This document shows, in pieces, positions 1 through 64,000 of a stretch of DNA of 64,000 nt. Source of the stretch: a virus; the IMG/VR virus record IMGVR_UViG_3300030104_001945, positions 1 to 64,000 of that record; one strand, given 5' to 3'. Numbering within the stretch: position 1 is the first letter of the stretch; each line of letters starts with the position of its first letter. The notes under the pieces were generated by a model. That model worked only from the letters and a program-made list of their open reading frames with translations, was not told where the DNA came from and did not search any database. Both the position numbers and the translations under genes were made by a program.

Positions 1-48
1 AATAAAAAAATAAATCGTATTAAGTTTAATCGTAAAAAAATCGTATAA
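1..48 (+). CDS. possible 3' end of a gene entering from the left
   Basis: Reading from base 1 in frame 1 gives 15 codons rich in AAT, AAA and CGT, then TAA at 46-48. The gene that is still open at the right end of the window (from 63662) has exactly 113 codons before base 64000, so it would continue in this frame if the map were circular. The joined C-terminus would have nearly the same length as that of its paralogue at 62904-63290. The fragment is too short to support a gene by itself; the circular join is inference. Confidence 0.35.
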   Translation, partial: NKKINRIKFNRKKIV

Positions 49-102
49 GTTTCTTTTACGATTTCGAGAAAGTTCGTGGGGTACGACTAAGCTTTACCAC
101 TA

Positions 103-372
103 ATGACTGTTATATGTATAAATAAAATATATACTATTTTGATGGTTAAAGTTTGGTTATTATATGTAATTATTTCTATGCCTAATATGCCTTCTGTAAA
201 AACCAATTCTTTTTTGTATACTTCAGAAGAAAAATGTATGGAATCTCTAATTTCTTATATGAATGTATATGAATCTAAACCTGAAGAATATAAAAAAAAT
301 CTTAAAACCCAAGGATATTGTTTACCCTTTGAATCATTTCCTATAAAAGGTATACATAACTTTAATTTATGA
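103..372 (+). CDS. small membrane-anchored or exported protein, unknown
   Basis: 89 residues from ATG 103; an internal ATG at 142 would start directly before a hydrophobic segment (about residues 14-30) and is a plausible alternative, since neither ATG has a clear Shine-Dalgarno sequence. After the hydrophobic segment come an EKCMESL motif and a C-terminal YCLPFE, so there are two cysteines in a small, probably extracytoplasmic domain. The layout (hydrophobic N-terminus, Cys-Met, later Cys-x-Pro) recalls the protein at 36542-36847. The stop overlaps the terL start by four bases. Function unknown. Confidence 0.6.
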   Translation: MTVICINKIYTILMVKVWLLYVIISMPNMPSVKTNSFLYTSEEKCMESLISYMNVYESKPEEYKKNLKTQGYCLPFESFPIKGIHNFNL

Positions 373-1880
373 AACAAGAACTCGTAGAGAAAGCTAGGAA
401 TATTCTTTTAGATCCGAAAGTATCTAAAAACGTAAAAGAACAAGTTTTCGAAATACTAGAAAAACAAAGAACAAAAGCTACTAATAGTGCTGCGCATTCT
501 GGAATTTTGGATTATGCTAAACATATGTATCCGGGATATAGTGATCCTGCACATATAAAACTTATTGGACAAAACCTAGAAAGTTTAGAGAAAGGCGAGA
601 TTGATAGATTAGCTATCTTTATGCCACCACGACATGGCAAGTCCATGCTTTGCTCGGAATTTTTTCCAGCGTGGTATCTTGGACGTAACCCTAGAAATTT
701 TGTAATTCAATCCACTTATGCTCAAGAACTAGCTGATGATTTTGGACGCAAGGTGCGTAACCAATTAAAATCAGAAGATTTCATGAGAGTATTTGAGGGT
801 GTAGGATTAAGAGATGATTCAAGCTCAGCGAAACGTTTTCACACAGTACATGGCGGGACGTATAGCGCAGTCGGTGCTGGTGGTGCTATTACAGGTAGAG
901 GTGCACATTTATTAATTATTGATGATCCTATAAAAGGGCGTGAAGAAGCAGAGTCCGGGCTTCAGAGAAGAAACTTAATCGAATGGTACAAAGCAGTCGC
1001 TTACACGAGATTACAGCCGGGAGGTAAAGTTATATTAATTCAAACTCGATGGCACGAAGAAGATTTAGCTGGATGGATATTAGAGAACTCAGGTGAAAAC
1101 TGGAAAGTTTTAGACCTACCAGCAATAAATGCGAATGGTGATGCGTTGTGGCCAGAAGCATATCCCGTGTCTAAGTTAGAAAAAATTAAAGCGACAGTTG
1201 GAGATAGAGTATGGGAGTCATTATACCAGCAACGTCCTACAGCAGAACAAGGTGCTATACTCAAGAGAGATTGGTGGCGAAAATTGGATCACGAACCTCA
1301 ATACGATTTTATCGTTCAAAGTTATGATACTGCTTTTAGTACGAGAGAATCTGCTGACTTTTCAGCGAGAACGACATGGGGAGTATTCTCTCGTGTAAAC
1401 GAAGATGGTCAAATAGAAGCATGTATACATTTAATTGAAGCATGGAAAGACAGAGTAGAGTATCCTGATTTAAGAAGAATAGCCCAAGAAGCATATTGGG
1501 ATATGAAACCTAATTTAGTATTAGTCGAGAAACGTGCATCAGGACAATCATTACTTCAAGATTTAAGACGTGCAGGTATTCCTGTTCATGAATTTAGACC
1601 AGATAAAGATAAAGTTTCAAGAGCACATGCAGTCGCTCCCATGTTAGAGAGTGGTCTAATATGGATTCCCGATAAAGAAATATGGGTTGATGAACTTCTC
1701 GCAGAATGCGCAGCTTTCCCTTATGGAAAGCACGATGATTACGTTGATACATGTACTCAAGCTTGGCAGTTAATAAAAGAACAGTATTTAGTAGCGCATC
1801 CGCTAGATCCAGATTTATTTGACGAATGGGACGATAAACCGATAAAAACAAATTTAATAGAAAAGAGATATTATAGTTAG
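369..1880 (+). CDS. terL: terminase large subunit (TerL)
   Basis: ATPase-nuclease that drives DNA into the prohead and cuts the concatemer. The N-terminal ATPase has a Walker A-type PPRHGKS at residues 86-92 and a Walker B LLIIDDP at 181-187, with a TRWHEEDL coupling region at 226-233. The C-terminal RNase H-fold nuclease shows acidic residues in QSYDTAF (D320), LVEKRASG (E387) and HDDYVD (D456, D457, D460). The length of 503 residues is typical of the family. It opens the structural region ahead of a chain of micro-ORFs and the portal; the small subunit lies at the far right of the window. Confidence 0.97.
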   Translation: MKQELVEKARNILLDPKVSKNVKEQVFEILEKQRTKATNSAAHSGILDYAKHMYPGYSDPAHIKLIGQNLESLEKGEIDRLAIFMPPRHGKSMLCSEFFPAWYLGRNPRNFVIQSTYAQELADDFGRKVRNQLKSEDFMRVFEGVGLRDDSSSAKRFHTVHGGTYSAVGAGGAITGRGAHLLIIDDPIKGREEAESGLQRRNLIEWYKAVAYTRLQPGGKVILIQTRWHEEDLAGWILENSGENWKVLDLPAINANGDALWPEAYPVSKLEKIKATVGDRVWESLYQQRPTAEQGAILKRDWWRKLDHEPQYDFIVQSYDTAFSTRESADFSARTTWGVFSRVNEDGQIEACIHLIEAWKDRVEYPDLRRIAQEAYWDMKPNLVLVEKRASGQSLLQDLRRAGIPVHEFRPDKDKVSRAHAVAPMLESGLIWIPDKEIWVDELLAECAAFPYGKHDDYVDTCTQAWQLIKEQYLVAHPLDPDLFDEWDDKPIKTNLIEKRYYS

Positions 1881-1927
1881 ACAAGTGAATGTAACTAGTA
1901 TAGATATTTTATAATAAGGAGGTCATG

Positions 1928-2140
1928 ATGACTGCAATGTATAAACCAACGAAAGACAGACCGAGTAGAGGCTTGCAATATGCTGCAGCTTATAACGAAG
2001 CTGAAAATCGTTTTTATTCAAAACATCCTGAAAGAAGAAAAGATAATTCAATGATTCAAAAAGCAATGAATAATCCAGGCTTACTTGTTGAGGAAGTTGA
2101 AGATAAAAAAATTAACACTGTTCCATATGGAAAGGACTAA
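1928..2140 (+). CDS. small charged protein, unknown
   Basis: 70 residues. ATG 1928 is chosen over ATG 1925 because the strong AAGGAGG at 1916-1922 then has a 5-base spacer. The protein is hydrophilic, with a basic N-terminal half and an acidic C-terminal part (EEVEDKK). No domain is recognised. It starts the run of micro-ORFs between terL and portal. Confidence 0.7.
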   Translation: MTAMYKPTKDRPSRGLQYAAAYNEAENRFYSKHPERRKDNSMIQKAMNNPGLLVEEVEDKKINTVPYGKD

Positions 2141-2143
2141 ACT

Positions 2144-2296
2144 ATGAAAAAACAAGGTTATAATGCTCGTAAAGATGAGCAACTAGGAATGACTAGAGGT
2201 AAACAAGCTGGCAAAAAAATGTCAATGGCTGGAAGAAGAAAAGTAGCGAAAGCAACTCGTAAACCTAAAGGCTCTTACGGATTCAAAAAGAAGTAG
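2144..2296 (+). CDS. 50-residue lysine/arginine-rich peptide
   Basis: Begins MKKQGYNARKDEQLG and ends GSYGFKKK; strongly basic with many Lys, Arg and Gly and no hydrophobic core. It lies three bases after the preceding stop, as in a translationally coupled series. It could bind nucleic acid or be a minor virion component, but no family with known function is recognised. Confidence 0.65.
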   Translation: MKKQGYNARKDEQLGMTRGKQAGKKMSMAGRRKVAKATRKPKGSYGFKKK

Positions 2297-2303
2297 GTAT
2301 AAC

Positions 2304-2528
2304 ATGATGAGAGGATATAAAAATCCCGACACTCCACAAAAGTTTAGGGAAAAACATGCGAATCAATTAGATTCTCAAAAAAGAAAACTTCAGAATGGTT
2401 ATTCTTGCGATGTAGGAAGTGCAAAGATGAATGTGATGGGATTAAGTCTAGGAGGTTCAGCTTCGACTGTTACTCCAGCTAAACCTCGTAATGCGAGTGC
2501 TTCTATATTTAAAACAACTAAAGTTTAA
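2304..2528 (+). CDS. small basic protein, unknown
   Basis: 74 residues with a basic N-terminal half, one Cys, and a Ser/Thr/Ala-rich C-terminal half. The start is uncertain by one codon (ATG 2304 or 2307). Part of the terL-portal micro-ORF chain; no recognised domain. Confidence 0.6.
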   Translation: MMRGYKNPDTPQKFREKHANQLDSQKRKLQNGYSCDVGSAKMNVMGLSLGGSASTVTPAKPRNASASIFKTTKV

Positions 2529-2529
2529 C

Positions 2530-2616
2530 ATGGACCCTACGGAGTGTTGTCCTGTATGCGGTTGTGATAAAACTAAATGCATTTGTGGAGATGAATGCGA
2601 ATCTTGCGGTGCATAG
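2530..2616 (+). CDS. 28-residue cysteine-rich micropeptide
   Basis: The peptide begins MDPTECCPVCGC and carries eight cysteines, spaced like a miniature zinc or iron-sulphur knuckle (CCxxCxC, then CxC, CxxxCxxC). It sits one base after the previous stop and abuts the next ATG exactly. The Cys density and tight fit argue that it is translated, but a peptide this short cannot be assigned by eye. It might bind a metal ion during head assembly; that is speculation. Confidence 0.5.
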   Translation: MDPTECCPVCGCDKTKCICGDECESCGA

Positions 2617-2742
2617 ATGCCATTTAAATCCAAAAAACAACGATCATTTCTATATGCAAATAAACCAGAAATCGCAAAGAAATGGTCAAAAAAATATGGG
2701 AGTAAAATAGCTAAAAAAGAAACCAAGAAAAAAAGGAAATAA
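2617..2742 (+). CDS. 41-residue basic phage peptide (SKKQRSF type)
   Basis: MPFKSKKQRSFLYANKPE then a Lys/Arg-rich tail. Short peptides of the form S-K-x-Q-R-x-F-x-x-A-x-x-P-E are, from memory, frequent in tailed phages beside head genes; their function is unknown to me. The ATG follows the preceding TAG directly. Confidence 0.65.
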   Translation: MPFKSKKQRSFLYANKPEIAKKWSKKYGSKIAKKETKKKRK

Positions 2743-2746
2743 TATT

Positions 2747-2995
2747 ATGGCACTTAGCGATAAAGAATTAAAAAAATTAAAACAAATGATGCCTGGTGCG
2801 GCAGCATCAGCTTTAAAAAATATCATGAAAGGACAACGTGAACGTAATAAAGCAGATAGACATCCACCAAAATCAAAGTTAAAGACAGTACCACGAACTA
2901 AACAAAAAACAAAAAAAACAGCGCCACGAGCAGGAGCAGGAAAAGCTAAAAAATCTGACATTATGGCTCTATATAAAAGAATGAAAAAAAGATAA
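2747..2995 (+). CDS. 82-residue lysine-rich protein, unknown
   Basis: An acidic/basic N-terminal helix-like segment (SDKELKKLKQMM) is followed by a long Lys/Arg/Pro-rich region. Very basic overall, so binding to DNA or to acidic head proteins is plausible. Its TAA overlaps the next ATG (TAATG at 2993-2997), which suggests translational coupling. Confidence 0.65.
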   Translation: MALSDKELKKLKQMMPGAAASALKNIMKGQRERNKADRHPPKSKLKTVPRTKQKTKKTAPRAGAGKAKKSDIMALYKRMKKR

Positions 2996-3171
2996 TGGTT
3001 ACTAAAAAATTTGATAGACGATATGGTCAACCAGTTTTTGTAGGACTTGCGGGAGAAGGTGCTCTTGGAAATTTATTAGCAGATCATTATAATAAGGGAA
3101 AATTAAGTAGAGCTGATGTAAAAGAAATTTTAGATTACAAAAAATCATTAAACAAGAAAAAGAAAAAATAA
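2995..3171 (+). CDS. 58-residue small protein, unknown
   Basis: Starts MVTKKFDRRYGQPV, has a Gly/Ala/Leu-rich middle (GLAGEGALGNLLADHY) and ends in a poly-lysine tail. Overlaps both neighbours through TAATG junctions. No function recognised. Confidence 0.6.
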   Translation: MVTKKFDRRYGQPVFVGLAGEGALGNLLADHYNKGKLSRADVKEILDYKKSLNKKKKK

Positions 3172-3347
3172 TGGCAAAAAATTGGATTCAAAAAGCAATT
3201 AAAAAACCAGGTGCTTTACGAAAATCTTTAGGAGTTAAAAAAGGTAAAAAAATTCCTAAAAGTACTTTAAATAAAGCAGCTAAGTCTAAAGGTAAATTAG
3301 GTCAACGTGCACGATTAGCTAAAACCTTAAAAGGTTTTAAAAAGTAG
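3171..3347 (+). CDS. 58-residue basic phage protein (KPGALRKSLG type)
   Basis: Begins MAKNWIQKAIKKPGALRKSLG and continues with the pattern G-V-K-K-G-K-K-I-P. Peptides with a W-I-x-x-A-I-x-K-P-G-A-L core are, from memory, common in phage genomes beside terminase and portal genes, with no established role. The TAG stop shares its last G with the GTG start of the portal gene. Confidence 0.65.
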   Translation: MAKNWIQKAIKKPGALRKSLGVKKGKKIPKSTLNKAAKSKGKLGQRARLAKTLKGFKK

Positions 3348-5680
3348 TGGTAGAAGAAGTAATAAGTTTAGAGGAAGTACAAGTTGAACTTCCAGAAGAA
3401 GATATATTAGAAACTGGTGTTGAAATAAATCTTGAAGAAGAAGAAGAATTTGTAAATCCGTTAGATACAGATCATTATTCAAATCTCGCAGAGAGTATGG
3501 ATAAAAATAAATTAGGTCGTATTGCTGCAGATTTATTTGATAAATATGAAAGTGATGTATCCAGTCGAAAAGATTGGGCAGATCAATATTCAAAAGGTTT
3601 ACGCATGCTCGGTGTTATTACTGAAGATAGGTCAGACCCATTTCCAGGTGCATCGGGTGTTCATCATCCCCTAATGGCAGAAGCTGCTACGCAGTTTCAA
3701 GCAAGAGCCATTGCGGAGATGTTTCCTCCTGGCGGACCTGTAAAGACACAGATCATAGGAAAAGTAACTGATGAAAAAATGAAACAAGCATCAAGAGTTC
3801 AGGAATTTATGAATTATCAACTGACTCAAGAAATGCCTGAATATTTTGGAGAGTTAGACCAGTTATTATTTTATTTGGCAGTGTCAGGGTCCGCATTTAA
3901 AAAAGTTTATTATGATTCAACATTAGAAAGAGTACGTTCTTCTTTTATACCAGCAGAAGATTTTGTAGTATCTTATGGAAGTAATGATTTAGAAACTTGT
4001 GAAAGATATACTCAAGTGATGAAAATAACTTCAAATGATTTAAGAAAACAAATAGCTTCTGGTTTTTATAAAGAAATAAAAATTAATAGTGATACTAATG
4101 ATGATGAAGTTAATACAGTAGCTTCAACTATTCATAGATTAGAGGGAGTATCTGATACATTAGGTGAAAATATTCATACTGTTTTAGAAATTCACTGTGA
4201 TTATAATATAGAAAATGAAGATGATGAAAATGCAATAGCACTTCCTTACATTATTACTATTGATAGTGCATCACAACAAGTATTAGCTATCAGAAGAAAC
4301 TGGAAAGAAGATGATAAGTTACAGAAAAAAAGAACTTATTACATTCATTATAAATATTTACCAGGTTTAGGTTTCTATGGCTTTGGTTTAATTCACATGA
4401 TTGGTGGATTACAACACGCTGCGACAGGAGCATTACGAGCATTACTCGATTCTGCAGCATTCGCTAACTTAAATGGTGGATTTAAAGCAAAAGGAGCACG
4501 AATAGAAGGTGGAGATATGACTGTTTCCCCTGGAGCATGGCTAGAAGTAGAAGCATATGGCGATGATTTAAAAAAATCGTTTATGCAACTACCATTTAAA
4601 GAGCCTTCTCCTACTTTAATGCAACTTTTAGGAATTTTAACTGAATCTGGAAGACGTTTTTCAAGTATTGCTGATGCTATGGTAGGTGATGCAGCGGGAA
4701 CTTCACCAGTTGGAACGACTATTGCACAAATAGAACAAGGAAGTAAGATATTTTCTGCTATTCATAAGAGAGTACATCACGCTCAAGGCTTAGAATTAAA
4801 ATTAATAGGCGAATTAGATGGTGAATATCTTCCAAATGAATATCCATATGAAGTAGTTGGCGATGCTATGTCAGTAAGACGTGCTGATTTTGATAATAGA
4901 ATAGATATTATACCAGTTTCTGACCCAAATATTTTTTCTCAAGCACAAAGAATAGCTTTAGCACAGACTACACTTCAAATGGCTCAACAAGCACCTCAAA
5001 TTATAGATATAAAAGAAGCATATAAAAGATTAATAACAGCTTTATCTTTACCAGATCCAGATTCTTTAATAATTGATGACGATGATATTATGCGACGTGA
5101 TCCAGTGTCAGAGAATATGGCATTATTAAATGGAAAACCAATAAAAGCTTTTTTAGATCAAAATCATGCTGCTCATATGGCGGTTCATGAACAATTTATT
5201 TCTGATCCTCGTTATGGTGGAAGAAAAGAAGCACAAGAAGCTTTATTAGGACCAATGTTAGCGCATATAGGCGAACATTTAGCTTTCCAATATCGTCAAC
5301 AAATGCAACAATTAGTCGATCAAGTTTCAGGACAACCAATTCAATTACCAATTCCTGATTTTGATGATGATAATAAAAATGAAGATGAACAAGAACTGCC
5401 AATAGAAATGGAAAATGAATTAGCTGCATTTGAAGCACAATCTGCTCAAATGTTGGCAGAATCACAACCTCAAGATCCAGCTCAAGTTAAAGAACAACGT
5501 ATGGCAGCAAGTGATGAGGCTAATATTGCCATAAAACAAGAAGAAATGAATATTAGAAAAGAACGATTTGTTGCAGGTGAAAAAAATAATGAAAGAACAC
5601 AAAATAGAAAAGACAGAGAGCTTCAGTTAAAAGCAGTGGAAATAATGGATAAACAAAAAAATAAAAAAAGTGGAAAATAA
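3347..5680 (+). CDS. portal protein, P22-like
   Basis: 777 residues, begun by GTG overlapping the previous stop. Forms the dodecameric portal at one capsid vertex through which DNA enters and leaves. The N-terminus is acidic. The core contains DPFPGASGVHHPLM and the region AAATQFQARAIAEMFPPGGP, typical of the long P22 gp1-like portals, followed by the conserved VSGSAFKKVYYD segment. The last ~130 residues are Gln/Glu/Lys-rich and probably a coiled coil, matching the long C-terminal barrel of P22-type portals. Position between terL and scaffold/capsid agrees. Confidence 0.93.
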   Translation: MVEEVISLEEVQVELPEEDILETGVEINLEEEEEFVNPLDTDHYSNLAESMDKNKLGRIAADLFDKYESDVSSRKDWADQYSKGLRMLGVITEDRSDPFPGASGVHHPLMAEAATQFQARAIAEMFPPGGPVKTQIIGKVTDEKMKQASRVQEFMNYQLTQEMPEYFGELDQLLFYLAVSGSAFKKVYYDSTLERVRSSFIPAEDFVVSYGSNDLETCERYTQVMKITSNDLRKQIASGFYKEIKINSDTNDDEVNTVASTIHRLEGVSDTLGENIHTVLEIHCDYNIENEDDENAIALPYIITIDSASQQVLAIRRNWKEDDKLQKKRTYYIHYKYLPGLGFYGFGLIHMIGGLQHAATGALRALLDSAAFANLNGGFKAKGARIEGGDMTVSPGAWLEVEAYGDDLKKSFMQLPFKEPSPTLMQLLGILTESGRRFSSIADAMVGDAAGTSPVGTTIAQIEQGSKIFSAIHKRVHHAQGLELKLIGELDGEYLPNEYPYEVVGDAMSVRRADFDNRIDIIPVSDPNIFSQAQRIALAQTTLQMAQQAPQIIDIKEAYKRLITALSLPDPDSLIIDDDDIMRRDPVSENMALLNGKPIKAFLDQNHAAHMAVHEQFISDPRYGGRKEAQEALLGPMLAHIGEHLAFQYRQQMQQLVDQVSGQPIQLPIPDFDDDNKNEDEQELPIEMENELAAFEAQSAQMLAESQPQDPAQVKEQRMAASDEANIAIKQEEMNIRKERFVAGEKNNERTQNRKDRELQLKAVEIMDKQKNKKSGK

Positions 5681-5927
5681 AATAAGACCTACAGGAGAAG
5701 AAATAAGAAAAGCAAAAAAATTTCTTCGTAATAAAAAAGTACCACTTAGTTTATTTAAACCTAATTTATTTGCAGCATCAAGTAAAGAAATTGGACAAAA
5801 TTTTGATGGTACATTTAGTACTTTAATGAATGTATATACATCAGGAAACCCATACTACAAACGGAGATTAAAAAATGGTAACAATACCGCCGATACAAGC
5901 GATACTACAAGAAATAAAAAAGTATAA
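5670..5927 (+). CDS. hypothetical 85-residue protein
   Basis: Overlaps the 3' end of the portal gene by 11 bases and the next ORF by about 50 bases. Basic N-terminal helix (EEIRKAKKFLRNKK), then a Phe/Asn-rich segment. An AGGAG precedes internal codons but not this ATG, so the start is uncertain. No family recognised. Confidence 0.5.
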   Translation: MENKIRPTGEEIRKAKKFLRNKKVPLSLFKPNLFAASSKEIGQNFDGTFSTLMNVYTSGNPYYKRRLKNGNNTADTSDTTRNKKV

Positions 5928-6081
5928 AAAAGAATTAGCTAGTAAATCACTAGCACCAGGTTTTGATACGTTTGAGGCGTATCAGAAAGCAAAAGGAATA
6001 GCTGAAGGTTTAGATAAAGCTTCAGATATTTGTTTAGAAATTGAAAAACGTTATATTCAAGGAGATGATACGGATGATTAG
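5875..6081 (+). CDS. hypothetical 68-residue protein
   Basis: Starts ATG 5875 with CGGAG about ten bases upstream. Predicted mostly helical (QAILQEIKKYKKELA; FEAYQKAKGIAEGLDKAS). Small helical proteins in this position are common in portal-scaffold intervals. Overlaps the co-chaperonin start by eight bases, suggesting coupled translation. Confidence 0.65.
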   Translation: MVTIPPIQAILQEIKKYKKELASKSLAPGFDTFEAYQKAKGIAEGLDKASDICLEIEKRYIQGDDTDD

Positions 6082-6448
6082 AAATGAAGAATGGTTTACT
6101 GATGACGACATAGCCGATCCTAGTAGTAAAGATTTACCAAAACCTTGTGGTTGGAGAATTTTAGTTCGACCTGCAGGAATGGTAAAAAAATCAAAAGGTG
6201 GAATTATTTTAACTGATAAAAATGTACAAGAACAACAATACTTAAATTCTAAAGGTAGAATAATTGCTATGGGAAGTGAATGTTATAATAATAGAAGCAC
6301 AAATTGGTGTACAACAGGGGACCATATTGTATATAGTAGATATGCAGGATCAAAAATTGACGTTAAAGGCGTTAAGTTGCTCTTGCTCAATGATGATGAG
6401 GTATTGGCTGTATTACCAAATCCAGATGCAATAACTCAAAATCTTTAA
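6074..6448 (+). CDS. GroES-like co-chaperonin (Cpn10)
   Basis: 124 residues. ATG 6074 is preferred because AAGGAG at 6059-6064 is correctly spaced; in-frame upstream codons lack a ribosome site. The protein has the Cpn10 core: a PCGWRILVRPAG first strand, the mobile-loop segment KKSKGGIILTDKN, then KGRIIAMGSE, a GDHIVYSRYAG turn and a C-terminal DDEVLAVLPN strand. The fold caps a GroEL-type ring during folding of large substrates, as T4 gp31 does for its capsid protein. Its place directly before scaffold and capsid suggests it helps fold head proteins with the host GroEL. Confidence 0.88.
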   Translation: MIRNEEWFTDDDIADPSSKDLPKPCGWRILVRPAGMVKKSKGGIILTDKNVQEQQYLNSKGRIIAMGSECYNNRSTNWCTTGDHIVYSRYAGSKIDVKGVKLLLLNDDEVLAVLPNPDAITQNL

Positions 6449-6486
6449 TACGCACTTGTTGCGACAATACATAGGGAGAAAAAACT

Positions 6487-7401
6487 ATGACAGACGATGT
6501 GAAAGATATTACACCCGATAATGAAATCGAGGTAAAAATAATCGAAAGTGAAGTTGATCAACTAAAAGAAGAATCTAATCCTCTTGAAGTTAATCAAGAA
6601 GAAAAACCTCAACAGTCCGCCGAACCAGAAGATTTAAGTAAAACAGTTGAATCTCTACGAAGTGAATTAGAGGAAATAAAAAAGGAACCTTATAGTGCTC
6701 GTGTTAAAACTCGAATTGCTAAAGAAGTTTCAAAAAGAAAAGCAGAAGAAGATAAATCTAAAATGCTTGAAGAAAGGTTAGCTAAATTAGAAAGTGCTGC
6801 ACAACAACAAGATAAGAGTAGTCTTGAAAATCAATATCAAACAGTTTCAAAAGATTTAAAAGAAGCTATTGAAGGTGGAGATACTGAAAAACAAGTAAGA
6901 CTAATGGACGAGATGGCTGACGTAAGAAGTAAAATTCAAAACGTTCAACAACCTGCTCCTGAAGTTAAACCACCAGCACCTCAAATCCCTGAAATAACTC
7001 AACAATGGATTCAAAATAATTCTCATTGGTGGAATAAACCAGGGCATAGAGCAGCAACCCAAACAGCATTTGGAATTGACGCTGATTTAACAGAAGAAGG
7101 ATATGATGTCGCTGATCCTGAATATTATACAGAAATGGATAAAAGAATGAGCAAATTATACCCTGACTTAGTTAAAACAGCAGAAAGTTCTGTTCAAAAC
7201 CAAGAAAAAGATGTAGAAAATAAACCAAGAGTGCAATCACCTGTAGCCGGTGTTTCTCGATCAAATCAAGGAACCGCTAAAAGTGTAAGATTGACATCTG
7301 ATGATTTACAGAACGCTGTTACGTTCGGTATTGATATTAATGATCCATCCGCACTAAAGAGATACGCAAAAGAACTTGCAAATCTCAACACGGGAACATA
7401 G
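6487..7401 (+). CDS. capsid scaffold protein
   Basis: 304 residues, very acidic N-terminus, then long Glu/Lys/Gln-rich predicted coiled coils (about 45-155), a Pro-rich linker (PAPEVKPPAPQIP), a WIQNNSHWWNKPGH segment and a short C-terminal region. This composition and its place between portal and capsid fit an internal scaffold that directs prohead assembly and leaves before packaging. GGGAG precedes the start. Confidence 0.82.
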   Translation: MTDDVKDITPDNEIEVKIIESEVDQLKEESNPLEVNQEEKPQQSAEPEDLSKTVESLRSELEEIKKEPYSARVKTRIAKEVSKRKAEEDKSKMLEERLAKLESAAQQQDKSSLENQYQTVSKDLKEAIEGGDTEKQVRLMDEMADVRSKIQNVQQPAPEVKPPAPQIPEITQQWIQNNSHWWNKPGHRAATQTAFGIDADLTEEGYDVADPEYYTEMDKRMSKLYPDLVKTAESSVQNQEKDVENKPRVQSPVAGVSRSNQGTAKSVRLTSDDLQNAVTFGIDINDPSALKRYAKELANLNTGT

Positions 7402-7411
7402 GAGCCTGATT

Positions 7412-7873
7412 ATGACAAAAGAAAAAAGCACTTCTCTAAAAATAGAGAGAGAAACACGTGATGAAAGTACACGAATAAAAGAGTGGAAACCACCTTCTTT
7501 ATTAGAAGCACCTCCAGCTAGGCCTGGCTACAAGCAGAGATGGGTTGCAACTAAAATACTTGGGGTAGATAATCCTACTAACTGGGCAAAACGCCGACGT
7601 GAAGGTTGGGAGCCAAGAAAACCTGAAACTATGGAAGGTTTTCATGCACCAACAATTGAACATGGGCAATATGCAGGGTTTATAGGAATCGAAGGTATGG
7701 TACTGTGCGAAATGCCAGAAGAAATGGTTAACCAGCGAAACGCTTACTATCAGAACAAAACAGATGCTCAGATGGAAAGTGTTAAAAGTGACTTACATAG
7801 AGCTGAGTCCCCTGGGAATCCAATTCATCGAGACCATAAAACCAGTGTTACTAGAGGTGGAATCAAAGAATAA
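7412..7873 (+). CDS. conserved phage head-region protein, unknown
   Basis: 153 residues from ATG 7412, which has GGAG eight bases upstream; an upstream in-frame ATG at 7376 lies inside the scaffold gene. It contains PPARPGYKQRWVATK, NWAKRRREGWEPRKPE and MVLCEMPEEMVNQRNAYY. From memory this pattern recurs in many phages immediately before the capsid gene; its role is unknown to me, perhaps in prohead assembly. Confidence 0.75.
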   Translation: MTKEKSTSLKIERETRDESTRIKEWKPPSLLEAPPARPGYKQRWVATKILGVDNPTNWAKRRREGWEPRKPETMEGFHAPTIEHGQYAGFIGIEGMVLCEMPEEMVNQRNAYYQNKTDAQMESVKSDLHRAESPGNPIHRDHKTSVTRGGIKE

Positions 7874-7901
7874 TAACGTAGCATAGCTAAAAGGAAATAT
7901 T

Positions 7902-8471
7902 ATGGCTAATACAGACGCACCTAGTGGTTTTACACCACTAAGACACCTTACAGGTGGCGTTATACGTGCCAACGAATATGAAATTGCCAACTCGCAGGCA
8001 GATACTTTTTCTTATGGTGACATAGTCACTATGGATGCATCTGGCCAACTTGATGGTTTTGCCAATAACAAAAATGCTATTGGTATTTTCTATGGCGTTG
8101 AGTACATTGATGACGCAACAGGTAATGTTGAGTTCGTTAAACGTTGGAAGGGCGGTTCTACAGTAAAATCTGGAACTACTCCTAAAGCATATGTTTATGA
8201 CGATCCAAACATTACTTTTTCAGTACAAGCAGGCAATGGGGCCATTACACAAGCAAACGTGGGAGAACTTTGCAACGTGTTATTAACAGCATCAACAACT
8301 CCTTACTTCCATTCAAGACACGAAGCAGATATGGATACTTTAGCCACTACTGCAAAAGTGTTAAGAATTTTAAGAGTTGAACCGATACCTGGGAACGAAA
8401 CAGCAGAAAATGCTAAAATAGAGGTTGTAATTAACAATCACTTATTCGGTACTCAGAATGCAGGAATATAG
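7902..8471 (+). CDS. head decoration or capsid-associated protein
   Basis: 189 residues, probably beta-rich, beginning MANTDAPSGFTPLRHLTGG. It lies directly before the major capsid gene and has the Gly/Thr/Asn-rich composition of a capsid-stabilising protein. The exact family is not recognised with certainty; the role is inferred from position. Confidence 0.7.
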   Translation: MANTDAPSGFTPLRHLTGGVIRANEYEIANSQADTFSYGDIVTMDASGQLDGFANNKNAIGIFYGVEYIDDATGNVEFVKRWKGGSTVKSGTTPKAYVYDDPNITFSVQAGNGAITQANVGELCNVLLTASTTPYFHSRHEADMDTLATTAKVLRILRVEPIPGNETAENAKIEVVINNHLFGTQNAGI

Positions 8472-8480
8472 GGGTATAGC

Positions 8481-9398
8481 ATGGCATTAAATAGATCATT
8501 ATTTACAAAACAGCTAAACCTCGGTCTAAACACTATTTTTGGTATGGAATACGATATGTACCCAGAACAGTGGAGACAAGTATTTAGCACAGAGTCATCC
8601 AAAAAAGCATTTGAAGAAGATGTTCAAATGTATGGATTCGGAGCAGCTCCGGTTAAAGCTGAAGGCGCAGCTATCTCTTATGATAGTGGTGCTGAAGGTA
8701 TCGTTGCAAGATACGTTCATGAAACTATCGCACTTGCTTTTGCAATTACTGAAGAAGCAGAGGAAGATGGTCTTTATGGATCACTTGGAGCAAAATATGC
8801 GAAAGCACTTGCTCGTTCAATGCAACATACTAAAGAAATCAAAGGTATGAACGTTCTTAATAACGGTTTTTCTACTTCTGCAAGTCCAGTACTTGGTGGA
8901 GATGGTAAAACGTTAATGGCTACTGATCACCCTCTAGGTGGCGGTGGTACAGGTTCAAACCAACTAGCAACTAATGCAGACTTAACAGAAACTTCTCTTG
9001 AAGCAATGTTAATTCTAATTTCTGAGATGAAAGACGATAGAAGTATTCCGATTGCAGCTCAGGGCATGAAACTAGTGGTTCCACCTGAACTAATGTTCAT
9101 AGCTGAAAGAATTGTTGCAAGTAACCTACGACCAGGTACTGCTGACAATGACGTCAACGCAATGAAAAATATGGGAATGATCCCACAAGGTGTTGCAGTT
9201 AACCAAAGACTAACTGACCCTGATGCGTACTTCATGATTACTGATGTACCTGATGGACTAAAACACTTTGTAAGACGTGCTATCAAAAAATCCGTTGAAG
9301 GAGATTTTGAATCAGGCAACTTGCGTTACAAAGTTTCTGAAAGATACTCATTCGGTTTCACTGACTGGAGAGGTTGTTTCGGAACTCCGGGCGCATAG
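8481..9398 (+). CDS. major capsid protein (Mu gpT-like HK97 fold)
   Basis: 305 residues. Contains YVHETIALAFAITEEAEEDG, an HPLGGGGTGSNQLA loop, LVVPPELMFIAERIVASN and C-terminal YFMITDVPDGLKHFVRR with FTDWRGCFG, the arrangement of Mu gpT-type major head subunits. Many copies build the icosahedral shell. Followed 15 bases later by a strong terminator, consistent with a highly expressed gene at the end of a transcription unit. Confidence 0.92.
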   Translation: MALNRSLFTKQLNLGLNTIFGMEYDMYPEQWRQVFSTESSKKAFEEDVQMYGFGAAPVKAEGAAISYDSGAEGIVARYVHETIALAFAITEEAEEDGLYGSLGAKYAKALARSMQHTKEIKGMNVLNNGFSTSASPVLGGDGKTLMATDHPLGGGGTGSNQLATNADLTETSLEAMLILISEMKDDRSIPIAAQGMKLVVPPELMFIAERIVASNLRPGTADNDVNAMKNMGMIPQGVAVNQRLTDPDAYFMITDVPDGLKHFVRRAIKKSVEGDFESGNLRYKVSERYSFGFTDWRGCFGTPGA

Positions 9399-9412
9399 AT
9401 TAATAATTTATA

Positions 9413-9438
9413 AAGGGGCGAAATGGTTTCGCCCTTTT
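9413..9438 (+). terminator. Rho-independent terminator after the capsid gene
   Basis: AAGGGGCGAAA at 9413-9423 pairs with TTTCGCCCTTTT at 9427-9438 around a TGG loop, giving a stem of about ten base pairs that runs into T residues. Confidence 0.88.
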
Positions 9439-9479
9439 ATCCCCAAAGACTTAAACGACTACTAATAAGGAGGTAGACA

Positions 9480-9956
9480 ATGGGAACAACTACTTTTTCT
9501 GGTCCTATAAAGGCTGGAACAATTAAAGAAACTACAGGTACTACATTAGGTACCGATGTAAAAAACACAGGTCAAGTTGTAATGGCACAAACATTTTCAA
9601 CTGGAACTGCACTTTCAAGTGGTGCTTCAGCAGCTAATACAACTACTGTTGTAATACCAGCTAATTCACAAATCATTGATATAGTACTTGATAAACCAAC
9701 TGTAATGGCGGGTGCTACATGTACTTTTAGCATCGGTGATACTGTTGGTGGAAACGCTACTTTTATCAATGCATATGATGTCACAATCGCTTCTGGCGTT
9801 GGAAGAGCATATCCAACAACACAAGCTGGTGGTGCTTTAGCATGGGCTGATACAGGAACTGCAGATAAAAAAATAACATGGACTAGTACTGGTGCTACAA
9901 GTGCTGGTGAAATTAGAGCTACTATTTTGTATCAACAAAATAATAACTTAGCATAG
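9480..9956 (+). CDS. virion protein, probable decoration or head-fibre protein
   Basis: 158 residues, rich in Thr, Ala, Ser and Gly, predicted all-beta, preceded by AAGGAGG. It is a single-gene unit between two strong terminators, a layout expected for an abundant structural product expressed apart from its neighbours. No catalytic motif. Function inferred. Confidence 0.7.
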   Translation: MGTTTFSGPIKAGTIKETTGTTLGTDVKNTGQVVMAQTFSTGTALSSGASAANTTTVVIPANSQIIDIVLDKPTVMAGATCTFSIGDTVGGNATFINAYDVTIASGVGRAYPTTQAGGALAWADTGTADKKITWTSTGATSAGEIRATILYQQNNNLA

Positions 9957-9965
9957 AATAAAGGG

Positions 9966-9988
9966 AGTGGCTCTTCGGAGCCACTTTA
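9966..9988 (+). terminator. strong terminator with UUCG tetraloop
   Basis: AGTGGCTC at 9966-9973 pairs perfectly with GAGCCACT at 9978-9985 around a TTCG loop, followed by TTTAAT. UUCG is a hyperstable tetraloop. It ends the decoration-gene unit. Confidence 0.9.
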
Positions 9989-9993
9989 ATATT

Positions 9994-10410
9994 ATGGCAA
10001 AACAACCAAGATTTTCAAAAATTTCAACTTTAATTAATGCTATTTTTAACAATACTACTCCAGATCAATCTATACCTGGAAATGAAATGTCAGAACTTGA
10101 TACGATAGCAGAAACTAATAATAATAAAAAAATTCGTAAAGATACTTTTAAAAGATTATTAGCAGCTTCTCAAAAAGCTACAGAAGAAGAATCAAATGAA
10201 ATGATTAAAGGAGTTAAAGTTCAATTAGGGGGAAATCCTTATGATTTAAGTGCAGTAAAATTAAAACCAATGGAAAGTAGAAACAGTCCTTTATTTGCAA
10301 GCTTAAATAATATACAATCGGGTAATATGAAAAATTTGGGAGAGAATCAAGGAAGTTTAATGAAAGCTTTATATGGTGAAAATCTTCCAAGAACAGTGAA
10401 TAGGAGATAA
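9994..10410 (+). CDS. hypothetical virion-region protein
   Basis: 138 residues starting at ATG 9994, just downstream of the terminator hairpin; an upstream GTG at 9967 lies within the hairpin and is rejected. Asn/Lys/Met-rich and mostly helical in appearance, with an AKQPRFSKISTLINAIF N-terminus. No family recognised. Confidence 0.65.
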   Translation: MAKQPRFSKISTLINAIFNNTTPDQSIPGNEMSELDTIAETNNNKKIRKDTFKRLLAASQKATEEESNEMIKGVKVQLGGNPYDLSAVKLKPMESRNSPLFASLNNIQSGNMKNLGENQGSLMKALYGENLPRTVNRR

Positions 10411-10412
10411 GT

Positions 10413-10724
10413 ATGATTTCAGACGTTAAACAAGCAACTTTAGTTGCAGATGGACGTTTTCAAAATAACCATGCTGGTGCAGGAACATATATTGGTAGAT
10501 CACGTTTAAAAGGTGTAACTGGAAGATGTGATTCTGCAGCAACTGCTCAAATAAAATTATATGATGGTACTGATGCGACAGGCGTTTTAAAATATCATTT
10601 ATATTGGGGAGCAGCAGCAGGAGATATGTATCAAGAATATATATCTGACGATGGCATATTATTTGAAAATGGCATCTACGCAGATTTAACTAACTGTAAC
10701 GCAGCATCAATTATTTGGGGTTAA
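10413..10724 (+). CDS. small beta-rich virion protein
   Basis: 103 residues preceded by AGGAG. Gly/Ala/Tyr-rich, with strands such as IKLYDGTDATGVLKYHLYW resembling small decoration or neck proteins. Its TAA abuts the next ATG. Role inferred from position only. Confidence 0.65.
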   Translation: MISDVKQATLVADGRFQNNHAGAGTYIGRSRLKGVTGRCDSAATAQIKLYDGTDATGVLKYHLYWGAAAGDMYQEYISDDGILFENGIYADLTNCNAASIIWG

Positions 10725-11411
10725 ATGGCTACTTCAGGAACAACTGCATTTAGCTTATCAGTTAATGATTGTATTGTTGAAGCTTTAGATAGAATAGGTG
10801 GATCACCAATTCTTGGATATGACGTAAAGTCAGCTCGAAGAAGTTTAAATTTAATGTTTACTGATTGGGCTAATAGAGGTCTTAACCAATGGACATTAGA
10901 TAAACAAACTGTAACTATGGTTACAGGTGACGTTACATACTCTCTAGGATCGAGTACTATCGGACTAGTTGACGTCTATATCACACGAGATTCCACAGAT
11001 TATGGAATGAACGAAATTTCTCTTACAGATTATAACGTTTATCCTAATAAAGCAGAGCAAGGTAGACCAAGTCAATATTATTTACAAAAAGATATTGATC
11101 CAGTTTTATATGTTTATCCAGCTCCTGAAAATAATACTGATGTTATTACTTATTGGAGATTAAAAAAAATAGATGATATTACAGCTTCTACAGTATCTGG
11201 AACTGAACAAACATTTGAAGTACCATCAAGATTTTATGAAGCTATGACTGCAGGACTAGCTTATTATATGAGTTTAAAACGTGCGGGAGTTGACCCTAAT
11301 AGAACATTAATGTTAAAACAAATGTATGATGAATGTTTTGCTAGAGCTAGAGATTCTGATTTAAATGCATCGGTAAATATAGTTCCAAATTATGGCGTCA
11401 ATTTCTACTAA
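10725..11411 (+). CDS. head completion/neck protein, P22 gp4-like
   Basis: 228 residues. N-terminal helices SVNDCIVEALDRIGG and VKSARRSLNLMFTDWANRGLNQW, then YSLGSSTIGLVDVYI, PSQYYLQKDIDPVLYVYPAP and a C-terminal helical YEAMTAGLAYYMSLKRA. This is the pattern of tail-accessory factors of the P22 gp4 kind, which bind the portal and extend the DNA channel. Confidence 0.78.
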   Translation: MATSGTTAFSLSVNDCIVEALDRIGGSPILGYDVKSARRSLNLMFTDWANRGLNQWTLDKQTVTMVTGDVTYSLGSSTIGLVDVYITRDSTDYGMNEISLTDYNVYPNKAEQGRPSQYYLQKDIDPVLYVYPAPENNTDVITYWRLKKIDDITASTVSGTEQTFEVPSRFYEAMTAGLAYYMSLKRAGVDPNRTLMLKQMYDECFARARDSDLNASVNIVPNYGVNFY

Positions 11412-11784
11412 AAAAGGAGGTAAAGCTCCAACACAAAAATATGCTAATGGCAGATGGGCAAAAGCTATATCTGACAGAAGTGGTTTAGAATTTCCTTACA
11501 ATGAAATGGTTAAGGAATGGACAGGGGCGTTAGTTCATACGTCAGAGTGGGAAGAAAAACAACCTCAACTTGATCCAATTGTATATACTGATGCGACAGC
11601 TTTAAAAAATCCTCGACCACCAGTAAATATGTTTACAGGGAATATTCCTGAACCTACAGGAGTTCCTAATCAAATAACGAATGTTTTTCCAGGCACATTT
11701 GGTGCTACAGGAATTTCATTCCCAATGTCTACAGGAGAACAAATAAATGCAAACATCGGAAACGTCACAGTTGTCATTAGCTGA
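11392..11784 (+). CDS. virion protein of the head-tail region, unknown
   Basis: 130 residues, overlapping the preceding gene by 20 bases and the next by 38. The N-terminus is basic and includes KYANGRWAKAISDRSGLEFPY; then a TSEWEEKQPQLDP segment and a Gly/Thr/Pro-rich C-terminal half. From memory, related proteins sit between gp4-like and gp10-like genes in phages of this type. Confidence 0.65.
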   Translation: MASISTKKGGKAPTQKYANGRWAKAISDRSGLEFPYNEMVKEWTGALVHTSEWEEKQPQLDPIVYTDATALKNPRPPVNMFTGNIPEPTGVPNQITNVFPGTFGATGISFPMSTGEQINANIGNVTVVIS

Positions 11785-12583
11785 CGAAGTTTATGATTTT
11801 AAAAAAGCAATAGTAATGATAGGAACCCCATGTTATGGCGGTCTTTTACATGAAGCTTATATGCACTCTTTTTTAAGAACTCAAAAAGAAGCTGAAAAAA
11901 AGGGATATAGACTTCATTTAAACTCAATGGGAAATGAAAGCTTAATAACTAGAGCTAGAAATACCATAGTTTCTCAATTTTTAAATCAAGAAAATCTAAC
12001 TCATTTATTATTTATCGATGCTGATATAGCTTGGCAAGCCGAAACTGTTACTCGTATGTTATCAGTAGATGAAGAAGTAGTAGCCGCTATATATCCCAGA
12101 AAAGGTTTAGAGTGGCAGCATGTAAAAAAGTATGTTAATTCTGCTCCAAATGATTTAGAAAATTTAGAACAAAAACTATTAGGTTATAATTTAAATTTTA
12201 AAGATCCACATAATATACCAATGTATCAAGGTGGATTTGTAGAAGTATTAGATGCAGCTACTGGTTTTATGATGATAAAAAGAGAAGCGATATTAAAAAT
12301 GATAGAAGCATACCCTGATTTAAAATATACATCAGATCAGATGTTAAATGGTAAATTATATGATAGTGATAATTGTTACGCTTTTTTTGATACTATGATT
12401 GATCCAGTAAGTAATAGATATTTAAGTGAAGATTATGCTTTTTGTCGTTTATGGCAAAAAATAGGAGGAAAAATATACGCAGATGTAGCGAGTTCATTAA
12501 CACATTATGGAACATATTCTTTTAAAGGAAATGTCTCGCATAAATTTGCAGAACAAGATAAGATAGAAGATAATGGCGACTAA
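11747..12583 (+). CDS. GT-A fold glycosyltransferase-like protein
   Basis: 278 residues. Begins its fold with AIVMIGTPCYGG, has LITRARNTIVSQFL, and the metal/nucleotide-sugar DxD motif FIDADIAW at D91-D93, followed by VVAAIYPRKG and a C-terminal SEDYAFCRLWQKIGGKIYADV, all typical of GT-A enzymes. It should transfer a sugar from a nucleotide-sugar. It lies inside the neck/tail gene run, overlapping both neighbours, so a virion or host-surface glycan is a likelier target than DNA. The ATG lies within the preceding gene; no strong Shine-Dalgarno sequence. Confidence 0.82.
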   Translation: MQTSETSQLSLADEVYDFKKAIVMIGTPCYGGLLHEAYMHSFLRTQKEAEKKGYRLHLNSMGNESLITRARNTIVSQFLNQENLTHLLFIDADIAWQAETVTRMLSVDEEVVAAIYPRKGLEWQHVKKYVNSAPNDLENLEQKLLGYNLNFKDPHNIPMYQGGFVEVLDAATGFMMIKREAILKMIEAYPDLKYTSDQMLNGKLYDSDNCYAFFDTMIDPVSNRYLSEDYAFCRLWQKIGGKIYADVASSLTHYGTYSFKGNVSHKFAEQDKIEDNGD

Positions 12584-13229
12584 TTATACAACATTAAAAA
12601 GTGATATACAAACTTGGGCTCAAAATACAGGGACTGATTTTACTGCTCAATTAGATACTTTTATTACTAATGCGCAACAAGAATTAATACGATTAATTGA
12701 TCCTGAACAATTAACTTTTCATGCATTTAGTACATTTAATACAGGTACTGAATTTTTAACTACTCCAGCAAATACTTTAATAGTTAAAAGTTTACAGTAC
12801 ACTAATGCTAGTAGTGAAAGAGTTATGATGGAGATTCAAACTGATGAATTTATAAGAGAATATTGGCCTAATCCTACTCTTACAGGTGATCCTAAATACT
12901 TTTCTAATTATAATGATGGTAATGTTTTAATAGCACCTACGCCAGTTTCAAATTATACTGTATATATGGAATATGTACAAAATATTGCTGATTTATCGCC
13001 AAGTAATACCACTAATTATTTAACTGATAATGTATCAGATTTATTATTGTATTCTTGTTTAGCAGAAGCAGCAGTTTTTACTAAAAGTTTAGAGGATTAT
13101 AGTATATATAAATCTAAAGTTACGGAGTCAGTCGCTACTCTCAATAATGAGGCTAGGAGACGAAGAAGAACTGATTATAAATTCCCTGCTAGTCCAGCTG
13201 GCACGGATACATTAACAGGCGGCCAATAA
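12573..13229 (+). CDS. head-tail adaptor-like virion protein
   Basis: 218 residues. N-terminal helical segment (LKSDIQTWAQNTG, LDTFITNAQQELIRLI) resembling phage adaptor proteins, then beta-rich middle (KYFSNYNDGNVLIAPTPVSNYTVYMEYVQN), then helices and an Arg-rich NNEARRRRRTDYKF. The layout matches proteins following gp4-like genes in related podoviruses. Exact role inferred. Confidence 0.7.
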   Translation: MATNYTTLKSDIQTWAQNTGTDFTAQLDTFITNAQQELIRLIDPEQLTFHAFSTFNTGTEFLTTPANTLIVKSLQYTNASSERVMMEIQTDEFIREYWPNPTLTGDPKYFSNYNDGNVLIAPTPVSNYTVYMEYVQNIADLSPSNTTNYLTDNVSDLLLYSCLAEAAVFTKSLEDYSIYKSKVTESVATLNNEARRRRRTDYKFPASPAGTDTLTGGQ

Positions 13230-13245
13230 AGGAGGGCTAAATACT

Positions 13246-13668
13246 ATGGCAATAGACCAAGCAATATGCACAGTATTTAAAGCTGATTTAATGAATACTG
13301 CGTCTAATTTAGAAGCAGATACTCTTAAAATGGCATTATATACATCGAGTGCAACACTATCTCAAACTACACCATCTTACAGTGCTACTGATGAAGTACC
13401 TAATTCTGGAACTTATACTGCAGGTGGAAAAACTTTAACTAATGTAGCAATTTCAGTTGTAGGTAATACAGCAATATTCGATTGTGATAATGTTACTTTT
13501 ACAAGTGCAACTATTTCTGCACAAGCAGCGGTTATTTATAATAACTCATTAGCTAATGCAGCAATATGTGTATTAGATTTTAATTCAGTTAAATCATCAT
13601 CTAGTGGAACATTTGAAGTTCAAATACCAAATCCGGATGCAACTAATGGATTAATCAGAATACAATAA
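13246..13668 (+). CDS. small all-beta virion protein
   Basis: 140 residues with strong AAGGAGG upstream. Contains LMNTASNLEADTLKMALYTS and TYTAGGKTLTNVAISVVGNTAIFDC, a widespread phage pattern of unknown exact role, probably a tail or neck component. It precedes the fibre array. Confidence 0.7.
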   Translation: MAIDQAICTVFKADLMNTASNLEADTLKMALYTSSATLSQTTPSYSATDEVPNSGTYTAGGKTLTNVAISVVGNTAIFDCDNVTFTSATISAQAAVIYNNSLANAAICVLDFNSVKSSSSGTFEVQIPNPDATNGLIRIQ

Positions 13669-14463
13669 ATGGCATTTATTTTAAATGATAGAGTAAAAGA
13701 AATTACCACAACTAGTGGTAATGGTGTTATTACATTAGGCGGAGCAGTAACAGGTTTCGAAAGTTTCGGTACAGGAATAGGTAATAGTAATTCTACTTAT
13801 TATGCTATTGTTCATCAAACAGCTAATGAATGGGAAGTTGGTATAGGAGACCTTAATGGGTCTAGTACTACTCTTACACGTACTACTGTTATAACTAGTT
13901 CTAATAGTGACGCAGCAGTTAGTTTTAGTACAGGAACAAAAGATGTATTTTGTACTTTACCTGCGAGTAAAACTACAGATATGGTTTTAACTACAGCGGG
14001 CGATACACTCTATGCTTCTTCAAATAATACACCAGCACGATTAGCAAAAGGAAGTTCTCTTGAAGTTTTACAAATTAATGCAGGTGGAACAGCTCCCGAA
14101 TGGGCATCATCTCCTCAATCTGTTATGACAGCAGCGGGAGATATTTTATATGCTTCTGGGGCTAACACATTAGCAAAATTAGCGGCAGGAAGTGATACTG
14201 AAGTATTAACATTAGCTTCAGGAATTCCTTCATGGGCTGCACCTACAACAGGAGATATTACAGGAGTAACAGCGGGAACAGGATTAAGTGGCGGCGGAAC
14301 ATCGGGAGATGTAACTTTAAATATAGCAGCTACGGCAGTCTCAGCTGGATCATACACAAATTCAAGCATCACAGTTGATGCACAAGGAAGATTAACAGCA
14401 GCATCATCAGGAACAGCGGGAGCAACTGCGGGTTTTGCAATAGCAATGGCGATTGCTTTATAG
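13669..14463 (+). CDS. fibre-type virion protein
   Basis: 264 residues. The N-terminal domain FILNDRVKEITTTSGNGVITL with STYYAIVHQTANEWEVGIGDL is a recurring phage structural module. The remainder is Gly/Ala/Thr/Ser-rich with repeated phrases (TAAGDTLYASSNNTPARLAKGSS and TAAGDILYASGANTLAKLAAGSD), typical of fibre shafts. The C-terminus is hydrophobic and Ala-rich. Confidence 0.72.
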   Translation: MAFILNDRVKEITTTSGNGVITLGGAVTGFESFGTGIGNSNSTYYAIVHQTANEWEVGIGDLNGSSTTLTRTTVITSSNSDAAVSFSTGTKDVFCTLPASKTTDMVLTTAGDTLYASSNNTPARLAKGSSLEVLQINAGGTAPEWASSPQSVMTAAGDILYASGANTLAKLAAGSDTEVLTLASGIPSWAAPTTGDITGVTAGTGLSGGGTSGDVTLNIAATAVSAGSYTNSSITVDAQGRLTAASSGTAGATAGFAIAMAIAL

Positions 14464-14477
14464 TATAAGGATAATAT

Positions 14478-14810
14478 ATGGCTCAAGATTTTAAACGATA
14501 TTCACAACCAGCTGTAGGAACATCACCAGCAACAGTTCATACATCTAATTCAAATGATGCACTTGTAGGAATTTCAATTTCAAATATTTTAGGTAGTACT
14601 ATTTTAGTAGATTGTTATATGACAGGTGGAACAGGAGGGTCAGAAACTGTTTATTTAGTTAAAAATGCTCCTATTCCTTCAGGAGGTGCTTTACAAGTTT
14701 TAGCTGGAGGAGCAAAATTTAATATGCAAAGTGGGGACGCCATTTTAGTAAAATCAGATACGGCTTCTTCTGCAGACGTTTGGGTCTCGGCAGTAGATGC
14801 GATAAGTTAG
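14478..14810 (+). CDS. small virion protein, possible baseplate or fibre accessory
   Basis: 110 residues, preceded by AAGGA. All-beta in appearance (TVHTSNSNDALVGISISNILGST; GGALQVLAGGAKFNMQSGDAILV). Short proteins of this kind are frequently found with phage fibre genes. Not assigned further. Confidence 0.65.
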   Translation: MAQDFKRYSQPAVGTSPATVHTSNSNDALVGISISNILGSTILVDCYMTGGTGGSETVYLVKNAPIPSGGALQVLAGGAKFNMQSGDAILVKSDTASSADVWVSAVDAIS

Positions 14811-14818
14811 GAATTTAA

Positions 14819-16222
14819 ATGCCCTATGTAGGTAATATTCCAGCAGAAAAATATGCAAGTTTTGCAGTACAACATTTTACAACAAGTGCTACTACAAGCT
14901 ACACGCTTGATCATTCTGTAGTAAATGAAAATGATATACGTCTAGTAATAAACAATGTAATTCAACAACCTGGTGGCTCGTATGCATATACAGCGGCGAA
15001 TACAACACTTACACTTTCATCAGCAACGTCTGGCACAGACACAATGTATTGTGTTTTCTTGGGAAAGGCAGTTCAGACTGTTAACCCTGGTTCAGGATCA
15101 GTAGGGACTTCACAACTTGCAGATGAATCTGTAAATGAAGCTAAATTAAAAGTATCAAATTCACCAACTAACGGTTATGTTCTTAGCGCACAATCAGGCG
15201 CAGCTGGCGGTCTTACATGGGCGGCAGATGCAGGAGGAGCAGCTTTAACAGGTTCTACTGATAATACAGTTACAACTGTTACAGGAGCAAATGCAATTCA
15301 AGGCGAAACTAATTTTATTTACAATGGAACAATAGTAGGTTGTGGGGCAGATGGAGCAAATGCTGATTTAGGAGTTGGACTTCATATTAAATTAGGAGAT
15401 TCTAGTGCATCTGCACAAGATGATGCAGACGCTTTAGTTATTGAAGATACTCATGGTTCTGGGATGTCAATACTAAGTGGTAATGATGATGAAGGAAAAA
15501 TAAATTTTGGTGATGATGGTGATAATGATATAGGTGGAATTATATATGCTCACGCTAACAATGATATGACTTTGAGGTGTAATGCAGGTACAGCTTTTAA
15601 ACTAACAGATGGTACAGCAAAATTTTTTACTACAACAGATTTTGGTGGCACAAGATGTCATATTAAAGGTAATTTTTATGCTCAAAGAGGATTAGGTTTA
15701 AATTCTTCTGATGGTGCAAGTAGTGGTAACCAAGTTAATATGGTTTATTTTGGTGTTGAAAATGCAGCACAAGGTAGCATTACAGCAGGAGCTGGTAGTG
15801 TTGTTTATAACACTTCATCTGATTACAGAAGAAAAGAAAATGTTTCAAATTTAATAGGTGCTATTGATAGAGTTAAACAATTTAAACCTTATAGATTTAA
15901 TTTTACAGACGACCCAAGTAAAAAAGTAACAGATGGATTTTTTGCACATGAAGTAACATCTATTGTACCACAAGCAGTTACAGGAGAAAAAGATGCAGTA
16001 GAAAAATATAGAGAAGGTCAAGACATACCAGAAGGTAAAAGTGTTGGAGATAATATTTTAGATGATTCTGGAAATACAATTCCAGACTATCAAGGTATAG
16101 ATCATTCAAAATTAGTTCCTTTACTGACAAGTGCTTTACAAGAAGCAATAACAAAAATAGAAACTTTAGAAACTGAAAATACAGATATTAAAGCAAGACT
16201 AACAGCATTGGAGAACGCATAA
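14819..16222 (+). CDS. tail fibre/spike with C-terminal S74 intramolecular chaperone
   Basis: 467 residues. N-terminal domain begins MPYVGNIPAEKYASF, a recurrent virion-attachment module. The C-terminal ~140 residues form a Peptidase_S74-type autoprocessing chaperone: NTSSDYRRKENVSNL carries the conserved Ser-Asp-x-Arg-x-Lys cleavage motif, followed by FKPYRFNF, DGFFAHEV and a terminal coiled coil (TALQEAITKIETLETENTDIKARL). Such domains trimerise beta-helical fibres and are then cut off. Likely a receptor-binding fibre or spike. Confidence 0.88.
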   Translation: MPYVGNIPAEKYASFAVQHFTTSATTSYTLDHSVVNENDIRLVINNVIQQPGGSYAYTAANTTLTLSSATSGTDTMYCVFLGKAVQTVNPGSGSVGTSQLADESVNEAKLKVSNSPTNGYVLSAQSGAAGGLTWAADAGGAALTGSTDNTVTTVTGANAIQGETNFIYNGTIVGCGADGANADLGVGLHIKLGDSSASAQDDADALVIEDTHGSGMSILSGNDDEGKINFGDDGDNDIGGIIYAHANNDMTLRCNAGTAFKLTDGTAKFFTTTDFGGTRCHIKGNFYAQRGLGLNSSDGASSGNQVNMVYFGVENAAQGSITAGAGSVVYNTSSDYRRKENVSNLIGAIDRVKQFKPYRFNFTDDPSKKVTDGFFAHEVTSIVPQAVTGEKDAVEKYREGQDIPEGKSVGDNILDDSGNTIPDYQGIDHSKLVPLLTSALQEAITKIETLETENTDIKARLTALENA

Positions 16223-16914
16223 TGGCACTAAGTAAAATAGATTTAGATAAAGCAGGAGTAACAGGTACATTACCAACAAGTAATTTAGACACTGTTGGTG
16301 TAGCACAAGGAGGCACAGGAATAACCTCTGGTACAACAGATCAGTTCTTAAAGTTTACTGGCTCAACTACTATTGCAAGTGCAGCAGATAATGCTGGTAC
16401 TTTTGATAAATTATTAGGTGGTAGTGCTGGTAGTGCAGTAAATCATGAGTTTACAGGATTTATAGATAATACAAAATACGATAATTATTTAGTACAAATT
16501 AATAATCTTGTTGGTACTTTAGGTAATGATATGAGGTTTCAATTTGGAGATTCAGGTGGTTGGGAAGATACAAGTAATTATTGGTATGCAGCAGCAGGAT
16601 TTAGAAGTAGTGATAATACTATTTCAATCGGAGCAGAAGGCGTAGGTGCAGCACAATTAGGAAGTGCATTCGCTTCAACAGTAAATGCACCAGCTAGTTA
16701 TTTATTTTATTTATATTTAAAACCAGAAAATAAAACTTTTGGAAACAGTGTTTATGGACATAGTTGGGGTTATCGTTCAGATTTAGGTGATTATTATTTT
16801 ACTGATTATACACTTTCTTACAATGTAGCAATAACAGTAACCAAGTTTAGAATTTATGCTAGTGGTAATGACGCAACAACATTTGATTATGTATTATATG
16901 GAATAAAAAAATAA
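16222..16914 (+). CDS. tail fibre protein, cassette type alpha copy 1
   Basis: 230 residues. N-terminal GTLPTSNLDTVGVAQGGTGITSGTTDQFLKFTG is a fibre repeat shared with the gene at 20459. The C-terminal beta domain (FTGFIDNTKYDNYLVQI ... FDYVLYGIKK) is probably the receptor-binding head. TAATG junctions join it to the fibre upstream and to a small assembly chaperone downstream. Confidence 0.75.
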   Translation: MALSKIDLDKAGVTGTLPTSNLDTVGVAQGGTGITSGTTDQFLKFTGSTTIASAADNAGTFDKLLGGSAGSAVNHEFTGFIDNTKYDNYLVQINNLVGTLGNDMRFQFGDSGGWEDTSNYWYAAAGFRSSDNTISIGAEGVGAAQLGSAFASTVNAPASYLFYLYLKPENKTFGNSVYGHSWGYRSDLGDYYFTDYTLSYNVAITVTKFRIYASGNDATTFDYVLYGIKK

Positions 16915-17246
16915 TGGTAGATTATAATAATGTAATAACACCAGAAGGTGTAACAAGAACAGAAATAACTGGAGAAGAATTAACAAAACTTCAAGCTGAT
17001 AAAACAACTTTTGCTAACAAATCAGGGGAAAGAAAATTAGAAGTTATTAAACAATTACGATTAGAAAGATTAAAAGAAACAGATTGGATGTCTAACTCTG
17101 ATGTAACAATGCCTGATAATATAAAAACTTGGAGACAAAGTTTACGAGACATCCCTGCAAATCACACAGATGAAGCAGCATACGATTTATTATTAGAAAG
17201 AGATAATAATAATAATTTAACTCATTCAATATGGAGTAAACCATAA
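16914..17246 (+). CDS. tail fibre assembly chaperone, APC-like, copy 1
   Basis: 110 residues. The region LRLERLKETDWMSNSD ... TWRQSLRDIP matches phage tail assembly chaperones (PF16778-type; R-x-x-x-L-x-x-T-D-W and Y/W-R-Q-x-L-R-D-I-P). It shares a THSIWSKP-type C-terminus with the paralogue at 21225. Predicted to assist folding or attachment of the fibre encoded immediately upstream. Confidence 0.8.
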   Translation: MVDYNNVITPEGVTRTEITGEELTKLQADKTTFANKSGERKLEVIKQLRLERLKETDWMSNSDVTMPDNIKTWRQSLRDIPANHTDEAAYDLLLERDNNNNLTHSIWSKP

Positions 17247-17695
17247 TGCCATACGTAGGACGAGATTTAAATATAGGTGATAGAAAAATATTGACGCCAA
17301 CAGGCTCAACACCAGCGACAACATATACTTTACAAAACAATTCACAAGATTATCATCCATCAGCAGCTCAAAATTTAATAGTTTCTGTAGGAGGAATTAT
17401 ACAAGCACCTATAACAGCTTATACAATTTCAGGAGCTACGATAGATTTTTTAGGAGTATCAGTCGCAGCAGCGAATATTGACTTTATTGTTGCAATGGGT
17501 GAAGATGTTGATGTGGGAACTCCATCAGATGGAACTGTATCTGCAGCAAAATTGTCCTCGACTTTTTATGTAGAAAACCCTATAACTTATAGTAATATAT
17601 CTATTACAGCAAGTTCTAATGGAATGGCAGCAGGACCTATTACTGTAACAGGTACTTTAACAATTCCTTCGGGATCAACCTTTACGGTAGTATAA
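17246..17695 (+). CDS. short fibre or fibre-adaptor protein
   Basis: 149 residues. Starts MPYVGRDLNIGDRKIL; the TYTLQNNSQDYHPSAAQNLIVSVGGIIQAP segment resembles the N-terminal attachment domain of the fibre at 14819. It lacks a large C-terminal domain, so it may be an attachment adaptor or a truncated fibre. Confidence 0.65.
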   Translation: MPYVGRDLNIGDRKILTPTGSTPATTYTLQNNSQDYHPSAAQNLIVSVGGIIQAPITAYTISGATIDFLGVSVAAANIDFIVAMGEDVDVGTPSDGTVSAAKLSSTFYVENPITYSNISITASSNGMAAGPITVTGTLTIPSGSTFTVV

Positions 17696-17696
17696 C

Positions 17697-18398
17697 ATGA
17701 GTGAAATATTAGCTAATAAATTATCACCTTCAACAGGAACTGCAGTTCAGATAGGAGATTCAGGGGATACAATCACTGTACCTACAGGCGCAGGATTAAC
17801 TGTAACAGACGAGGTAAAAACTAATAAAATTTCTCCATCATCTGGCACTGCATTTACTCTAGGTGATTCAGGTGACACATTTACAATTCCAGCAGGAGCA
17901 ACAATTACAAACAGTGGCACTGCTACTGGATTTGGTGGAGATAATACTCCTAACTTTGGAGCTAAAGCTACCTCAAACCAAACGGGTGTATCAAGTGGAG
18001 CTTGGACTAAAGTTCAATTTGATACAGAATATTTTGATGTAGGTGGTGGTTATGATGCAACTAACGATAAGTTTGTTGTACCTGCAGGAGAAGGTGGTAA
18101 ATATTATTTTACTGCTTCTGCAAAAATTAATCCTGCAACATCTGGTGGACTTATTGGTTCTGGCATGAGATTAACAGTAGGTGGATCTGCTTCTGCTGGT
18201 TTAGAGGAAATTCATTTTATGAATGCTAATCCAAGTAACTCAGAAGGAAAAAATGTAAATGGAATTTTAAATTTATCTGCCGCTGATGAGGTAGAAGTTT
18301 ATGCTTATTATCAAGATAGTGGTGGATCGGCTGGAACAATAACAGGAGTAACATCTGAAGTAGATACATTCTTTTTTGGATATAAATTGGTGGAATAA
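17697..18398 (+). CDS. tail fibre with C1q-like head, cassette type beta copy 1
   Basis: 233 residues. N-terminal repeats TGTAVQIGDSGDTITVPTGAG and SGTAFTLGDSGDTFTIPAGAT, then a C-terminal jelly-roll-like domain (PNFGAKATSNQTG, FDTEYFDVGGGYDATNDKFVVPAGEGGKYYF, FFFGYKLVE) resembling C1q/TNF-type trimeric heads. The N-terminal half is clearly duplicated in the gene at 18785. Probably a receptor-binding fibre. Confidence 0.75.
   Translation: MSEILANKLSPSTGTAVQIGDSGDTITVPTGAGLTVTDEVKTNKISPSSGTAFTLGDSGDTFTIPAGATITNSGTATGFGGDNTPNFGAKATSNQTGVSSGAWTKVQFDTEYFDVGGGYDATNDKFVVPAGEGGKYYFTASAKINPATSGGLIGSGMRLTVGGSASAGLEEIHFMNANPSNSEGKNVNGILNLSAADEVEVYAYYQDSGGSAGTITGVTSEVDTFFFGYKLVE
17740..17945 (+). repeat. 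duplicated fibre segment, copy A (copy B about 18828-19025)
   Basis: The DNA encoding the two SGDT repeats and the SGTATGFG junction is repeated in the gene at 18785 at clearly recognisable nucleotide similarity, while the C-terminal heads differ. This points to gene duplication with later exchange or divergence of the head domain. Confidence 0.75.
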
Positions 18399-18428
18399 TG
18401 ATAATAATAATTTTAAAAGGAGGTCTAT

Positions 18429-18767
18429 ATGGCAAGTCTATCAACTAAGATAAAGCTTTACTGTGAAGCAAACAGCAAAACGGCTGATTTCAATCCCAGT
18501 ACAGGTAATGTAGCTTTACAAGATGACTCTGACGGTAATGGACCGTACATAAAAAGCTGGAACGTTGACGGATTGGCACAGCCATCTAACTCCGACCTAG
18601 CAGCACATGATACGGCTGGAAACACAGAAGAGACAAACAATACTGTAAGAGCTACAAGGAGAGAGGCTTATGGCGATATTGGCGATCAGCTTGATGAGAT
18701 ATTTAAGGATATGGATGCGTGGAAAACACGTATTCAAGGGATCAAAGATGCTAACCCTAAATCGTAA
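18429..18767 (+). CDS. XkdW-like small fibre-associated protein, copy 1
   Basis: 112 residues with a strong AAAGGAGG ahead of the start. The pattern KIKLYCEANSKTADFNPSTGNVALQDDSDGNGPYIKSWN, then QPSNSDLAAH and a helical C-terminus, matches its paralogue at 19459 (KIELYLGRKPDFIDEVQVVDDGKGN ... AVWN ... PTDEQL). Proteins of this type sit next to phage fibre genes; an assembly chaperone role is inferred. Confidence 0.68.
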   Translation: MASLSTKIKLYCEANSKTADFNPSTGNVALQDDSDGNGPYIKSWNVDGLAQPSNSDLAAHDTAGNTEETNNTVRATRREAYGDIGDQLDEIFKDMDAWKTRIQGIKDANPKS

Positions 18768-18784
18768 AGGATAAATAAAAAACT

Positions 18785-19462
18785 ATGAGTAAAATATTTG
18801 TAGATCAAGTAGATCCAAAGACAGCTACTTCGCTAACACTTGGTACATCTGGTGATACAGTAACAGTTCCTACAGGGGTAGGACTAACTGTAACTGATGA
18901 AGTAAAAACAAACAAGATTTCACCTGCTACAGGAACTGCTTTTACATTAGGTGATTCAGGGGATACGTTTACAATTCCAGCGGGAGCGACCATAGCAAAT
19001 AGTGGAACTGCTACTGGATTTGGTGAATCTAATACTCCTTATTTTAAAGCATATACTTCAGGGAGCACACAACAAGGTAGTAGTGGAGCTTATACAGACC
19101 CAGTACTCTTTGCAACTGAAATGTTTGATTCGGATAGTGCATTTGCAAGCAGTATTTTTACTGTACCTGCAGGTAAAGGTGGAAAATATTTCTTTCATGC
19201 ACAAATAGAATTTTATCAAAATATGTATGACTGTTATCTTTTATTAGTTAAAAATTCCACTAATGTTTCAGTAGCAAGAAACAAAAGACAAACTGATAGT
19301 TCATTATGGAATTTAAGAACTGTAACAGTATCTACAATTTTAGATATGGCAGCTGGAGATACAATGAAAGCTAAAGTCTATGCAGAAACAAGTGATTCAG
19401 ATTATAATATATTTGCAAGTGAAACATCAAATTACTTTGAAGGATTTAGAATAGCAACATGA
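18785..19462 (+). CDS. tail fibre with C1q-like head, cassette type beta copy 2
   Basis: 225 residues. The N-terminal 75 or so residues closely follow those of the 17697 fibre (GLTVTDEVKTNKISP, TAFTLGDSGDTFTIPAGAT, SGTATGFG). The C-terminal jelly-roll-like head (FATEMFDSDSAFASSIFTVPAGKGGKYFFHAQ ... YFEGFRIAT) is divergent. Suggests an alternative receptor-binding fibre. Confidence 0.75.
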   Translation: MSKIFVDQVDPKTATSLTLGTSGDTVTVPTGVGLTVTDEVKTNKISPATGTAFTLGDSGDTFTIPAGATIANSGTATGFGESNTPYFKAYTSGSTQQGSSGAYTDPVLFATEMFDSDSAFASSIFTVPAGKGGKYFFHAQIEFYQNMYDCYLLLVKNSTNVSVARNKRQTDSSLWNLRTVTVSTILDMAAGDTMKAKVYAETSDSDYNIFASETSNYFEGFRIAT

Positions 19463-19791
19463 TGAATTTATTAAATAAAAAAATAGAATTATATCTTGGA
19501 AGAAAACCAGATTTTATTGATGAAGTGCAAGTAGTTGATGATGGTAAAGGTAATCTTTCTATTGCTGTTTGGAATGCAACAGATAAAACAATACCTACTG
19601 ATGAACAATTAAATGCTTTTACTGATGAAGCAACGAAACAATATAATAATAGTAAAGCAGATGAAAAAAGAAAGATAGAATATTTATCTTGGCAACAACA
19701 ATTTGAAATGATTTATAAGGATCAAAAAAATGGAACAACAACTTACAAAGACCACTGCGATAAAGTTCGTAGTGATAACCCAAAGGAGTAA
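19459..19791 (+). CDS. XkdW-like small fibre-associated protein, copy 2
   Basis: 110 residues; the ATG overlaps the end of the preceding fibre (ATGATG). Shares K-I-x-L-Y ... D-D-G-x-G-N ... W-N ... P-T/S-x-x-x-L with the copy at 18429. It is paired with the second type-beta fibre, which supports a dedicated fibre-chaperone relationship. Confidence 0.68.
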   Translation: MMNLLNKKIELYLGRKPDFIDEVQVVDDGKGNLSIAVWNATDKTIPTDEQLNAFTDEATKQYNNSKADEKRKIEYLSWQQQFEMIYKDQKNGTTTYKDHCDKVRSDNPKE

Positions 19792-19797
19792 ACGGTA

Positions 19798-20454
19798 ATG
19801 GCAAGTACAATACAAGTAGATAAAATTACAGACCTTGGCGGCAACACCATAATATCAAGCAATGGCTCAGGTACGTTCACGAGTAATTTACCAGCGTCTG
19901 CACCAAATGTATCTACTGCTACTGGTACACTACCTATAGCTAACGGTGGCACAGGTGCAGCTACTCTTGCTGCTGCAGGGTTGGCTAATACTCCAGTTTT
20001 TGCAGCTTACTTATCTAATGATTCAGACCAATCTATTTCTGATTCTACTACAACTAAAATAGAATTTGATGCAGAAAGAATTGATACTGCTGGTGCTTTT
20101 GATACATCAAATTATAAATTTACTGTTCCCGCAGGGCAAGGTGGAAAATATTATATTGTTGTAAAAGCTAAATGTGGTTCTTCTCAACAAAATGATATTG
20201 TAGGAGTTTTTGTTCATATTTACAAAAACGGAAGTACATATCATAGTGTCGGATATACAGGAGCTGGTTTTATTTCTGGAACTAAATATCCTATATTAGG
20301 AATGGGTATACTTTGTTCTTCAGTTTTAGAATTAGCAGCAGGAGATTATGTAGAAGGTTATGGATATATTAAAACCAATGGTGCTGGTACGCCTAAATTT
20401 CAAGAAGGCAATGACCAAGCAACATATATGGAAGGGTTTAAATTAATAGGATAA
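19798..20454 (+). CDS. tail fibre with C1q-like head
   Basis: 218 residues. N-terminal MASTIQVDKITDLGGNTIISSNGSGTFTS and the TGTLPIANGGTGAATLAAAGL linker are typical of short phage fibres. The head has the same outline as the type-beta fibres: PVFAAYLSND, IEFDAERIDTAGAFDTSNYKFTVPAGQGGKYYI, YMEGFKLIG. No separate chaperone follows directly. Confidence 0.74.
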   Translation: MASTIQVDKITDLGGNTIISSNGSGTFTSNLPASAPNVSTATGTLPIANGGTGAATLAAAGLANTPVFAAYLSNDSDQSISDSTTTKIEFDAERIDTAGAFDTSNYKFTVPAGQGGKYYIVVKAKCGSSQQNDIVGVFVHIYKNGSTYHSVGYTGAGFISGTKYPILGMGILCSSVLELAAGDYVEGYGYIKTNGAGTPKFQEGNDQATYMEGFKLIG

Positions 20455-20458
20455 TAAT

Positions 20459-21223
20459 ATGACACTAACAACAATTAATCTTGCAGCTTTAGGCGATACA
20501 ATAAATTTAGGAACTGAAGTTACTGGCACACTACCTACAGGTAATGGTGGCACTGGCTCAACAGCAACAACGTTTGTTAATGCAGCTACTAATGTGACGG
20601 GTACGCTCCCTGTTCCTAATGGTGGTACAAATTTAACATCAGGAACTACAGACCAGTTTTTAAAATTTACTGGCACAACTACTTTAGCTAGTTCAGTCGA
20701 TAATTCTGGATTAACTTTTTTACAAACTGCTTCTGGTTCTAGTACAGCAAGTGTTGCTTTTACTGGATGGATTTCTGCTACTTATAGATATTACAAAGTT
20801 TATTATGAAGCTACTCCAACTGAGAATACTGATTGTATTTTTACTTTTTATAAATCAAGTGGAGCAATAACAGGAGCTAATTTTGATAATGCTCATGCTG
20901 GTTTAAATGACGCTGGAAATTCAGAAACCTCTTATAGTCGAAATGGAACATCAGTTCAAGTAGGTCATGGATTATACAAGAATACTGAAATTGATGATCC
21001 CTCTATTGTTGGGTGTATAGAATTTATAAATCCAGCAGACACTTCTAACACAACTTTAATGCTTAATCACTTTGCTACAAGAAATTCTTCTGGAGATTTT
21101 AGAAGTTATGCAGGTGGTATTTTATATGAAGATCAAAATGCTTTAACAGGTTTTGCTTTGTCGTTTGCTAGTGGAAATGTTCATAGTGCCAAACTAACAG
21201 CTTATGGAATGAAAGATAGTTAA
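20459..21223 (+). CDS. tail fibre protein, cassette type alpha copy 2
   Basis: 254 residues. Contains two GTLP-x-x-NGGT repeats and SGTTDQFLKFTGTTTLAS, shared with the 16222 fibre. The C-terminal beta domain (FTGWISATYRYYKVYYEATP ... AKLTAYGMKDS) has the same outline but diverges. It is followed one base later by an APC-like chaperone paralogue, so this fibre-chaperone pair repeats the 16222/16914 pair. Confidence 0.75.
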   Translation: MTLTTINLAALGDTINLGTEVTGTLPTGNGGTGSTATTFVNAATNVTGTLPVPNGGTNLTSGTTDQFLKFTGTTTLASSVDNSGLTFLQTASGSSTASVAFTGWISATYRYYKVYYEATPTENTDCIFTFYKSSGAITGANFDNAHAGLNDAGNSETSYSRNGTSVQVGHGLYKNTEIDDPSIVGCIEFINPADTSNTTLMLNHFATRNSSGDFRSYAGGILYEDQNALTGFALSFASGNVHSAKLTAYGMKDS

Positions 21224-21224
21224 A

Positions 21225-21539
21225 ATGAAAATAACAGAAAATAATGTAATTAGAGATATGACTTCTGAAGAAGAAGCACATCATACAAAAATACAAAGTG
21301 ATTATGTTGCTAATGCAAGTAATAGAAAATTAGCTGAAATAAGAAAAATTAGAAATAAAAAACTTTCTGAAACAGATTATCTTGGATTATCAGATAATTC
21401 AATGTCTAGTGATTGGGTTGCAAAAAGAAAATCTTGGAGAGATATACCACAAGATTATACAACAGAAAGTCAATACGATACACTACTTGAAAAAAATGAT
21501 GATGGTAGTTTAAAACATTCAATTTGGAATAAACCCTAA
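21225..21539 (+). CDS. tail fibre assembly chaperone, APC-like, copy 2
   Basis: 104 residues. EIRKIRNKKLSETDYLGLSD and KRKSWRDIPQDYTTESQYDTL match the 16914 protein, and KHSIWNKP repeats its C-terminus. Likely dedicated to the upstream fibre. Its TAA overlaps the next ATG. Confidence 0.8.
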   Translation: MKITENNVIRDMTSEEEAHHTKIQSDYVANASNRKLAEIRKIRNKKLSETDYLGLSDNSMSSDWVAKRKSWRDIPQDYTTESQYDTLLEKNDDGSLKHSIWNKP

Positions 21540-22273
21540 TGTTTTTTGGAGCAACTCCTTTTTCTGAAGTTGCATTCAGTGAAGATCCATTTCATAATGC
21601 AATTGTAGCTGTTTCAGGGCAGCAAGCAACTATTACTCTTGGAAATGTTACAGTAGGCGCTGGAACAGTAGTTATACCTAGTGCTCAATTATTAAATGCT
21701 ACTCTTAATAATGTAGCAGGAGTTACTGGCACTGCTTTATTTACTGCACCAGACCAACAGTTAAATATAGGACAAGGAGATGTTCTTCCTATTATTGATG
21801 GCCCGGCTGCAGCACAAGGACAGCAATTAAATATAGCAGCATCTACTACTTTTTCTGTTAATACAGGACAAACCATATTATCTTCAGGGCAACAACTTTC
21901 AACTGCTGCTGGAAATGTTTTAGTTAATATTCCAAGTAGTGTTTTACTTAATGGACAGCAATTAGGAACGAGTGTTGGAAATGTAACAATAGCGGGTGGA
22001 GTAGTTTTAACTGCTATTGGAACACAAGCAACTATAAGTGTAGGAGATGTTACTCAAGCTACTAATCAATTCATTACAGCGGGAAATCAAAATTTAAGTG
22101 CATTAACAGGAAATGTTACTATTAAACGTGATCAAATACTGTCAATTTCTGGAATTTCTGCTAATATAAGAGTTAGTTCAGCAATTTTCTGGGATCCAGT
22201 TATACCGGGTGTGAATAACTTATGGACGAATGTAAATGCGACAACTACTAATACTTGGACTAAAATAAATTAA
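21539..22273 (+). CDS. repeat-containing virion protein
   Basis: 244 residues. Begins MFFGATPFSEVAFSEDPF and then carries about six degenerate repeats with a GQQL or GTQA strand followed by a short GNV/GDV strand, roughly every 25 residues, consistent with an elongated beta structure. Ends with a Trp-containing FWDPVIPGVNNLWTNV segment. Probably a tail-tip or fibre-connecting component; function inferred. Confidence 0.7.
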   Translation: MFFGATPFSEVAFSEDPFHNAIVAVSGQQATITLGNVTVGAGTVVIPSAQLLNATLNNVAGVTGTALFTAPDQQLNIGQGDVLPIIDGPAAAQGQQLNIAASTTFSVNTGQTILSSGQQLSTAAGNVLVNIPSSVLLNGQQLGTSVGNVTIAGGVVLTAIGTQATISVGDVTQATNQFITAGNQNLSALTGNVTIKRDQILSISGISANIRVSSAIFWDPVIPGVNNLWTNVNATTTNTWTKIN

Positions 22274-22285
22274 GGATAAATAACA

Positions 22286-23071
22286 ATGGCATCAACATAT
22301 ACCGCAAGATTAAAAATGGAAGTTATGGAAGCCGGTGCCAATTCTGGTACTTGGGGAAATAACACAAACGACAATTTAAAAGTAATAGACGCATCAATAG
22401 GAGGATATTTAAGTAAATCAGTATCTGGTAGTGCTAATGTTACTTTAACTACAGCTAATAGAGACCCTGATGTAGAAACAACAAATGAAGCTGGAAATGC
22501 AATCATTGATTTTAATGGAACACTATCTGGAAATATTTATGTTTTTTTACCAGCTATTGAAAGAGAATATATACTTTACAATAATACCTCAGGATCTTAC
22601 ACATTACAAGTAGCGCCTACCGGGCATGCTGCAAATAATATAACTTTAACTCAAGGATCACATACTATTGCTTACATTCAAAATGGAGATAAAGTAAAAG
22701 ATTTATTTGCTTCTTCTTTAGGAAATCTTTCAGTTTTAGGAAATGCATCAGTTGCAGGAATTTCAACTTTAACTGGAAATGTTGCAATGTCAGCTAACGC
22801 AACTGTAGGAGCTAAACTTACAGTAACAGGAGATATAATTGCTTCAGCTAATGCTAATGTTACTACTAATGTTAATGTCACTGGAAATATTTCAGCGCAT
22901 ACCACAACTTCAAATGTTAATGTAACAGGTAAAACTTTAACTCTTGATGATGATCAAATAGGTTTTGCAAAAGTAAATAACACTGGTAAAAATGCATTTG
23001 GAACAAGAACATTAAGTTCTTCTGCTCCAAGTGGTGGAGCAAGTGGTGATATTTGGTATAAATATTCTTAA
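22286..23071 (+). CDS. fibre-type tail protein
   Basis: 261 residues. N-terminal MASTYTARLKMEVMEAGANSGTWGNNTNDNLKVID is a recurrent phage fibre attachment domain. A central shaft of repeats (GNLSVLGNASVAG, GNVAMSANATVGAKLTVTGDI) and a short C-terminus ending SGDIWYKYS follow. AAGGA upstream. Confidence 0.74.
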   Translation: MASTYTARLKMEVMEAGANSGTWGNNTNDNLKVIDASIGGYLSKSVSGSANVTLTTANRDPDVETTNEAGNAIIDFNGTLSGNIYVFLPAIEREYILYNNTSGSYTLQVAPTGHAANNITLTQGSHTIAYIQNGDKVKDLFASSLGNLSVLGNASVAGISTLTGNVAMSANATVGAKLTVTGDIIASANANVTTNVNVTGNISAHTTTSNVNVTGKTLTLDDDQIGFAKVNNTGKNAFGTRTLSSSAPSGGASGDIWYKYS

Positions 23072-23076
23072 ATTAT

Positions 23077-23949
23077 ATGGCAACATATGTTAATGATAGT
23101 GGAACTTGGAGAGAAATAAATAATTTATATGTACATGATGGAACATCATTTACTAATAAAACTATTGATAATGTCTATATAAATGATAGTGGGACTTGGA
23201 GAGAAGTCTTTACTCTTTTTACTACAACAGCTTATTCTACATCTACTGGAAGTATAGTAGTTCCTGCGGGAGCTAATGCTATTCACGTACAATACGCTGT
23301 AGGTGGCGGTGGAGGTGGATTTCAAGGAGCTGATTATGATAAAGCTGGTGGTGAATCCGCTGGATCTGGTGGAGCAGGTGGAGCATATATTTCTGATAAA
23401 GTATTTAGTATAACTGGTGGAGAAACACTAACTATTGCTGCGGGAGCTGCTGGTGCAGCCGATACAAGTGGTAATAGATATTCAGGTTCATCTAGTTCTG
23501 GAGCAACTACTTCTGTTGTAGGAGGAATTACAGGGAGTTTATTTACTTTAGGAGGAGGTGGCGGTGCTTCTGCTGCTGGAGGAGGAGTTCAAGGTCCACT
23601 TCGTAGTAATACTGCTGGAACTGGGGGAACTGCTACTATTTCTACTTCTTTATCTTCGGGAACTACTACTGATGGAATAAATATAACAAGTTTAAATGGA
23701 GGACCTACAGGAACATTTAATCAAGGCGGTGCTGGAGGTGATGGTACTACAAATGGAAATTGTAGTGGAGATAACTGTAGTATTGGAGGAAGTACAGGTG
23801 GTACTTCATATAATGGAAATATAGCTGGTGGCGGTGCTGGAACTGCTGGAACTCGTGGCTCTGGAGGAGGAGGTGGAGGTCATCCATACTCTCTTGGAGG
23901 TGCGGGTGGTGCTGGTGAAATTAATTATAGATTTATGAGAATTACCTAA
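23077..23949 (+). CDS. glycine-rich tail-tip/adhesin-like protein
   Basis: 290 residues. Two N-terminal NDSGTWREI repeats, an ITGGETLTIAAGAAG segment and a long glycine-rich domain with runs such as GGGGGG and GGAGGA, ending in HPYSLGGAGGAGEINYRF. Gly-rich domains of this type occur in phage adhesins where loops form the receptor site. Receptor binding is inferred. Confidence 0.7.
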   Translation: MATYVNDSGTWREINNLYVHDGTSFTNKTIDNVYINDSGTWREVFTLFTTTAYSTSTGSIVVPAGANAIHVQYAVGGGGGGFQGADYDKAGGESAGSGGAGGAYISDKVFSITGGETLTIAAGAAGAADTSGNRYSGSSSSGATTSVVGGITGSLFTLGGGGGASAAGGGVQGPLRSNTAGTGGTATISTSLSSGTTTDGINITSLNGGPTGTFNQGGAGGDGTTNGNCSGDNCSIGGSTGGTSYNGNIAGGGAGTAGTRGSGGGGGGHPYSLGGAGGAGEINYRFMRIT

Positions 23950-25799
23950 TGGCATATACTAATGTAAAATTTATTGGAGGAATTAATAAAGAAACGACAG
24001 AGTATGGCGCTGAAGGTCAATGGGTTGATGGTGATAAAATTCGTTTTAGATATGGACTTCCTCAAAAAATAGGGGGTTGGGTTAAAGCTTCTACTTTTGC
24101 TTTATTAGGAGTAGCGAGAGGTTTATTTAGTTGGTTTGATTTAAGTGGTACTCGTTATGCAGCAATAGGAACTAATAGAAAAGTTTATTTATTTGAAGGC
24201 GATAACTTTTATGATATTACACCAATAAGAACAACTAAAGCAAGTCAAACTAACTGTTTTACAAGTACTAATGGATCAGCGACAGTTAAATGTACAGTCG
24301 TTAATCATGGGTCAGTAGCTGGAGAAGTTGTTATAATTTCTGCAGTATCAAGTTTAGCTGCTACTACTTCTTTTACTGTAGCTAATTTTGAAAATCAATT
24401 TGAAATACAATCCGTTATAGATTCAGATAATTTTAATATTACTATGCCTGCAACAGAAACAGCCGCTGGAATAACTGCAAATGGAACTGCAACTTTTGCT
24501 TTTCAAATAGAAGTAGAGCCAGCAACTCAAACTTATGGATACGGTTGGGGAACTAATACTTGGGGAACTTCAACTTGGGGTACAGCTCGTTCTACCTCTA
24601 ACGTTATTCTTGATGCAGGGATATGGCATTTTGATAATGCCGGTGAAGATTTATTTGCATGGCAAAAAAATGGAGGATTATATAAATGGGATGTTACTAC
24701 AGGAGTAAGTACACCTTTAACGATAGTAACGAATGCTCCCACTAAATCTGTAACTGGATTAATTTCTACTCCTGATAGACACGCTATTTGTTTTGGAACT
24801 ACTTTAATTGGAACTACTGATCAAGATAAAATGTTTATTCGTTGGTCAAGTCAAGAAGATTTTACTAATTGGACTCCAGCGGTTGCTAATACTTCAGGCT
24901 CTCAACGATTAGGAGAGGGAAGTAGAATTATCGCAGCGCAATCTACACGTGGTGAGATATTAGTTTGGACTGATACTGCATTACATTCAATGCAATTTAT
25001 TGGTCCTCCTTATACTTTTGGATTTAGATTACTAGGAACAGATTGTGGACTCGTTGCTTTAAACGCAGCGGTAGTAGTTAATGATAAAGCTTATTGGATG
25101 GCCGATGGTAGATTTATGACTTACTCGGGAGCAATACAAGAAATACCTTGTAGTGTAAAACAGTATGTATTTAATGATATTAATAGAACACAATACTCAC
25201 AAGTATATGCAGGAGAAAATAATCAATTTAATGAAGTAGTTTGGTATTATTGTTCTGCTAGTAGTAGTGAGATAGATAGATATGTTATTTATAACTATGT
25301 AGAAAATGTGTGGTATATAGGTAATCTAAATAGAACTGCATGGATAGATAATTCAGTTTTTCAACAACCTATGGCGTTAAATTATGACTCTACATCTACT
25401 GCAGCAACGCAGACGATAGTTTATGGTGCAAGCCCTGGACGTTCCTATCTCTATGATCATGAATCAGGGACATCAGATGATGGTGCTATTTTAGAATCAA
25501 CTTTAACGAGTGGTGATGCTGATATTGCAGATGGAGATACTTTTACTTTTATTAGAGGGATAATTCCTGATTTTAAAAACTTAACAGGGACTGTAAAGAT
25601 GGTTGTTCAATCTCGTGATTTTCCTGCGGATTCTCAGACGACTACGAGTAACTTATCCGTTACTTCTTCTACTAGATTAGTGAATATGAGATCACGTGGA
25701 CGTCAAGTTTCGCTTAAAATATTTAACGATACTTCTACTAGTGATAACTGGAGATTTGGGACTTTACGACTAGATACAAAACAAGATGGTAAAAGATGA
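23949..25799 (+). CDS. tail hub/DNA stabilisation protein, P22 gp10-like
   Basis: 616 residues. Begins MAYTNVKFIGGINKETTEYG with GQWVDGDKIRFRYGLPQKIGGW and RYAAIGTNRKVYLFEGDNFYDITP, the repeating Trp/Gly blade pattern of gp10-type tail hubs. These proteins plug the neck below gp4 and carry the tail spikes. Its place after the fibre array, rather than before it, is unusual. The family assignment rests on pattern only. Confidence 0.72.
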   Translation: MAYTNVKFIGGINKETTEYGAEGQWVDGDKIRFRYGLPQKIGGWVKASTFALLGVARGLFSWFDLSGTRYAAIGTNRKVYLFEGDNFYDITPIRTTKASQTNCFTSTNGSATVKCTVVNHGSVAGEVVIISAVSSLAATTSFTVANFENQFEIQSVIDSDNFNITMPATETAAGITANGTATFAFQIEVEPATQTYGYGWGTNTWGTSTWGTARSTSNVILDAGIWHFDNAGEDLFAWQKNGGLYKWDVTTGVSTPLTIVTNAPTKSVTGLISTPDRHAICFGTTLIGTTDQDKMFIRWSSQEDFTNWTPAVANTSGSQRLGEGSRIIAAQSTRGEILVWTDTALHSMQFIGPPYTFGFRLLGTDCGLVALNAAVVVNDKAYWMADGRFMTYSGAIQEIPCSVKQYVFNDINRTQYSQVYAGENNQFNEVVWYYCSASSSEIDRYVIYNYVENVWYIGNLNRTAWIDNSVFQQPMALNYDSTSTAATQTIVYGASPGRSYLYDHESGTSDDGAILESTLTSGDADIADGDTFTFIRGIIPDFKNLTGTVKMVVQSRDFPADSQTTTSNLSVTSSTRLVNMRSRGRQVSLKIFNDTSTSDNWRFGTLRLDTKQDGKR

Positions 25800-26050
25800 G
25801 TTTTAAACCACCTCCTAGTTTACCTATCGCAATAGAAGGTCAAGATTTAGTAACTACTCTAAATGTTACTACTAGCACATTAGAAAGATATTTGACTGAA
25901 ATAACACAAGCTGCAGCTATTGGATATTCAACTTCTAATATCACTGAAACAAAAACATTAAATGGCTCTACAGCAAGTTTAGCTGACGTTATTAATGTAC
26001 TTGGAACCCTAATAGATGTATTAAAAACTAAAGGATTATTAGATGATTAA
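25796..26050 (+). CDS. small virion-region protein, unknown
   Basis: 84 residues; ATGA overlap with the preceding gene. Pro-rich start (FKPPPSLPI), Thr-rich middle and a helical C-terminus (LADVINVLGTLIDVLKTKGLL). Lies between the hub and a GNAT protein. Not recognised. Confidence 0.65.
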   Translation: MSFKPPPSLPIAIEGQDLVTTLNVTTSTLERYLTEITQAAAIGYSTSNITETKTLNGSTASLADVINVLGTLIDVLKTKGLLDD

Positions 26051-26486
26051 ATTAAGAATAGCTAAAGATACTGATACACATCAAATACGAGAACTTTTAA
26101 AAAAATGGTTAATTGAGACAAAACTTAACTTTGGGCAAACAAACAATAGCAAAGCCAGTGAAAATATATTAGAATACATACGTCAACACTTTGTGGTAGT
26201 AGCAGAGCAAGACGATAAGATTATTGGAAGTATAGCAATGGCAAATTGTGATACTTGGTATACCGATAAAGCTTTTTATAGAACGTTATGGTTTTTTGTA
26301 GATGAAACGAAAAGAAATCCTAATATCGCTAAAAGTTTATTGGATTTTGCAAGAGAGTATGCAAAAGGAAGAAATACACCAATGATTTTAGAGATTATGC
26401 AAGGAAAAGATATGGAGAGAAAACATCAATGGGTTACACGCCAAAATCTTAATTATCTAGGTGGAACTTATTCAGAGGGAATATAA
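26043..26486 (+). CDS. GNAT-family N-acetyltransferase
   Basis: 147 residues. MIKLRIAKDTDTHQIRELLKKWL is the typical GNAT N-terminal strand-helix, followed by FVVVAEQDDKIIGSIAM and a VDETKRNPNIAKSLLDFAREYAKGR segment that fits the acetyl-CoA-binding region. It should transfer an acetyl group to an amine; the target is unknown. GNAT proteins are, from memory, often found among internal virion genes of podoviruses. Confidence 0.82.
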   Translation: MIKLRIAKDTDTHQIRELLKKWLIETKLNFGQTNNSKASENILEYIRQHFVVVAEQDDKIIGSIAMANCDTWYTDKAFYRTLWFFVDETKRNPNIAKSLLDFAREYAKGRNTPMILEIMQGKDMERKHQWVTRQNLNYLGGTYSEGI

Positions 26487-27385
26487 TGGGAAGTATATTT
26501 AAACCACAATCATCAGTCGTACCAGCAAGTTCTTCGGGAGAAACTAAATACGAAATACCAGAATATTTTAAAAAAGCACAAGAAGCATTATTTAAAAGAG
26601 CTGAAGCTGAATCACAAAGACCTTACGAATCATATAGTGGAAAAAGAATAGCTGATTTTACTAAAGGTCAAAAAGATGCTATGGGAGTTGCTTATGGTAA
26701 TTTAGGAGCGTTTGAAAAATCAGGAGCTACTAAAGAAGCAAGAGGAATACTTGATCAAATGAAAGCTGTTGGTGAAGAAAGATTTGAAGGATCAACTGTA
26801 GATCAATACATGAATCCATATATTCAAAATGTAGTTGATAGGTCAATGGCAAGTTTAGGAGAAATAGCAGGACAACAAAGAGGAGCACGAGCAGCAGGAC
26901 AAATATCTGGAGGAGCTTATGGTGGATCAAGAGCAGCAATTGAAAATGCTTTAGCACAACAAGGAGAGATGAAACAAGCAGGAGATTTAACTGCTCAATT
27001 AATGGCTTCTGGTTTTGAATCAGGAAGAGGAGCATTTCAACAAGATAGAAATACAAGAATGAGTAATCTTGGTGCATTAGCGCAAGCAATACCAGCTCTT
27101 CAATTACAAAAACAAGGCACAGCGATGAATGAAGCACAAGCTGCTATGCAATATGGCGGGCAAGAACAAGCTCTTAATCAAGCTAACTTAAATGAATTAT
27201 ATAAAGACTTTATAGAAAAACAAGGATTTGGAAGAGGTCAATTAGGTTTCTTATCTCAAATTTTAGGGGCTGCACCTATAAGAAGTTATGGACAGTCATC
27301 TACTGGTATGCAAGAAAATGTAATTGGTGGAACTTCACCATTTGCTCAAATAGCTGGCGCAATGATGGCTGGAATGAAATTATAA
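26486..27385 (+). CDS. internal virion/DNA ejection protein, gp7-type
   Basis: 299 residues. MNPYIQNVVDRSM, GARAAGQISGGAYGGSRAAIENALAQQ and long Ala/Gln-rich helices match small ejection proteins of podoviruses. Such proteins leave the head with the DNA and help form a trans-envelope channel. Ends in a hydrophobic QIAGAMMAGMKL. Confidence 0.75.
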   Translation: MGSIFKPQSSVVPASSSGETKYEIPEYFKKAQEALFKRAEAESQRPYESYSGKRIADFTKGQKDAMGVAYGNLGAFEKSGATKEARGILDQMKAVGEERFEGSTVDQYMNPYIQNVVDRSMASLGEIAGQQRGARAAGQISGGAYGGSRAAIENALAQQGEMKQAGDLTAQLMASGFESGRGAFQQDRNTRMSNLGALAQAIPALQLQKQGTAMNEAQAAMQYGGQEQALNQANLNELYKDFIEKQGFGRGQLGFLSQILGAAPIRSYGQSSTGMQENVIGGTSPFAQIAGAMMAGMKL

Positions 27386-27397
27386 ATTTAAATTAAT

Positions 27398-29764
27398 ATG
27401 GCAATAGCTAATTTTTTTAACCCTAATGGAACTGCTACAGATGATATCATGCAGTTAAAAATGTTATCAGATGATAATAATGGAGAATTAGAAACAGTCG
27501 TTAATGAACAACTTATTAGTAAATATGGAAGTTTAGATAAACTTTACGATCAATATCAAGCTGAACAATCAGCTGGTGCGGGCGCTGGAATTGGAGCTTT
27601 ACCAGAAAGTGATGTAGCTTATAATGAAAAAATAGCTGGATTAATTGCAGAAAGTGGAGCTGGTTCAGGGAATGATATGATGGTTGATTATTATAATAAT
27701 CAAACCGATGCTGTTGGTCAAATGCAAAAACTTGTAGATCAATCAGGGAGTGGAGGAGAAGTTATAGCAGCTTCTACTACAGCAACAAAAGATCCACCAA
27801 AAGATCCAGGAGAAGATTTAACTTTTGGTAAAGTAGTTTCACAAATAGTAGGAATACCTTTTCAAGCTGTTGAGGGAATGTATAATAAAGTAGGAAGTAC
27901 ATATGAAACTCTTACTAATGAAGATAAATTTGCTTCATGGTTACAATCTCCTCAAACACAAGCTGGATTACGAATGATACAAGCAGGGGGAACACCAAGT
28001 TTCGCTTCTCCTTTTGCTAAAATGTCAAAAGCTTTAATAGACACTTCTACTTATTTATCTGCAGCTGCAGAAGCAAAAGCTGGAAGTAAAGGAACTAATA
28101 AAGTTAGTGACTTATTATATATTCCAGGACAAAATCCCGCTGTAGACATGTTATTAAAAATGCAACCACATAGTGAAGGTGAGGGGTCAATGTATGATTT
28201 CTTAATTAGTGAATCTATGAAAAATAATTATTTTAAAATTGGAATGATTACTAATAACGGTCAAATGGTAGGAATTGATGGAGTGTTAAAACCAAATGAT
28301 GCTAATTATAGTGATGAAACATTTGAAAATTATATTGTAGGAGATAATGAAGAAATAGATAAATTACTTACAAAAGCTGGACTTATTGATAAAATAAAAA
28401 ATAGTAAAACTAATAAAATAAATATTACTATGGGTCCAATGGATAAAATGTTTGCTATTGAAAATATAGAAACTGATGGAGTAGAATATAAATCAGGGGA
28501 ATTCTTTGAAACATATGATCCAGATACAGTTCTAGGTAAAAAAATAGAAGCACGTTATCCTAATCAATTTAAAAAAGGAGATCAAATAAAAGTTGAAGCA
28601 TTTACAGGAGAGATTAATGGAGAAATTCAATGGGGAGATTTAATCTCTGTAGTGGACGCAGCTAATCCTAAAACACAAAGTACATTAGAACATTTAGCAG
28701 ATATGCCTCGTTCTGTATCTGCCAGCGCAGATGTAACTACTTTTAAAGATCAATTAGATTCTAGTAGAAAACAAGCTGTTTCATTAAATAACGCAACTGG
28801 TGCGTTAATGACATTAGATAATCCTAAAGATACTTTAGGTGCATTACAAAATTTCTTTACTCCTTTTGCCAATGTTATTGATAGATTAATGGGTAATACT
28901 GCAGCTGGAGATTTTATTTTAAAAGCATTAGTAGGATCAAAAGACGCATTTCAAGCACGAGAAGAAGCTGCTGCATATTTAAATAGTACCGTTATTCCTA
29001 AATTAAAAGATTTTTATCCAGTTTCAGATAAAGACGTTGCATTCATTAAACAAACAATGGCTAATCTAGGAACAAAATCTTACTTTAAACTTGCTGCTTT
29101 TTATAATGGTATGTACGCATTTGATGAAAGAATGAATGACGGACTTCAAGTATTTTATCAACGTATGAAAGATGAACAAGGTATTACAGGGTACGACTTT
29201 AGTCCTGATGGAATTAAATTTGATGGAAAAACATATAATGAAGCATTAAGATTTGCTCGTGCATGGGCTAATAAAAGTATTGAAGAAGAATGGGAAGAAG
29301 CTATTAAAGATCAAAAAATTATTGATGCCGCTAAAAATATGAGAGGTATTAAAGAGTCAGATTTATTAAGTGGTGATATTGGAAATACAACTAAACTCGC
29401 TATTATTAATTATGCAAATTCAGCAGATAAAATGGTAGTAGATTCTGAAAAAATTAGAGCCAATAATAAAGCTGAACTTCAACAAATATTTATGGGAACA
29501 GGAACTGCAGATAGAGCAACTGAATTAGCTAATAATATAATGAATAGAAGATTTGCTATTCTTGGATTAATAGAAACTTATAAAAAAGCTGGAAAGCTTA
29601 ATAAAGATAATCAATGGGCGCTAGATCAAATTACACAACAAATAGAATCTTTTGAAGATACTTATGGATTAGATTATGGAACTATTGGAAAAGAAGAATG
29701 GATAGGCGTAGAAAAAGATCCACAAAATTTCTACACATATGTATTTAATGAATTGAACGCATAA
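27398..29764 (+). CDS. large internal virion protein
   Basis: 788 residues, largely helical, with a Gly/Ala-rich segment near residues 60-110 and no recognised enzymatic motif. Between the gp7-like protein and the 1081-residue protein it completes a three-gene ejection-protein set, as in P22-like and T7-like podoviruses. Assigned by position, size and composition. Confidence 0.7.
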   Translation: MAIANFFNPNGTATDDIMQLKMLSDDNNGELETVVNEQLISKYGSLDKLYDQYQAEQSAGAGAGIGALPESDVAYNEKIAGLIAESGAGSGNDMMVDYYNNQTDAVGQMQKLVDQSGSGGEVIAASTTATKDPPKDPGEDLTFGKVVSQIVGIPFQAVEGMYNKVGSTYETLTNEDKFASWLQSPQTQAGLRMIQAGGTPSFASPFAKMSKALIDTSTYLSAAAEAKAGSKGTNKVSDLLYIPGQNPAVDMLLKMQPHSEGEGSMYDFLISESMKNNYFKIGMITNNGQMVGIDGVLKPNDANYSDETFENYIVGDNEEIDKLLTKAGLIDKIKNSKTNKINITMGPMDKMFAIENIETDGVEYKSGEFFETYDPDTVLGKKIEARYPNQFKKGDQIKVEAFTGEINGEIQWGDLISVVDAANPKTQSTLEHLADMPRSVSASADVTTFKDQLDSSRKQAVSLNNATGALMTLDNPKDTLGALQNFFTPFANVIDRLMGNTAAGDFILKALVGSKDAFQAREEAAAYLNSTVIPKLKDFYPVSDKDVAFIKQTMANLGTKSYFKLAAFYNGMYAFDERMNDGLQVFYQRMKDEQGITGYDFSPDGIKFDGKTYNEALRFARAWANKSIEEEWEEAIKDQKIIDAAKNMRGIKESDLLSGDIGNTTKLAIINYANSADKMVVDSEKIRANNKAELQQIFMGTGTADRATELANNIMNRRFAILGLIETYKKAGKLNKDNQWALDQITQQIESFEDTYGLDYGTIGKEEWIGVEKDPQNFYTYVFNELNA

Positions 29765-32700
29765 TGAATGAAATTTTAAATAATTTAGATAAATCTGTTT
29801 TAGATGAAGATACATTAAAATTACTAGAATTAGATACAGATTCTATTAAACAACAGGACACTGTACCTGGAGATAATATTTCTCAAGAAGATATTATACT
29901 AGATGATAATGAATATGTAAAAAGTGAATTAGGAATTGATATGAACGCAATTCAAAAAGGTCTTGAGTTACGAAGTAAAAGAGAAACAGATGGATTAGAT
30001 ACATATTATGAAGATGTATTTACAAATATAATTAAGCCTAATAAAAATTGGAGTAATATAGTTTATCAAAATGGATTAGAATTAATGAAAGAAAAACATG
30101 GAGAAGGAGCAACTCCAGGATTTGTTGATGAAGAAACTTTATTTGAAGCAGGGAAAATATTCATTGATAATATGTATGAGTATAATCCAGATGTTCAATC
30201 AGCTTTTTTAAATTATAAAACCATGATTGAAGATACTACTTCTGGAGAAGAAGCAATGCTTTTAAGTGGAATTAGTAATGAAGTATCCATGGATGTTTGG
30301 CCTAGACTTATAGTTGAAACATTAGGACCTAATGCTGATATAGATTTAAAAAAATCTTTACTTACCACTGTACTTGAAAATCAAAATCCAAATTCTTCGG
30401 TAGAAGTAGGAACATTTGCAGAATTAACTCAAGGTATATATCAAGGAGATACTCCAGATGCATTAGCTTATAGAATTGATGGAAAAGCTATAACTCCAGT
30501 GAATGTTCCCGGGTTTGATACTAAAGATTTATCTCTTTTTTTAAGAGAATTACCAAATGTAGCGGCGAGTATTACAGCGGGAGCTAGTATGATTGCTTCG
30601 GGATATGGTATACCAGCTACAGCTGCGGCATCAGCATCAGCGGTAGCAATAACAGAATTAGCTACTAATGGTTTTGGATTTGCTTATGAAAAATATTATA
30701 CTACAGGGGAAGTTACTGAAGAAGAAATAATCGATTTTTTAAAAAATGCTTCTAAAGATGTTGCTTTTGCAGCAGCATTAGAAGGTACATTTGGAGTAGT
30801 TATTCCAGGTATGGCGACAGTAATAAAAAGAATAATAAATAGAGGAGCAGTTGCTCCTCAAAAATTAAGGTCTGCATATCATCAGAGCCTTAAAGGAGGA
30901 GATAAAACGAGTGAAAAAGCTGTAAAAGATTTAGCTAAAATAAATAAAATAATGACAGATAGATTAGGTAAAAATCCTAATAGCCCTGATGGCACTTGGA
31001 TAGATTTAAATATTCTTCAAACATTTAAAGGAGCAATTCCAGCAACTCAAAAAGCTTCTCAAGTGTTAAGTAATAAAGGATTAACAGCTACTGATATAGC
31101 AGCTACTAAAATAGTACAAGACACTTCTGAGGCATTTCAATTAATATTTGCAAAAAATATTGATGACGGTATGATTACTCCGGGAATGCTTCCTAACTTT
31201 ACTGCAAGCCCTAGTATTTTATTTGGAGATGCTTTTCAAAAAATAGCTGGTCAAATGGGAGAAGCAAATCTTAAAGAAGTTGAAGCTTTATTTACTAAAC
31301 CATTAGATGAACTTACTGCTATTTTAAATGTTTTTAATAAAAGTAATGTATTGGAAAATCCTAATGCAGTATTTGATAAAAGTATGATTAGTGGCAGTGG
31401 TCAAGAAATTTTAGAAAAACTTATTCAAAATGGAAATACTAATATAGCTTCTGTATTTGAAATAGCTGGAGTTAAATTAACTGACGAAATTATTAGACCA
31501 GCTAATTTAAGAAGTTCTGCGTATCAGTTTTTAAAAAGTATTGATGATGGTCTCTTAAAAAATTTAGATGAACCTCAACAAAAAGCTTTAAAAGAAATAG
31601 TCAAAAAACTTTCTGTCTATACAAAAAATACTCCTGGACGTGGTAAGTTAAAAGATTTATCTTATAATCAAGTAGATGCTATTTTAAATCAATTAAATGA
31701 AATGATAGATAATCCTGCACTTTATGGAGGACTAGGAAAAAATAATAAAACTCTAGTAATGGCAGGAGCTTTACGAGAAGATTTAGAAAAGGGATTAAGA
31801 AAAGCTTTAGGTGATGATAACTGGTTAAAAATAAAAGGACAACGTTCTGAATTAAAAGCAATAAATGATTTAAGAAAAGGAGAGTTGTTTAAAAAAATAC
31901 TTAAATCAGATGAATTTTTTACTGATCAAAATGGAGGAGCTTTTTTCAAAAGTGTTAAAAATAATTCTAAAGTTTTATCACAAATGAATTCTGTCTTTAA
32001 TAGAATGCCATCTTTAGGAGATCAAAAAAGATTATTTAAAATGGGAATTATTGACGATTTAACTGATGCTATTAATGGCCCAACTGGAGACGCATTAGAA
32101 ATGGCGATTAAAAATAAAGATTTTAAATTCGTTAATGCAGCATATAAAACTTGGATGAAAGCTAATAGAAAAAATATATCTCAATTTTTTACTAAAGAAG
32201 AAATGAAGTTATTAGATACTAATGCAATTAAAGCCACTAATTTATTAGAAACTCTTACGAAAAAAAGAGGTGCTGAAATGGATCTCGTTAAACAATTCAC
32301 TGGAAAATTACAAGCAATGGATCCTCAAGCTTTATTAGGTTTTTTTAAGAAAAATCCAAAGCAATTTAAAAAATTTTATGAAGAAGGTATAAAAAAAGGA
32401 ATCTTTGATAAAGAAGCTATGACTAACTTTAAAAAATATGTTGCTATGAGTTTTAATAATAAAACCCTTGCAACCCAAGGCGATGGTTTATTTTTATATG
32501 ATCCTGATGCAATGATTAAAGAAATTTTAGATGCTCCTGATTTTTATAGAAATGTATTTGGAGAACAATGGTTAAAAGACGCATCAGAAATGGCTAATTT
32601 TTTACAACAATATTATTCTCCTATCAAAACTTTAATTAGTGGTGGAGATAATCAAGCTGCAAGGGCTGCTTTGCAAAATGTTTTTATGGGACAACTTGAT

Positions 32701-33009
32701 AGAAAAAGAACTTTTTTTAGAGGTACTTTAAATTTATTAGGAATGTTTGATGCTAGAGATTTTGCTAAATATGTAAGTTGGAAAGATTTTAAAAAAGGAT
32801 ACGATAATGCTTACTTATCTAAAACTTCTCGAATATTCCTTGAACCAATAAATTCTTTATATGCTACTGAACAACGAGTTTTTGAAGATAAAGGTGAAGC
32901 TACATTAAATACTATAGGAGAAACAGCAGTTCAACTTACTGGATTAGGAGTAGGGGCAGTAGATACATTAGCTGGCGCTGGAGCAAATATTTTAGGGTTA
33001 GGTGAATAA
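29764..33009 (+). CDS. very large internal virion/ejection protein
   Basis: 1081 residues, the largest product in the window. A hydrophobic Ala/Gly-rich stretch at about 265-345 (AASITAGASMIASGYGIPATAAASASAVAI is broken into two helices) could insert into membrane; the remainder is helical and charged. C-terminus hydrophobic (VDTLAGAGANILGLG). No lytic-transglycosylase motif was seen. Likely forms part of the DNA-ejection channel. Confidence 0.7.
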   Translation: MNEILNNLDKSVLDEDTLKLLELDTDSIKQQDTVPGDNISQEDIILDDNEYVKSELGIDMNAIQKGLELRSKRETDGLDTYYEDVFTNIIKPNKNWSNIVYQNGLELMKEKHGEGATPGFVDEETLFEAGKIFIDNMYEYNPDVQSAFLNYKTMIEDTTSGEEAMLLSGISNEVSMDVWPRLIVETLGPNADIDLKKSLLTTVLENQNPNSSVEVGTFAELTQGIYQGDTPDALAYRIDGKAITPVNVPGFDTKDLSLFLRELPNVAASITAGASMIASGYGIPATAAASASAVAITELATNGFGFAYEKYYTTGEVTEEEIIDFLKNASKDVAFAAALEGTFGVVIPGMATVIKRIINRGAVAPQKLRSAYHQSLKGGDKTSEKAVKDLAKINKIMTDRLGKNPNSPDGTWIDLNILQTFKGAIPATQKASQVLSNKGLTATDIAATKIVQDTSEAFQLIFAKNIDDGMITPGMLPNFTASPSILFGDAFQKIAGQMGEANLKEVEALFTKPLDELTAILNVFNKSNVLENPNAVFDKSMISGSGQEILEKLIQNGNTNIASVFEIAGVKLTDEIIRPANLRSSAYQFLKSIDDGLLKNLDEPQQKALKEIVKKLSVYTKNTPGRGKLKDLSYNQVDAILNQLNEMIDNPALYGGLGKNNKTLVMAGALREDLEKGLRKALGDDNWLKIKGQRSELKAINDLRKGELFKKILKSDEFFTDQNGGAFFKSVKNNSKVLSQMNSVFNRMPSLGDQKRLFKMGIIDDLTDAINGPTGDALEMAIKNKDFKFVNAAYKTWMKANRKNISQFFTKEEMKLLDTNAIKATNLLETLTKKRGAEMDLVKQFTGKLQAMDPQALLGFFKKNPKQFKKFYEEGIKKGIFDKEAMTNFKKYVAMSFNNKTLATQGDGLFLYDPDAMIKEILDAPDFYRNVFGEQWLKDASEMANFLQQYYSPIKTLISGGDNQAARAALQNVFMGQLDRKRTFFRGTLNLLGMFDARDFAKYVSWKDFKKGYDNAYLSKTSRIFLEPINSLYATEQRVFEDKGEATLNTIGETAVQLTGLGVGAVDTLAGAGANILGLGE

Positions 33010-33233
33010 TGGCAACTAAATTAGAAATTCATGAAGCAAAAGAGGACGAGAAATGGACTCGCCAGAACGAAATTAATGCTAGACTTGAGGAATTAGTCGA
33101 GAAGAATACCGAAGCTATTAACAGTTTAAATGTTACGATAGCTAATAGTAAAGGCACATTAAAAGCTTTAGGTATTATCAGTTTGATAGTAGGTATATTA
33201 ATATCTATATCAAACATGTCATGGCCGAAATAA
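33009..33233 (+). CDS. XhlA-like lysis-associated membrane protein
   Basis: 74 residues. N-terminal charged coiled coil (about 5-45) followed by a single C-terminal membrane segment (KALGIISLIVGILISIS), the layout of XhlA-type proteins that accompany holins. First gene of the lysis region; overlaps the next gene by 13 bases. Confidence 0.65.
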   Translation: MATKLEIHEAKEDEKWTRQNEINARLEELVEKNTEAINSLNVTIANSKGTLKALGIISLIVGILISISNMSWPK

Positions 33234-33532
33234 GTAAAGTTAGATTAGGAATAATTGCGGAACATTATGCGATTCAATGGTTATTGAATCAAGGACATCA
33301 AGTATTTTATAATACCGTACATACTGGACCAATAGATATAGTTATACTAGAAAAAGATAAATTAATTCCTATTGATGTTAAAGTAGTAAGCCTTCGAAAA
33401 AATAAAAATTTATTAGAGTGTCAACGTAAAGTATTTAGGTCTCCTAATGCAAGACAAAAAGAGCTAGGGGTTAGAATTTTAAACGTTGATTTGGTTAATA
33501 ATTTATGTTATTGGAACGAAAATAGTGTATAA
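33221..33532 (+). CDS. PD-(D/E)XK-type nuclease-like protein
   Basis: 103 residues. LGIIAEHYAIQWLLNQGHQVF, then GPIDIVILEKDKLIPIDVKVV gives the catalytic pattern E...D...D-V-K of the PD-(D/E)XK fold, as in small Holliday-junction resolvase-like enzymes. It is in the lysis region rather than with replication genes. Possible resolution of branched DNA during packaging is inference. Confidence 0.72.
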   Translation: MAEISKVRLGIIAEHYAIQWLLNQGHQVFYNTVHTGPIDIVILEKDKLIPIDVKVVSLRKNKNLLECQRKVFRSPNARQKELGVRILNVDLVNNLCYWNENSV

Positions 33533-33557
33533 TCAAATAACAACAAAGGAGGTTTCT

Positions 33558-33686
33558 GTGAAACTTTTATCAGACGTTTGGGCGTGGCTCAAAGAATGGA
33601 ATGATTGGCAAATGAAAGATTGGATTAAAGCTGGTATTGTAGCTATTGTTATAATAGTAGTTTTAAGTAAAATGACAGGAGCATAG
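33558..33686 (+). CDS. 42-residue single-pass membrane protein
   Basis: GTG start at 33558 fits AAAGGAGG at 33546-33552 with a five-base spacer. Amphipathic Trp-rich N-terminus (VWAWLKEWNDWQMKDW) followed by one membrane helix (AGIVAIVIIVVLS). May be a lysis accessory. Confidence 0.7.
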   Translation: MKLLSDVWAWLKEWNDWQMKDWIKAGIVAIVIIVVLSKMTGA

Positions 33687-33690
33687 TTTA

Positions 33691-34083
33691 ATGTTAGGGC
33701 TACTTTTAAAACCATTATTAGGTGTTGCAGGCGATGTCGTTAAAGGTGTCGTAGATACAAAAAAAGCTAAAGCTGTACAGAAAATAACAAAGATTAAAGC
33801 AGAGACAGAGTTATTAAATAAACAGATAGCAGGGGAAGTATCTTGGGAAGCATCAGCTGTGAATCAAATGAAAGGATCATGGAAAGATGAGGTAGCCCTC
33901 ATTGTTTTGCTAGTCCCTGCAATTTTAGTGTTCATTCCAGGAATGACAGAACACGTAGAAAAAGGATTTATTGCTTTACAAAAATTACCAACTTTTTATC
34001 AACACTTATTATATATTGCAATTAGTGCTTCTTTTGGAATAAAAGGAGTAGGAGGAGCAATGAAAATGTTGAAGAAAAAATAA
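33691..34083 (+). CDS. holin-like membrane protein
   Basis: 130 residues. An N-terminal hydrophobic/amphipathic segment with basic helix, then a SWKDE motif before a membrane segment (VALIVLLVPAILVFIPG) and a second one (HLLYIAISASFGIKGVGG). Resembles gene-transfer-agent-type 3TM holins. Just upstream of the lysozyme; probable timer pore. Confidence 0.72.
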   Translation: MLGLLLKPLLGVAGDVVKGVVDTKKAKAVQKITKIKAETELLNKQIAGEVSWEASAVNQMKGSWKDEVALIVLLVPAILVFIPGMTEHVEKGFIALQKLPTFYQHLLYIAISASFGIKGVGGAMKMLKKK

Positions 34084-34253
34084 TGGTTAATAAACATTAC
34101 AATTCGTTTTTAATTAAACGTAAGAGAATGATGAAAAAAAATACTCCCACTGTAAAAGATAATAATGATTTTTATACTCACATGAAAAAAGAACAAGAAA
34201 TTTTAGATATATCTATGAAAGAATCTATAAAACAAAAAGAACAAAGAAAATGA
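34083..34253 (+). CDS. 56-residue basic/charged protein, unknown
   Basis: Highly charged (YNSFLIKRKRMMKKN, then KKEQEILDISMKES), starts at a TAATG junction and ends at an ATGATGA junction. Position suggests translational coupling in the lysis operon. No function recognised. Confidence 0.6.
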   Translation: MVNKHYNSFLIKRKRMMKKNTPTVKDNNDFYTHMKKEQEILDISMKESIKQKEQRK

Positions 34254-34480
34254 TGACTCCTGAAAGATTATCGGCATGGAGAATATTTCCACGATTATTA
34301 ATTACATTATATGGAATTTCATTTTGGAGAACAACAGAATGGTTTATGAATTTACCTGATCCTACTAATGCTCAATCAGCTTTTGTATCAGTAGTAGTTG
34401 GAGCAGGGGCGGCATGGTTTGGTTTATATGTTGGAGGAACTAAACACGCAAGTGTTAAAATTGAAAATAAAGAACAATGA
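34250..34480 (+). CDS. small membrane protein, possible second holin
   Basis: 76 residues. MTPERLSAWRIFPRLLITLYGISF and SAFVSVVVGAGAAWFGLYVGG are two probable membrane segments around a loop. Lies immediately before the lysozyme with an ATGA-type overlap. A holin or antiholin role is inferred from position and topology. Confidence 0.65.
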   Translation: MMTPERLSAWRIFPRLLITLYGISFWRTTEWFMNLPDPTNAQSAFVSVVVGAGAAWFGLYVGGTKHASVKIENKEQ

Positions 34481-34905
34481 ACGACTTAGAAAAAAGAATA
34501 AAACATCATGAGGGTTATAGAAATATGGTATATAAAGATACCCTTGGAAAAAGAACAATAGGGTGGGGACACTTATGTCGTTCAGATGAAACATGGGAAG
34601 ATGACGTTGAATATTCTAAAGATGTTCTTCAACATTATTTTGACATTGATTTTGATTTGGCCATTTCTGGCGCTGATAGTCTTTGCGGCCATATGGGTAT
34701 TGATGAAAGAGCTGAAGAAATACTTATTGAAATGTGCTTTCAATTAGGAAAAACAGGTGTTTCTAATTTTAAAAATATGTTAAAAGGATTACAGGAAAAA
34801 GATTATAATAAAGCTGCGGATGAAATGTTAGATTCTAGATGGTATAAACAAACACCAAATAGAGCTAAAGAATTAAGCGATATGATGAGGAATATACATG
34901 GCTAA
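34477..34905 (+). CDS. endolysin, T4-type lysozyme (GH24)
   Basis: 142 residues. Hydrolyses the glycan strands of host peptidoglycan. The catalytic triad of this family is visible: Glu12 in HHEGY, Asp21 in YKDTLG, Thr27 in RTIGWGH. The C-terminal helices (ERAEEILIEMCFQLG, SNFKNMLKGL) follow the family outline. No signal peptide, so release should depend on holin pores. Confidence 0.93.
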   Translation: MNDLEKRIKHHEGYRNMVYKDTLGKRTIGWGHLCRSDETWEDDVEYSKDVLQHYFDIDFDLAISGADSLCGHMGIDERAEEILIEMCFQLGKTGVSNFKNMLKGLQEKDYNKAADEMLDSRWYKQTPNRAKELSDMMRNIHG

Positions 34906-35035
34906 ACGAGGACTATATGCAAATATTAATGCAAGAAAAAAAGCAGGGACAAGTAGGTCTAAGAAAAAATCAACTATAACACCTAAAGCATATGCTAATA
35001 TGAAAGCTGGATTTCCTAAGAAAAAGAAAAAGTGA
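34898..35035 (+). CDS. 45-residue basic phage peptide (KRGLYANI type)
   Basis: Begins MAKRGLYANINARKKAG and ends in KKKKK. Short basic phage proteins beginning KRGLYANI are, from memory, widespread and uncharacterised. Overlaps the lysozyme by eight bases and the next gene by four. Confidence 0.7.
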   Translation: MAKRGLYANINARKKAGTSRSKKKSTITPKAYANMKAGFPKKKKK

Positions 35036-35301
35036 AAAAAATACATAAGAATCCTAAGGGAGGTTTATCCGCTAAAGGTAGAGCACACTTTAATTCTAAA
35101 GGTGCTAATTTAAAACCCCCTGTTAAGAAAGGAACTAATCCTAGACGAGTTTCATTTGCTGCAAGATTTGCAGGTATGAAAGGTCCTATGAAAAAACCTA
35201 ACGGAGAACCTACGAGAAAAGCTTTAGCCCTTAAAAAATGGGGATTCGGTAGTGTAGAGGCTGCTCGTAATTTTGCAAATAAAAATAAAAAGAAAAAGTA
35301 A
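35032..35301 (+). CDS. basic conserved phage protein (DUF6321-like)
   Basis: 89 residues, GTG start overlapping the previous TGA. GGLSAKGRAHFNSKGANLKPPV and RRVSFAARFAGMKGP...GEPTRKALALKKWGFG match, from memory, a widespread family of small basic phage proteins (DUF6321 type). Their function is unknown. GGAGG-like sequences lie inside the gene rather than before it. Confidence 0.72.
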   Translation: MKKIHKNPKGGLSAKGRAHFNSKGANLKPPVKKGTNPRRVSFAARFAGMKGPMKKPNGEPTRKALALKKWGFGSVEAARNFANKNKKKK

Positions 35302-35747
35302 TGCTTAAATATTTTGCTTCTATCCCGATAGTTTTATCGGTGATTGCCGGTGCCTATGGTACTTTAAATTATATCAATAAATTAACAACACAAATTGATA
35401 ATAGTGCAGATACTATTGCTTTATTACAAGTAGAAGTAGAAAATTTAGAACAACGTGTTTATGGAGATATGGATAATATCCATGCTATCTTTACTGATAA
35501 AACTGGTAGAAATAGTGAAGCATACACAGAAGCAAGAGAAGAACTTGTAAAAGAAATGGCAAACTTTAGTGCTTGGGTAGGACGTATTGAAGGTGTAGTA
35601 AATGCACTTCGTGATGCTTCTTATAAAATGGCAGCAGATTCAGAACTACGAGCCCTAGAAGAACTTGTACGAAGTAATGCAGATGCTATAAGACAATATA
35701 AATATGACTTGGAGGAAGTAGAAAGAAAAGCGACCGGAGGATATTAA
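35301..35747 (+). CDS. membrane-anchored coiled-coil protein, possible inner-membrane spanin
   Basis: 148 residues. N-terminal hydrophobic segment (IPIVLSVIAGAYGTLNYI) followed by long coiled coils (LQVEVENLEQRVY; LRALEELVRSNADAIRQYKYDLEEVERK). This is the layout of an i-spanin, and the next gene encodes an exported protein. The assignment is inference; no lipoprotein partner with a lipobox was found. Confidence 0.6.
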   Translation: MLKYFASIPIVLSVIAGAYGTLNYINKLTTQIDNSADTIALLQVEVENLEQRVYGDMDNIHAIFTDKTGRNSEAYTEAREELVKEMANFSAWVGRIEGVVNALRDASYKMAADSELRALEELVRSNADAIRQYKYDLEEVERKATGGY

Positions 35748-36166
35748 TGAGGACTCTCTTTTTTGTATTGAGTTTAATACTTATTATGTCTGCTATTACT
35801 AGTGATGCTGGTGCTATTAATCAATATTTAGGATCAAGTAATAGTAGTTGTGAAAGAGGGCGAATAGAACTATACACTGAATTGAGAGGTGAAGATGGAA
35901 AATATTCGTATCGTGATGGTGATAATGATCCTAATAATAGTTATAATACCTATGATGATGATATTAATGGAACTATCGGGTTGCGTTTTTCGTGGCCTTT
36001 ACAATCTACTTGTAATAATGATACCATAGACTTATTACGAAAAAATGATAGATTAAGACAAGAATTAGAATTATTATCTGTTTGTGGTAAATATAAAGAG
36101 TTAGAATTAGGCGAGGAATTTGCTACAGTCAGAGAAATATGTAAAGGAGTAAATAAAGTCGAATGA
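35747..36166 (+). CDS. exported protein, unknown
   Basis: 139 residues with a clear signal peptide (LFFVLSLILIMSAITSDAGA). The mature part has four cysteines, an acidic DGDNDPNNSYNTYDDD region and a strand-like GTIGLRFSWPL that may contact the outer membrane. No lipobox Cys. Could take part in outer-membrane disruption or surface modification; not recognised. Confidence 0.65.
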   Translation: MRTLFFVLSLILIMSAITSDAGAINQYLGSSNSSCERGRIELYTELRGEDGKYSYRDGDNDPNNSYNTYDDDINGTIGLRFSWPLQSTCNNDTIDLLRKNDRLRQELELLSVCGKYKELELGEEFATVREICKGVNKVE

Positions 36167-36555
36167 AAGTTAGTGATAATACTTCAGTAAGTATGCCTAT
36201 GAGAAACTTGCTCAGCATACTTGCAGCTGTTGGAATTGGCGTATGGAGTTACTTTGGAATTGTAGAAAGATTAAACAATATTGAGACTAATGGTAAACTA
36301 ATGATTGCAGATGTTGAAAAGAATACAGAATTTAGAATTAAATGGCCTAGAGGTGAAATGGGATCACTTCCTGCTGACGCACAACAAGATATGCTAATTG
36401 AATTTATGGCTACACAAATTGAAGCTATGCAAGAAGAAATGGAAGGTATGATGAGTAATACTGTAAATATAAAAAGAGCACAACAAGATATTGAAAAATT
36501 AATTTTAGATACAGAAAAGTTAGAAGATAAAGTGAGGCAAAATGGAAGTCATTAG
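36163..36555 (+). CDS. membrane-anchored conserved phage protein
   Basis: 130 residues. SMPMRNLLSILAAVGIGVWSYFGIVERLNNIET contains one membrane segment, followed by NTEFRIKWPRGEMGSLPADAQQ and coiled-coil helices. From memory, close relatives occur in marine phages; the role is unknown. Probably periplasm-facing. Confidence 0.7.
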   Translation: MKVSDNTSVSMPMRNLLSILAAVGIGVWSYFGIVERLNNIETNGKLMIADVEKNTEFRIKWPRGEMGSLPADAQQDMLIEFMATQIEAMQEEMEGMMSNTVNIKRAQQDIEKLILDTEKLEDKVRQNGSH

Positions 36556-36847
36556 TGTAATTCTTATGTTTGTTTTTGGTAACATGAATGACCAAGCAAG
36601 TCAAATGACACAGTATATTCCTATGAAGTCGTTATCATCTTGTATGAAAGAAGTAAGATTACTGAAAAAGAAAAATACTGGATATGATAAAGATGCTTTT
36701 TGTGGACCAGGTATTGTACATATAGAAGATGGTGAAGTTATCGCATTATATAATGAAGTACCAGATGGTGCTAAATTAGTTAAAAAAGATATAGATGCTG
36801 CAGCTTTTGAAAGATGGTCTTTAAGAGCGAAAGCGAAGTGGGATTAA
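36542..36847 (+). CDS. small exported cysteine-containing protein
   Basis: 101 residues. A short hydrophobic N-terminus (VISVILMFVFGNM), then SSCMKEVRLLKK and AFCGPGIVHIEDGEVIALY. The Cys-Met and Cys-x-Pro arrangement recalls the protein at 103-372. Function unknown. Confidence 0.62.
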   Translation: MEVISVILMFVFGNMNDQASQMTQYIPMKSLSSCMKEVRLLKKKNTGYDKDAFCGPGIVHIEDGEVIALYNEVPDGAKLVKKDIDAAAFERWSLRAKAKWD

Positions 36848-36918
36848 TGGAACCAGTAAGTATAGCTTATATTATTTTTGGAACATTATGGGTAATGGGA
36901 GCAATTACTTATTTATGA
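36847..36918 (+). CDS. 23-residue membrane micropeptide
   Basis: MEPVSIAYIIFGTLWVMGAITYL, a single hydrophobic helix, framed by a TAATG start junction and an ATGA end junction. The coupling supports translation, but it is at the limit of what can be called. Confidence 0.45.
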   Translation: MEPVSIAYIIFGTLWVMGAITYL

Positions 36919-37019
36919 TTATAAAAATTATTTTTTTATTATTATTCTCATTACTTATAGCAATAGAATTTGGACATTTGTTTATTTATTATACACAAAT
37001 ATGGGGAGCAATGTGTTAG
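36915..37019 (+). CDS. 34-residue membrane micropeptide
   Basis: Starts MIIKIIFLLLFSLLIAIEFG at an ATGA overlap and ends IWGAMC. One membrane helix. Last + strand ORF of the late region, ahead of the convergent helicase gene. Confidence 0.45.
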   Translation: MIIKIIFLLLFSLLIAIEFGHLFIYYTQIWGAMC

Positions 37020-37047
37020 GAATAGTTTATTTTTATACTCAAAGAAA

Positions 37048-37067
37048 TATAACTTATAAAAGTTATA
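37048..37067. terminator. possible bidirectional terminator between convergent genes
   Basis: TATAACTT (37048-37055), loop ATAA, AAGTTATA (37060-37067): a perfect eight-base-pair stem three bases from the end of the - strand helicase gene. It is AT-rich and the U tracts are poor, so its strength is doubtful. Confidence 0.45.
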
Positions 37068-37070
37068 GAC

Positions 37071-38540
37071 CTAAATCCATTCTTTCCAGTTATCGCCGGT
37101 TATTGAATTGGCTAAAGAAAGTTTGTTTTTTAAACTACTAAATATTTTTTCATCAATAGTTTTAGGAGTAACAAAATCAATATATGTTACATTATTTTTT
37201 TGACCAATTCTATGGGGTCTATCTTCTGATTGTAATCTTGCTTCTAAATCGTATGTATTAGCATAATAAATTACAGTTTTAGCTGCAGTTAAAGTTATTC
37301 CATACCCACCCATACGAGGATTAGCTACAATATATTTAAATTTACCATCTTGAAATTCATTAATAATTTTTTGTCTATCTTCTGATTTAGTTTCTCCAAA
37401 ATAAGTTGCTACTGGTATTTTAAAATGTTCTATTAATTTAGATTGTATTTCTTTTATAGACCTTTTATAATTAGCCCATATTATTACTTGACCTTCAGTT
37501 TCTTCTAGTACTTGAATTAATTCATTTAATCTAGGATTAGTACCAGGTATTGCTTCTTCAGTACCATCATCATGTTTAACAAACCCACATAAGACTTGAT
37601 GAAGTCGTAGCAATCTAGTTATGACTAAAGGAGCAGTTATAGATTTTTCTTTAGATAATTCTACATAGGCTTTTTTACGAAGTGTTTCATATATTCTTTT
37701 TTGTTCTGGAGAAAATTCTATTTCTCTCTTTTGATATAATTTATCGGGTAAATCTAAACAATCTTCTTTTGTTACTCTAAACATATGAGATTTAATAGAT
37801 TGTTGAAGTTCATCTAAATTTTGATAATCGACTACTTCGTGAAATGTTTTCATATTAATAGTTCTTCTGCGTAGTACACAGTATCTATTTCTAAACCCAT
37901 AAAAACTACAATTTAAAACATACTCTGATAAAAAAGTCATTTGAGTATAAATATCAATAGGACTTTGTGTTATTGGAGTTCCTGTTAATACTCTCCTAAA
38001 TTTAGATTGCTTTGATAACTTTAAAATATTTTTAGTTCTTCTCGCAGTTCTATGTTTAATGGTACTTGACTCATCAACTACGACTAATGATTTATGCACA
38101 TTAAGAAAACGTTGAGTATAATTTAATCCTTTAGTTGTACTAAAAGCTTCTACATTAATAATAAATATTTTTAATTTATGAGTATCTTCTCTTAAAAAAT
38201 CTTTCAATCTTTTTATATTGGATTTAGTTTCAACTGGTTTCCAAAGTTCAATATGAGAATATTCTAGTACATCATCTGGCATATGAATTGGTATTTCTGA
38301 TTGTTCCCAGTTTCTATATACACCTTTAGGAGCTATAATTACGGCTGCATTAATAGAACCTTTTCTATATAAATAAGCTATATTATCTACTATTACTTTA
38401 GATTTACCAGTACCTTGTTCCATAAACAAAGCATAATATTCTTTATCCCTACTAATATTAAAAGCATCAAGTTGATGTTTAAATGGTTCAGTTTTAAATT
38501 TAAAGTCCTTAACTTTATCGTCACTAAATATGATTTTCAT
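37071..38540 (-). CDS. SNF2/SWI2-type superfamily 2 helicase
   Basis: 489 residues. Motif I MEQGTGKS, motif II VVDESS (DExx box), motif III RRVLTGTP, then C-terminal NPRMGGYGITLTAA and the motif VI RLQSEDRPHRIGQ, diagnostic of SNF2-type translocases. It uses ATP to move along double-stranded DNA; phage members are thought to act in replication, repair or recombination. It is the only gene on the - strand, convergent with the late genes and divergent from the replication operon. Confidence 0.93.
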   Translation of the reverse strand: MKIIFSDDKVKDFKFKTEPFKHQLDAFNISRDKEYYALFMEQGTGKSKVIVDNIAYLYRKGSINAAVIIAPKGVYRNWEQSEIPIHMPDDVLEYSHIELWKPVETKSNIKRLKDFLREDTHKLKIFIINVEAFSTTKGLNYTQRFLNVHKSLVVVDESSTIKHRTARRTKNILKLSKQSKFRRVLTGTPITQSPIDIYTQMTFLSEYVLNCSFYGFRNRYCVLRRRTINMKTFHEVVDYQNLDELQQSIKSHMFRVTKEDCLDLPDKLYQKREIEFSPEQKRIYETLRKKAYVELSKEKSITAPLVITRLLRLHQVLCGFVKHDDGTEEAIPGTNPRLNELIQVLEETEGQVIIWANYKRSIKEIQSKLIEHFKIPVATYFGETKSEDRQKIINEFQDGKFKYIVANPRMGGYGITLTAAKTVIYYANTYDLEARLQSEDRPHRIGQKNNVTYIDFVTPKTIDEKIFSSLKNKLSLANSITGDNWKEWI

Positions 38541-38617
38541 TTTTTACTTTCTTTAAAAATTTATTTATATATAAAAGATTATTATTATAAAGTAAAATTT
38601 TAATAGAAAGGAAAGAA
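38541..38617. promoter_or_regulatory. divergent intergenic region, probable promoters
   Basis: An AT-rich 77-base gap separates the - strand helicase from the + strand replication operon. TATAAAG and TATATA boxes occur (about 38567-38592), and AGAAAGGAAAG precedes the + strand ATG. It must hold at least the promoter of the helicase gene; no operator-like palindrome was resolved. Confidence 0.5.
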
Positions 38618-38959
38618 ATGAAAAAAGGTAAAGTATATGTTGTTCAAGAGAATCCTAAGTTTAGTGTTCTTACTGCTGGGCAATATGGAGAATTAAGTGT
38701 TCTACTTCCTTTTGGCTCTCAAGTCGTTTTAAGCGTAGCACCTACATTACAGGTGATTAGAAAAAAGTTAAAAGATTTTTCTGATGACGATTATCTAGTT
38801 GCTATTGGCGACCCTACTGCAATAGCTATTGCATGTATGGTAGCGGCAGAAGTAAATAGAGGTGTAGTAAATATGCTTAAATGGGATAAGCGAGAAAAGA
38901 TGTATTATCCAGTAACAATTGATATGCTAGGACGAAAGGAGAAAGAGAAAAATGGCTGA
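38618..38959 (+). CDS. conserved early protein, unknown
   Basis: 113 residues, strong AGAAAGGAAAG ribosome site. Mixed alpha/beta (KVYVVQENPKFSVLTAGQYGELSVLLPFG) with DDDYLVAIGDPTAIAIACMVAAEVNRG. First gene of the replication operon; no domain recognised. Confidence 0.7.
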   Translation: MKKGKVYVVQENPKFSVLTAGQYGELSVLLPFGSQVVLSVAPTLQVIRKKLKDFSDDDYLVAIGDPTAIAIACMVAAEVNRGVVNMLKWDKREKMYYPVTIDMLGRKEKEKNG

Positions 38960-39533
38960 TGTAGATATTTTTCAATCACTAGAAGAAGATGCTAAACGTC
39001 AAAAGGAAATTCCTAATGACGAGAAGTTTAAACAACTCAATACTCTTGCGAAAAGTTTAGTTGATACAAAAAACGATATTTCTGTAGCAGAAGAAAACGT
39101 AAGTAAGTTAAAAGAGAGTTATAAACAGATTAGGGAGAATGACCTTCCTGATATGATGAATTCTTTAAATATGGATCAGTTTAAACTGACAGACGGTACA
39201 GTTATCTCAGTAAAAGATGACGTATTTGCTTCAATTAAAGCTGATAAGAATGTCGAAGCATTACAATGGCTAGACGATAATGGACTTGGAGATATTATTA
39301 AACATAAAATATCTATATCTTTTAATCGTGGAGAACATGAAGATGCTGAGAAATTTAAAGATATGTTTGACAAATCGTTTAAACAAGAGTTAGATGAGAA
39401 GTCGACAGTCCACCCTCAAACATTAAAAGCAACAGTTAAAGAAATGGTTAATACCGGACAAACTTTACCTGATAATCTTTTCAATGTATATGAGGCGAAG
39501 ATTGCTAATGTGAAAATACCGAAAGGAGAATAA
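38952..39533 (+). CDS. replication-region protein with coiled coil, unknown
   Basis: 193 residues. N-terminal coiled coil (FKQLNTLAKSLVDTKNDISVAEENVSKLKESYK), then a domain LPDMMNSLNMDQFKLTDGTVISVKDDV and a VHPQTLKATVKEMVNTGQTLPDNLFNVYEA C-terminus. From memory, proteins of this form precede the SSB-like gene in several phages. Role unknown, probably an accessory to ssDNA binding. Confidence 0.7.
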   Translation: MADVDIFQSLEEDAKRQKEIPNDEKFKQLNTLAKSLVDTKNDISVAEENVSKLKESYKQIRENDLPDMMNSLNMDQFKLTDGTVISVKDDVFASIKADKNVEALQWLDDNGLGDIIKHKISISFNRGEHEDAEKFKDMFDKSFKQELDEKSTVHPQTLKATVKEMVNTGQTLPDNLFNVYEAKIANVKIPKGE

Positions 39534-39534
39534 A

Positions 39535-40293
39535 ATGGCCGATACACAAGTAGCGAAGAAAGCAAACTCAGCACTAAGTATTCCTGCAGAGGATTTACTC
39601 GCTGACGTTGGAAGAGGACTTGAAAAAGTTTCTTCTGACGATATGACGATACCGAGATTAGCTATCATACAAAGTGGTAGTCCTCAACGAAAAAAGAAAG
39701 ACGATAAATATATAGATAACGCAGATGAGGGAATGGTATTCAATACTGTTTCTAATGCTCTATATAAAGATACTTTCTATGTAGTACCGTGCGAATTTGA
39801 GAAATTATTTATCGAATGGGTACCACGAGAAAGTGGAGGTGGTTTAGTGACAATATATAACGCCTCTAATAAACCGCAGGCAAAAAAAGAAGAAAATGGC
39901 AGACGTTTTTTACTAGAAAATGGTAATCAATTAGTCGATACTGCTCAGCATTACGTTATGGTAATAGGAAAAGATGGTTCATATGAGCCAGCAGTAATGT
40001 CAATGTCATCTTCTTTATTAACAGTATCTCGTAATTGGGTAACTAGAATGAAGTTACAACGAGAGAATGTTAATGGAAAGTTAATCGAGCCACCTACTTT
40101 TTATTACAAGTGGCCAGTAACTACTATTGAGAAAACAAACTCAGATGGCTCGTGGTTTATTTATAAAATAGGAAACCCCGAACCTGTAGGAGATGCTGAT
40201 TTATATCAAGCAGCTAAAAGTTTATCCGATTCTGTAAGAAAAGGAACAGCTACTGCTGATGTAAGTTCAGATAACGATAATATACAATTTTAA
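39535..40293 (+). CDS. single-stranded DNA-binding-like protein
   Basis: 252 residues. MTIPRLAIIQSGSPQRKK, FYVVPCEFEKLFIEWVPRESGGGLV and beta-rich middle resemble phage ssDNA-binding proteins, and the acidic C-terminus ending DNDNIQF looks like the protein-interaction tip of SSBs. Sits directly before the primase. It should coat replication-fork ssDNA and recruit partners. Confidence 0.72.
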   Translation: MADTQVAKKANSALSIPAEDLLADVGRGLEKVSSDDMTIPRLAIIQSGSPQRKKKDDKYIDNADEGMVFNTVSNALYKDTFYVVPCEFEKLFIEWVPRESGGGLVTIYNASNKPQAKKEENGRRFLLENGNQLVDTAQHYVMVIGKDGSYEPAVMSMSSSLLTVSRNWVTRMKLQRENVNGKLIEPPTFYYKWPVTTIEKTNSDGSWFIYKIGNPEPVGDADLYQAAKSLSDSVRKGTATADVSSDNDNIQF

Positions 40294-41793
40294 ATGTTAT
40301 CTCAAGAGTTCTTTGACTTATTCAAGGGTCTTGAGCGTGCTCATGGCCGTTACGATTTAGCAACAGAAAATCAAGACGGCCAGAAGCAAGGGGGAACTGC
40401 ACGTACAGTTCAAGAAACACTTACATTACACGAATGGGATTTACACTTAAAAGGTGAACGAGGTCTCGGAGTTATACCGATTCGTGATGATAATAAAGTT
40501 TATTGGGGAGCAATAGACATTGACGTATATGATTTAGATTTAGAAGAATTTAGCAAGAGCCTAGGCTCATCACCAATTATACCATGCAGGACTAAAAGTG
40601 GAGGATTACATTTATATGTTTTCTTTAAAGAATCAATATTAGCTAAAAGTGTAGTTCCTAAATTAAGAGAAATAGCTACATTATTAGGATATGCTAGTGC
40701 AGAAATATTTCCTAAACAAATTAAAATAATATCTGAAAGAGGAGATGTTGGTAACTGGATAAATATGCCATATTTTGGTGGAGAATATTCTACAAGATAT
40801 GCTTTTTACAATGGAAAAAGATTAAATTTAGAAGAATTTATAAATACAGCAAAAGAGAAAAGATTAAGTAATGTTAACGAAATTAAAATACCTAATTTTA
40901 AAAAAGAAAATAGTGAACTATTACCAGACGGTCCACCATGTTTACAGTATTTAGTTAAAACAGGGATACCAGCAGGATCAAGAAATAACGCACTATATAA
41001 TTTAGGAGTGTATGCTAAAAAAGCTTATGCAAATGATTGGGAAGAAAAAGTAGAAGATTATAATTTAGACTTTTTAAATCCTCCATTAAAATCAAGAGAA
41101 GTACAAACTGTTATAAGTTCTTTAAATAAAAGGTCTTACAATTATATGTGTAGCGAACCACCTATTCAACCTTTCTGTAATAGGTCGCTATGCGTATCTT
41201 GTAAGTTTGGAATATCAGAGAATGGAACTATGCCTAGAATAACTGGGATAACTAAAATAGTAACAGACCCTCCTACTTATTTTTTAACTGTTGACGATTT
41301 AAGAATTGGTCCACTCGAATCAATAGATATTCTTAATCAGAAAAACTTTCAACGTGTGGTATTTGAGCATATAGATAAAGCTATTCCTTTAGTTTCTCCT
41401 CATTTATGGATTGAAATGATGAACGATTTAATCGCTAAAGTAGAGATAGTTGAAGCAACTGCTGATTCTTCTAATAAAGGTAGACTATGGGAATTGTGCG
41501 AAAGATTTTGTACTGGCTCTAGTTCTTCAGATGCTATGGAAGATATATTAAGAGGTCAAGCTGTTACGATAGATAATAAAACATTATTTAGAATTAACGA
41601 TTTTATGGAGTTTCTTGAGAAACACCGATTCAAAGAATTTAAATTGCATGAAGTTACTGCACATTTAAAAGAACGAGGAGCCAAACATGAAGCTAAGAAA
41701 GTAAAAGGTAAGCATGTTAACATATGGATTATTCCAGAGTTCGAAAAACAACAAGAAGATTTTACGGAGCCAAACATTGAGGAGGTATTTTAA
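40294..41793 (+). CDS. archaeo-eukaryotic-type primase (AEP, TOTE-like)
   Basis: 499 residues. N-terminal AEP domain: RGLGVIPIRDDNKVYWGAIDIDVYD holds the catalytic D-x-D (D75, D77), followed by CRTKSGGLHLYVFF and an EIFPKQIKI ... GNWINMPYFGG segment. A CSEPPIQPFCNRSLCVSCKFG cluster of four cysteines could bind zinc or Fe-S, as in PriCT-like regions. C-terminal part helical, with a possible winged-helix (FKEFKLHEVTAHLKERGA). No Walker motif, so primase without fused helicase. Confidence 0.85.
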   Translation: MLSQEFFDLFKGLERAHGRYDLATENQDGQKQGGTARTVQETLTLHEWDLHLKGERGLGVIPIRDDNKVYWGAIDIDVYDLDLEEFSKSLGSSPIIPCRTKSGGLHLYVFFKESILAKSVVPKLREIATLLGYASAEIFPKQIKIISERGDVGNWINMPYFGGEYSTRYAFYNGKRLNLEEFINTAKEKRLSNVNEIKIPNFKKENSELLPDGPPCLQYLVKTGIPAGSRNNALYNLGVYAKKAYANDWEEKVEDYNLDFLNPPLKSREVQTVISSLNKRSYNYMCSEPPIQPFCNRSLCVSCKFGISENGTMPRITGITKIVTDPPTYFLTVDDLRIGPLESIDILNQKNFQRVVFEHIDKAIPLVSPHLWIEMMNDLIAKVEIVEATADSSNKGRLWELCERFCTGSSSSDAMEDILRGQAVTIDNKTLFRINDFMEFLEKHRFKEFKLHEVTAHLKERGAKHEAKKVKGKHVNIWIIPEFEKQQEDFTEPNIEEVF

Positions 41794-41951
41794 TGACTGA
41801 AAGAAAAGATGTAGTAGTGAAAGTCAAAGGACTTTCAGTATTTGGAGAAAATAAATCTAAACCAAAGGAGAAAGAAAATGCAAAAATTATCAACAGGGAT
41901 GATAAGAAAGACAGTACCGAGAAAAAAGAGTCTACACATGGGAAAACATAA
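41793..41951 (+). CDS. 52-residue charged protein, overlapping the next ORF
   Basis: Starts at a TAATG junction with GAGGAGG seven bases upstream, a very good ribosome site. Contains VVVKVKGLSVFGENKSK then a Lys/Asp/Glu-rich tail. Its last 74 bases overlap the following ORF in another frame, an uncommon arrangement for this genome. Confidence 0.55.
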   Translation: MTERKDVVVKVKGLSVFGENKSKPKEKENAKIINRDDKKDSTEKKESTHGKT

Positions 41952-42024
41952 TCCTATCTACACTAAACATAGAAAAGGAAAAGGACAATTTAAAAGAAAA
42001 CAAACTCATTGGAGTCAATTATGA
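41878..42024 (+). CDS. 48-residue very basic peptide
   Basis: ATG 41878 follows AAAGGAGAAAGAAA, a good ribosome site. Sequence runs MQKLSTGMIRKTVPRKKSL then Lys/His/Arg-rich, ending THWSQL. Overlaps the preceding ORF out of frame and the exonuclease start by four bases. One of the two overlapping ORFs could be spurious. Confidence 0.5.
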   Translation: MQKLSTGMIRKTVPRKKSLHMGKHNPIYTKHRKGKGQFKRKQTHWSQL

Positions 42025-42809
42025 AATATTTATTTTTTGACGTAGAAACAACAGGATTATGGAGAAGGGATTTGGCACCAACTGATCCTAAACAACCTAA
42101 AATAGTTCAAATAGCTGCTCAGTTAGCAAGTGAAGATGATAAAGTTACTGCACAACTAGCTTGTATAATTCAACCAGATAAATGGACTATTCCAAAAGAA
42201 GCATCAGATATTCATCACATAACTGATAATATAGCTTTGCAACACGGCGTTCCTCTGATAAATGTATTAGCTATGTTTAATTCTTTAGCAGCACAAGCTG
42301 ACGTATTAGTGGCTCACAATACATCATTTGATTTACAAATGGTATTAAGAGAATTTAATGCGATAGGAAAAAGTTTTAGAATTCCTAAAGAGCAACACTG
42401 TACGATGATGACTGCTAAAGATATTTTAAAATTAGAAAGTGATTTTGATGATTATAAGTTTCCTAAATTAGAAGAAACATATAAACATTTTCTAGGATCA
42501 GGAGGTTATCATAATTGGCACGATGCTTTAACTGATATAATAATATGCCGAATAATTTACTTCCACATGAAAGCGAAAGGAATAAAAATGGAAAAACCAC
42601 GTGCAATGCCTAAAGCATTAATTAAAAATCTTGACGAAAAAATATACAAAGAGTTTTTAAATCTTATAGAATCTATTAATGAAGATAATTTAAATGATTG
42701 GGAGAAAGGTTTTTTAAAAGATCAAAAAGAAAGACACGAAAAATATAAAGAAAAAATACTTATGAGTGATAAACAAATGAATATTTTAAGAAAGATGAAA
42801 GACAAATGA
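42021..42809 (+). CDS. DEDDh 3'-5' exonuclease (DnaQ-like)
   Basis: 262 residues from ATG 42021, with GGAG eight bases upstream. Exo I FFDVETTG (Asp, Glu), Exo II VAHNTSFDLQMV (Asp) and Exo III YHNWHDALTD (His, Asp) complete the DEDDh set. Removes 3' nucleotides from DNA or RNA, as in proofreading or RNase T-like trimming. The C-terminal ~70 residues are charged helices not typical of the fold. Confidence 0.9.
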   Translation: MKYLFFDVETTGLWRRDLAPTDPKQPKIVQIAAQLASEDDKVTAQLACIIQPDKWTIPKEASDIHHITDNIALQHGVPLINVLAMFNSLAAQADVLVAHNTSFDLQMVLREFNAIGKSFRIPKEQHCTMMTAKDILKLESDFDDYKFPKLEETYKHFLGSGGYHNWHDALTDIIICRIIYFHMKAKGIKMEKPRAMPKALIKNLDEKIYKEFLNLIESINEDNLNDWEKGFLKDQKERHEKYKEKILMSDKQMNILRKMKDK

Positions 42810-43756
42810 ACATTTTAGTAACAGGTTGTGCTGGTTTTGTAGGATCACATCTTACAGAGCATTTAGTTAATAGAGGGCATACTGTTTATGGTATAGATAA
42901 TTTATTAACTGGGCAAGAAAAAAATATAGGTAATATACATAGATTTATTGAGGGTGATATATCTAATTCTTCTGATATAAATAAAATAGATATGGGAGGT
43001 CCTATTGATCTCATTTATAATTTAGCTTGTCCTGCAAGTCCTGATCATTATATAAAACATTCTATAAAAACTTTAGACACTTGTTATACCGGTACTAAAA
43101 ATATTTTAGAGTTAGCTAAAACACATAATTCAATAGTTATTCATACTTCTACATCAGAAGTATATGGTAATCCTGATCATACACCTCAAGAAGAAGATTA
43201 TTATGGAAGTGTAAATTCTTTTGGACCACGAGCCTGTTATGATGAGGGAAAGAGAGTAGCAGAAGCATTAATTTATGAGTATATTAGATTATATAAATTA
43301 GACATCAAAGTAGCAAGATTATTTAATACTTATGGGCCTCGTATGTCTGTTAACGATGGACGTGTTGTATCTAATTTTATATGTGCTGCATTACAAGATA
43401 AAGAATTATTACTTTATGGAAATGGTATGCAATCTCGTTCTTTTTGTTATATCTCCGATACTATACACGCATTATTAGATTTAGCAGAAACTACTAAATT
43501 AAATAAACCTGTTAACATTGGTAATCCTGATGAGAAAAAAATATACAATATAGCAGAATTAATTATAAGAATGACTAGTTCTAAATCAGGAATAATGACA
43601 GTAGCACATAAAAAAGATGATCCATTACAACGATGTCCTAATATAGAAAGAATTAATATGTTAATAGGCTGGCACCCTAAAGTAACATTATCAGAGGGAC
43701 TAGAGAAAACCATAGAGTATTTTAGAGAATGTTTAACAAATCAAACACAAACGTAA
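42806..43756 (+). CDS. UDP-glucuronate decarboxylase/UDP-xylose synthase homologue
   Basis: 316 residues, an extended SDR. NAD-binding GCAGFVG at 7-13; catalytic TSTSEVYG (114-121) and Y145-x-x-x-K149 within CYDEGKR. NLACPASPDHY, IGxR-like FGPRACYDEGKRVAE, RLFNTYGPRM and DGRVVSNF agree closely with UXS enzymes, which oxidise and decarboxylate UDP-glucuronate to UDP-xylose. Related 4-epimerases lack several of these features. In this operon it could provide a pentose donor for the glycosyltransferase at 47338. Confidence 0.88.
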   Translation: MNILVTGCAGFVGSHLTEHLVNRGHTVYGIDNLLTGQEKNIGNIHRFIEGDISNSSDINKIDMGGPIDLIYNLACPASPDHYIKHSIKTLDTCYTGTKNILELAKTHNSIVIHTSTSEVYGNPDHTPQEEDYYGSVNSFGPRACYDEGKRVAEALIYEYIRLYKLDIKVARLFNTYGPRMSVNDGRVVSNFICAALQDKELLLYGNGMQSRSFCYISDTIHALLDLAETTKLNKPVNIGNPDEKKIYNIAELIIRMTSSKSGIMTVAHKKDDPLQRCPNIERINMLIGWHPKVTLSEGLEKTIEYFRECLTNQTQT

Positions 43757-45243
43757 TACTAGGTCCACCTGGAACTGGGAAAACTACTTCGTTATTAAAT
43801 AAGCTTGAAGCTGAAATAGAGGCAGGAGTTAAACCTCGAACTATTGGTTTCGTTAGTTTTACTCGTAGAGCAATTAAAGAATCAAGAGAAAGAACTATTA
43901 CTCGATTTGATATAAATGAAGAAACAGATTTAGATTATTTTAGGACACTTCATAGCATTTGTTTTCGTTCTTTAGGATTAAATGGAGAACAAATATTTAA
44001 GGGAAGTCATATTACTGAGTTTAAAAAACTTTTAAAAATAGATATGTCTGGTGGAATAGAAGAAGATGAAATAGTCGCATCAGGAATTAAAATAGGTGAT
44101 AAGATGCTTTTTTGCGATCAGTTATCTAGGGCAATGATGAAGCCACTAAGAGATACTTGGAGAAGTTTAGATTGCGAATACTCTTGGAAAGAACAAGAAT
44201 TATTTTCTAATACATTTAGAAAGTTTAAAGAAAAAAGAGGTTTATCGGATTTCACTGATATGCTTATAACTTTCTTAAAAGATGGTGTAGCACCTCCATT
44301 AAAAGTTTTATTTGTTGACGAAGCACAAGATTTAACTATACTGCAATGGAAAGTAGTAAGTAAATTAGTTGAGAACTGTGATAGATTATATATTGCAGGA
44401 GATGATGATCAAACTATTTATAAATGGGCAGGAGCTGATATTGATACATTTTTAAATCTTCAAGGCAATATTGAAGTGTTACCTTATAGTTATAGATTAC
44501 CTTCTAAAGTTTATGATTTAGCAATCGAGATTAGCTCACGTATTAAAAACAGATTCGCAAAAGAGTGGAAAAGTAGAAAAGAAGAAGGCACTGTTAATTA
44601 TGTATCTGCAGTAGAATATATAGACATGAAAGAAGGATCATGGCTCATCCTCTCTCGGTATAACTATCAACTTTATGCTATACAAAAGTTTCTAAAAACT
44701 CAAGGATTTGTGTTTGAAAATAAGTATGGAGGGTTTAAAGCTAATAAACATGTTCAAGGAATTAGAGCATGGAAGAAATTACACGCAGGGGAAAAAATAT
44801 GTTATGACGAAATTAAAAAACTATATTCTTGCTTACGTACCGGAAGTGGTATAGAAAGAGGATTTAAGAATTTAAAAACGATTGATGAAAAAGAAGAATA
44901 TGAATTAGAAACTTTAGTCATGCATCATGGTTTAAAAGCTAGTGGTACTTGGCAAAAAGCATTAGAAATGATTCCAGAAGAAGATAAATATTATTATGAA
45001 GCACTTGAAAAGACAGGGGATATTGATGAAGATAATCCTAGAATTAGATTGAGCACTATACATGGTAGTAAAGGTGCTGAAGCTGATAATGTAGTTTTAA
45101 TGACAGATGTTTCTTATAAAACTTGGAAGAACTTAGTTAAAGATGACGATGATGAGCATCGTGTTTTTTATGTTGGAATTACAAGAGTAAAAAATAATTT
45201 ATTTATTGTAAATCCTCAAACTGAATATAGCTACAGGATATAA
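43729..45243 (+). CDS. superfamily 1A helicase (UvrD/Rep-like)
   Basis: 504 residues. Motif I LGPPGTGKTTSLL, Ia FVSFTRRAIKESR, II FVDEAQDL, III AGDDDQTIYKWAGAD, IV YSYRLP, V STIHGSKGAEADNVVLM and VI YVGITRVKNN are all present. 3'-5' DNA unwinding is expected. Shorter than UvrD, closer in size to phage Dda-type or small Rep-like helicases. As no DnaB-type helicase was found, it may be a main replicative or recombination helicase. Overlaps the UXS gene by 28 bases. Confidence 0.92.
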   Translation: MFNKSNTNVILGPPGTGKTTSLLNKLEAEIEAGVKPRTIGFVSFTRRAIKESRERTITRFDINEETDLDYFRTLHSICFRSLGLNGEQIFKGSHITEFKKLLKIDMSGGIEEDEIVASGIKIGDKMLFCDQLSRAMMKPLRDTWRSLDCEYSWKEQELFSNTFRKFKEKRGLSDFTDMLITFLKDGVAPPLKVLFVDEAQDLTILQWKVVSKLVENCDRLYIAGDDDQTIYKWAGADIDTFLNLQGNIEVLPYSYRLPSKVYDLAIEISSRIKNRFAKEWKSRKEEGTVNYVSAVEYIDMKEGSWLILSRYNYQLYAIQKFLKTQGFVFENKYGGFKANKHVQGIRAWKKLHAGEKICYDEIKKLYSCLRTGSGIERGFKNLKTIDEKEEYELETLVMHHGLKASGTWQKALEMIPEEDKYYYEALEKTGDIDEDNPRIRLSTIHGSKGAEADNVVLMTDVSYKTWKNLVKDDDDEHRVFYVGITRVKNNLFIVNPQTEYSYRI

Positions 45244-45244
45244 T

Positions 45245-45913
45245 ATGGATATAAAATTAAAATATTTAAATAATTTTGAAAAGAAAATAGATAATGATAT
45301 TTATAGTGAACCTAAATCTAAATTACATTATGGTGTAATAGAACCTCAAACTCAAAAATTTTTAGATACATTTGAAATTAAAGAAGATAAATCAGTTATA
45401 GATATAGGTTGTGGAGATGGATATTTTTTATCACTATTACAAAAAGCAGGGTTTAAAAATTTAGTTGGAGTAACTAAACATGATGAAGATATAAAAAATT
45501 GCAGTAACTATGGATTAAAAGATATTAGAAAAACTGATATGACTTTTACAGGGATAAAAGAAAATTTTGATGCTTTATGGTGTAGACATGTATTAGAACA
45601 TAGTCCATATCCTTATTTAACTTTACATGAATTTAATCGTTTAGTTAAAATGGGAGGTAATGCTTATGTAGAAGTTCCTGAAGCTGAGGGATATATTAAA
45701 CATGAAAATAATGCAAATCATTACTCTATGTTAACGAAAAGAAATTGGGTATCTTTAATTTTACGATGTGGTTTTGATATAAATAAAATACAAGATATTG
45801 ATTTAAGTATAAAAAATCCAGAATTTCAAGATGGGAATCCTTACCCAGAGCAATGGTGGGCTTTTTATTTAACTAAAACAGTCGAATTAAATTTTATGAA
45901 AGGAGAGTTATGA
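45245..45913 (+). CDS. class I SAM-dependent methyltransferase
   Basis: 222 residues. SAM-binding motif I VIDIGCGDGYFL, then a LWCRHVLEHSPYPYLTLHEFNRLVKMGGNAYVEVP core typical of Methyltransf_11/23-type enzymes. No DNA methylase catalytic motif (DPPY or PC) is seen, so a small molecule, sugar or protein substrate is likelier than a DNA base. In a DNA-modification operon it might methylate the attached group; inference. Confidence 0.82.
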   Translation: MDIKLKYLNNFEKKIDNDIYSEPKSKLHYGVIEPQTQKFLDTFEIKEDKSVIDIGCGDGYFLSLLQKAGFKNLVGVTKHDEDIKNCSNYGLKDIRKTDMTFTGIKENFDALWCRHVLEHSPYPYLTLHEFNRLVKMGGNAYVEVPEAEGYIKHENNANHYSMLTKRNWVSLILRCGFDINKIQDIDLSIKNPEFQDGNPYPEQWWAFYLTKTVELNFMKGEL

Positions 45914-46968
45914 AAGCAATAGGAAGTTATATATTTGCTGGTGGATTCACTATCGGCGTTAAAAAACATTTTGATATTGAAGCACATTTAGAAGGTGATG
46001 GATATGGAGCTGATACATTTAGTTTAAATTATCCAGAAATACCAGTTTTTGTTGGTCCAGAAGATTGGCCTACAGAAAAATATAAAGATAAAATAGATTT
46101 TATATATGGTAATCCTCCATGTGCTCCTTGGAGTACGTTAGGTTCTGGAAGTAAAGGTGCAGATGCATGGAAAACTGATCCTCGTATTAGTTGTTGGAAC
46201 GATGTATTTTCTTTACTTTATAAAATAAAACCAAAAGCTTTAGCTATTGAGTCAGTTCCTCGTGTTTATTCAGAAACAGGAGGTAGACCAATGATAATGG
46301 ATTTTACAAGAAAAGCTAATGAAGAAGGATATGCAGTTACTCATTTACTAATAGATGGTCAATATGCTGGACTTCCTCATTCAAGAAAAAGATTTTTTTT
46401 CATAGCGCATAAAGGAAATTTTAATCCCCCTGCTCCTAACTGGAATCCTGCGCCAACTGTAGGAGAAGTGTTAGATGAATTAAAAGCAGATGGAATTGAA
46501 GCAGGACACACAGCAACGTTAAGTGAAAATGAAATGAAATTAACTAAACTGGCTAAACCTGGAGAATCTTTAAGAAATATATGGGAAAGTTTAAACCCAC
46601 CAGAAACTTGGAAAAGGTCTACTAAAGGAAGAAAAGGAGTTATAGGTAGACCTCAATTTATGAAATGGAGATTAACTAGAGAACAGATAATGGGAGTTAT
46701 TGCTGGAAGTTTTTCTATACATCCAGAAGAAGATAGGCTTTTAGGAATACAAGAATTATGTGCTTTCTCTGGATATCCAACAGATTATAAATTTGCTGGA
46801 GCAAAATCAGGGTGGCCTAGTTTATTAGCTAGAGGAGTAATGCCTCCAGTAGGTGAATGGGTAGCTAGAAATGTAAAAACAATGATTGAGTCAAATCAAC
46901 CTTTCGAAGTTAATCATAAAATTATTGATTATCGTAAACCAACAACAGGAGATTTATTTAATGCTTAG
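45910..46968 (+). CDS. C5-cytosine DNA methyltransferase homologue
   Basis: 352 residues. Motif I-like YIFAGGFTIG, motif IV GNPPCAPWS with nucleophile Cys71, motif VI as ESV (E114) instead of the usual ENV, motif VIII GLPHSRKRFFFIA (R159, R161) and C-terminal GYPTDYKFAG ... ARGVMPPVGEW equivalent to motifs IX-X. It should methylate, or otherwise modify, C5 of cytosine. The changed VI and X motifs, next to a putative hydroxymethylase, make specialisation possible. Overlaps neighbours by 4-8 bases. Confidence 0.85.
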   Translation: MKAIGSYIFAGGFTIGVKKHFDIEAHLEGDGYGADTFSLNYPEIPVFVGPEDWPTEKYKDKIDFIYGNPPCAPWSTLGSGSKGADAWKTDPRISCWNDVFSLLYKIKPKALAIESVPRVYSETGGRPMIMDFTRKANEEGYAVTHLLIDGQYAGLPHSRKRFFFIAHKGNFNPPAPNWNPAPTVGEVLDELKADGIEAGHTATLSENEMKLTKLAKPGESLRNIWESLNPPETWKRSTKGRKGVIGRPQFMKWRLTREQIMGVIAGSFSIHPEEDRLLGIQELCAFSGYPTDYKFAGAKSGWPSLLARGVMPPVGEWVARNVKTMIESNQPFEVNHKIIDYRKPTTGDLFNA

Positions 46969-47341
46969 AGATATTGAAGAGTTCCATAAAAAATTTGGAT
47001 TTAAAAAAAGACAAGGTATCAAAAATAATAAAGATTTGGTAGACTTTCGGATTAAATTCTTAGAAGAAGAATTAAGAGAATTTAAAGAAGCAATTAAAGA
47101 AGAAGATGATGCGAAAGCATTAGATGCTTTAGTTGATTTAACTTATGTAGCTATAGGAACGGCTTATCTATTTGATTATCCTTTCTGGGTTGCATGGTCA
47201 GAAGTACAGAAAGCAAATATGGCAAAAGTAAGAAAAGAAAGTGAACGTTCTAAATTTGATGTAACTAAACCTAAGGGTTGGAAAGCACCTAATATAGAAC
47301 AAGTTCTTCACACATTTAAAAAATGGAGCGCATGGTCATGA
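46961..47341 (+). CDS. MazG-like nucleotide pyrophosphohydrolase
   Basis: 126 residues from ATG 46961, with AGGAG nine bases before. FLEEELREFKEAIKEEDDAKALDALVDLTYVAIGTAYL carries the E-E-x-x-E and D-x-x-x-D metal-binding pattern of the all-alpha NTP pyrophosphatase superfamily. It hydrolyses NTPs or dNTPs to NMP and PPi. Phages that replace cytosine need a dCTPase (T4 gp56 belongs to this superfamily), so dCTP removal is an attractive but unproven role. Confidence 0.85.
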   Translation: MLRDIEEFHKKFGFKKRQGIKNNKDLVDFRIKFLEEELREFKEAIKEEDDAKALDALVDLTYVAIGTAYLFDYPFWVAWSEVQKANMAKVRKESERSKFDVTKPKGWKAPNIEQVLHTFKKWSAWS

Positions 47342-48384
47342 AAGTATTAGTAACAGGATTTACTGCGAAAGGTATTGGCAGTGGTAAAAATGTATTAGAG
47401 ATTGCGACAGCAGCTAATTGTTTACCAAGAGCATTAAGAGAATGTGGAATAGAAGTTGATCATAAACCAGTTATACCTGGAGAAGATATATCAGAATATG
47501 ATAAAGTAGTTGTATTTGCTTTTGCTCCTAATTCTTTACCATCATCTTATTTATATGGAGGTCTTTATACTTTATTGAAAAGACCTGACGCATACATAGC
47601 ATTAGATGATTGGCAAACTAAAGATATAAAACAAGGGTGTGGTACTTTCGCACGTGATGGCCATTGGCGATTATGGAAAAGAGTAAGTAAAGCAGGTAAC
47701 TCTGTTGGTAAAAAATTCTTTAATGAAGCACAGCCCTATAAAAAAGAAATGGAAGATTTAATTACGCAATTAGCTTTCGAACAGTGGCCATATAGAGTTC
47801 TAGCACCAGTTTATAAGGGTGGAGACGTATCTCAACTAGGAATAGATTCCGCAGAAATTATACCATGGGATCCAACTCCTGTTACCGATAGCTATAAAGC
47901 AGGAAGTAAATATAATCAATCTTTATTCTCAAGAATAGATTCACATGATGGACCTAAAAATAAAGAATGGATAATGGCTTCGTTAATTCAAAAACAGAGT
48001 TGGTTTAAACGTCAACATTTCGAGTGGAAAGTAACTTGCTACGGTAATCCTAATTTAGGTCAAGAACGATTAACTGAACCAGAATTATATAATGAATACC
48101 TAAGAGTAAGAGGAATATTAATACCTCCTCATTATCATACGATAAAAGGTAGTGGTTGGTGGAGAGTTCGTTATGGCATGATAGCAGACGCAGGTTGTAT
48201 TGCTTATGGAGAACAAGAAGAAACTAAACTTTTTGGCGATGCATATAGAATTCATCATAGTGATATAGAAAAAATGAACGACAATGAATTAGATGATTTA
48301 GCTAAAGCGCAGAAAGAAGATTTTAATTCTACAGTATGGAATAAAAATAGATTAAATACGTTTATCGGAGATTACTTTTTATGA
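47338..48384 (+). CDS. GT-B-type glycosyltransferase, candidate DNA sugar transferase
   Basis: 348 residues. ATG 47338, with GGAG seven bases upstream, overlaps the MazG stop as ATGA. The N-terminal Rossmann-like start MKVLVTGFTAKGIGSGKN, YDKVVVFAFAPNSLPSSY and the C-terminal GSGWWRVRYGMIADAGCIAYGEQEETKLFG region, with its G-x-x-R...A-x-A-G pattern, fit a GT-B enzyme. It is flanked by MazG, a dNMP kinase and the hydroxymethylase homologue, so transfer of a sugar to hydroxymethylcytosine in DNA is a reasonable inference. The acceptor is not visible in the sequence. Confidence 0.72.
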   Translation: MKVLVTGFTAKGIGSGKNVLEIATAANCLPRALRECGIEVDHKPVIPGEDISEYDKVVVFAFAPNSLPSSYLYGGLYTLLKRPDAYIALDDWQTKDIKQGCGTFARDGHWRLWKRVSKAGNSVGKKFFNEAQPYKKEMEDLITQLAFEQWPYRVLAPVYKGGDVSQLGIDSAEIIPWDPTPVTDSYKAGSKYNQSLFSRIDSHDGPKNKEWIMASLIQKQSWFKRQHFEWKVTCYGNPNLGQERLTEPELYNEYLRVRGILIPPHYHTIKGSGWWRVRYGMIADAGCIAYGEQEETKLFGDAYRIHHSDIEKMNDNELDDLAKAQKEDFNSTVWNKNRLNTFIGDYFL

Positions 48385-48986
48385 AAGACAGGAAGAATAT
48401 AATTAGAGGTATAATTATAGTAGAAGGTGCAGACTGTACTGGTAAAACTACTCTAACAGATTTACTTCGTAAAAAGTTTAAAGCACGTTATATGCATTTA
48501 CGAATCCATAAAAGAATGGAGATATGGCATAAAGCAACTGTTCGTAGAGCAATAAGATTAGCTAAAGATGAGTTAGTTGTAATAGATAGGCATTGGCCAT
48601 CAGAAGAAGTTTATTCTTACGAAAGAGCAGATGGCCCTGAATATAATCCTATTAAGTTGTATAAAAAATTAAAGAAAGCAAATACGTTATATGTATGGTG
48701 TGCGCCAGAAGATAGTGCTAGAGTTATAAAAGTACATAGAAAAAAGAAAGAAGAACGACATGAAGAATATAGTGATATTACTCGAATTGTCGATAGATAC
48801 AAACGTTCATGGTATGGTTTAAACTATGAGCACGATAATTTTCTTAAATCTCTAGGAGAGTTAAGATGGCGAAAAAACTTCATACGATATGATGTTTTTA
48901 AAGAAGGTCATAAGATTGATAGTAAAACTTATGATATAATTAATCGATTACGATATTTGAGAGGAGAAGCAGTATGGACGGTTTAG
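48381..48986 (+). CDS. P-loop deoxynucleoside monophosphate kinase-like protein
   Basis: 201 residues. P-loop GADCTGKT at 16-23 and VVIDRHWPSEEVYSYERADG (DR-x-x motif) match thymidylate kinase-like enzymes; a lid region rich in Lys/Arg (HRKKKEERHEEY) follows. It would phosphorylate a dNMP to dNDP. Beside the hydroxymethylase homologue, a hydroxymethyl-dCMP kinase role (as T4 gp1 performs) is inferred. Confidence 0.82.
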   Translation: MKDRKNIIRGIIIVEGADCTGKTTLTDLLRKKFKARYMHLRIHKRMEIWHKATVRRAIRLAKDELVVIDRHWPSEEVYSYERADGPEYNPIKLYKKLKKANTLYVWCAPEDSARVIKVHRKKKEERHEEYSDITRIVDRYKRSWYGLNYEHDNFLKSLGELRWRKNFIRYDVFKEGHKIDSKTYDIINRLRYLRGEAVWTV

Positions 48987-49828
48987 CAGCTTTAGCAGCA
49001 GATAATGTTTGGAATGATGCTATTTTAGATATTCAAGGTGGAGTAGAATCCGCACCTCGTGGTTTAGTAACACGAGAAAAAATAAATCATACAACGATGT
49101 GCGATATGAGATATCCTATCGTTACTAACACGAGAAGATTATTGGGTTATAAGTTTATGATTCAAGAAGCTATTTGGATATTAAGAGGGGATAATAGATT
49201 AAGTACAATAGAACCTTACTCTAAGATGATTGGTAAATTTAGTGATGATAAATATTTCTTTCGAGGTGCATATGGTCCTAAAATTATAGATCAACTTCAA
49301 TATATATGTAAGTCATTAAAAGAAGATAGAAACACGAGACAAGCAGTTATAAATATTTGGAGAGAAAGTCCTCATGATACTAACGATGTACCTTGTACTG
49401 TATCTTTTCAATTTTTAATTCGTCAAGATAAATTACATATCATAGCTAATATGCGTTCAAACGATTTGTGGTTAGGTTGGCCTTATGATAATTTTAATTT
49501 TTCTATGCTTGGCGCATACGTTGCTTTATTACTATATGATATTTATAAAGTAGAAGTAGGATTAGGAATAACAACTATTAATGCTGGTTCACGTCATTTA
49601 TATAAACCAAATTTTGAGTCAGCAGATATGTGTACTCGTTCTAATTATGAAGATTATGTGAACTATAAACCATTGAATTTAAAGGATTATAGTAGTGCAG
49701 AAGATTTCTTAGAGCATTTAGAATTTGTATCTTTAGATAAAGGTCAAATTAACGAAATGAAAGTAAAAGCATTAGACCGTGAATATGGAAAAGGATTTGC
49801 CCATGAACTTTTCAACAAGGCCAAGTAA
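48974..49828 (+). CDS. dCMP hydroxymethylase (thymidylate synthase fold)
   Basis: 284 residues. Catalytic Cys141 in VPCTVSFQF, phosphate-binding RS at 161-162 in MRSNDLWLGWPYD and HLY at 208-210. The base-specificity residue, Asn177 in E. coli thymidylate synthase, is Asp172 here; the Cys-to-Asp distance of 31 equals that in both E. coli TS (146/177) and T4 gp42 (148/179). Asn-to-Asp at this site is the known mark of dCMP hydroxymethylases, which use methylene-tetrahydrofolate and water to make hydroxymethyl-dCMP. A divergent thymidylate synthase is the alternative. Confidence 0.85.
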   Translation: MDGLAALAADNVWNDAILDIQGGVESAPRGLVTREKINHTTMCDMRYPIVTNTRRLLGYKFMIQEAIWILRGDNRLSTIEPYSKMIGKFSDDKYFFRGAYGPKIIDQLQYICKSLKEDRNTRQAVINIWRESPHDTNDVPCTVSFQFLIRQDKLHIIANMRSNDLWLGWPYDNFNFSMLGAYVALLLYDIYKVEVGLGITTINAGSRHLYKPNFESADMCTRSNYEDYVNYKPLNLKDYSSAEDFLEHLEFVSLDKGQINEMKVKALDREYGKGFAHELFNKAK

Positions 49829-50264
49829 GCACGAAACTTTTTTAGAAATTGCTAAGACTGTCTCGGAACAAGCAACATGCATCCGGCGTAATGTTGGATG
49901 TGTGTTAGTTAATTCTAAAAATCATATTCTTGCAACTGGATATAATGGAGTTCCTGCAGGAGCAGTGCATTGTTTAGATTTACCTTGTAGTGGAGCAGAG
50001 TTTCCATCAGGAGAAGGATTAAATTCTTGCGAAGCGATTCACGCAGAACAAAACGCATTACTTCAATGTAAAGATATTTATGATATTGAAAAATGTTATT
50101 GTACAGTAAGTCCGTGTATGACGTGTGTAAAATTATTATTAAATACTTCTTGTAGTATTTTAATTTTTCCTACTTTATATACAGACGTAGAGCCATTAGA
50201 ACTTTGGAAAAAATCAGAAAGAGAGTATATTATTTATGAACGACCTATTCAAACCCGCCAGTAA
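49803..50264 (+). CDS. dCMP deaminase
   Basis: 153 residues; ATG 49803 preferred over an in-frame ATG at 49779 because AAAGG lies at a good distance. Zinc site CEAIHAEQNAL (His, Glu) and SPCMTC (two Cys) is complete, and CVLVNSKNHILATGYNGVPAGAVHC is the family N-terminus. Converts dCMP to dUMP for dTTP synthesis, and lowers unmodified dCMP pools. Overlaps the hydroxymethylase by 26 bases. Confidence 0.93.
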   Translation: MNFSTRPSKHETFLEIAKTVSEQATCIRRNVGCVLVNSKNHILATGYNGVPAGAVHCLDLPCSGAEFPSGEGLNSCEAIHAEQNALLQCKDIYDIEKCYCTVSPCMTCVKLLLNTSCSILIFPTLYTDVEPLELWKKSEREYIIYERPIQTRQ

Positions 50265-52107
50265 CTGGAGACCTCCTGAGGTTTTAATTAATTACAGCGA
50301 GTCAAAAGCTTTAGCTATTGACACTGAAACGTATGATCCTAATTTAAAAAAGAATGGACCTGGTGGATTTCGTAACGATGGATTCGTAGTAGGTATTTCT
50401 CTATGCGATGAGGAGGGAAGAAAATGTTATTTACCCATAGCACACCAAGATGGCGGTAATCTCCCTAAAGACTTAATCGTATCGTATTTAAAAAACGCAC
50501 TGGGGACGCCTAAAACGAAGATTTTCGCTAATGCATTATATGATTTAGAGTGGTTATCTACTCTAGGAATAAATACTCAAGGAAAAATATATGACGTTCA
50601 AGTAGCAGAAACTTTACTTAATGAGAATAGAAGGTCATTCTCTTTAGATAATATATCAGCAGATTATTTAGGTGAAAGAAAAGATGAATCACTTTTAGAA
50701 GATGCTGTTCGTTCACATTTCTCTGGAAGAGCAAATGTTAAAAGTAATTTATGGAGATTACATTCGTCATACGTTGGTCCTTATGCTGAGAAAGATGCTG
50801 AGCTGACTATGGAAGTTTTTAAAAAACAACACCCTTTATTAAAGCAAGAAGAATTACTTCCCGTTCTTGATATGGAATCTCGTATGATTCCTCTTCTGTT
50901 ATCGATGAGAAAGAAAGGTGTTCGAGTTGACATTGAGAAAGCATCGAAGCTAAAGGATACGATTTACTTAAAACAAAATGAAACGCAAAGACAGTTAGAT
51001 ACGATAATAGGATCAGAAGTAAATGTATGGGCTAATGAAAGTATTGCGAAAGCTTATGATTCGCAGAATATTAAATATACATACACGGCCAAAGGATCAC
51101 CATCATTTACTCAAGACTGGTTAAACACTGCAGAAGATAATATTAGTCCTTTAATTTTACGAGTGCGAAAACTTTATAAGTTGAGAAGTACATTTATCGA
51201 AAACATGATCATTGAGAAATCAGTTAATGGAAGATTGCATTGTCAATTACATTCTACAGGAACAGTAACAGGTAGATTTAGTTCATCACATCCTAATCTT
51301 CAACAAGTCCCTGCGCATGATCCTGAGTTAGCACCTTTAGTAAGAGGTTTATTTATTCCTGAAGAAGAACACGATTGGGTATGTGTAGATTACGCACAAC
51401 AAGAGCCACGATTACTCGTTCATTTCGCAAGTAAGACGAATAATGAATCAGCAAAATTGGCACAAAATTTATACAAAAATGATACACAAACTGACTTCCA
51501 TACGATGGTTGCAGAGATGGCTGGAATCAAGAGAAAACAAGCAAAAACTATTAATTTAGGCTTGACTTATGGTATGGGAAAAAAGAAATTAGCAGCAGAA
51601 TTAGGATTAAGTTTTGATGACGCAGAATCTCTATTTGAGAAGTATCATCGCAACGTTCCTTTCGTTCAAGCATTAAACAATCAAGCTATCGCATTCGCTT
51701 CGACTAAAGGTTATATTAAAACTTTATTAGGAAGGCGCAGACATTTTAATTTATTCGAACCCACTGGTTGGGATAATTTTGGGAAGCCAGCATATCCGAT
51801 TGAGAAAGCGAAAGAGATGTATAAAGGAATGATATTGAAAAGAGCACAAACGCATAAAGCTTTAAATTGCTTGATCCAAGGATCAGCCGCTGATGTTACA
51901 AAAGCAGCTATGTTAAAAGTATGGGACAGTAATATTATGGATATAGGATTAACGATACATGATGAGTTAGACTTCTCAGTACCTCGCACGAAAGAGGGCG
52001 AAGAAAAACTTAATGAAGTAGTTAATCTCATGAAGAACGCAGTTGAGTTAAATGTTCCATTAGAGGTAGACGTTGAGAGAGGAGCAAGTTGGGGAGAGAT
52101 TAAGTGA
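50236..52107 (+). CDS. polA: family A DNA polymerase with 3'-5' exonuclease
   Basis: 623 residues. Exonuclease: LAIDTETYD (D29, E31), FANALYDLEWL and YAEKDAELTMEVF. Polymerase: motif A VCVDYAQQEPRLL, motif B RKQAKTINLGLTYGMG, motif C LTIHDELDF. Residue Leu441 replaces Phe762 of E. coli Pol I in the O-helix. No 5'-3' exonuclease domain, as usual for phage enzymes. Main replicative polymerase, overlapping the dCMP deaminase by 29 bases. Confidence 0.97.
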   Translation: MNDLFKPASNWRPPEVLINYSESKALAIDTETYDPNLKKNGPGGFRNDGFVVGISLCDEEGRKCYLPIAHQDGGNLPKDLIVSYLKNALGTPKTKIFANALYDLEWLSTLGINTQGKIYDVQVAETLLNENRRSFSLDNISADYLGERKDESLLEDAVRSHFSGRANVKSNLWRLHSSYVGPYAEKDAELTMEVFKKQHPLLKQEELLPVLDMESRMIPLLLSMRKKGVRVDIEKASKLKDTIYLKQNETQRQLDTIIGSEVNVWANESIAKAYDSQNIKYTYTAKGSPSFTQDWLNTAEDNISPLILRVRKLYKLRSTFIENMIIEKSVNGRLHCQLHSTGTVTGRFSSSHPNLQQVPAHDPELAPLVRGLFIPEEEHDWVCVDYAQQEPRLLVHFASKTNNESAKLAQNLYKNDTQTDFHTMVAEMAGIKRKQAKTINLGLTYGMGKKKLAAELGLSFDDAESLFEKYHRNVPFVQALNNQAIAFASTKGYIKTLLGRRRHFNLFEPTGWDNFGKPAYPIEKAKEMYKGMILKRAQTHKALNCLIQGSAADVTKAAMLKVWDSNIMDIGLTIHDELDFSVPRTKEGEEKLNEVVNLMKNAVELNVPLEVDVERGASWGEIK

Positions 52108-52502
52108 GTGAGAAAAATCTTTGGACTGCTTGTCGAAAGAAATGGCCTGACATATTTCTTCAACGAATTGAAACTGCAGTTGAAAGAGGAATCCCTGATT
52201 TGTTTTATTGTCACGATGGCGTCATGGGTTGGGTCGAAGGTAAATACATCGATAAGCCAGTTCATGAAACCAGTAAGTGTAGGACGAAAGTATCAGTAGA
52301 ACAGATAGCTTGGCACAGATCCTTTAAACGAAATAAAGGTGCGGTATTTCTCCTAGTAAAAGTATCGAGAGAAGTTTATTTATTCGACACAGACGAAGCA
52401 GAGAAGCTAAATTCTGGCGTTGTTTATACTAAATTAAGAGAATTAGCTTTAGCTGAAGGGTGGGAAGATATTAAAGAATATTTGATAAAAAAGAATAATT
52501 AA
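52104..52502 (+). CDS. VRR-NUC domain nuclease
   Basis: 132 residues, GTG start overlapping the polymerase stop. The catalytic stretch ERGIPDLFYCHDGVMGWVEGKY gives the G-x-P-D ... E-x-K pattern of VRR-NUC enzymes of the PD-(D/E)XK superfamily. Acts on branched or flapped DNA in related proteins; in phages probably replication or recombination intermediates. Confidence 0.88.
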   Translation: MSEKNLWTACRKKWPDIFLQRIETAVERGIPDLFYCHDGVMGWVEGKYIDKPVHETSKCRTKVSVEQIAWHRSFKRNKGAVFLLVKVSREVYLFDTDEAEKLNSGVVYTKLRELALAEGWEDIKEYLIKKNN

Positions 52503-52510
52503 CTGTTTTT

Positions 52511-52536
52511 TTGTTCTTAAAAATAATTAATATATT
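52511..52536 (+). promoter_or_regulatory. possible promoter before the accessory region
   Basis: TTGTTC at 52511-52516 and TATATT at 52531-52536 in an AT-rich 57-base gap, ahead of an AGAAAGGAAAAA ribosome site. The spacer (14) is short for a sigma70 promoter, so this is tentative. Confidence 0.35.
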
Positions 52537-52559
52537 AAAGTAACAGAAAGGAAAAATTT

Positions 52560-53324
52560 ATGGATAATAAAGAATCTATAAAAAGCAAAATACAAAAGCT
52601 ATTAGCTTTATCTCGTGACGAAGGTGCGAGTGAAGCAGAAGCTGCTTTTGCATTTAAGAAAGCTCACGAACTTCTGGCAACTTACAATTTAGATTTATCG
52701 GATATTAAACAAGTTAATGCTGACGAAATTCTACATGAAAAGTTAATAGAAGCCATGCGAGATGAATGGATTAAAACTTTATATACCGCTACTTCCAAAT
52801 TATATTTTTGTAAATATTTTTATGGCACTAAAAGAGTAGTAGATAATATGTATAAAGAATCCAATAAAGTAGTACATCATATAATTGGTAGAGATCATAA
52901 TATTGAGATTACTAAAAGTATGGTAACTTATTTTGTTGATACTATAAAACGAATGGGAGAATCACATATCGCTCCTCTACCAGGCGATGGTAGACAATTA
53001 AATAAGATAAGACGAAATTATGAATTAGGTATCGCTCACCGATTGCGTGAACGTATTATAGAACTCTGGGCAGCTAGTGTTCGTCATGATCCCTCTGATA
53101 AAGTAGAGAATCAAAATAAAAATCTTCCTGCTCTCTATAAAACAGAATTACAACTCTGTGAAGATAGATTAAAGAAAGATGGAATAAGGTTATCTTCAAG
53201 AAGAAGTGGCTCAAGTATAACAGCCGGCGCAGCTTATAATAATGGTAAGCGTGACGGTAATAATGTTAATCTAAGTGGTCAGATAACCGGAGGGAGGGCG
53301 TCACGTCATCTTCTAAGCAATTAG
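52560..53324 (+). CDS. DUF2786-type protein
   Basis: 254 residues. The N-terminal SIKSKIQKLLALSRDEGASEAEAAFAFKKAHELLATYNLDLSDI is the DUF2786 helical module (from memory widespread in phages and bacteria). The middle region has Lys/His-rich segments and the C-terminus is Gly/Arg/Asn-rich. Function unknown; possibly nucleic-acid binding. Confidence 0.82.
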   Translation: MDNKESIKSKIQKLLALSRDEGASEAEAAFAFKKAHELLATYNLDLSDIKQVNADEILHEKLIEAMRDEWIKTLYTATSKLYFCKYFYGTKRVVDNMYKESNKVVHHIIGRDHNIEITKSMVTYFVDTIKRMGESHIAPLPGDGRQLNKIRRNYELGIAHRLRERIIELWAASVRHDPSDKVENQNKNLPALYKTELQLCEDRLKKDGIRLSSRRSGSSITAGAAYNNGKRDGNNVNLSGQITGGRASRHLLSN

Positions 53325-53341
53325 ACATAAATAAGACACCG

Positions 53342-53605
53342 ATGGTTCGTATCACGTGGTTAGATGCACGTGATACGGAAACCGGGTGGCTTGATATAAA
53401 AGATGTCATTGAAGCACCTTTAGCAATATGCCAAGAAGTTGGTTGGATGGTCGTTAATAATAATGAGAAAGTTGTTATTATGCGTTCTTACAGTAAAGAT
53501 AAAGATGAAGTATCTGGCGGTGGGTCAATTGCTATCCCTAAAGGTTGGATAACTAAAATAGAATACTTGGAGGTATCATATGGAGAAAGAAGCGATAATA
53601 GGTAA
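53342..53605 (+). CDS. small conserved protein, unknown
   Basis: 87 residues. RITWLDARDTETGWLDIKDVIEAPLAICQEVGWMVVNNNEKVVIMRSYS then GGGSIAIPKGWITKIEYL; compact beta-rich. Similar short proteins are seen in other phages from memory. Overlaps the oxygenase gene by 26 bases. Confidence 0.7.
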   Translation: MVRITWLDARDTETGWLDIKDVIEAPLAICQEVGWMVVNNNEKVVIMRSYSKDKDEVSGGGSIAIPKGWITKIEYLEVSYGERSDNR

Positions 53606-54284
53606 TGTATTCGGCAAAACTATTTATAAATCGTCAATCAAGGATCATCAATATTTAAATGGTAAAGTTGGACCTCTTATTAAGAAATTTGTAAAACAGA
53701 AACCAGGAAGTGTAGCTGCAACGACAGATGTAGAAGGTAATCTTAAAGCAACGATATTAGAAAATGCAGTTGATAATTTACATTTACAAGATGACTATAA
53801 AGAATTGTTTGATGCATTATCTTTTGATATAAAAGGATTTATGGCAGCGAAATCTTATGACGATAGTAAGTTTGATATAAACATTACTAAAGCATGGGCA
53901 ACTTATACGAGTAAGGGACAAAATATCCCTTCACATAAACATACTGCGTCACATTTTAGTTGTGTATATTATGTGCATAACGAAGGTATGGGCGATATTA
54001 AATTTGAACAGGAACTTTATTCTCATGATGGATTTTTTATTCCACCAACAGAGGCTTATATAAAAGAATGGAATCAATTTAATTTTGCAAGTTATAAATT
54101 TGAAGTAAAGTCAGGGGATTTTATTATATTCCCCAGTAGTTTACTTCATCAAACTGAAACTAATAATAAAGATGATGCTAGAATAAGTATTTCAGCAGAT
54201 ATTCTTTTAACAATGAAAGAGGGGGTTAGTACAGAGCACTGTATTCCAAGTCCAAAAACTTGGAAAACAATATATACTTCATAA
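53580..54284 (+). CDS. 2-oxoglutarate/Fe(II) oxygenase-like protein
   Basis: 234 residues with AGGTATC..ATGGAG context (GGAGG at 53570). IPSHKHTASHFSCVYYVHNEGMGDIKF and GDFIIFPSSLLHQTETN with RISISADI give the iron ligands and the 2-oxoglutarate-binding Arg of the TIGR02466/2OG-FeII_Oxy_5 type. Hydroxylates an unknown substrate. Not of the TET type; a role in DNA modification is not indicated but not excluded. Confidence 0.8.
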   Translation: MEKEAIIGNVFGKTIYKSSIKDHQYLNGKVGPLIKKFVKQKPGSVAATTDVEGNLKATILENAVDNLHLQDDYKELFDALSFDIKGFMAAKSYDDSKFDINITKAWATYTSKGQNIPSHKHTASHFSCVYYVHNEGMGDIKFEQELYSHDGFFIPPTEAYIKEWNQFNFASYKFEVKSGDFIIFPSSLLHQTETNNKDDARISISADILLTMKEGVSTEHCIPSPKTWKTIYTS

Positions 54285-54303
54285 GAAGTTTATATTATAG
54301 TGA

Positions 54304-54543
54304 GTGATGTCGTTTTTAGTCGCTCACAAAGTGAAAGTTACTTACACAGATTTTAGAGATAAAATAAAAACATATAGTTTTGAAGAGTATGATAGTCCTC
54401 TATTGTATCCTCGCATTTCTTATATTGTTAATCTTATTGAAGATGTTAAGTACATCATGGATATTAATATCGTTCCTGATATTAATAAGAAAGTCAAAGA
54501 CTATCCATTCGATGAGTTAAATGGAAGTCCCACAATACATTAG
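54304..54543 (+). CDS. hypothetical 79-residue protein
   Basis: GTG 54304 or ATG 54307 start, no good ribosome site. Beta-like N-terminus (LVAHKVKVTYTDFRDKIKTYSF) and acidic C-terminal part. Overlap with upstream sequence of the next gene is small. No family. Confidence 0.55.
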   Translation: MMSFLVAHKVKVTYTDFRDKIKTYSFEEYDSPLLYPRISYIVNLIEDVKYIMDINIVPDINKKVKDYPFDELNGSPTIH

Positions 54544-54550
54544 GAGAAAA

Positions 54551-54829
54551 ATGAGCAATATATTTTATGCGAATAAAGAATTATTACAGACGTACAATAA
54601 ATATAACAGAGATAAATTTAATCATGGTTACTCTGATAAAGAATTTGAAGATTTAGACGAGACAGTTATGTATCCAGTATCGAGAGTTGATAAAAGTAAA
54701 AAAGATAAGAATCATAGAGTTTACCAGTTTTTATTGAACGATAAGGGTAAATTCTGCGTTTTCTATTTAGATGAAGATAATTCAGCGAAGCTTCAGTCAA
54801 TGGAAATACCGAACAAATTAATTAACTAA
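54551..54829 (+). CDS. hypothetical 92-residue protein
   Basis: ATG 54551 preceded by TAGGAGAAAA. SNIFYANKELLQTYNKYNRDKF, then VYQFLLNDKGKFCVFYLDEDNSAKLQ. Not recognised; ends immediately before a repeated promoter-like element. Confidence 0.65.
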   Translation: MSNIFYANKELLQTYNKYNRDKFNHGYSDKEFEDLDETVMYPVSRVDKSKKDKNHRVYQFLLNDKGKFCVFYLDEDNSAKLQSMEIPNKLIN

Positions 54830-54830
54830 T

Positions 54831-54872
54831 TTGTTTAACGTGTTTTAAAAAAGTTTATTATAAGAAATAACC
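54831..54872 (+). promoter_or_regulatory. repeated early promoter element, copy 1
   Basis: TTGTTTAACGTGTT at the left, AAAGTTTATTATAAGAAATAACC at the right (broken here into TTTATTAT and AAGAAATAACC). Same ordered blocks recur upstream of 59908, 60846 and 61786. TTGTTT and TATTAT can serve as -35 and -10 boxes with an 18-19 base spacer. Precedes a strong AGAAAGGAAAA ribosome site. Confidence 0.68.
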
Positions 54873-54892
54873 ATAAAGAAAGGAAAAACATT

Positions 54893-55237
54893 ATGGCAGA
54901 AGAAAAAATGAGAAGGTATCTTGTTATCCACGAATCTGGAGGTGTTACGCACGAAGCCATTCCCTTTAAGAAGAAGTGGGATTTAGCTACACTTCAAAGT
55001 AAAGTTAAAGGCGATGCCCCTACAGGATACATCGAGAGTGTAAAACTTAAAATCCAAGGTAAAAAGTATCAATGTTGGGCTAACGAAGAAGGTCGAGATT
55101 ACTTAAAACCTAATCTTAAAGCCAGTAAATACTATCACTCTTATCATTTCGGTGAAGAAAAAGTCGCTGACGGTACAGCTGGTATTTGTGGTCCTGTTAT
55201 CGTAGAAAACTTTAAGGGCGATCACTTGAGTGTATGA
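54893..55237 (+). CDS. conserved small early protein, unknown
   Basis: 114 residues. KMRRYLVIHESGGVTHEAIPFKKKWDLATLQSKV then SKYYHSYHFGEEKVADGTAGICGPVIVENF. Alpha/beta. First gene after promoter element copy 1. No function recognised. Confidence 0.72.
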   Translation: MAEEKMRRYLVIHESGGVTHEAIPFKKKWDLATLQSKVKGDAPTGYIESVKLKIQGKKYQCWANEEGRDYLKPNLKASKYYHSYHFGEEKVADGTAGICGPVIVENFKGDHLSV

Positions 55238-55407
55238 CACGAGAAGAAAGAAAATTAACTATGAAAGTCGACCTCTTAGAAGGTCGGCTATCCATTAAAG
55301 ACCATGAGATAAAAGGTCTCAATTTAATGCTAGACGAGAAAATTAAACAATGCATTATGCTACGAAAAGAATTATTTAAACTGAGAGGAAAACATAATGA
55401 TAACTAA
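55234..55407 (+). CDS. 57-residue coiled-coil protein
   Basis: ATG overlaps the preceding TGA (ATGA). TREERKLTMKVDLLEGRLSIKDHE then LNLMLDEKIKQCIMLRKELFKLRGK: two heptad-like helices. Overlaps the next small ORF by 11 bases. Confidence 0.6.
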   Translation: MTREERKLTMKVDLLEGRLSIKDHEIKGLNLMLDEKIKQCIMLRKELFKLRGKHNDN

Positions 55408-55501
55408 TATTTTATTAGGACTAATTTTATTATCATTAATTGCTATCGCTTTCATGGTGTTTGTCATGGGACGTATGATAGATGAAAGGAGTAAAAAATG
55501 A
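55397..55501 (+). CDS. 34-residue membrane micropeptide
   Basis: ATG 55397 with GAGAGGAAAA upstream. MITNILLGLILLSLIAIAFM then a charged MIDERSKK tail: one membrane helix, cytoplasmic C-terminus. Its stop overlaps the next start. Confidence 0.55.
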   Translation: MITNILLGLILLSLIAIAFMVFVMGRMIDERSKK

Positions 55502-55911
55502 TTCCCTTCTGCGAGAACTGCAAAGATTTATATAAAGTAAAAGTCGTGTTTGAAGGTGAAGAAAGCGAGATAGATTGTAATAAATGTACTTATGACCGTT
55601 TATCTCGCCAATTAGAATGTGGAACTATCACTAAATTATTTGACGTGTTAAAAGGTGATCGCATCCAATTTCTTGATCATTGGCATGCTATTGAAAATGA
55701 TGAATTAGATTACTCATTTAAAAGAGGTATCGTGAAAGAGTATCAACGAAATTATAGAAATGGACATCTGATAGGATATTCGATAGAAGTTCAACTTCTT
55801 GATTACCACGAAGAATTAGATGAGTGGGATAATAAATTAATCTTTATGGACGTTGATGCAAACTGGCACGATAGACTTTATGAAAACATGAAAGTTATAG
55901 TCTATGAGTGA
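55498..55911 (+). CDS. zinc-ribbon-like early protein
   Basis: 137 residues. CENCKDLYKVKVVFEGEESEIDCNKC gives a C-x2-C ... C-x2-C zinc-binding pattern at the N-terminus; the rest is beta-rich (RIQFLDHWHAIENDELDYSFKRGIVKEYQRNY). Possibly a nucleic-acid- or protein-binding regulator. AAAGGAG precedes the start. Confidence 0.68.
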   Translation: MIPFCENCKDLYKVKVVFEGEESEIDCNKCTYDRLSRQLECGTITKLFDVLKGDRIQFLDHWHAIENDELDYSFKRGIVKEYQRNYRNGHLIGYSIEVQLLDYHEELDEWDNKLIFMDVDANWHDRLYENMKVIVYE

Positions 55912-56368
55912 TGACATCTTAGAAATCCCTGAGTTCTTACGCAACTTAGATGACGGACCGAAAGTTAAAAGAGTATGGGTCAATCCTATTACTGAAACGA
56001 AAGAGACAAAACGAGATGATGGCACTATTCTCATTCGACATATCACGATAGAAGAAGGATATTATATGGTCGATGGAGTAAGAGAGGAGAAAGAAAAACC
56101 TAAAACTAAGTGGACTGATAAAAAACCTAAGAGGAGTAATGGCAAGAAACGAGAGCAGTGGCTCACGGACATCATATGCAATAATCCTGACTTAACTCGT
56201 GTCGAACTTTATAAACATATTAGAGATAATCAATTAGAGCCTCATGAAGGATTTGTTAATCATAAGAATTTCCAAGCACATTTAAGAAGTATTTTGATAA
56301 GATTAAAAAAGAATGGTATCTTAAGGTTAGAGAATAATAGATATTTAATTAGAAGCAGAAAAAAGTAG
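55904..56368 (+). CDS. putative winged-helix DNA-binding protein
   Basis: 154 residues. An acidic N-terminus and charged linker precede a C-terminal domain: QWLTDIICNNPDLTRVELYKHIRDNQ, then HKNFQAHLRSILIRLKKNGILRLENNRYLIRS, the helix-turn-helix-wing outline of a winged helix. A regulator of early genes or the neighbouring RNA region is possible. Not assigned further. Confidence 0.65.
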   Translation: MSDDILEIPEFLRNLDDGPKVKRVWVNPITETKETKRDDGTILIRHITIEEGYYMVDGVREEKEKPKTKWTDKKPKRSNGKKREQWLTDIICNNPDLTRVELYKHIRDNQLEPHEGFVNHKNFQAHLRSILIRLKKNGILRLENNRYLIRSRKK

Positions 56369-56700
56369 CGTTTGACTAGTTGTCACCGGTAACTGCTTCG
56401 AGCAAGGGGACTACGAGTGTTTCTTGATCAGATGGCTCATCCCTTTGCGAAGCTCGTAGTAAGCGGCACTGAGGGCCTTTCTATAAACGAGGATAAATAA
56501 ATAAGCAAAGCGCAGAACCTTACTTGAGCAGCTGAGACACTGCGCAAGGTAGAGTGGAGTTCAAGTCCCTGATTGACACTTGCTCCACTCATTAAAGGGC
56601 GACTGAGAGTTTGTACTTGGGAGAAATCCTATTGGCACAGCTTCACTGTAAGGAGTACATTCACCACTAGAAGGGGAGGTCGCCCTTAAACAATAGAAAG
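56369..56700 (+). ncRNA. structured RNA region, about 330 bases without a gene
   Basis: Much richer in G+C than the flanks and dense in long-range pairings. GCTTCG 56395-56400 pairs with CGAAGC 56448-56453; AAGGG 56404-56408 with CCCTT 56441-56445; ACTACGAG 56410-56417 with CTCGTAGT 56453-56460. GCGCAG 56510-56515 pairs with CTGCGC 56540-56545; ACCTT 56517-56521 with AAGGT 56546-56550. GAGTGGAG plus CAAGT (56552-56566) pair with ACTTG plus CTCCACTC (56578-56590). AAGGGCGAC 56595-56603 pairs with GTCGCCCTT about 56679-56687. Twice, the pairings interleave (first half 1, first half 2, second half 1, second half 2). It may be a regulatory or trans-acting RNA; no known class is recognised. Confidence 0.72.
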
Positions 56701-56708
56701 GAAAAAAT

Positions 56709-56993
56709 ATGCCTAATGATGATTTAGATTTAGTTGATAAAATTAGAGAGTACATTGAGTATGATGTAAGAGATGGTTCACAAACAGATAATCTTTATTT
56801 TGGTAAAGATAAAGGTTCTATTTATTGGGTACCTGGAGCTGAATGTTGGTGTTATTTATGTGGAGATAAGACTGAATGGGGCCAAGTTGATGATTTATTA
56901 GATGAGATAGATGATAAAATAATTTTATTTTATTATGAAGAAAATAAAGAGGATATTGCCGATTGGGCGAGAGGAAGAGGATATACATTGTGA
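56709..56993 (+). CDS. acidic early protein, unknown
   Basis: 94 residues, AGAAAGGAAAAAAT before the ATG. Asp/Glu-rich; contains YIEYDVRDGSQTDNLYFGKDKG and a Trp/Cys segment YWVPGAECWCYLCGDKTEWGQ. First gene after the structured RNA region, so its expression might be controlled by it. Confidence 0.68.
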   Translation: MPNDDLDLVDKIREYIEYDVRDGSQTDNLYFGKDKGSIYWVPGAECWCYLCGDKTEWGQVDDLLDEIDDKIILFYYEENKEDIADWARGRGYTL

Positions 56994-57247
56994 TAATTAC
57001 AAAACAAAAAGTTTTTGACCCAAGGTTAAATCGTTTTAGAGATATTACAGACAAAGAAGAATTGGAGAGGGATTTAGATTTTTATCTGAGATATAGAACT
57101 GGTAATACTTGCGAGATTAAAAAAACAAAAAAGAAATTAAAAGAGGTTAAAAAAGAACTTCAAGAGACATTAAAAAATCTTTTTGAAAAGAGGAAGTTTA
57201 TAAACAATAAGGTTAAAACTCTCAGAAATAAACAGAAGAAAGGATAA
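56990..57247 (+). CDS. 85-residue coiled-coil protein
   Basis: GTG 56990 overlaps the preceding TGA (GTGA). N-terminal VFDPRLNRFRDITDKEELERDLDFY, then a long Lys-rich helix (KKLKEVKKELQETLKNLFEKRKF) and basic tail. No family. Confidence 0.62.
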   Translation: MIITKQKVFDPRLNRFRDITDKEELERDLDFYLRYRTGNTCEIKKTKKKLKEVKKELQETLKNLFEKRKFINNKVKTLRNKQKKG

Positions 57248-57250
57248 ATT

Positions 57251-57418
57251 ATGACAGAAAAAACATATACAATTACAATTACTGAAAAAGAATTAAATGT
57301 TATTAAAAATGATATAACTTTAAAAGCTATGGCAGGGAAATTAGAGTTTGATGAAAGTCTTATGATAATAGGTAAAGCTATTCATAAGCAAATAATAAAC
57401 AAAGATAAGAAAAAATAG
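57251..57418 (+). CDS. 55-residue protein, unknown
   Basis: ATG 57251 after AAAGGATAAATT. MTEKTYTITITEKELNVIKNDI then AMAGKLEFDESLMIIGKAIHKQ; a strand followed by helices, reminiscent of small ribbon-helix-helix regulators, though this is only an impression. Confidence 0.6.
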   Translation: MTEKTYTITITEKELNVIKNDITLKAMAGKLEFDESLMIIGKAIHKQIINKDKKK

Positions 57419-57473
57419 GTATAATTAGGTATAAAATTAGATTATCTTTTAAGAAACAATAGAAAGGAAAATT

Positions 57474-57650
57474 ATGTTAAAAGTTATAGCAGTATTTAGT
57501 GTTAGTATAACAATGTCGTTATCAATATATTTATTTAGTTATGATATATTTAATATCGCTCACGTAGCCTGGATTCATTATATTATACCCTTCACTGTCG
57601 GTGTAGTATTCGCAGCAAGTAGTATAATGATGTATGTAGATAGTCAGTGA
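57474..57650 (+). CDS. 58-residue two-helix membrane protein
   Basis: ATG 57474 with AGAAAGGAAAAT upstream. Two hydrophobic segments (VIAVFSVSITMSLSIYLFSY and YIIPFTVGVVFAASSIMMYV) joined by a short loop. Early membrane protein of unknown role. TGA overlaps the next GTG start. Confidence 0.65.
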   Translation: MLKVIAVFSVSITMSLSIYLFSYDIFNIAHVAWIHYIIPFTVGVVFAASSIMMYVDSQ

Positions 57651-58141
57651 ATATATTTTATTTACACTCTCACCCTTTAGTTGCAGCACATTATCATTGC
57701 GATAAGCACGTACCGAAGATGATTTTAGAGTCAGCTCAAATGTTAAGTATAGTCGCACGTTCTAATGGCTTTGACGTTGGCTATAAGATGAATATCAATG
57801 GCGCTTTCTCCAAGCATCCAGCTACTTTATGGACAGGTCAATCACGTAGGCATTACGATTTCTTATGCGAATTAGGTGATTATTTATGTGACGAGTTTTA
57901 TATGCGATTTAATTCTAAAGAACATAAAACTAAATCCCTTATTGCAGAACTTACTGCTGATGATATACGCCAAAAAATACCAGATACTGGTTGGCATCCT
58001 CCACCTCAATGTATGCCAGAGCAATATAAAGGCGTAGATCCTGTAGAGGCTTACAGAAAGTATTATCAAGCAGAAAAATCTTATTTCGCTAAATGGAATA
58101 AAGGTCGTAACGCACCATATTGGTGGGTGGATATAGAATAA
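57647..58141 (+). CDS. conserved phage protein (DKHVPKM type), unknown
   Basis: 164 residues, GTG start. MNIFYLHSHPLVAAHYHCDKHVPKMILESAQMLS, HPATLWTGQSRRHYDFLCELGDYL, and PPPQCMPEQYKGVDPVEAYRKYYQAEK. From memory, this is a very widespread phage protein of unknown function. The many conserved His, Asp and Lys residues suggest an enzyme. Confidence 0.8.
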   Translation: MNIFYLHSHPLVAAHYHCDKHVPKMILESAQMLSIVARSNGFDVGYKMNINGAFSKHPATLWTGQSRRHYDFLCELGDYLCDEFYMRFNSKEHKTKSLIAELTADDIRQKIPDTGWHPPPQCMPEQYKGVDPVEAYRKYYQAEKSYFAKWNKGRNAPYWWVDIE

Positions 58142-58146
58142 ATAGG

Positions 58147-58175
58147 TTTTTAGTGAATTAAAAAAATAGTATAAT
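58147..58175 (+). promoter_or_regulatory. probable promoter
   Basis: TATAAT at 58170-58175 with TTTTTA at 58147-58152, 17 bases apart. The -10 box is perfect, the -35 weak. Lies in the 58-base gap before an AGAAAGGAAAAA ribosome site. Confidence 0.5.
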
Positions 58176-58199
58176 AGATTTTAACCAGAAAGGAAAAAT

Positions 58200-58547
58200 A
58201 TGTTAAACGATGTAGATGTAAAAGAAATGCGATTCAAGCAGTTATTAGAGTTGAATGCTAAAGCACTTCATGGAGGTAAAAATAGATATATCTCATTAGA
58301 TTGGATTAAAGAAAACGAAGATAAATTGTTTCCTATAGGAAAAGTAGAAGGTGTTATGTCTTACACTAAACTAAAAGATATGAACTTTCTTATACCTTGG
58401 AAATTCGTTCATAATGAAGAACATTGGCGTTGTGAGATAATGTATTCTTCCGACCCAAGCGATACACCCCTATTTTTAGATATTGAATTCGAAGATTACA
58501 ATAAATTACCATCAGCAACGAAAGGAGAAAAACATGAAACCCATTGA
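58200..58547 (+). CDS. hypothetical early protein
   Basis: 115 residues. EMRFKQLLELNAKALHGGKNRYISLDWIKENEDKLFPIGKV, then WKFVHNEEHWRCEIMYSSDPS. Mixed alpha/beta. Not recognised. Overlaps the next gene by 14 bases. Confidence 0.65.
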   Translation: MLNDVDVKEMRFKQLLELNAKALHGGKNRYISLDWIKENEDKLFPIGKVEGVMSYTKLKDMNFLIPWKFVHNEEHWRCEIMYSSDPSDTPLFLDIEFEDYNKLPSATKGEKHETH

Positions 58548-58686
58548 TCAATTTTGGAATCACGTAAGAATTTTACAGGAAGCGATGCGAAGGGCTTCGT
58601 CACCAGAACAAATACATTGGTGGCGTTTAAGGCTATCTAATTTTATGTTAAAATTAGAATCATACGAAAATAAGGCGTTAAATTAA
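58534..58686 (+). CDS. 50-residue helical protein
   Basis: ATG 58534 follows AAAGGAGAAAAAC, a strong site. MKPIDQFWNHVRILQEAMRRASS then EQIHWWRLRLSNFMLKLESYE; two amphipathic helices. Unknown. Confidence 0.62.
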   Translation: MKPIDQFWNHVRILQEAMRRASSPEQIHWWRLRLSNFMLKLESYENKALN

Positions 58687-58691
58687 CCTGT

Positions 58692-58890
58692 ATATATAGA
58701 GAGCGAAATGATTTTACTGATTTTTTATTTTACTAAATGGCAATCCCTAATCTCAATCCTCAATTCTCTATATCCACTACTAAAAACTAGGGATTACTAG
58801 TGATATTTACAAGTAATCCCTCTAATCTCCCGAGGCTAGACGCAATCTTAGGTCATTAACTCTGAGTTGTGAATTGGTCTCTATATAATA
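58692..58890 (+). ncRNA. gene-free stretch with long-range pairing, possible RNA element
   Basis: TATATAGAG at 58693-58701 pairs with CTCTATATA at 58879-58887, enclosing about 180 bases. Inside, AGGGATTACT 58789-58798 pairs perfectly with AGTAATCCCT 58812-58821 over a 13-base loop. No open reading frame of note. Could be an untranslated RNA or a long leader; weaker evidence than for the other two RNA regions. Confidence 0.45.
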
Positions 58891-58901
58891 AAGGAAAAAC
58901 A

Positions 58902-58967
58902 ATGGATTTTTTTACTATTTTGACTATATTAATTGTCGGCGGTATCATATTAATGTTTAATTCGTAA
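58902..58967 (+). CDS. 21-residue membrane micropeptide
   Basis: ATG 58902 after AAAGGAAAAACA. MDFFTILTILIVGGIILMFNS is one hydrophobic helix. A strong ribosome site is the main evidence. Confidence 0.42.
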   Translation: MDFFTILTILIVGGIILMFNS

Positions 58968-59031
58968 AATAAAGGTATTAAATGGATTTAATAAATTTTA
59001 TAATTAATTATACGCAGAAAGGAGAATCAAT

Positions 59032-59382
59032 ATGCAAACACAATCTGCTGTAACTAGCTCCGGACAAAAACCCGCAGTTAGAAAGACTAAAGCAAAGCCA
59101 AAAGTAATTAGTACACCTAGTGATAAGACTGGTGTTTTAAAGTACGATGGCGATGCGAGAATACAACTACTAGCTCCTAAAAATCCTAAAAGAGTAGGGT
59201 GCGAGGGCTGGAAAAGATTTAATCTTTACAAAAACGGTATGAAGATTAAAGATTTCATAAAAGCTGGTGGAAAAACAATAGATTTAGACTGGGACAGAGA
59301 TAGAGGCTTTATCGCTACTGAAGATAGAGACAAAGTCGGGTCGCAGAGTAAGTCGCCTAAATCAACTTTTGATATGAAATAG
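59032..59382 (+). CDS. basic early protein, unknown
   Basis: 116 residues, AGAAAGGAGAATC before the ATG. Basic Lys/Pro-rich N-terminus, then ARIQLLAPKNPKRVGCEGWKRFNLYKNGMKIKDFIKAGGKTIDLDWDRDRGFI, a compact alpha/beta region, and a Ser/Lys tail. From memory it resembles small proteins seen in other marine phages. Function unknown. Followed by a terminator and structured RNA. Confidence 0.7.
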   Translation: MQTQSAVTSSGQKPAVRKTKAKPKVISTPSDKTGVLKYDGDARIQLLAPKNPKRVGCEGWKRFNLYKNGMKIKDFIKAGGKTIDLDWDRDRGFIATEDRDKVGSQSKSPKSTFDMK

Positions 59383-59422
59383 TTGTGTACATGGCGTCAA
59401 AACATATTAATCTTGTTTTGTT

Positions 59423-59446
59423 AAAGGTATACTACTGTACCTTTTT
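59423..59446 (+). terminator. Rho-independent terminator
   Basis: AAAGGTA at 59423-59429 pairs with TACCTTT at 59438-59444 around an eight-base loop, continuing into TT. It ends the 59032 gene unit and precedes the RNA region. Confidence 0.72.
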
Positions 59447-59450
59447 CCTC

Positions 59451-59600
59451 CGTAGAGTAGGGGGTTCCATGGTGGAGCCCTCTACAATTAGAGATTCGCA
59501 AGAAACTGTGCTTGCGAGGTCAAGGGCAGCAGACGTGCTGTTAGCTGAAAATGACCATTAGGAAAGTTGAAACGATACATACTACCTATAAAAGCCCTAA
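59451..59600 (+). ncRNA. second structured RNA region
   Basis: No gene between 59383 and 59621. GTAGAG 59452-59457 pairs with CTCTAC 59480-59485; inside, GGGTTCC pairs with GGAGCCC around ATGGT, giving a long bulged hairpin. TCGCAAG 59496-59502 pairs with CTTGCGA 59511-59517. CAGCA 59527-59531 pairs with TGCTG 59536-59540 around GACG. AGGGC near 59523 could also pair with GCCCT near 59594. Three successive stable hairpins, more G+C-rich than the flanks, directly downstream of a terminator, suggest an independent small RNA or a long structured leader of the 59622 gene. Confidence 0.6.
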
Positions 59601-59621
59601 GAGTTTTTCAGAAAGGATATT

Positions 59622-59846
59622 ATGACTATACAAAATAAAGATTACGAAATAGGATCCATTCAAGTCAAAGATAACGATTACATTGGAGAAGTTCAAGATT
59701 ACAGATGTCCAAGTTGTGGAAACTATTCTGTTATTGTAGATACTAGTGATAAAGATAGTGAATCTAATGGAAAACCTGGACACGAAACTTGTTTACATAA
59801 TTGCGGGCCTTTATCGTTAAGCAGACTTTTAGCAATAGGAAGTTAA
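59622..59846 (+). CDS. zinc-finger-like small protein
   Basis: 74 residues after AGAAAGGATATT. YRCPSCGNYSVIVDT (C-x2-C) and a later TCLHNCG (C-x3-C) could form a zinc site around an acidic DKDSES loop. Unknown role. Confidence 0.62.
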   Translation: MTIQNKDYEIGSIQVKDNDYIGEVQDYRCPSCGNYSVIVDTSDKDSESNGKPGHETCLHNCGPLSLSRLLAIGS

Positions 59847-59849
59847 TTT

Positions 59850-59890
59850 TGGTTTAACTTGTTATTAAAAAGTTTATTATTAATAATAAC
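59850..59890 (+). promoter_or_regulatory. repeated early promoter element, copy 2
   Basis: TGGTTTAACTTGTT, then AAAAAGTTTATTAT and TAATAATAAC. The right part, GTTTATTATTAATAATAAC, is an almost perfect palindrome. Shares all blocks with copies 1, 3 and 4. Confidence 0.7.
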
Positions 59891-59907
59891 AATAGAAAGG
59901 AAAACAT

Positions 59908-60189
59908 ATGGCTTTATTAGTGTTTAGAAAGATTTCAAGAGTGACTATTTATGAGCAGCATAAATTACCTTGCCATGTCTTTAATATAGAATATTATGAC
60001 GGTACTCATGGCAGACTTACCGAAGAAGATTTTAACAGACTTAAAGAAGAACATACTAAACAATTACAAGATGATAAGAAAAAGGCTGATAAGATTTATC
60101 AAGAAGATATGGAAAGAGGCGAATTAGCAGGAGAAGCAGGAATGCTACACGGTATAGATGCTTATAACGAAATGAATGGAGATAGTTAA
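59908..60189 (+). CDS. charged early protein, unknown
   Basis: 93 residues, AGAAAGGAAAACAT before the ATG. N-terminal beta segment (LLVFRKISRVTIYEQHKLPCHVFNIEYYDG) and a long charged helix (EDFNRLKEEHTKQLQDDKKKADKIYQEDME). Not recognised. Confidence 0.65.
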   Translation: MALLVFRKISRVTIYEQHKLPCHVFNIEYYDGTHGRLTEEDFNRLKEEHTKQLQDDKKKADKIYQEDMERGELAGEAGMLHGIDAYNEMNGDS

Positions 60190-60190
60190 A

Positions 60191-60559
60191 ATGGGATACA
60201 CAAATTATTGGCACCAAAAAAGAAGTTTCACTGATGCCGAGTGGAAAGAGTTAACACAAGAATATGACTACTTAAAAGATTGTGGTAGAATAGAGCCGTA
60301 TGATGAGAATCCAGATCAGATAGCTTTTAATGCAAAAGGTAATGGTTGCGAGACCTTCGTGTTAAATAAAAATTTAGATGAGTATTTTAAGAGTGAGCAC
60401 ATGGGCTCTTATCGCAAAGAGAGATATGAAAAAGAAGGCCATCATTTTGATTTCTGTAAAACTCGTATGTTTAGCTACGATATAGATGTTTGGCATATGT
60501 TAACAGTAGCACGTGTAGTTGCTCCAGAAACTATAACCGAAATATCAAGAGATAGATAA
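60191..60559 (+). CDS. MGYTNYW-type conserved protein
   Basis: 122 residues from ATG 60191. MGYTNYWHQKRSFTDAEWKELTQEYDYL, then FNAKGNGCETFVLN and HFDFCKTRMFSYDIDVWHMLTVA. From memory, proteins beginning MGYTNYW occur in many phages and bacteria; function unknown. Confidence 0.75.
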   Translation: MGYTNYWHQKRSFTDAEWKELTQEYDYLKDCGRIEPYDENPDQIAFNAKGNGCETFVLNKNLDEYFKSEHMGSYRKERYEKEGHHFDFCKTRMFSYDIDVWHMLTVARVVAPETITEISRDR

Positions 60560-60745
60560 ATGACTAATAAAATTAAATGGATAGATGAAGAAAATTTAAA
60601 CAATAGCTTTATTAATAAAGGTTATTTTTATAGTGCTTCTAAATTATATATTGAAGTCTGTGTTACTAGGATTAACAGGTTTGTTAGTAAACAAATTTTA
60701 GAGAAATTTTACAATAGACCTATTAGAGTTAGAGTTAGAACATGA
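60560..60745 (+). CDS. hypothetical 61-residue protein
   Basis: Begins directly after the preceding stop. NKIKWIDEENLNNSFINKGYFYSASKLYIEVCVTRINRF; basic C-terminus (RPIRVRVRT). No good ribosome site and no family. Confidence 0.5.
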   Translation: MTNKIKWIDEENLNNSFINKGYFYSASKLYIEVCVTRINRFVSKQILEKFYNRPIRVRVRT

Positions 60746-60785
60746 CTGAAATAAATACATATATAAGAACACAATTATAAATAAA

Positions 60786-60826
60786 TTGTTTAATCGTGTT
60801 CTTAATAGTTTATTATTAAGAATAAC
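60786..60826 (+). promoter_or_regulatory. repeated early promoter element, copy 3
   Basis: TTGTTTAATCGTGTT, then TAATAGTTTATTAT and TAAGAATAAC. Same block order and spacing as copies 1, 2 and 4. Confidence 0.7.
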
Positions 60827-60845
60827 AAAAAGAAAGAAGAACAAA

Positions 60846-61073
60846 ATGACTTTTAAATGGACTTCTAAAGAATCATATAGCGAAGAAAAAGGTCAAGAAT
60901 ACCACTTCGATACTCATTGTCCTATGTGTAAGTCAAAAGATACTATCACAGTTAAAGGACCAGACTTATTTAATTACAATATGGGAAAGCCTATTCAAGA
61001 CGCCTTCCCTTATCTTAATAGCAATAAACGAGAAAAATTAATGACGGGCATCTGTTGTATGGAGGAAGATTAA
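60846..61073 (+). CDS. 75-residue zinc-ribbon-like protein
   Basis: ATG 60846 after AGAAAGAAGAACAAA; an upstream in-frame ATG at 60786 lies in the promoter element. TFKWTSKESYSEEKGQEYHFDTHCPMCKSKDTITVKG has a C-x2-C knuckle, and a second pair (ICCMEED) ends the protein. Unknown. Confidence 0.62.
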   Translation: MTFKWTSKESYSEEKGQEYHFDTHCPMCKSKDTITVKGPDLFNYNMGKPIQDAFPYLNSNKREKLMTGICCMEED

Positions 61074-61074
61074 A

Positions 61075-61428
61075 ATGGATAGTTTAACATTAAAAAAACC
61101 AAGTGATTTAAAAGAATTAGTTAGCACTCAAAAAATTAAGGGCTACATAGTTTTAGACGCATACGCAGAAGATTTAAAACCTAAATATAAAAACAAATTA
61201 GAAGAAAGAACATTGCATATGGGTCGATATAATTTAGTTAATGACAAAATGTCAGACATTTATAATAAAGAACTTCAACCTATATTTAGAACATACGAAG
61301 AAGCATTTGGTTTCGCAGAATTTTCTTATGGAAACCATCCATCGGGTGCTACCCATACAGTACACGAAGTAGAGATAACAGTTAAACCTACAATATTAGA
61401 TATAAATGGTGGGAGGGACGAAGATTAA
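61075..61428 (+). CDS. hypothetical early protein
   Basis: 117 residues. LTLKKPSDLKELVSTQKIKGYIVLDAYAEDLKPKYKNKLEERTLH, then FRTYEEAFGFAEFSYGNHPSGATHTVHEVEITVKP. Alpha/beta; not recognised. Confidence 0.65.
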   Translation: MDSLTLKKPSDLKELVSTQKIKGYIVLDAYAEDLKPKYKNKLEERTLHMGRYNLVNDKMSDIYNKELQPIFRTYEEAFGFAEFSYGNHPSGATHTVHEVEITVKPTILDINGGRDED

Positions 61429-61429
61429 A

Positions 61430-61723
61430 ATGACACCAGAAGAAATACAAAATCTAGTTCTCAGTGCATCTAAACAGCTAGACGATATTGATGTAAGTAA
61501 AGCAAAAGAAATAGGAAAAGGTCGAAGTGCTCAAGAATATTCATTTATCGTCTATCACGATAAAGCTCCTCTTACACCTAAAACTCAATTAGGAGAGGAT
61601 ATCACAATCGTAGATATGTATGATGGTTGTTTCAATGTTATATTCTACATTAGAACACACATACCATTTAAAGACATTAAAATCTATATGGACAGATACG
61701 AAGATATCCTTATAAATAAATAA
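61430..61723 (+). CDS. hypothetical early protein
   Basis: 97 residues from ATG 61430; an upstream in-frame start at 61406 lies within the preceding gene. TPEEIQNLVLSASKQLDDIDVSKAKEIGKGRSAQEYSFIVYHDK, then ITIVDMYDGCFNVIFYIRTHIPFKDIKIYMDRYE. Not recognised. Confidence 0.63.
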   Translation: MTPEEIQNLVLSASKQLDDIDVSKAKEIGKGRSAQEYSFIVYHDKAPLTPKTQLGEDITIVDMYDGCFNVIFYIRTHIPFKDIKIYMDRYEDILINK

Positions 61724-61724
61724 A

Positions 61725-61765
61725 TTGTTTAATTATGTTTTAAAAAGTTTACTATTAATAATAAC
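61725..61765 (+). promoter_or_regulatory. repeated early promoter element, copy 4
   Basis: TTGTTTAATTATGTT, then TTAAAAAGTTTACTAT and TAATAATAAC. One T-to-C change in the TATTAT box relative to the other copies. Confidence 0.68.
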
Positions 61766-61785
61766 AAAAAGAAAGCGAGAATGAT

Positions 61786-62043
61786 ATGAAAGAAGGACGA
61801 TTAAAATATGCCGAACTTTCTAATTATGACGAAGAAGCCGGACCTTTACTTTTTGAGGGAGAAGTCGTTGGAGATTGGAGAGAAGAACACGATAGTGCTT
61901 TAGGGACATATAAATATATTAGCCTTAACACTGAATTACCCATTAGACCTGGGGATAATATACAAGCTCATTTTCACGATCATTATTTTAGTGAGCAAGA
62001 TATTATTGATAACATCTTAAAAATAAAAGGAAAAACAAAATGA
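61786..62043 (+). CDS. hypothetical 85-residue protein
   Basis: RLKYAELSNYDEEAGPLLFEGEVVGDWREEHDSALGTYKYISLN, then PGDNIQAHFHDHYFSEQDIIDNI. Acidic, with a His cluster. GAAAGCGAG before the start. ATGA overlap with the following small ORF. Unknown. Confidence 0.62.
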   Translation: MKEGRLKYAELSNYDEEAGPLLFEGEVVGDWREEHDSALGTYKYISLNTELPIRPGDNIQAHFHDHYFSEQDIIDNILKIKGKTK

Positions 62044-62201
62044 ACGCCTTAACAAATCTATTAAAAAAGAATAAAGACAAAACTGAATTACTTGTTTTTA
62101 TTCTTCAAACTTTGGATAAAGAATTTAATGCTGAAGTTCAATCAACTGATAACCCTATTGGATTAATTAGGGATAAAATTGATAGAATATTAAATAAATA
62201 A
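62040..62201 (+). CDS. 53-residue helical protein
   Basis: ATG 62040 overlaps the preceding TGA, with AAAGGAAAAAC upstream. NALTNLLKKNKDKTELLVFILQTLDKEFNAEVQ then IGLIRDKIDRILNK: two helices. Unknown. Confidence 0.6.
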   Translation: MNALTNLLKKNKDKTELLVFILQTLDKEFNAEVQSTDNPIGLIRDKIDRILNK

Positions 62202-62213
62202 AAACCTATACAT

Positions 62214-62244
62214 TTAACCTCCGATAAGATAAATTGGAGGTTAA
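62214..62244 (+). promoter_or_regulatory. hairpin covering the small-terminase ribosome site
   Basis: TTAACCTCC at 62214-62222 pairs perfectly with GGAGGTTAA at 62236-62244 (nine base pairs, 13-base loop). GGAGG at 62236-62240 is the Shine-Dalgarno sequence of the ATG at 62249, so the fold would hide it. Confidence 0.65.
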
Positions 62245-62248
62245 TTAT

Positions 62249-62686
62249 ATGGATAACATTATAGAATTTTCTGAGGTCGAGAATAAGATTTTATCAGACA
62301 AAGAAAAAAAGTTCGTCAATAACATTATAGCAGGTTTAACCAAGAAAAGAGCGGCATTAGAAGCTGGTTATGCCGAATCGTCAGCTCACGTACAAGCCAC
62401 CCGCCTACTAAAGAAGGATAAAATCCTGAGGGCGGTGAGCCGAGGGCGGGCGGTCCATGCCCAACAGTCCATTCACACTCTCGACAAGGAGGTTGAGAAG
62501 CTGGACGTGTTGTATGAGGCGGCAGTTGCGAAGAAGCAACTCGGAGCAGCGGTGCAGGCTGCACGGTTGAAGGCCCAACTCTTGGGGTACTTGGTTGAGA
62601 AGAAAGAAGTCAAACACTCCGTCCTTGACACGATGAGTGATGATGAGTTGATCACCTACCTTGACAAGTTAGCCTCCGCAGGTTGA
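62249..62686 (+). CDS. terS: terminase small subunit (TerS)
   Basis: 145 residues from ATG 62249 (GGAGG eight bases upstream; an in-frame TTG at 62234 is rejected). LSDKEKKFVNNIIAGLTKKRAALEAGYAESSAHVQATRLLKKDKILRAV is the helix-turn-helix of Terminase_2-type small subunits, which bind the packaging site and recruit TerL. A helical oligomerisation region and acidic C-terminus follow. Codon use changes abruptly near 62395, from AT-rich to G+C-rich. Confidence 0.85.
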   Translation: MDNIIEFSEVENKILSDKEKKFVNNIIAGLTKKRAALEAGYAESSAHVQATRLLKKDKILRAVSRGRAVHAQQSIHTLDKEVEKLDVLYEAAVAKKQLGAAVQAARLKAQLLGYLVEKKEVKHSVLDTMSDDELITYLDKLASAG

Positions 62687-62775
62687 GTGTTGTTGCGGGA
62701 TGCAGGCGGCATCAGCCTTCCTCCACCGTCCTCCGCCCGCTAGGCGGCGGTAGGATGCGGCGTGAGGCGGAGCCG
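62395..62775 (+). other. G+C-rich island across the terS 3' part and downstream gap
   Basis: The rest of the genome is AT-rich, but here codons end in G or C and the 62687-62775 gap is made of GGCGG/CCGCC words. CCGCC 62733-62737 pairs with GGCGG 62743-62747, and GGATGC/GGCGG words repeat. Acquisition from a G+C-rich phage, or a packaging-site signal, are both possible. Confidence 0.75.
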
Positions 62776-62835
62776 ATTATATATATTTCATCGACCTGGA
62801 CTCCTAACAAAGTTATTAACATTTATTATTTTTAA

Positions 62836-62870
62836 TTGTTTCTTTTTGTTCTAAAAAATCGTATTATAAG
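62836..62870 (+). promoter_or_regulatory. possible promoter
   Basis: TTGTTT near 62836-62841 and TATTAT at 62862-62867 with about 20 bases between; TTGTTC at 62847 gives a shorter alternative. A short hairpin, ATAGC-AAAAAA-GCTAT, follows before the GAAAGCGAG ribosome site. Only loosely related to the four repeated elements. Confidence 0.4.
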
Positions 62871-62903
62871 CCATAGCAAAAAAGCTATAGAAAGCGAGAA
62901 CTT

Positions 62904-63290
62904 ATGTCTCAGAATAAAAAATTTCCGACTTCACTTAAAGTCCTGGAAAATCGCGCAATTATGTTTCTTTATGTTAATCAAAAGAAACCGTCAGGAAAAG
63001 CCTTTGCACGATACGATAAATACAAAACAGCGAACAGTATTACAGAAGCCGTGGACCGTGGGTGGACACCGCTAGACATGCAATACGAAACGAAAAGCAA
63101 TAACCGCTTTAAAAAGTTCGTGACTATGTGTTTCATCGAGGGTGTCAATATAACGAAAGAAACCAAGGACATCCTAGAGTTCGTTATCAAAAAGAATAGA
63201 GAGGTACTCAAAGACCTACCGAAAGCTATTCAAGAAAAAGCGAAAGCGAACATCGACAAATTCGATAAATTAGCACAATCAATAAAATAA
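62904..63290 (+). CDS. paralogue A of a terminase-adjacent protein, unknown
   Basis: 128 residues. NKKFPTSLKVL near the N-terminus, NSITEAVDRGWTPLDMQYETKSNNRFKK in the middle, and a Lys-rich helical C-terminus. It is clearly related to the protein begun at 63662 (NKKFPSSLKVL ... YDTKENNRF). Codons are markedly more G+C-rich than those of the paralogue. Small, basic; possibly DNA-binding. Followed by a strong terminator. Confidence 0.7.
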   Translation: MSQNKKFPTSLKVLENRAIMFLYVNQKKPSGKAFARYDKYKTANSITEAVDRGWTPLDMQYETKSNNRFKKFVTMCFIEGVNITKETKDILEFVIKKNREVLKDLPKAIQEKAKANIDKFDKLAQSIK

Positions 63291-63299
63291 ATAATTACA

Positions 63300-63331
63300 G
63301 GGGGCGTCACACCGGCGCCCTCGTTTTTTTT
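63300..63331 (+). terminator. strong Rho-independent terminator
   Basis: GGGGGCG 63300-63306 pairs with CGCCCTC 63316-63322 (one G-T), then G and eight T residues. The strongest canonical terminator in the window. Confidence 0.92.
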
Positions 63332-63366
63332 ATTGAGCATTGAGCCACAGCACTCCGCCGCCCTGC

Positions 63367-63412
63367 GGGTGAGTTGAGCATTAAGCTTCGGGTGAGTTGA
63401 GCATTAAGCTTC
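63367..63412 (+). repeat. tandem 23-base repeat, two copies
   Basis: Two perfect adjacent copies (63367-63389 and 63390-63412), each beginning GGGTGAGTTGAGC and ending TTAAGCTTC. A related TTGAGCATTGAGCC lies just upstream at about 63333. No coding function; could be a protein-binding or packaging-related site. Confidence 0.85.
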
Positions 63413-63415
63413 GGT

Positions 63416-63437
63416 TATATATGCATAAGCATATATA
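63416..63437. other. perfect AT-rich hairpin
   Basis: TATATATGC 63416-63424 pairs with GCATATATA 63429-63437 around ATAA. It marks the abrupt right edge of the G+C-rich island. Function unknown; no gene lies in 63291-63560. Confidence 0.55.
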
Positions 63438-63560
63438 TAGATAATAAAAAATAGAGATAATATATTATAAAATACTTAAACCAAACTAAAATTTTAACGA
63501 TTTTATAGTTGTTTATAGTGATTTTACGATAGATTATTAATAGATATAGAAAGGAAAATT

Positions 63561-63617
63561 ATGACGATTTTAATTATAATTATCGCTTATTTTATAGTTT
63601 TAAGCTTTACTTTTTAA
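63561..63617 (+). CDS. 18-residue hydrophobic micropeptide
   Basis: ATG 63561 after AGAAAGGAAAATT, an excellent ribosome site. MTILIIIIAYFIVLSFTF is a single hydrophobic helix. May be a leader or membrane micropeptide; too short for confidence. Confidence 0.4.
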   Translation: MTILIIIIAYFIVLSFTF

Positions 63618-63661
63618 TAAATAATCTATAATAATATAGATAGAAAGGAGAAATATAGAAA

Positions 63662-64000
63662 ATGGAAAATAGTAATAAAAATAAAAAATTTCCTTCTTCG
63701 CTTAAAGTATTAGCGTCTAATAAAATTCTTTTTAGATTAATAAATATAAAAAGAGAAAATACTAGATCGTACGATATATTCGAAGAAAGTAAATTTTCGA
63801 CTACTATTAAAGATTTATTTACTTTAACGAATTATCGTAAAGTAGATTATTCTTACGATACTAAAGAGAATAATCGCTTTTCTACTATAAGATTAATAGT
63901 AGAAAATAAAAACGATACTAAAGAAAATAAAGACGAATTAATTTCTATTATCGAAGAAAATAAAAAGTATTTAAACGATAAAGAAAATAATATTCGTAAT
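63662..64000 (+). CDS. paralogue B of a terminase-adjacent protein (open at window end)
   Basis: 113 codons before the window ends, AGAAAGGAGAAATA upstream. NKKFPSSLKVL, IKDLFTLTNYRKVDYSYDTKENNRFS and ENKKYLNDKEN align with the 62904 protein over its length, but codon use is extremely AT-rich. If joined to base 1 the frame ends at 46-48, giving 128 residues, the same as the paralogue. Confidence 0.68.
   Translation, partial: MENSNKNKKFPSSLKVLASNKILFRLINIKRENTRSYDIFEESKFSTTIKDLFTLTNYRKVDYSYDTKENNRFSTIRLIVENKNDTKENKDELISIIEENKKYLNDKENNIRN

What the first reader, a model, noticed from the sequence alone, without database searches (positions are those of the whole stretch)
42806..50264. Candidate cytosine hypermodification pathway built into the replication operon
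Seen: a UDP-xylose-synthase homologue, a SAM methyltransferase, a C5-cytosine methyltransferase homologue, a MazG-like pyrophosphohydrolase, a GT-B-type glycosyltransferase, a dNMP-kinase-like protein, a dCMP-hydroxymethylase-like enzyme and a dCMP deaminase, in one operon just before DNA polymerase. Known: T-even phages make hydroxymethyl-dCMP, phosphorylate it, destroy dCTP, incorporate hmdCTP and glycosylate the DNA; RB69-type phages carry arabinosylated hydroxymethylcytosine. Inference: this phage has an analogous route in a different gene arrangement and on a podovirus, with a UDP-xylose-derived sugar. The full set, with its own sugar-donor enzyme, is the strongest candidate for an undescribed system here.
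Basis: partly seen in the sequence, partly recalled or inferred. Interest (0 to 1): 0.88.

Follow-up and report, generated by a model that had tools for sequence, protein, structure and literature searches.

The report
Phage operon for sugar-coated hydroxymethylcytosine DNA
This uncultured phage carries, next to its DNA polymerase, a conserved set of genes that most likely swaps the cytosine in its DNA for hydroxymethylcytosine and then attaches a sugar, probably xylose, a pairing not found described in the papers searched.

Summary
In detail: every gene is at the stated place, in one tight operon ending in DNA polymerase. The TS-fold enzyme has all the published residues that mark a dCMP 5-hydroxymethylase (Asp three residues before the catalytic Cys; Asp at the dCMP-specificity site), as do 47 orthologues. 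It is neither thymidylate synthase nor the RB69-type 5-hydroxy-dCMP synthase. The unannotated glycosyltransferase models confidently (pLDDT 89); its best solved match is T4 DNA beta-glucosyltransferase. Eight of nine named phages sampled that carry this transferase family also encode a dCMP hydroxymethylase or 5-hydroxy-dCMP synthase; the ninth has a Tet/JBP oxygenase beside it. UDP-xylose synthase (UXS) sits in the operon in the window's clade; the sister clade lacks it and carries UDP-glucose-dehydrogenase-family and NAD-synthase genes instead. In 72 other UXS-bearing viral contigs neither transferase nor hydroxymethylase is nearby. Best reading: cytosine replaced by hmC, then glycosylated by a T4-BGT-fold enzyme using a UDP-glucuronate-derived sugar, most likely xylose. 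The principle is known (T4, RB69, Thanatos); donor enzyme, transferase family and podovirus-like setting look new. Sugar identity and hmC in virions are inferred, untested. The C5-methyltransferase homologue is unexplained.

The parts
42806..43756 (+). UDP-glucuronate decarboxylase / UDP-xylose synthase (UXS), makes the presumed sugar donor UDP-xylose
   Evidence: PDB phmmer: UXS1 E 7.5e-90, next family 3.5e-33; UXS motifs STSEVYG, GPRACYDEGKRV, DGRVxSNFI invariant in 12 rows
43729..45243 (+). UvrD/Rep-type helicase in the same operon (replication, probably not modification)
   Evidence: PF00580 2e-29; phrog_1967 DNA helicase 1.6e-79
45245..45913 (+). SAM-dependent methyltransferase, accessory (possibly acts on the sugar; not detected in some relatives)
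   Evidence: PF13489 6e-16; not detected in L045, L049 and the sister clade
45910..46968 (+). C5-cytosine-methyltransferase homologue, conserved in the operon, role unknown
   Evidence: PF00145 5e-28; NPPC, ESV and RFF motifs conserved in 47 rows, motif I reads IFAGGF
46958..47341 (+). MazG-like NTP pyrophosphohydrolase, presumed dCTPase
   Evidence: PF01503 4e-10; phrog_671 2e-27
47323..48384 (+). GT-B glycosyltransferase, presumed hmC-DNA glycosyltransferase
   Evidence: no Pfam match; model pLDDT 89.2, pTM 0.88; best PDB match T4 DNA beta-glucosyltransferase E 4.4e-6, TM 0.54-0.59
48381..48986 (+). P-loop deoxynucleoside monophosphate kinase-like protein (presumed hmdCMP kinase)
   Evidence: phrog_761 thymidylate kinase 6.7e-13; Pfam Thymidylate_kin only below cut-off
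48974..49828 (+). dCMP 5-hydroxymethylase (TS superfamily)
   Evidence: PF00303 1e-18; best PDB match MilA CMP hydroxymethylase 1.2e-18; E60/D145/C148/S169/D179 (T4 numbering) all present, in 47 orthologues too
49803..50264 (+). dCMP deaminase (first possible start GTG at 49779)
   Evidence: PF00383 1e-18; phrog_174 4e-36; no dCDA hit between HM and PolA in L006/L007
50236..52107 (+). family A DNA polymerase, end of the block
   Evidence: phrog_17 9e-119

Best explanation
The operon makes and uses a sugar-modified cytosine. MazG lowers dCTP to dCMP; part of the dCMP goes to dUMP through the deaminase; the TS-fold enzyme converts dCMP to 5-hydroxymethyl-dCMP with methylene-THF; the P-loop kinase (with host NDK) makes hmdCTP; PolA incorporates it in place of dC. 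The phage UXS converts host UDP-glucuronate to UDP-xylose, and the BGT-fold GT transfers the pentose to the 5-hydroxymethyl group in DNA after replication, shielding it from host restriction, Cas and Type IV enzymes. Shown here: gene identities, active-site signatures, fold, conservation, co-occurrence. Inferred: flux, incorporation, acceptor, sugar identity and protective role. My odds: hmdCMP synthesis 0.9, hmC-DNA as the GT acceptor 0.8, a UDP-GlcA-derived pentose 0.65, xylose itself 0.55.
For: Active site: D at -3 of Cys (hydroxymethylation), D at T4-179 (dCMP), S/R (deoxyribose), per PMC6400193 and PMC5175136; met by the window and 47 orthologues; it is the only TS-family gene in the record. 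GT: T4 BGT is the top solved match, and a forced alignment puts invariant D96 on BGT D100 (weak). Named phages with this GT: 8/9 carry a dCMP-HMase or 5-hydroxy-dCMP-synthase signature; the ninth has Tet_JBP directly before the GT. Donor: UXS lies in the operon in the 11 contigs of the clade where its position is covered, and 0 of 72 other viral UXS loci have this GT or a TS-family enzyme nearby. The sister clade has a UDP-glucose-DH-family gene, mostly with NAD synthase, instead; the two were never found together. No UGM, RB69 arabinose-cluster homologue or Tet in the window. Purifying selection on all genes.
Against: No chemistry on any member; virus uncultured and host unknown. UGDH is absent from the phage, so UDP-GlcA must come from the host (not checked). 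Sequence-profile match of GT to T4 BGT is not significant (probability under 5%); the claim rests on the predicted fold. GT relatives pair with other sugar enzymes (UGM, arabinose cluster, UGDH family), so the sugar cannot be read from the GT itself. The conserved C5-MTase homologue has no role in the scheme.
Confidence: 0.7

Rival explanations
1. Same hmC pathway, but the sugar is not xylose: arabinose after epimerisation by a host enzyme, or glucuronic acid, or host UDP-glucose, with UXS serving another purpose.
For: The sister clade with 48-52% identical GT has a UDP-glucose-dehydrogenase-family gene and no UXS, so glucuronate could be its sugar; more distant GT relatives sit beside UGM or in the RB69-type arabinose cluster.
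Against: UXS is kept under purifying selection in the operons of the window's clade in which its position is covered; no UGM or arabinose cluster found in the window.
Confidence: 0.25
2. UXS and GT modify a host surface polysaccharide; the phage DNA carries unglycosylated hmC.
For: UXS occurs in hundreds of other viral contigs, and 72 of those examined have no HM or GT nearby; a surface or other role is likely there.
Against: GT is nested between MazG and kinase with overlaps, has the T4 BGT fold, and its relatives co-occur with cytosine C5-hydroxylation enzymes in all nine named phages tested.
Confidence: 0.08
3. The TS-fold enzyme makes 5-hydroxy-dCMP (RB69/Mosigvirus type), giving a pentose linked directly to C5-O, as in 5-ara-dC.
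For: Pentose-type donor, and the GT family also occurs in Morganella phage Rgz1 with such an enzyme.
Against: RB69/Rgz1 enzymes have Glu at -3 and S-Q-N; the window and 47 orthologues have Asp at -3 and S-N-D, as in T4 dCMP hydroxymethylase.
Confidence: 0.07
4. The TS-fold enzyme is a dCMP 5-methylase or a thymidylate/dUMP enzyme and the DNA carries 5mC or T only.
For: TS-family folds are shared; a dCMP deaminase feeding dUMP is present; a C5-MTase homologue is present.
Against: Asp, not Asn, at T4-179 argues against dUMP as substrate; Asp at -3 marks hydroxymethylases; a GT would have no acceptor.
Confidence: 0.05

Closest known systems
T-even phage (T4) glucosyl-hmC system
   Same: dCMP hydroxymethylase signature, dCTP removal, dNMP kinase, dCMP deaminase, GT with the fold of T4 beta-glucosyltransferase
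   Different: gene order is one block before a family A polymerase; MazG instead of gp56; GT family without detectable sequence similarity; encodes its own sugar-donor enzyme (UXS); podovirus-like phage
Mosigvirus RB69/NP 5-arabinosyl-dC system
   Same: pentose on cytosine; donor genes beside DNA polymerase and a TS-family enzyme; the window's GT family also occurs in the equivalent cluster of Morganella phage Rgz1
   Different: RB69 makes 5-hydroxy-dCMP (Glu at -3, S-Q-N) and uses an isomerase/NTP-transferase cluster, none found in the window; RB69 ORF003c is not detectably related in sequence to the window GT
Shewanella phage Thanatos deoxypentose-dC
   Same: cytosine, pentose-type sugar, TS-family enzyme, dCTPase and dCMP deaminase; UDP-xylose chemistry proposed
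   Different: UDP-xylose made there by a pyrophosphorylase (TH1_063), here by UDP-GlcA decarboxylation; Thanatos sugar reported bound without a hydroxymethyl group
MazG-kinase-HMase-dCDA block of 'Podoviridae sp. ct3Et533', AXL3 and PW916
   Same: same core dC-replacement gene set with the same dCMP-HMase residues
   Different: no member of this GT family and no UXS found in the regions compared

Membership tests
dCMP 5-hydroxymethylase (T4 gp42 class) | TS fold with catalytic Cys and catalytic Glu60 | tested here: met
   PF00303 1e-18; E and C aligned
dCMP 5-hydroxymethylase (T4 gp42 class) | Asp three residues before Cys (T4 D145), marks hydroxymethylation | tested here: met
   N-D-V-P-C in the window; 47 orthologues
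dCMP 5-hydroxymethylase (T4 gp42 class) | Asp at T4 D179 (dCMP over dUMP) and Ser/Arg for deoxyribose | tested here: met
dCMP 5-hydroxymethylase (T4 gp42 class) | makes hmdCMP in vitro | not testable with these tools
   needs purified enzyme
UDP-xylose synthase (UXS) | sequence nearer UXS1 than other SDR sugar enzymes, with UXS motifs | tested here: met
   E 7.5e-90 against 3.5e-33 for the next family; motifs
UDP-xylose synthase (UXS) | decarboxylates UDP-GlcA | not testable with these tools
   needs purified enzyme
T4 beta-glucosyltransferase | GT-B fold closest to BGT | tested here: met
   top three PDB matches are BGT, E 4.4e-6 to 1.7e-5
T4 beta-glucosyltransferase | detectable sequence homology | tested here: not met
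   no Pfam match; hhalign probability 4.7%
Mosigvirus 5-ara-dC system | 5-hydroxy-dCMP synthase signature (Glu at -3, S-Q-N) | tested here: not met
Mosigvirus 5-ara-dC system | arabinose-5-P isomerase / NTP-transferase cluster and ORF003c | tested here: not met
   no match in window ORFs at E 0.01, with a positive control that matched
TET-based hmC phages | Tet_JBP oxygenase | tested here: not met
   window 2OG protein is PF13759, not Tet_JBP; C48C1 Tet query finds nothing in the window

The most novel reading that the evidence does not exclude
A phage-specific family of BGT-fold DNA glycosyltransferases in which the sugar is set by an exchangeable donor gene: xylosyl-hmC where UXS is present (this window), glucuronosyl- or other uronate-derived hmC in the sister clade with a UDP-glucose-dehydrogenase-family gene plus NAD synthase, and furanosyl sugars where UGM is present. 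A uronic acid on DNA would put a negative charge in the major groove, which to my knowledge has no precedent.
Probability: 0.35. Interest if true: 0.85.

Novelty: new variant of a known kind. Interest (0 to 1): 0.72.

Why it matters
It would extend hypermodified hmC DNA beyond T4-like phages to an uncultured, probably short-tailed lineage seen in dozens of metagenome contigs, give a new sugar on DNA with a phage-encoded route to its donor, and assign a function to a GT family annotated mostly as hypothetical in Aeromonas, Gordonia, Erwinia, Providencia and Morganella phages. The exchanged donor genes (UXS, UDP-glucose-dehydrogenase family, UGM, arabinose cluster) around one transferase family make it directly testable how phages vary the sugar, presumably to escape Type IV restriction enzymes and glycosylases that recognise particular modified cytosines.

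Tried and rejected
Nucleotide search of the phage collection with the block: no match. Homology of GT to RB69 ORF003c and ORF050c by profile comparison: none. First GT model from 9 sequences was poor (pLDDT 69) with mixed GT-B matches; replaced by a 45-sequence model. GT search of bacterial genomes: 66 pattern matches, none a relative, which suggests a phage-restricted family within the limits of that scan. UXS alone as evidence for DNA modification was rejected: it is common in viruses without HM or GT. The 2OG-Fe(II) oxygenase at 53580-54284 was rejected as a Tet-like pathway member: wrong family and not found in several relatives. Thymidylate synthase, dUMP-hydroxymethylase and 5-hydroxy-dCMP synthase readings of the HM were rejected on active-site residues.

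Full report
What is there. The window is 64,000 bases of a 64,233-base virus record. The block 42806-50264 holds, all on the + strand and mostly overlapping: UXS, a UvrD helicase, a SAM methyltransferase, a C5-MTase homologue, MazG, a glycosyltransferase, a P-loop kinase, a TS-fold enzyme and dCMP deaminase, followed without a gap by family A DNA polymerase. There is no close relative in the phage collection at DNA level.

The base. The TS-fold enzyme is most like MilA, a CMP hydroxymethylase, among solved structures. Published work gives residues that separate the family: Asp three residues before the catalytic Cys activates the water used for hydroxymethylation, and Asp at T4 position 179 gives dCMP rather than dUMP specificity (PMC6400193); Ser and Arg rather than Ala and Lys give deoxyribose preference (PMC5175136). 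Aligned with T4 gp42, E. coli ThyA, an enzyme of a SPO1-related phage (Goe26) and RB69 ORF048, the window enzyme has all of the dCMP-hydroxymethylase residues, and so do 47 orthologues; ThyA has Leu and Asn at the two positions, the Goe26 enzyme Asp and Asn, RB69 Glu and Asp with S-Q-N instead of S-N-D. PMC13390438 reports that the RB69-type enzyme makes 5-hydroxy-dCMP; the window enzyme does not carry that signature. It is the only TS-family gene in the record.

The transferase. The GT has no Pfam match. A model from 45 phage sequences has pLDDT 89.2 and pTM 0.88. The three best matches among 350,542 solved chains are T4 DNA beta-glucosyltransferase (E 4.4e-6 to 1.7e-5, TM 0.54-0.59). The invariant Asp96 falls on BGT Asp100 in a forced alignment, but that alignment is not significant on its own. 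Nine named phages with this GT from different lineages were examined: eight carry a dCMP hydroxymethylase or 5-hydroxy-dCMP-synthase signature in the genome, and the ninth, C48C1, has a Tet_JBP oxygenase immediately before the GT and a UDP-galactopyranose mutase immediately after it. Thus the GT family is tied to C5-hydroxylated cytosine by three different routes.

The sugar. UXS is a strong family call with UXS motifs invariant in the clade. In viral contigs of the window's clade UXS is in the operon wherever the position is covered (11 contigs). In a sister clade with 48-52% identical GT, UXS is absent and a UDP-glucose/GDP-mannose dehydrogenase family gene (nearest solved relatives are GDP-mannose and UDP-glucose dehydrogenases), usually with NAD synthase, follows the polymerase (25 contigs). 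The two gene sets were never found together, also when whole contigs were searched (an empty answer in fragments is weak). They fit adjacent steps of one route, UDP-Glc to UDP-GlcA to UDP-Xyl. As a control, 72 other UXS-bearing viral contigs have neither this GT nor a TS-family enzyme near UXS. More distant GT relatives have UGM or the RB69-type arabinose cluster. No UGM, arabinose cluster or Tet gene was found in the window. The simplest reading is xylosyl-hmC, with other sugars in relatives.

Selection and dispensable parts. dN/dS against three relatives is 0.03-0.30 for every gene. dCMP deaminase is missing between HM and PolA in L006/L007, and the SAM methyltransferase is not detected in L045, L049 and the sister clade, so these are accessory. 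The C5-MTase homologue is present in nearly all contigs where its position is covered, with conserved NPPC and ESV motifs and a shortened SAM-binding motif I (the canonical motif is from my own knowledge). I have no tested explanation; clearing residual unmodified dC by methylation is a guess.

Relation to known systems. The logic is that of T4 and it probably works like it. It is not filed as an RB69-type system because the defining synthase signature and donor cluster were tested and not met. Thanatos (PMC12838424) is the closest report of xylose-type chemistry, but with a pyrophosphorylase and no hydroxymethyl group. I found no paper in the searched library describing UXS-linked hmC glycosylation (the library lacks most subscription journals).

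Limits. All of this is sequence and predicted structure. The virus is uncultured, host unknown, records may be fragments, and the relatives were found by pattern-based scans. Many contigs are related, so counts are not independent events.

Noticed in passing
L051:12719-14739 and equivalents in L050-L081, L086, L087: Sister-clade operons carry a UDP-glucose/GDP-mannose dehydrogenase family gene, usually with an NAD synthase, right after DNA polymerase, in place of UXS; an extra SDR epimerase follows in L051, L072 and L078.
   Followed up: yes
L015:6592-10039 (Phage C48C1): Tet_JBP oxygenase, a GT of the window's family and UDP-galactopyranose mutase lie side by side, a possible furanosyl-hmC cassette acting after replication.
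   Followed up: partly
window 45910-46968: C5-MTase homologue conserved with the operon across clades, with motif I shortened to FAGGF; its role in a phage presumed to lack plain cytosine is unexplained.
   Followed up: partly
L016:3498-4214, L009:13090-13794: RB69-type 5-hydroxy-dCMP synthases share Glu at -3 of the catalytic Cys and S-Q-N instead of S-N-D, a candidate sequence marker to tell them from dCMP hydroxymethylases.
   Followed up: partly
window 53580-54284: 2OG-Fe(II) oxygenase (PF13759) downstream of the polymerase, present in some relatives (L002, L004, L034) but not detected in others (L003, L005, L029).
   Followed up: partly
window 11747-12583: Protein in the structural region with weak glycosyltransferase similarity (phrog_34859 1e-4, Anp1 below cut-off).
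   Followed up: no
window 48974-49828: The window's hydroxymethylase is 18 residues longer than that of L003, mostly near the C-terminus, outside the active-site signature.
   Followed up: no
L114:5010-9212, L116:3998-8007: Gordonia phages GodonK and Mareelih carry this GT beside further glycosyltransferases and hypothetical genes, suggesting longer sugar chains on DNA.
   Followed up: no

Follow-up and report, generated by a model that had tools for sequence, protein, structure and literature searches.

A phage UDP-xylose synthase that may supply a pathway to xylosyl-hydroxymethylcytosine DNA

A predicted pathway for the xylosylation of phage DNA

The DNA analysed here (hereafter, the window) is a stretch of 64,000 nucleotides that makes up nearly the whole of a 64,233-bp IMG/VR virus record, and it carries the gene for a putative UDP-xylose synthase (UXS). 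Our preferred reading, which we regard as fairly probable, is that UXS supplies a DNA-modification pathway giving xylosyl-hydroxymethylcytosine DNA. In the proposed pathway, a MazG-like enzyme would lower dCTP, a thymidylate synthase-family protein (P0003) would convert dCMP to 5-hydroxymethyl-dCMP, a kinase encoded from position 48381 would carry this nucleotide towards the triphosphate, and a PolA-type polymerase would incorporate hydroxymethylcytosine in the phage DNA. UXS would make UDP-xylose by decarboxylating UDP-glucuronate of the host. After replication, the xylose would be transferred to the hydroxymethyl group by P0002, which is predicted to be of the GT-B type and to fold like the T4 beta-glucosyltransferase (beta-GT); the resulting coat of xylose would shield the phage DNA against restriction and Cas nucleases. 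The basis of this pathway in the data consists of the genes, their families, signature residues, a predicted fold and conserved linkage, and we infer each of the enzyme activities, as well as that P0002 uses UDP-xylose, that the sugar is attached to the hydroxymethyl group and that it protects the DNA.

The UXS gene

The product of the gene, P0001 (positions 42806 to 43756, + strand), is a protein of 316 amino acids with an ATG start, and its coordinates are those given in a first-pass annotation, which had noticed UXS motifs in this ORF and called it a UXS homologue. All five of the motifs quoted there are present in the translation, and the homology is borne out by sequence comparison. In a phmmer search of all PDB chains, the top matches were human UXS1 (E 7.5e-90 to 5e-89, over residues 2-313), by far the closest of the extended SDR enzymes; matches to other families, among them Pal, dTDP-glucose dehydratase, GalE and ArnA, began at E 3.5e-33. 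Judged on these alignments, the resemblance of P0001 to UXS1 is no chance match. The catalytic-triad and signature residues of human UXS1 are A79, Y84, T118, S119, E120, R144, Y147, K151, N176 and R277 (PMC12820599), and all ten are retained in P0001 (A77, Y82, T116, S117, E118, R142, Y145, K149, N174 and R276); the signature Ser, Glu, Tyr, Lys and Arg are conserved, too, in five further viral UXS sequences. Relatives carry UXS down to 50% identity, and the dN/dS of P0001 against its relatives is 0.08-0.26. The gene overlaps the preceding exonuclease gene by 4 bp and the following helicase gene by 28 bp, an arrangement as in one operon. We are thus highly confident in predicting that P0001 is a UDP-xylose synthase (UDP-glucuronate decarboxylase). 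The scan of window proteins brought up no UDP-glucose dehydrogenase, so that UDP-glucuronate from the host is assumed to be the substrate.

The downstream gene module

Downstream of UXS, and in the same direction, lie genes for a helicase, a SAM methyltransferase (45245-45913; PF13489), a C5-cytosine methyltransferase homologue (45910-46968; PF00145, E 5e-28), a MazG-like nucleotide pyrophosphohydrolase (46949-47341; PF01503, phrog_671), P0002 (47338-48384; 348 aa), a thymidylate kinase-like protein (48381-48986; phrog_761, E 7e-13), P0003 (48974-49828), a dCMP deaminase (49779-50264; PF00383, phrog_174) and a polymerase whose assignment to the PolA type rests on its sequence. The genes of most interest here are found 3.6-6 kb downstream of UXS. 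P0002 is a predicted GT-B DNA glycosyltransferase and P0003 a predicted dCMP 5-hydroxymethylase; the MazG homologue is a candidate dCTP-removing enzyme and the kinase a candidate hydroxymethyl-dCMP kinase, the substrates of both being putative. T4 has a gene set that makes hydroxymethyl-dCTP; the module in the window resembles this set, which, by analogy, the MazG homologue and the kinase would complete. The C5-cytosine methyltransferase homologue, which is conserved with P0002 in several lineages, is hard to account for if C5 of cytosine already carries a hydroxymethyl group: it is retained beside P0002, though hydroxymethylated cytosine should be no substrate for it.

Linkage of UXS to the module and the glycan alternative

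The gene order exonuclease, UXS, helicase, (methyltransferase), C5 methyltransferase, MazG, P0002, kinase, P0003, deaminase and PolA is retained in relatives with a UXS 50-97% identical to P0001. Some of them lack the short methyltransferase, and in one lineage no deaminase could be detected. The short methyltransferase is a variable member of the module, and was not found by tblastn in two relatives (L090 and L094) or in a sister clade (L204-L235 and L242) that has the same module, including P0002, and lacks UXS. All close relatives in which the site is covered have both UXS and P0002. Among 53 hydroxymethylase loci that extend 6.5 kb or more upstream, UXS and P0002 occurred together in nine, neither was present in 44 and in none was UXS found alone; as the loci are related, the count does not represent 53 independent events. 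Many members of the sister clade have a gene of the UDP-glucose/GDP-mannose dehydrogenase family downstream of polA; in one of them (L204, 12702-14721) this gene is followed by a gene for NAD synthase.

The first-pass annotation had preferred DNA decoration to a glycan on account of the position of the gene. Position alone is a weak argument, because in another phage, L078 (4633-10502), UXS adjoins a homologue of the window's GT-A gene, terL and two more glycosyltransferase-like genes; here, UDP-xylose is more likely to serve a virion or surface glycan. In a cyanophage record, moreover, UXS lies within a polysaccharide cluster, and thus a phage UXS by itself is no sign of DNA modification. The preference for DNA can nevertheless be kept on other grounds, namely the predicted dCMP hydroxymethylase, the protein with a beta-GT-like fold and the comparative genomics. 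That UXS instead feeds a glycan, with the GT-A enzyme of the window (11747-12583) or a host enzyme xylosylating a virion protein or the host surface, is in our estimate unlikely. The GT-A gene is indeed present in all three UXS-bearing relatives of sufficient length. However, it does not track UXS, since it occurs in five of six sister-clade contigs, all of which are without a close UXS, and a GT-A homologue was not found in the contig of a phage (L256; see below) in which UXS is present; in addition, UXS in the window sits within an operon for replication and hydroxymethylation.

P0002 is predicted to be a DNA glycosyltransferase

P0002 matches no family of Pfam or NCBIfam, nothing in the PDB is significantly similar to it in sequence, and its sole family assignment is to phrog_14998, the function of which is unannotated. 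An AlphaFold2 model was built from 13 homologues (pLDDT 78, pTM 0.78). Foldseek placed the T4 DNA beta-GT first among the matches to this model (E 2.6e-5, probability 1.0), as did VIA-align (Z 18.6, 3.9 A, 295 residues aligned), with other GT-B enzymes at Z 16.2 or below and the T4 alpha-GT at Z 14.8. The model thus predicts a GT-B fold most like that of T4 beta-GT; a shared fold alone is no proof of function. In T4 beta-GT, D100 is catalytic and R269 binds the donor. D91 and R276 of P0002 are invariant in 11 diverse homologues, and from the topology and weak alignments we infer that they correspond to these two residues. At the level of sequence, beta-GT was not among the phmmer matches of P0002 in the PDB, and a profile-profile alignment of the two covered 38 columns with a probability of 2.9%, which is not significant; a profile of the P0002 family matched nothing in T4 or RB69 at E values up to 1, in a search run without a positive control. 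We also considered whether P0002 could be a Tet-associated glycosyltransferase (TAGT). The TAGT enzymes are of the GT-A type (PMC13216743), and this assignment is ruled against by the GT-B model and by the lack of any Pfam match, and hence of one to TAGT. P0002 is in our view likely to be a glycosyltransferase of hydroxymethylated cytosine.

Sugar-supply genes beside P0002 homologues in other phages

Homologues of P0002 elsewhere are found next to other sugar-supply genes. A gene for UDP-galactopyranose mutase adjoins the homologue in the Aeromonas phage phiAS4, in FBB1, DSL-LC01 and C48C1 and in contigs that include L253, L254, L255, L257 and L258; in DSL-LC01, it lies between two P0002 paralogues. 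Where this mutase is the neighbour, the DNA sugar would be expected to be a hexose or a furanose. The Gordonia phage GodonK, too, has a P0002 homologue. In the Gualtarvirus phage Rgz1, the neighbours are genes for an arabinose-5-phosphate isomerase and a nucleotidyltransferase, and the same layout is seen in PSTRCR_121. In C48C1 (L109, OQ984149.1; 3586-7033), the P0002 homologue is located between a Tet_JBP gene, directly upstream, and the UDP-galactopyranose mutase gene, an arrangement that suggests a TET-made hydroxymethylcytosine bearing a furanose. The best independent evidence for a P0002-type enzyme partnered with UDP-xylose comes from an unrelated phage (L256, 7941-15189), in which one cluster holds UDP-glucose dehydrogenase (UGD) and UXS together with a C5 methyltransferase, a gene of the dUTPase_2/MazG type and two paralogues of the P0002 type; here UGD and UXS would form a full route from UDP-glucose to UDP-xylose.

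The P0002-type enzymes need not use UDP-xylose, as P0002 is present in the sister clade and UXS is not. The DNA could be glycosylated without xylose, either because P0002 uses host UDP-glucose or because a host 4-epimerase converts UDP-xylose to UDP-arabinose; we find this rather unlikely. The first variant is in keeping with the sister clade and with T4 beta-GT, the donor of which is UDP-glucose, but it would leave UXS without a role in a module that retains it. For the second, Sinorhizobium is known to reach UDP-arabinose through UXS and UXE (cited in PMC6024577); in the window, however, we saw a single gene of the UXS/epimerase type, which speaks against it. That the sugar on the DNA is xylose, and no other, seems to us somewhat probable. 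Wider in scope is the proposal that the P0002 type (phrog_14998) represents a new family of phage DNA glycosyltransferases, in which the sugar placed on 5-hydroxymethylcytosine is set by a swappable neighbouring gene (xylose through UXS here, and elsewhere probably a furanose through UDP-galactopyranose mutase, or arabinose), hence xylosyl-hydroxymethylcytosine DNA in this phage; for this proposal as a whole we judge the chances to be even.

A different combination is seen in the Pseudomonas phage QdP_Psa3 (L106, PV055685.1; 2691-12489), where a UXS gene (39-42% identity) occurs with genes for a UDP-glucose dehydrogenase, a kinase, a nucleotidyltransferase and a homologue of thymidylate synthase that is of the Asn (dUMP) type, in a stretch without P0002 and without the GT-A gene; QdP_Psa3 is possibly a phage with pentosylated 5-hydroxymethyluracil.

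P0003 is a predicted dCMP hydroxymethylase

The best PDB match of P0003 is MilA, a CMP 5-hydroxymethylase (E 1e-18), and the best thymidylate synthase follows at 9e-13. P0003 has an Asp (D172) at the position of Asn177 in E. coli ThyA, as well as a PCT motif with the catalytic Cys and an RSND motif, all as in T4 gp42; the Asp is common to T4 gp42, MilA and the homologues from P0002-bearing phages, and Asn is found at this position in the SPO1-like SBSphiC and in QdP_Psa3. RB69_048 and the Gualtarvirus phages have RSQN instead of RSND, and the RB69 enzyme is of the 5-hydroxy-dCMP synthase type, its relatives being known to make 5-hydroxy-dCMP (PMC13390438). The predicted product of P0003 is therefore 5-hydroxymethyl-dCMP, given that MilA is the closest match, that Asp replaces Asn and that the motif is RSND and not RSQN. 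We hold this prediction with moderate confidence, because a tree of the thymidylate synthase family, which had long branches and weak support at the deep nodes, could not place P0003 relative to T4 gp42. That P0003 is a plain thymidylate synthase or an RB69-like enzyme, any sugar then being on another base or linkage, is quite improbable: the family is named thymidylate synthase in PHROGs, related enzymes do make 5-hydroxy-dCMP in RB69 and the deep nodes of the tree are weak, but the three features just listed count against it. With good confidence, we expect the phage DNA to contain hydroxymethylated cytosine.

Comparison with known systems

The window phage resembles T4 in having a predicted hydroxymethylase with the diagnostic Asp and RSND (gp42), a nucleotide kinase (gp1), a candidate dCTP-removing enzyme and a GT-B enzyme predicted to fold like beta-GT. 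It differs from T4 in its predicted own supply of the sugar donor through UXS, in its PolA-type polymerase, in the presence of a C5 methyltransferase in the module and in that sequence searches with P0002 gave no significant match to beta-GT. In RB69 and Mosigvirus, arabinose is found on phage cytosine and has now been placed on 5-hydroxycytosine (PMC6024577; PMC13390438). The likeness here lies in an enzyme of the thymidylate synthase family, in sugar-supply genes nearby and in a pentose on cytosine, which for the window phage is a prediction, and Rgz1 combines RB69-like supply genes with a P0002 homologue; the differences are the 5-hydroxy-dCMP synthase (RSQN) of RB69 and its isomerase/NTP-transferase set. 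In the Shewanella phage Thanatos, cytosine bears an apparent deoxypentose, 'putatively xylose', and TH1_063 converts xylose-1-phosphate to UDP-xylose in vitro (PMC12838424). Thanatos would share with the window phage a pentose-type modification of cytosine, the implication of UDP-xylose, a dCTPase, a dCMP deaminase and a thymidylate synthase-family enzyme, but its UDP-xylose is made by a pyrophosphorylase and not by a UXS, and its sugar is apparently a deoxypentose. Some likeness to TET-associated hypermodification is also apparent, given the C48C1 homologue beside Tet_JBP and the C5 methyltransferase of the window module, but a single 2OG oxygenase was seen in the window, and it belongs to PF13759 and not to Tet_JBP.

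The idea, raised in the first-pass annotation, that a xylosylated base in phage DNA would be new has to be narrowed: pentoses on phage cytosine are known from RB69, Mosigvirus and Thanatos, but xylose itself has been shown on no phage base in the accessible literature. In the open-access literature, we found no UXS supplying a DNA sugar, no xylosyl-hydroxymethylcytosine and no description of the P0002 family as DNA glycosyltransferases. The sugars on phage DNA determine which restriction, CRISPR and glycosylase defences succeed. If our preferred reading, that UXS feeds xylosyl-hydroxymethylcytosine DNA, is correct, xylose made by decarboxylation would join the known DNA sugars, and the unannotated P0002 family, with members in many uncultured phages as well as in those of Aeromonas, Gordonia, Providencia, Morganella and Erwinia, would gain a testable activity. 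It would also suggest that phages vary the coat on their DNA by exchanging the sugar-supply gene that lies next to a common transferase.

One further gene in the window (57647-58141) matches pyrimidine dimer DNA glycosylase (PF03013) weakly and below the cutoff, and the hydroxymethylase-bearing phages DSL-LC01 and ct3Et533 have genes with an annotation as pyrimidine dimer or G:T/U DNA glycosylase; the PF03013-like product might act in the repair or protection of modified DNA.

Follow-up and report, generated by a model that had tools for sequence, protein, structure and literature searches.

Does a short gene-free stretch of a marine phage genome encode a structured RNA, and if so, which of its parts are shared with other phages? 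The question was posed by a window of 64,000 nucleotides, taken from an IMG/VR virus record that is 64,233 bases long. The phage carries genes for a terminase, a portal protein, a primase, a helicase, and an A-type DNA polymerase, and the region of interest lies approximately 4 kb downstream of the polymerase gene (Table 1). An initial annotation had described a gene-free, G+C-rich segment holding a dense structured RNA with two interleaved pairings. We compared this region with related loci to determine which of its structural elements are shared.

The region and its genomic setting

The gene-free, G+C-rich character of the region was confirmed. Positions 56369-56708 contain no gene and, with a G+C content of 0.46, are the richest of the four gaps in the window that reach 120 nt, the other three ranging from 0.22 to 0.29. 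The 154-aa ORF upstream of 56369 has no significant family match. The ribosome-binding site AGAAAGGA closes the region right ahead of the ORF at 56709. The flanks of the window copy contain no terminator, and promoter matches in them occur at chance level only. Taken as a whole, the gene-free region folds no better than expected (z -1.10, with 14 of 100 shuffles equally good), and its sub-regions 56500-56592 (z -2.68) and 56590-56692 (z -2.11) fold better than shuffles.

Other parts of the window also deserve mention. Two of them are gene-free: positions 58687-59031 (345 nt, G+C 0.29, fold z -1.94) contain the inverted repeat GGGATTACTAGTGATATTTACAAGTAATCCC, and 63291-63661 (371 nt, G+C 0.29) fold with a z of -2.62. 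An AT-rich element of 60 nt, partly near-palindromic (TTATTATTAATAATAAC in one copy), is present four times, at 54822-54881, 59841-59900, 60777-60836, and 61716-61775. The copies run into ribosome-binding sites, and the element is possibly a phage promoter or operator.

Table 1 Positions and support of the features in the structured region
Feature	Position in window	Strand	Details
Structured non-coding region	56369..56708	+	Bounded by 154-aa ORF stop and 94-aa ORF start; homologous region in L004, L082, L083
Hairpin A1	56402..56448; arms 56402-56409 / 56441-56448	+	32/32 cells paired (4 sequences); 4/8 pairs changed both sides
A1 outer stem, in window	GCTTC 56395-56399 / GAAGC 56449-56453	+	
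A1 apical loop TTGATCA	56424-56430	+	Conserved 4/4 while surrounding bases change
Core stem P2	CTCGT 56453-56457 / ACGAG 56487-56491	+	35/35 cells paired (7 contigs); 2/5 pairs changed both sides
Conserved core strand	56484..56523	+	Common to L098, L108, L134; ~90% over 39-40 nt, E ~1e-6 to 1e-7; profile E to 3e-22
16S-like stretch AAGCAAAGCGCAGAACCTTAC	56503..56523	+	20/21 identical to Sulfitobacter, Paroceanicella, Azospirillum 16S rRNA
Hairpin B1	CTTGAGCAG 56523-56531 / CTGCGCAAG 56540-56548, loop CTGAGACA	+	33/36 cells paired; 2/9 pairs changed both sides
Hairpin B2	GAGTGGAG 56552-56559 / CTCCACTC 56583-56590	+	32/32 cells paired; 3/8 pairs changed both sides
Module C	56595..56687; outer stem AAGGGCGAC 56595-56603 / GTCGCCCTT 56679-56687	+	Fold z -2.11
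Module C inner stem	GTACT 56613 / AGTAC 56654	+	
Crossing pair, module A	ACTACGAG 56410-56417 / CTCGTAGT 56453-56460	+	Window only; no above-chance partner in L004, L082, L083
Crossing pairs, module B	56510..56550: GCGCAG 56510 / CTGCGC 56540, ACCTT 56517 / AAGGT 56546	+	Complete in window only

Nested hairpins conserved in related contigs

Contigs were retrieved via polymerase and neighbour-gene searches, and the same intergenic region was recognized in L004, L082, and L083 (the last being the same as L002). Across stems A1, P2, B1, and B2, 11 of 30 pairs have changed on both sides and 132 of 135 cells are paired; most stems rest on four sequences, namely the window, L004, L082, and L083, two of which are close. 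Compensatory change of this kind across homologues was the check named in advance for the dense structured RNA, and that proposal was borne out by it. As judged from this comparison, the nested hairpins are real, because they are conserved through large sequence change, and the stretch is under selection on pairing.

When arms were mixed between relatives, the paired cells numbered 74 of 96 for A1, 36 of 48 for B2, 42 of 54 for B1, and 136 of 160 for P2. Each sequence was also folded alone. This recovered A1 in all four (L083 with a variant extension), and B1 and B2 came back in each of the sequences folded for them, namely the window, L004, and L082. P2, folded from the core piece alone, was recovered in L134 only and not in the window, L098, or L082. 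Hairpin B1 has one A-G mismatch in three sequences, and G-T pairs are present inside the conserved stems A1 and P2.

Module C is missing from L082 and L004. The elements TGARAG, CACC(G)ACTAG, and AAGGG(G)AGG, set in a stem of 9-12 bp, are found in module C and also in L140, L147, L149, L150, and L188; this kinship motif was written after inspection of both sides, and shuffles gave 3 matches at the 6-pair threshold. In the more distant contig L005, the upstream ORF is homologous and the intergenic hairpins are different. The same intergenic place in L005 (7914-8160) folds strongly (z -3.75), and no similarity between its sequence and that of the window RNA could be detected.

The interleaved pairings

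All of the arms named in the initial annotation are present in the window, as are its two six-base palindromes, TGATCA at 56425-56430 and CAGCTG at 56529-56534. Two successive modules were said to share one unusual topology. For module B this is true in strict form (6 + 5 Watson-Crick pairs, gaps of 1 and 0), which is present a single time in the region and was not reproduced by any of 200 dinucleotide shuffles; module A depends on a G-T pair plus a 4-nt gap or bulge. Under a relaxed criterion that admits G-T pairs and the spacing of module A, the window holds 2 modules, and at least one is found in 64 of 100 shuffles. The supposed improbability of the doubling was not upheld, because 25 of 100 shuffles hold at least two modules at the latitude that module A requires.

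The crossing stems had been regarded as the essence of the RNA, a view that the relatives contradict: these stems are lost in L004, L082, and L083, so that crossing stems conserved in homologues, as in a classic H-type pseudoknot, were not found. For the crossing half of module A, shuffled loops were as good in 495 (L004), 196 (L082), and 480 (L083) of 500 trials, and L004 keeps the 3' half CTCGTAGT while its crossing partner is gone. In module B, the GCGCAG:CTGCGC pairing comprises 6 of 6 pairs in the window, 5 in L082, 4 in L083, and 2 in L004, and ACCTT:AAGGT comprises 5 of 5, 4, 4, and 3, respectively. The two palindromic loops fared differently. TTGATCA is retained in all four sequences, whereas CAGCTG lies partly within stem B1 and is missing from L004.

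These results bear on a switch, built from two interleaved pseudoknots or from mutually exclusive folds. Such a switch would draw on the exact pairs in the window, on the strict module B that no shuffle reproduced, and on the two competing partners of CTCGT at 56453, which are ACGAG at 56413 and the conserved ACGAG at 56487. Given that the relatives lose the crossing halves and that a quarter of the shuffles contain two modules at module A's latitude, we consider it very unlikely. The interleaved knots are probably outside the shared fold.

A core strand shared with other phages

One part of the RNA, a central core strand, recurs in otherwise unrelated phages; it is predicted to be largely unpaired and flanked by separately folding hairpins. 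Positions 56484-56523 are the sole DNA of the window that matches L098, L108, and L134 at an E of 1e-3, L098 and L108 being 98.7% identical to each other. Pattern scans and a profile search found the core segment CTCGT...ACGAGGATAAATAA.TGAAGCAAAGCGNAGAACCTT in these three contigs. The profile search over 214 locus entries returned 14 entries from 7 contigs at E ~1e-14 or better, and the next seven matches after these core copies were all 16S genes (E 0.06-0.4). Among 30 pattern-scan stretches that were inspected, core flanks occurred only in the three known relatives, L098, and L108, and the other stretches, which have no core flanks, look like chance.

Outside these contigs, the core pattern had 0 matches in the genome collection. 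Annotated phage records gave no match for the window or L082 regions and matches at chance level only for the L134 region, and no match to the region was found in E. coli.

Likeness of the core to 16S rRNA

Part of the core resembles a segment of 16S rRNA in the helix 31 region. In a panel of nine 16S genes, the 20/21 match of the window corresponds to E. coli 16S positions ~964-984, and L082 is identical to Radiobacillus 16S at 21 of 22 positions. These scores were reached by 0 of 300 panel shuffles and, in a larger run, by 1, 0, and 0 of 1500 for the window, L082, and L004. The corresponding Gumbel p values are 5.9e-4, 3.4e-5, and 1.7e-4, for a stretch that was picked post hoc and for four phage sequences that are not independent. 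Window and L082 differ within the stretch (GCGCAG and GCGAAG), and both variants are natural within the 16S panel. The stretch is absent from L005, where 174 of 300 shuffles were as good. The 21-base match in the core is suggestive of a relation to 16S rRNA.

Several results speak against mimicry. Flanking similarity to 16S rRNA is marginal, with 134 (window), 30 (L004), 14 (L134), and 12 (L098) of 2000 shuffles as good, and single flanks gave no significant 16S match. The variant with the A that the phage has instead of C gave 0 matches in the genome collection, where some rRNA may be masked or absent. The phage RNA has no counterpart to the upstream half (UUCG) of 16S helix 31.

A larger resemblance was tried and rejected. 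The elements TTGATCA..ATGGCTCA, GCAGC.CG.GGTAA, TGAGACA, and AAGTCCC gave rise to the idea of a 'mini-16S' with helix 1, the 530 loop, helix 34, and the 3' end in order, which was attractive by eye and failed a colinear chain test. In this test the 16S-like stretch was held fixed and the flanks were shuffled; 10, 31, 19, and 3 of 100 shuffles were as good for the window, L082, L083, and L004 under one penalty, and 42, 51, 48, and 4 under a second.

The 16S likeness of an otherwise real RNA may also be due to chance, and the core may have a different partner, for example a protein of the phage or a second RNA copy contacted via the TGATCA loop. The post hoc choice of the stretch and its failure to extend past 21-22 nt agree with this, and the palindromic loop, kept in 4 of 4 sequences, could kiss. 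Shuffle p values of 6e-4 to 3e-5 and the occurrence of both the window and L082 variants in natural 16S genes argue in the opposite direction. We rate a chance likeness at slightly below an even chance.

Two further observations concern 16S matches in viral records. Twenty-two Gordonia phage records match the E. coli 16S rRNA segment 901-1201 at E up to 10, with no match to 951-1031. The IMG/VR 'viral' contig L125 has an apparently genuine 16S rRNA gene segment at 105-122 and is probably host sequence.

RNA arrays upstream of primase genes

The contigs L098, L108, and L134 belong to another phage group; immediately before a primase gene, each carries a non-coding stretch of ~600-950 nt. A homologous primase, that of L138, has relatives in Pelagibacter phage HTVC033P (44.5% identity), the Roseobacter CRP phages, and Puniceispirillum phage HMO-2011. 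Among 80 primase loci, this upstream place is mosaic. The flanking pieces of L098 are adjacent in L174, where the ~420 nt between them are missing. L136 and L135 share the downstream pieces of L134 and not the core, the L135 contig beginning beyond the core, one short piece apart, and L149 shares other array pieces. Fold z values below -2 were obtained for 22 of the 29 primase-upstream stretches tested (of 80 fetched; stretch length 330 nt, or 600 nt in L098) and for 1 of 6 coding controls (+0.8 to -2.2). Isolate phages with a related primase have no such array, as indicated by HTVC033P (z -1.40), CRP-3 (z -0.95), and HMO-2011 (~85 nt only).

Recurrent modules can be recognized in the arrays. 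An H-type pseudoknot module, GGC-NN-GGGUAGU-GCC followed after 11-77 nt by ACUACC, was found in 14 places compared to 1 in shuffled loci. The contigs are L136, L138, L141, L142, L145, L166, L167, L169, L171, L172, L174, L176, L188, and L098, and the third loop is very variable. A linker, AAGTTTARAGTTT, lies between hairpin modules in L140, L166, L170, L173, L134, L098, and L108 (7 occurrences, some in near copies, versus 1 in shuffles).

In L138, a promoter with 12 of 12 matching positions (TTGACA-17-TATAAT) ends 8 nt before the pseudoknot module, an arrangement seen in 0 of 200 shuffles. The T-run of a terminator lies 262 nt further on, where a hairpin followed by eight T stands before the primase. 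Positions 4681-4978 of L138 thus apparently form a complete RNA gene of ~260 nt, read from its sequence signals as a promoter, a 5' H-type pseudoknot, further hairpins, and a terminator, followed by the primase. L138 is the only one of the 14 instances with a convincing promoter before the module.

This array is relevant to a cis-acting role for the window RNA, in which a leader or intercistronic element would act through its hairpins on the small downstream ORF, at the level of read-through, stability, or translation. The region does end at the ribosome-binding site AGAAAGGA before the ORF at 56709, with no terminator after it. However, a cis role is less likely because the relatives carry different downstream genes (a 94-aa ORF in the window and another ORF of 65 aa in L082 and L004), and the comparable array in L138 is equipped with a promoter and a terminator of its own. 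We regard such a role as rather unlikely.

Rho-independent-like terminators were found in 27 of 46 loci, drawn with near copies included from the 80 primase loci and scored by a looser criterion devised here; a simple terminator scanner found none in three loci. Terminators after the arrays of other phages speak against an element that works at the DNA level (for example, a replication origin or a protein-binding region with single-strand hairpins), and so do the RNA-like G-T pairs in stems A1 and P2. Although covariation alone does not separate RNA from single-stranded DNA, and a location ~4 kb downstream of a DNA polymerase gene would suit such an element, we consider it quite improbable.

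Proposed role and significance

The reading that we prefer, and to which we give an even chance, is a trans-acting non-coding RNA of the phage, in which separately folding hairpins surround a conserved core that a protein would recognize. The RNA would be transcribed along with the surrounding + strand genes and would act in trans. Its core, GAAGCAAAGCGNAGAACCUU, nearly reproduces the 16S rRNA sequence near E. coli 963-984, and its binding partner would be a protein of the host or the phage, most likely one with specificity for small-subunit rRNA. The RNA could then be a decoy or a recruiter. The hairpins, which vary in sequence and not in form, may be scaffolding or carriers of further activities, and the open conserved core would be the part read by the protein.

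A broader proposal, which we hold to be unlikely, is that HMO-2011-related phages and the window phage carry an exchangeable small-RNA island, one cassette of which would show a copy of a 16S segment and so capture a host ribosome-associated factor during infection. Mosaic arrays of self-folding RNA cassettes would then be swapped between phages like accessory genes. The HMO-2011/HTVC033P-related group is described as dominant and broadly distributed (PMC9038755). If the 16S mimicry is true, binding to 30S components would provide a concrete handle on the role of such RNAs.

Comparison with known RNAs

Known families offer no direct counterpart. Searches with 4227 Rfam families, among them GOLLD, ROOL, and OLE, gave 0 matches for the window and 18 loci at gathering thresholds and for 56300-56750 and the L098 region at an E of 10, and a scan of L134 gave only four sub-threshold matches to miRNA, snoRNA, and sRNA families. 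ARAGORN detected no tRNA in the window or 24 loci, and the element did not match its tRNA or tmRNA model. Titles and opening parts of abstracts in the open-access literature on GOLLD- or ROOL-like RNAs, modular phage RNAs, rRNA mimicry, and HMO-2011 ncRNAs describe no such element.

The helix 31 region of 16S rRNA is nearly identical to the phage core over 21-22 nt; unlike it, the phage RNA has no helix partner and no wider 16S similarity. Type III toxin-antitoxin RNA (ToxI) is a short structured RNA. The window RNA is like it in this respect, and pseudoknots occur in the related primase-upstream arrays, but the RNA has no tandem repeat and no toxin-like neighbour. The marine phage leader RNAs manA, wcaG, and PhotoRC-II are likewise structured and show covariation, and they precede metabolic or photosynthesis genes (PMC2864571). 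Their gene context is different, and none of them matches the window.

GOLLD and ROOL are also phage-encoded, highly structured non-coding RNAs with conserved and variable parts. PMC12286853 reports that many GOLLD RNAs exceed 800 nt, that GOLLD and ROOL are often near tRNA genes, and that GOLLD bound ribosomes in pull-downs. The window RNA differs in its length of 330 nt, in having no Rfam match, and in having no tRNA genes nearby. A feature of GOLLD and ROOL is a homo-oligomeric RNA cage, and the palindromic TGATCA loop in the window would be compatible with self-contact. As a structured phage RNA without an Rfam relative, common to otherwise unrelated marine phages, the RNA described here adds to the few phage RNAs of which GOLLD and ROOL are examples.
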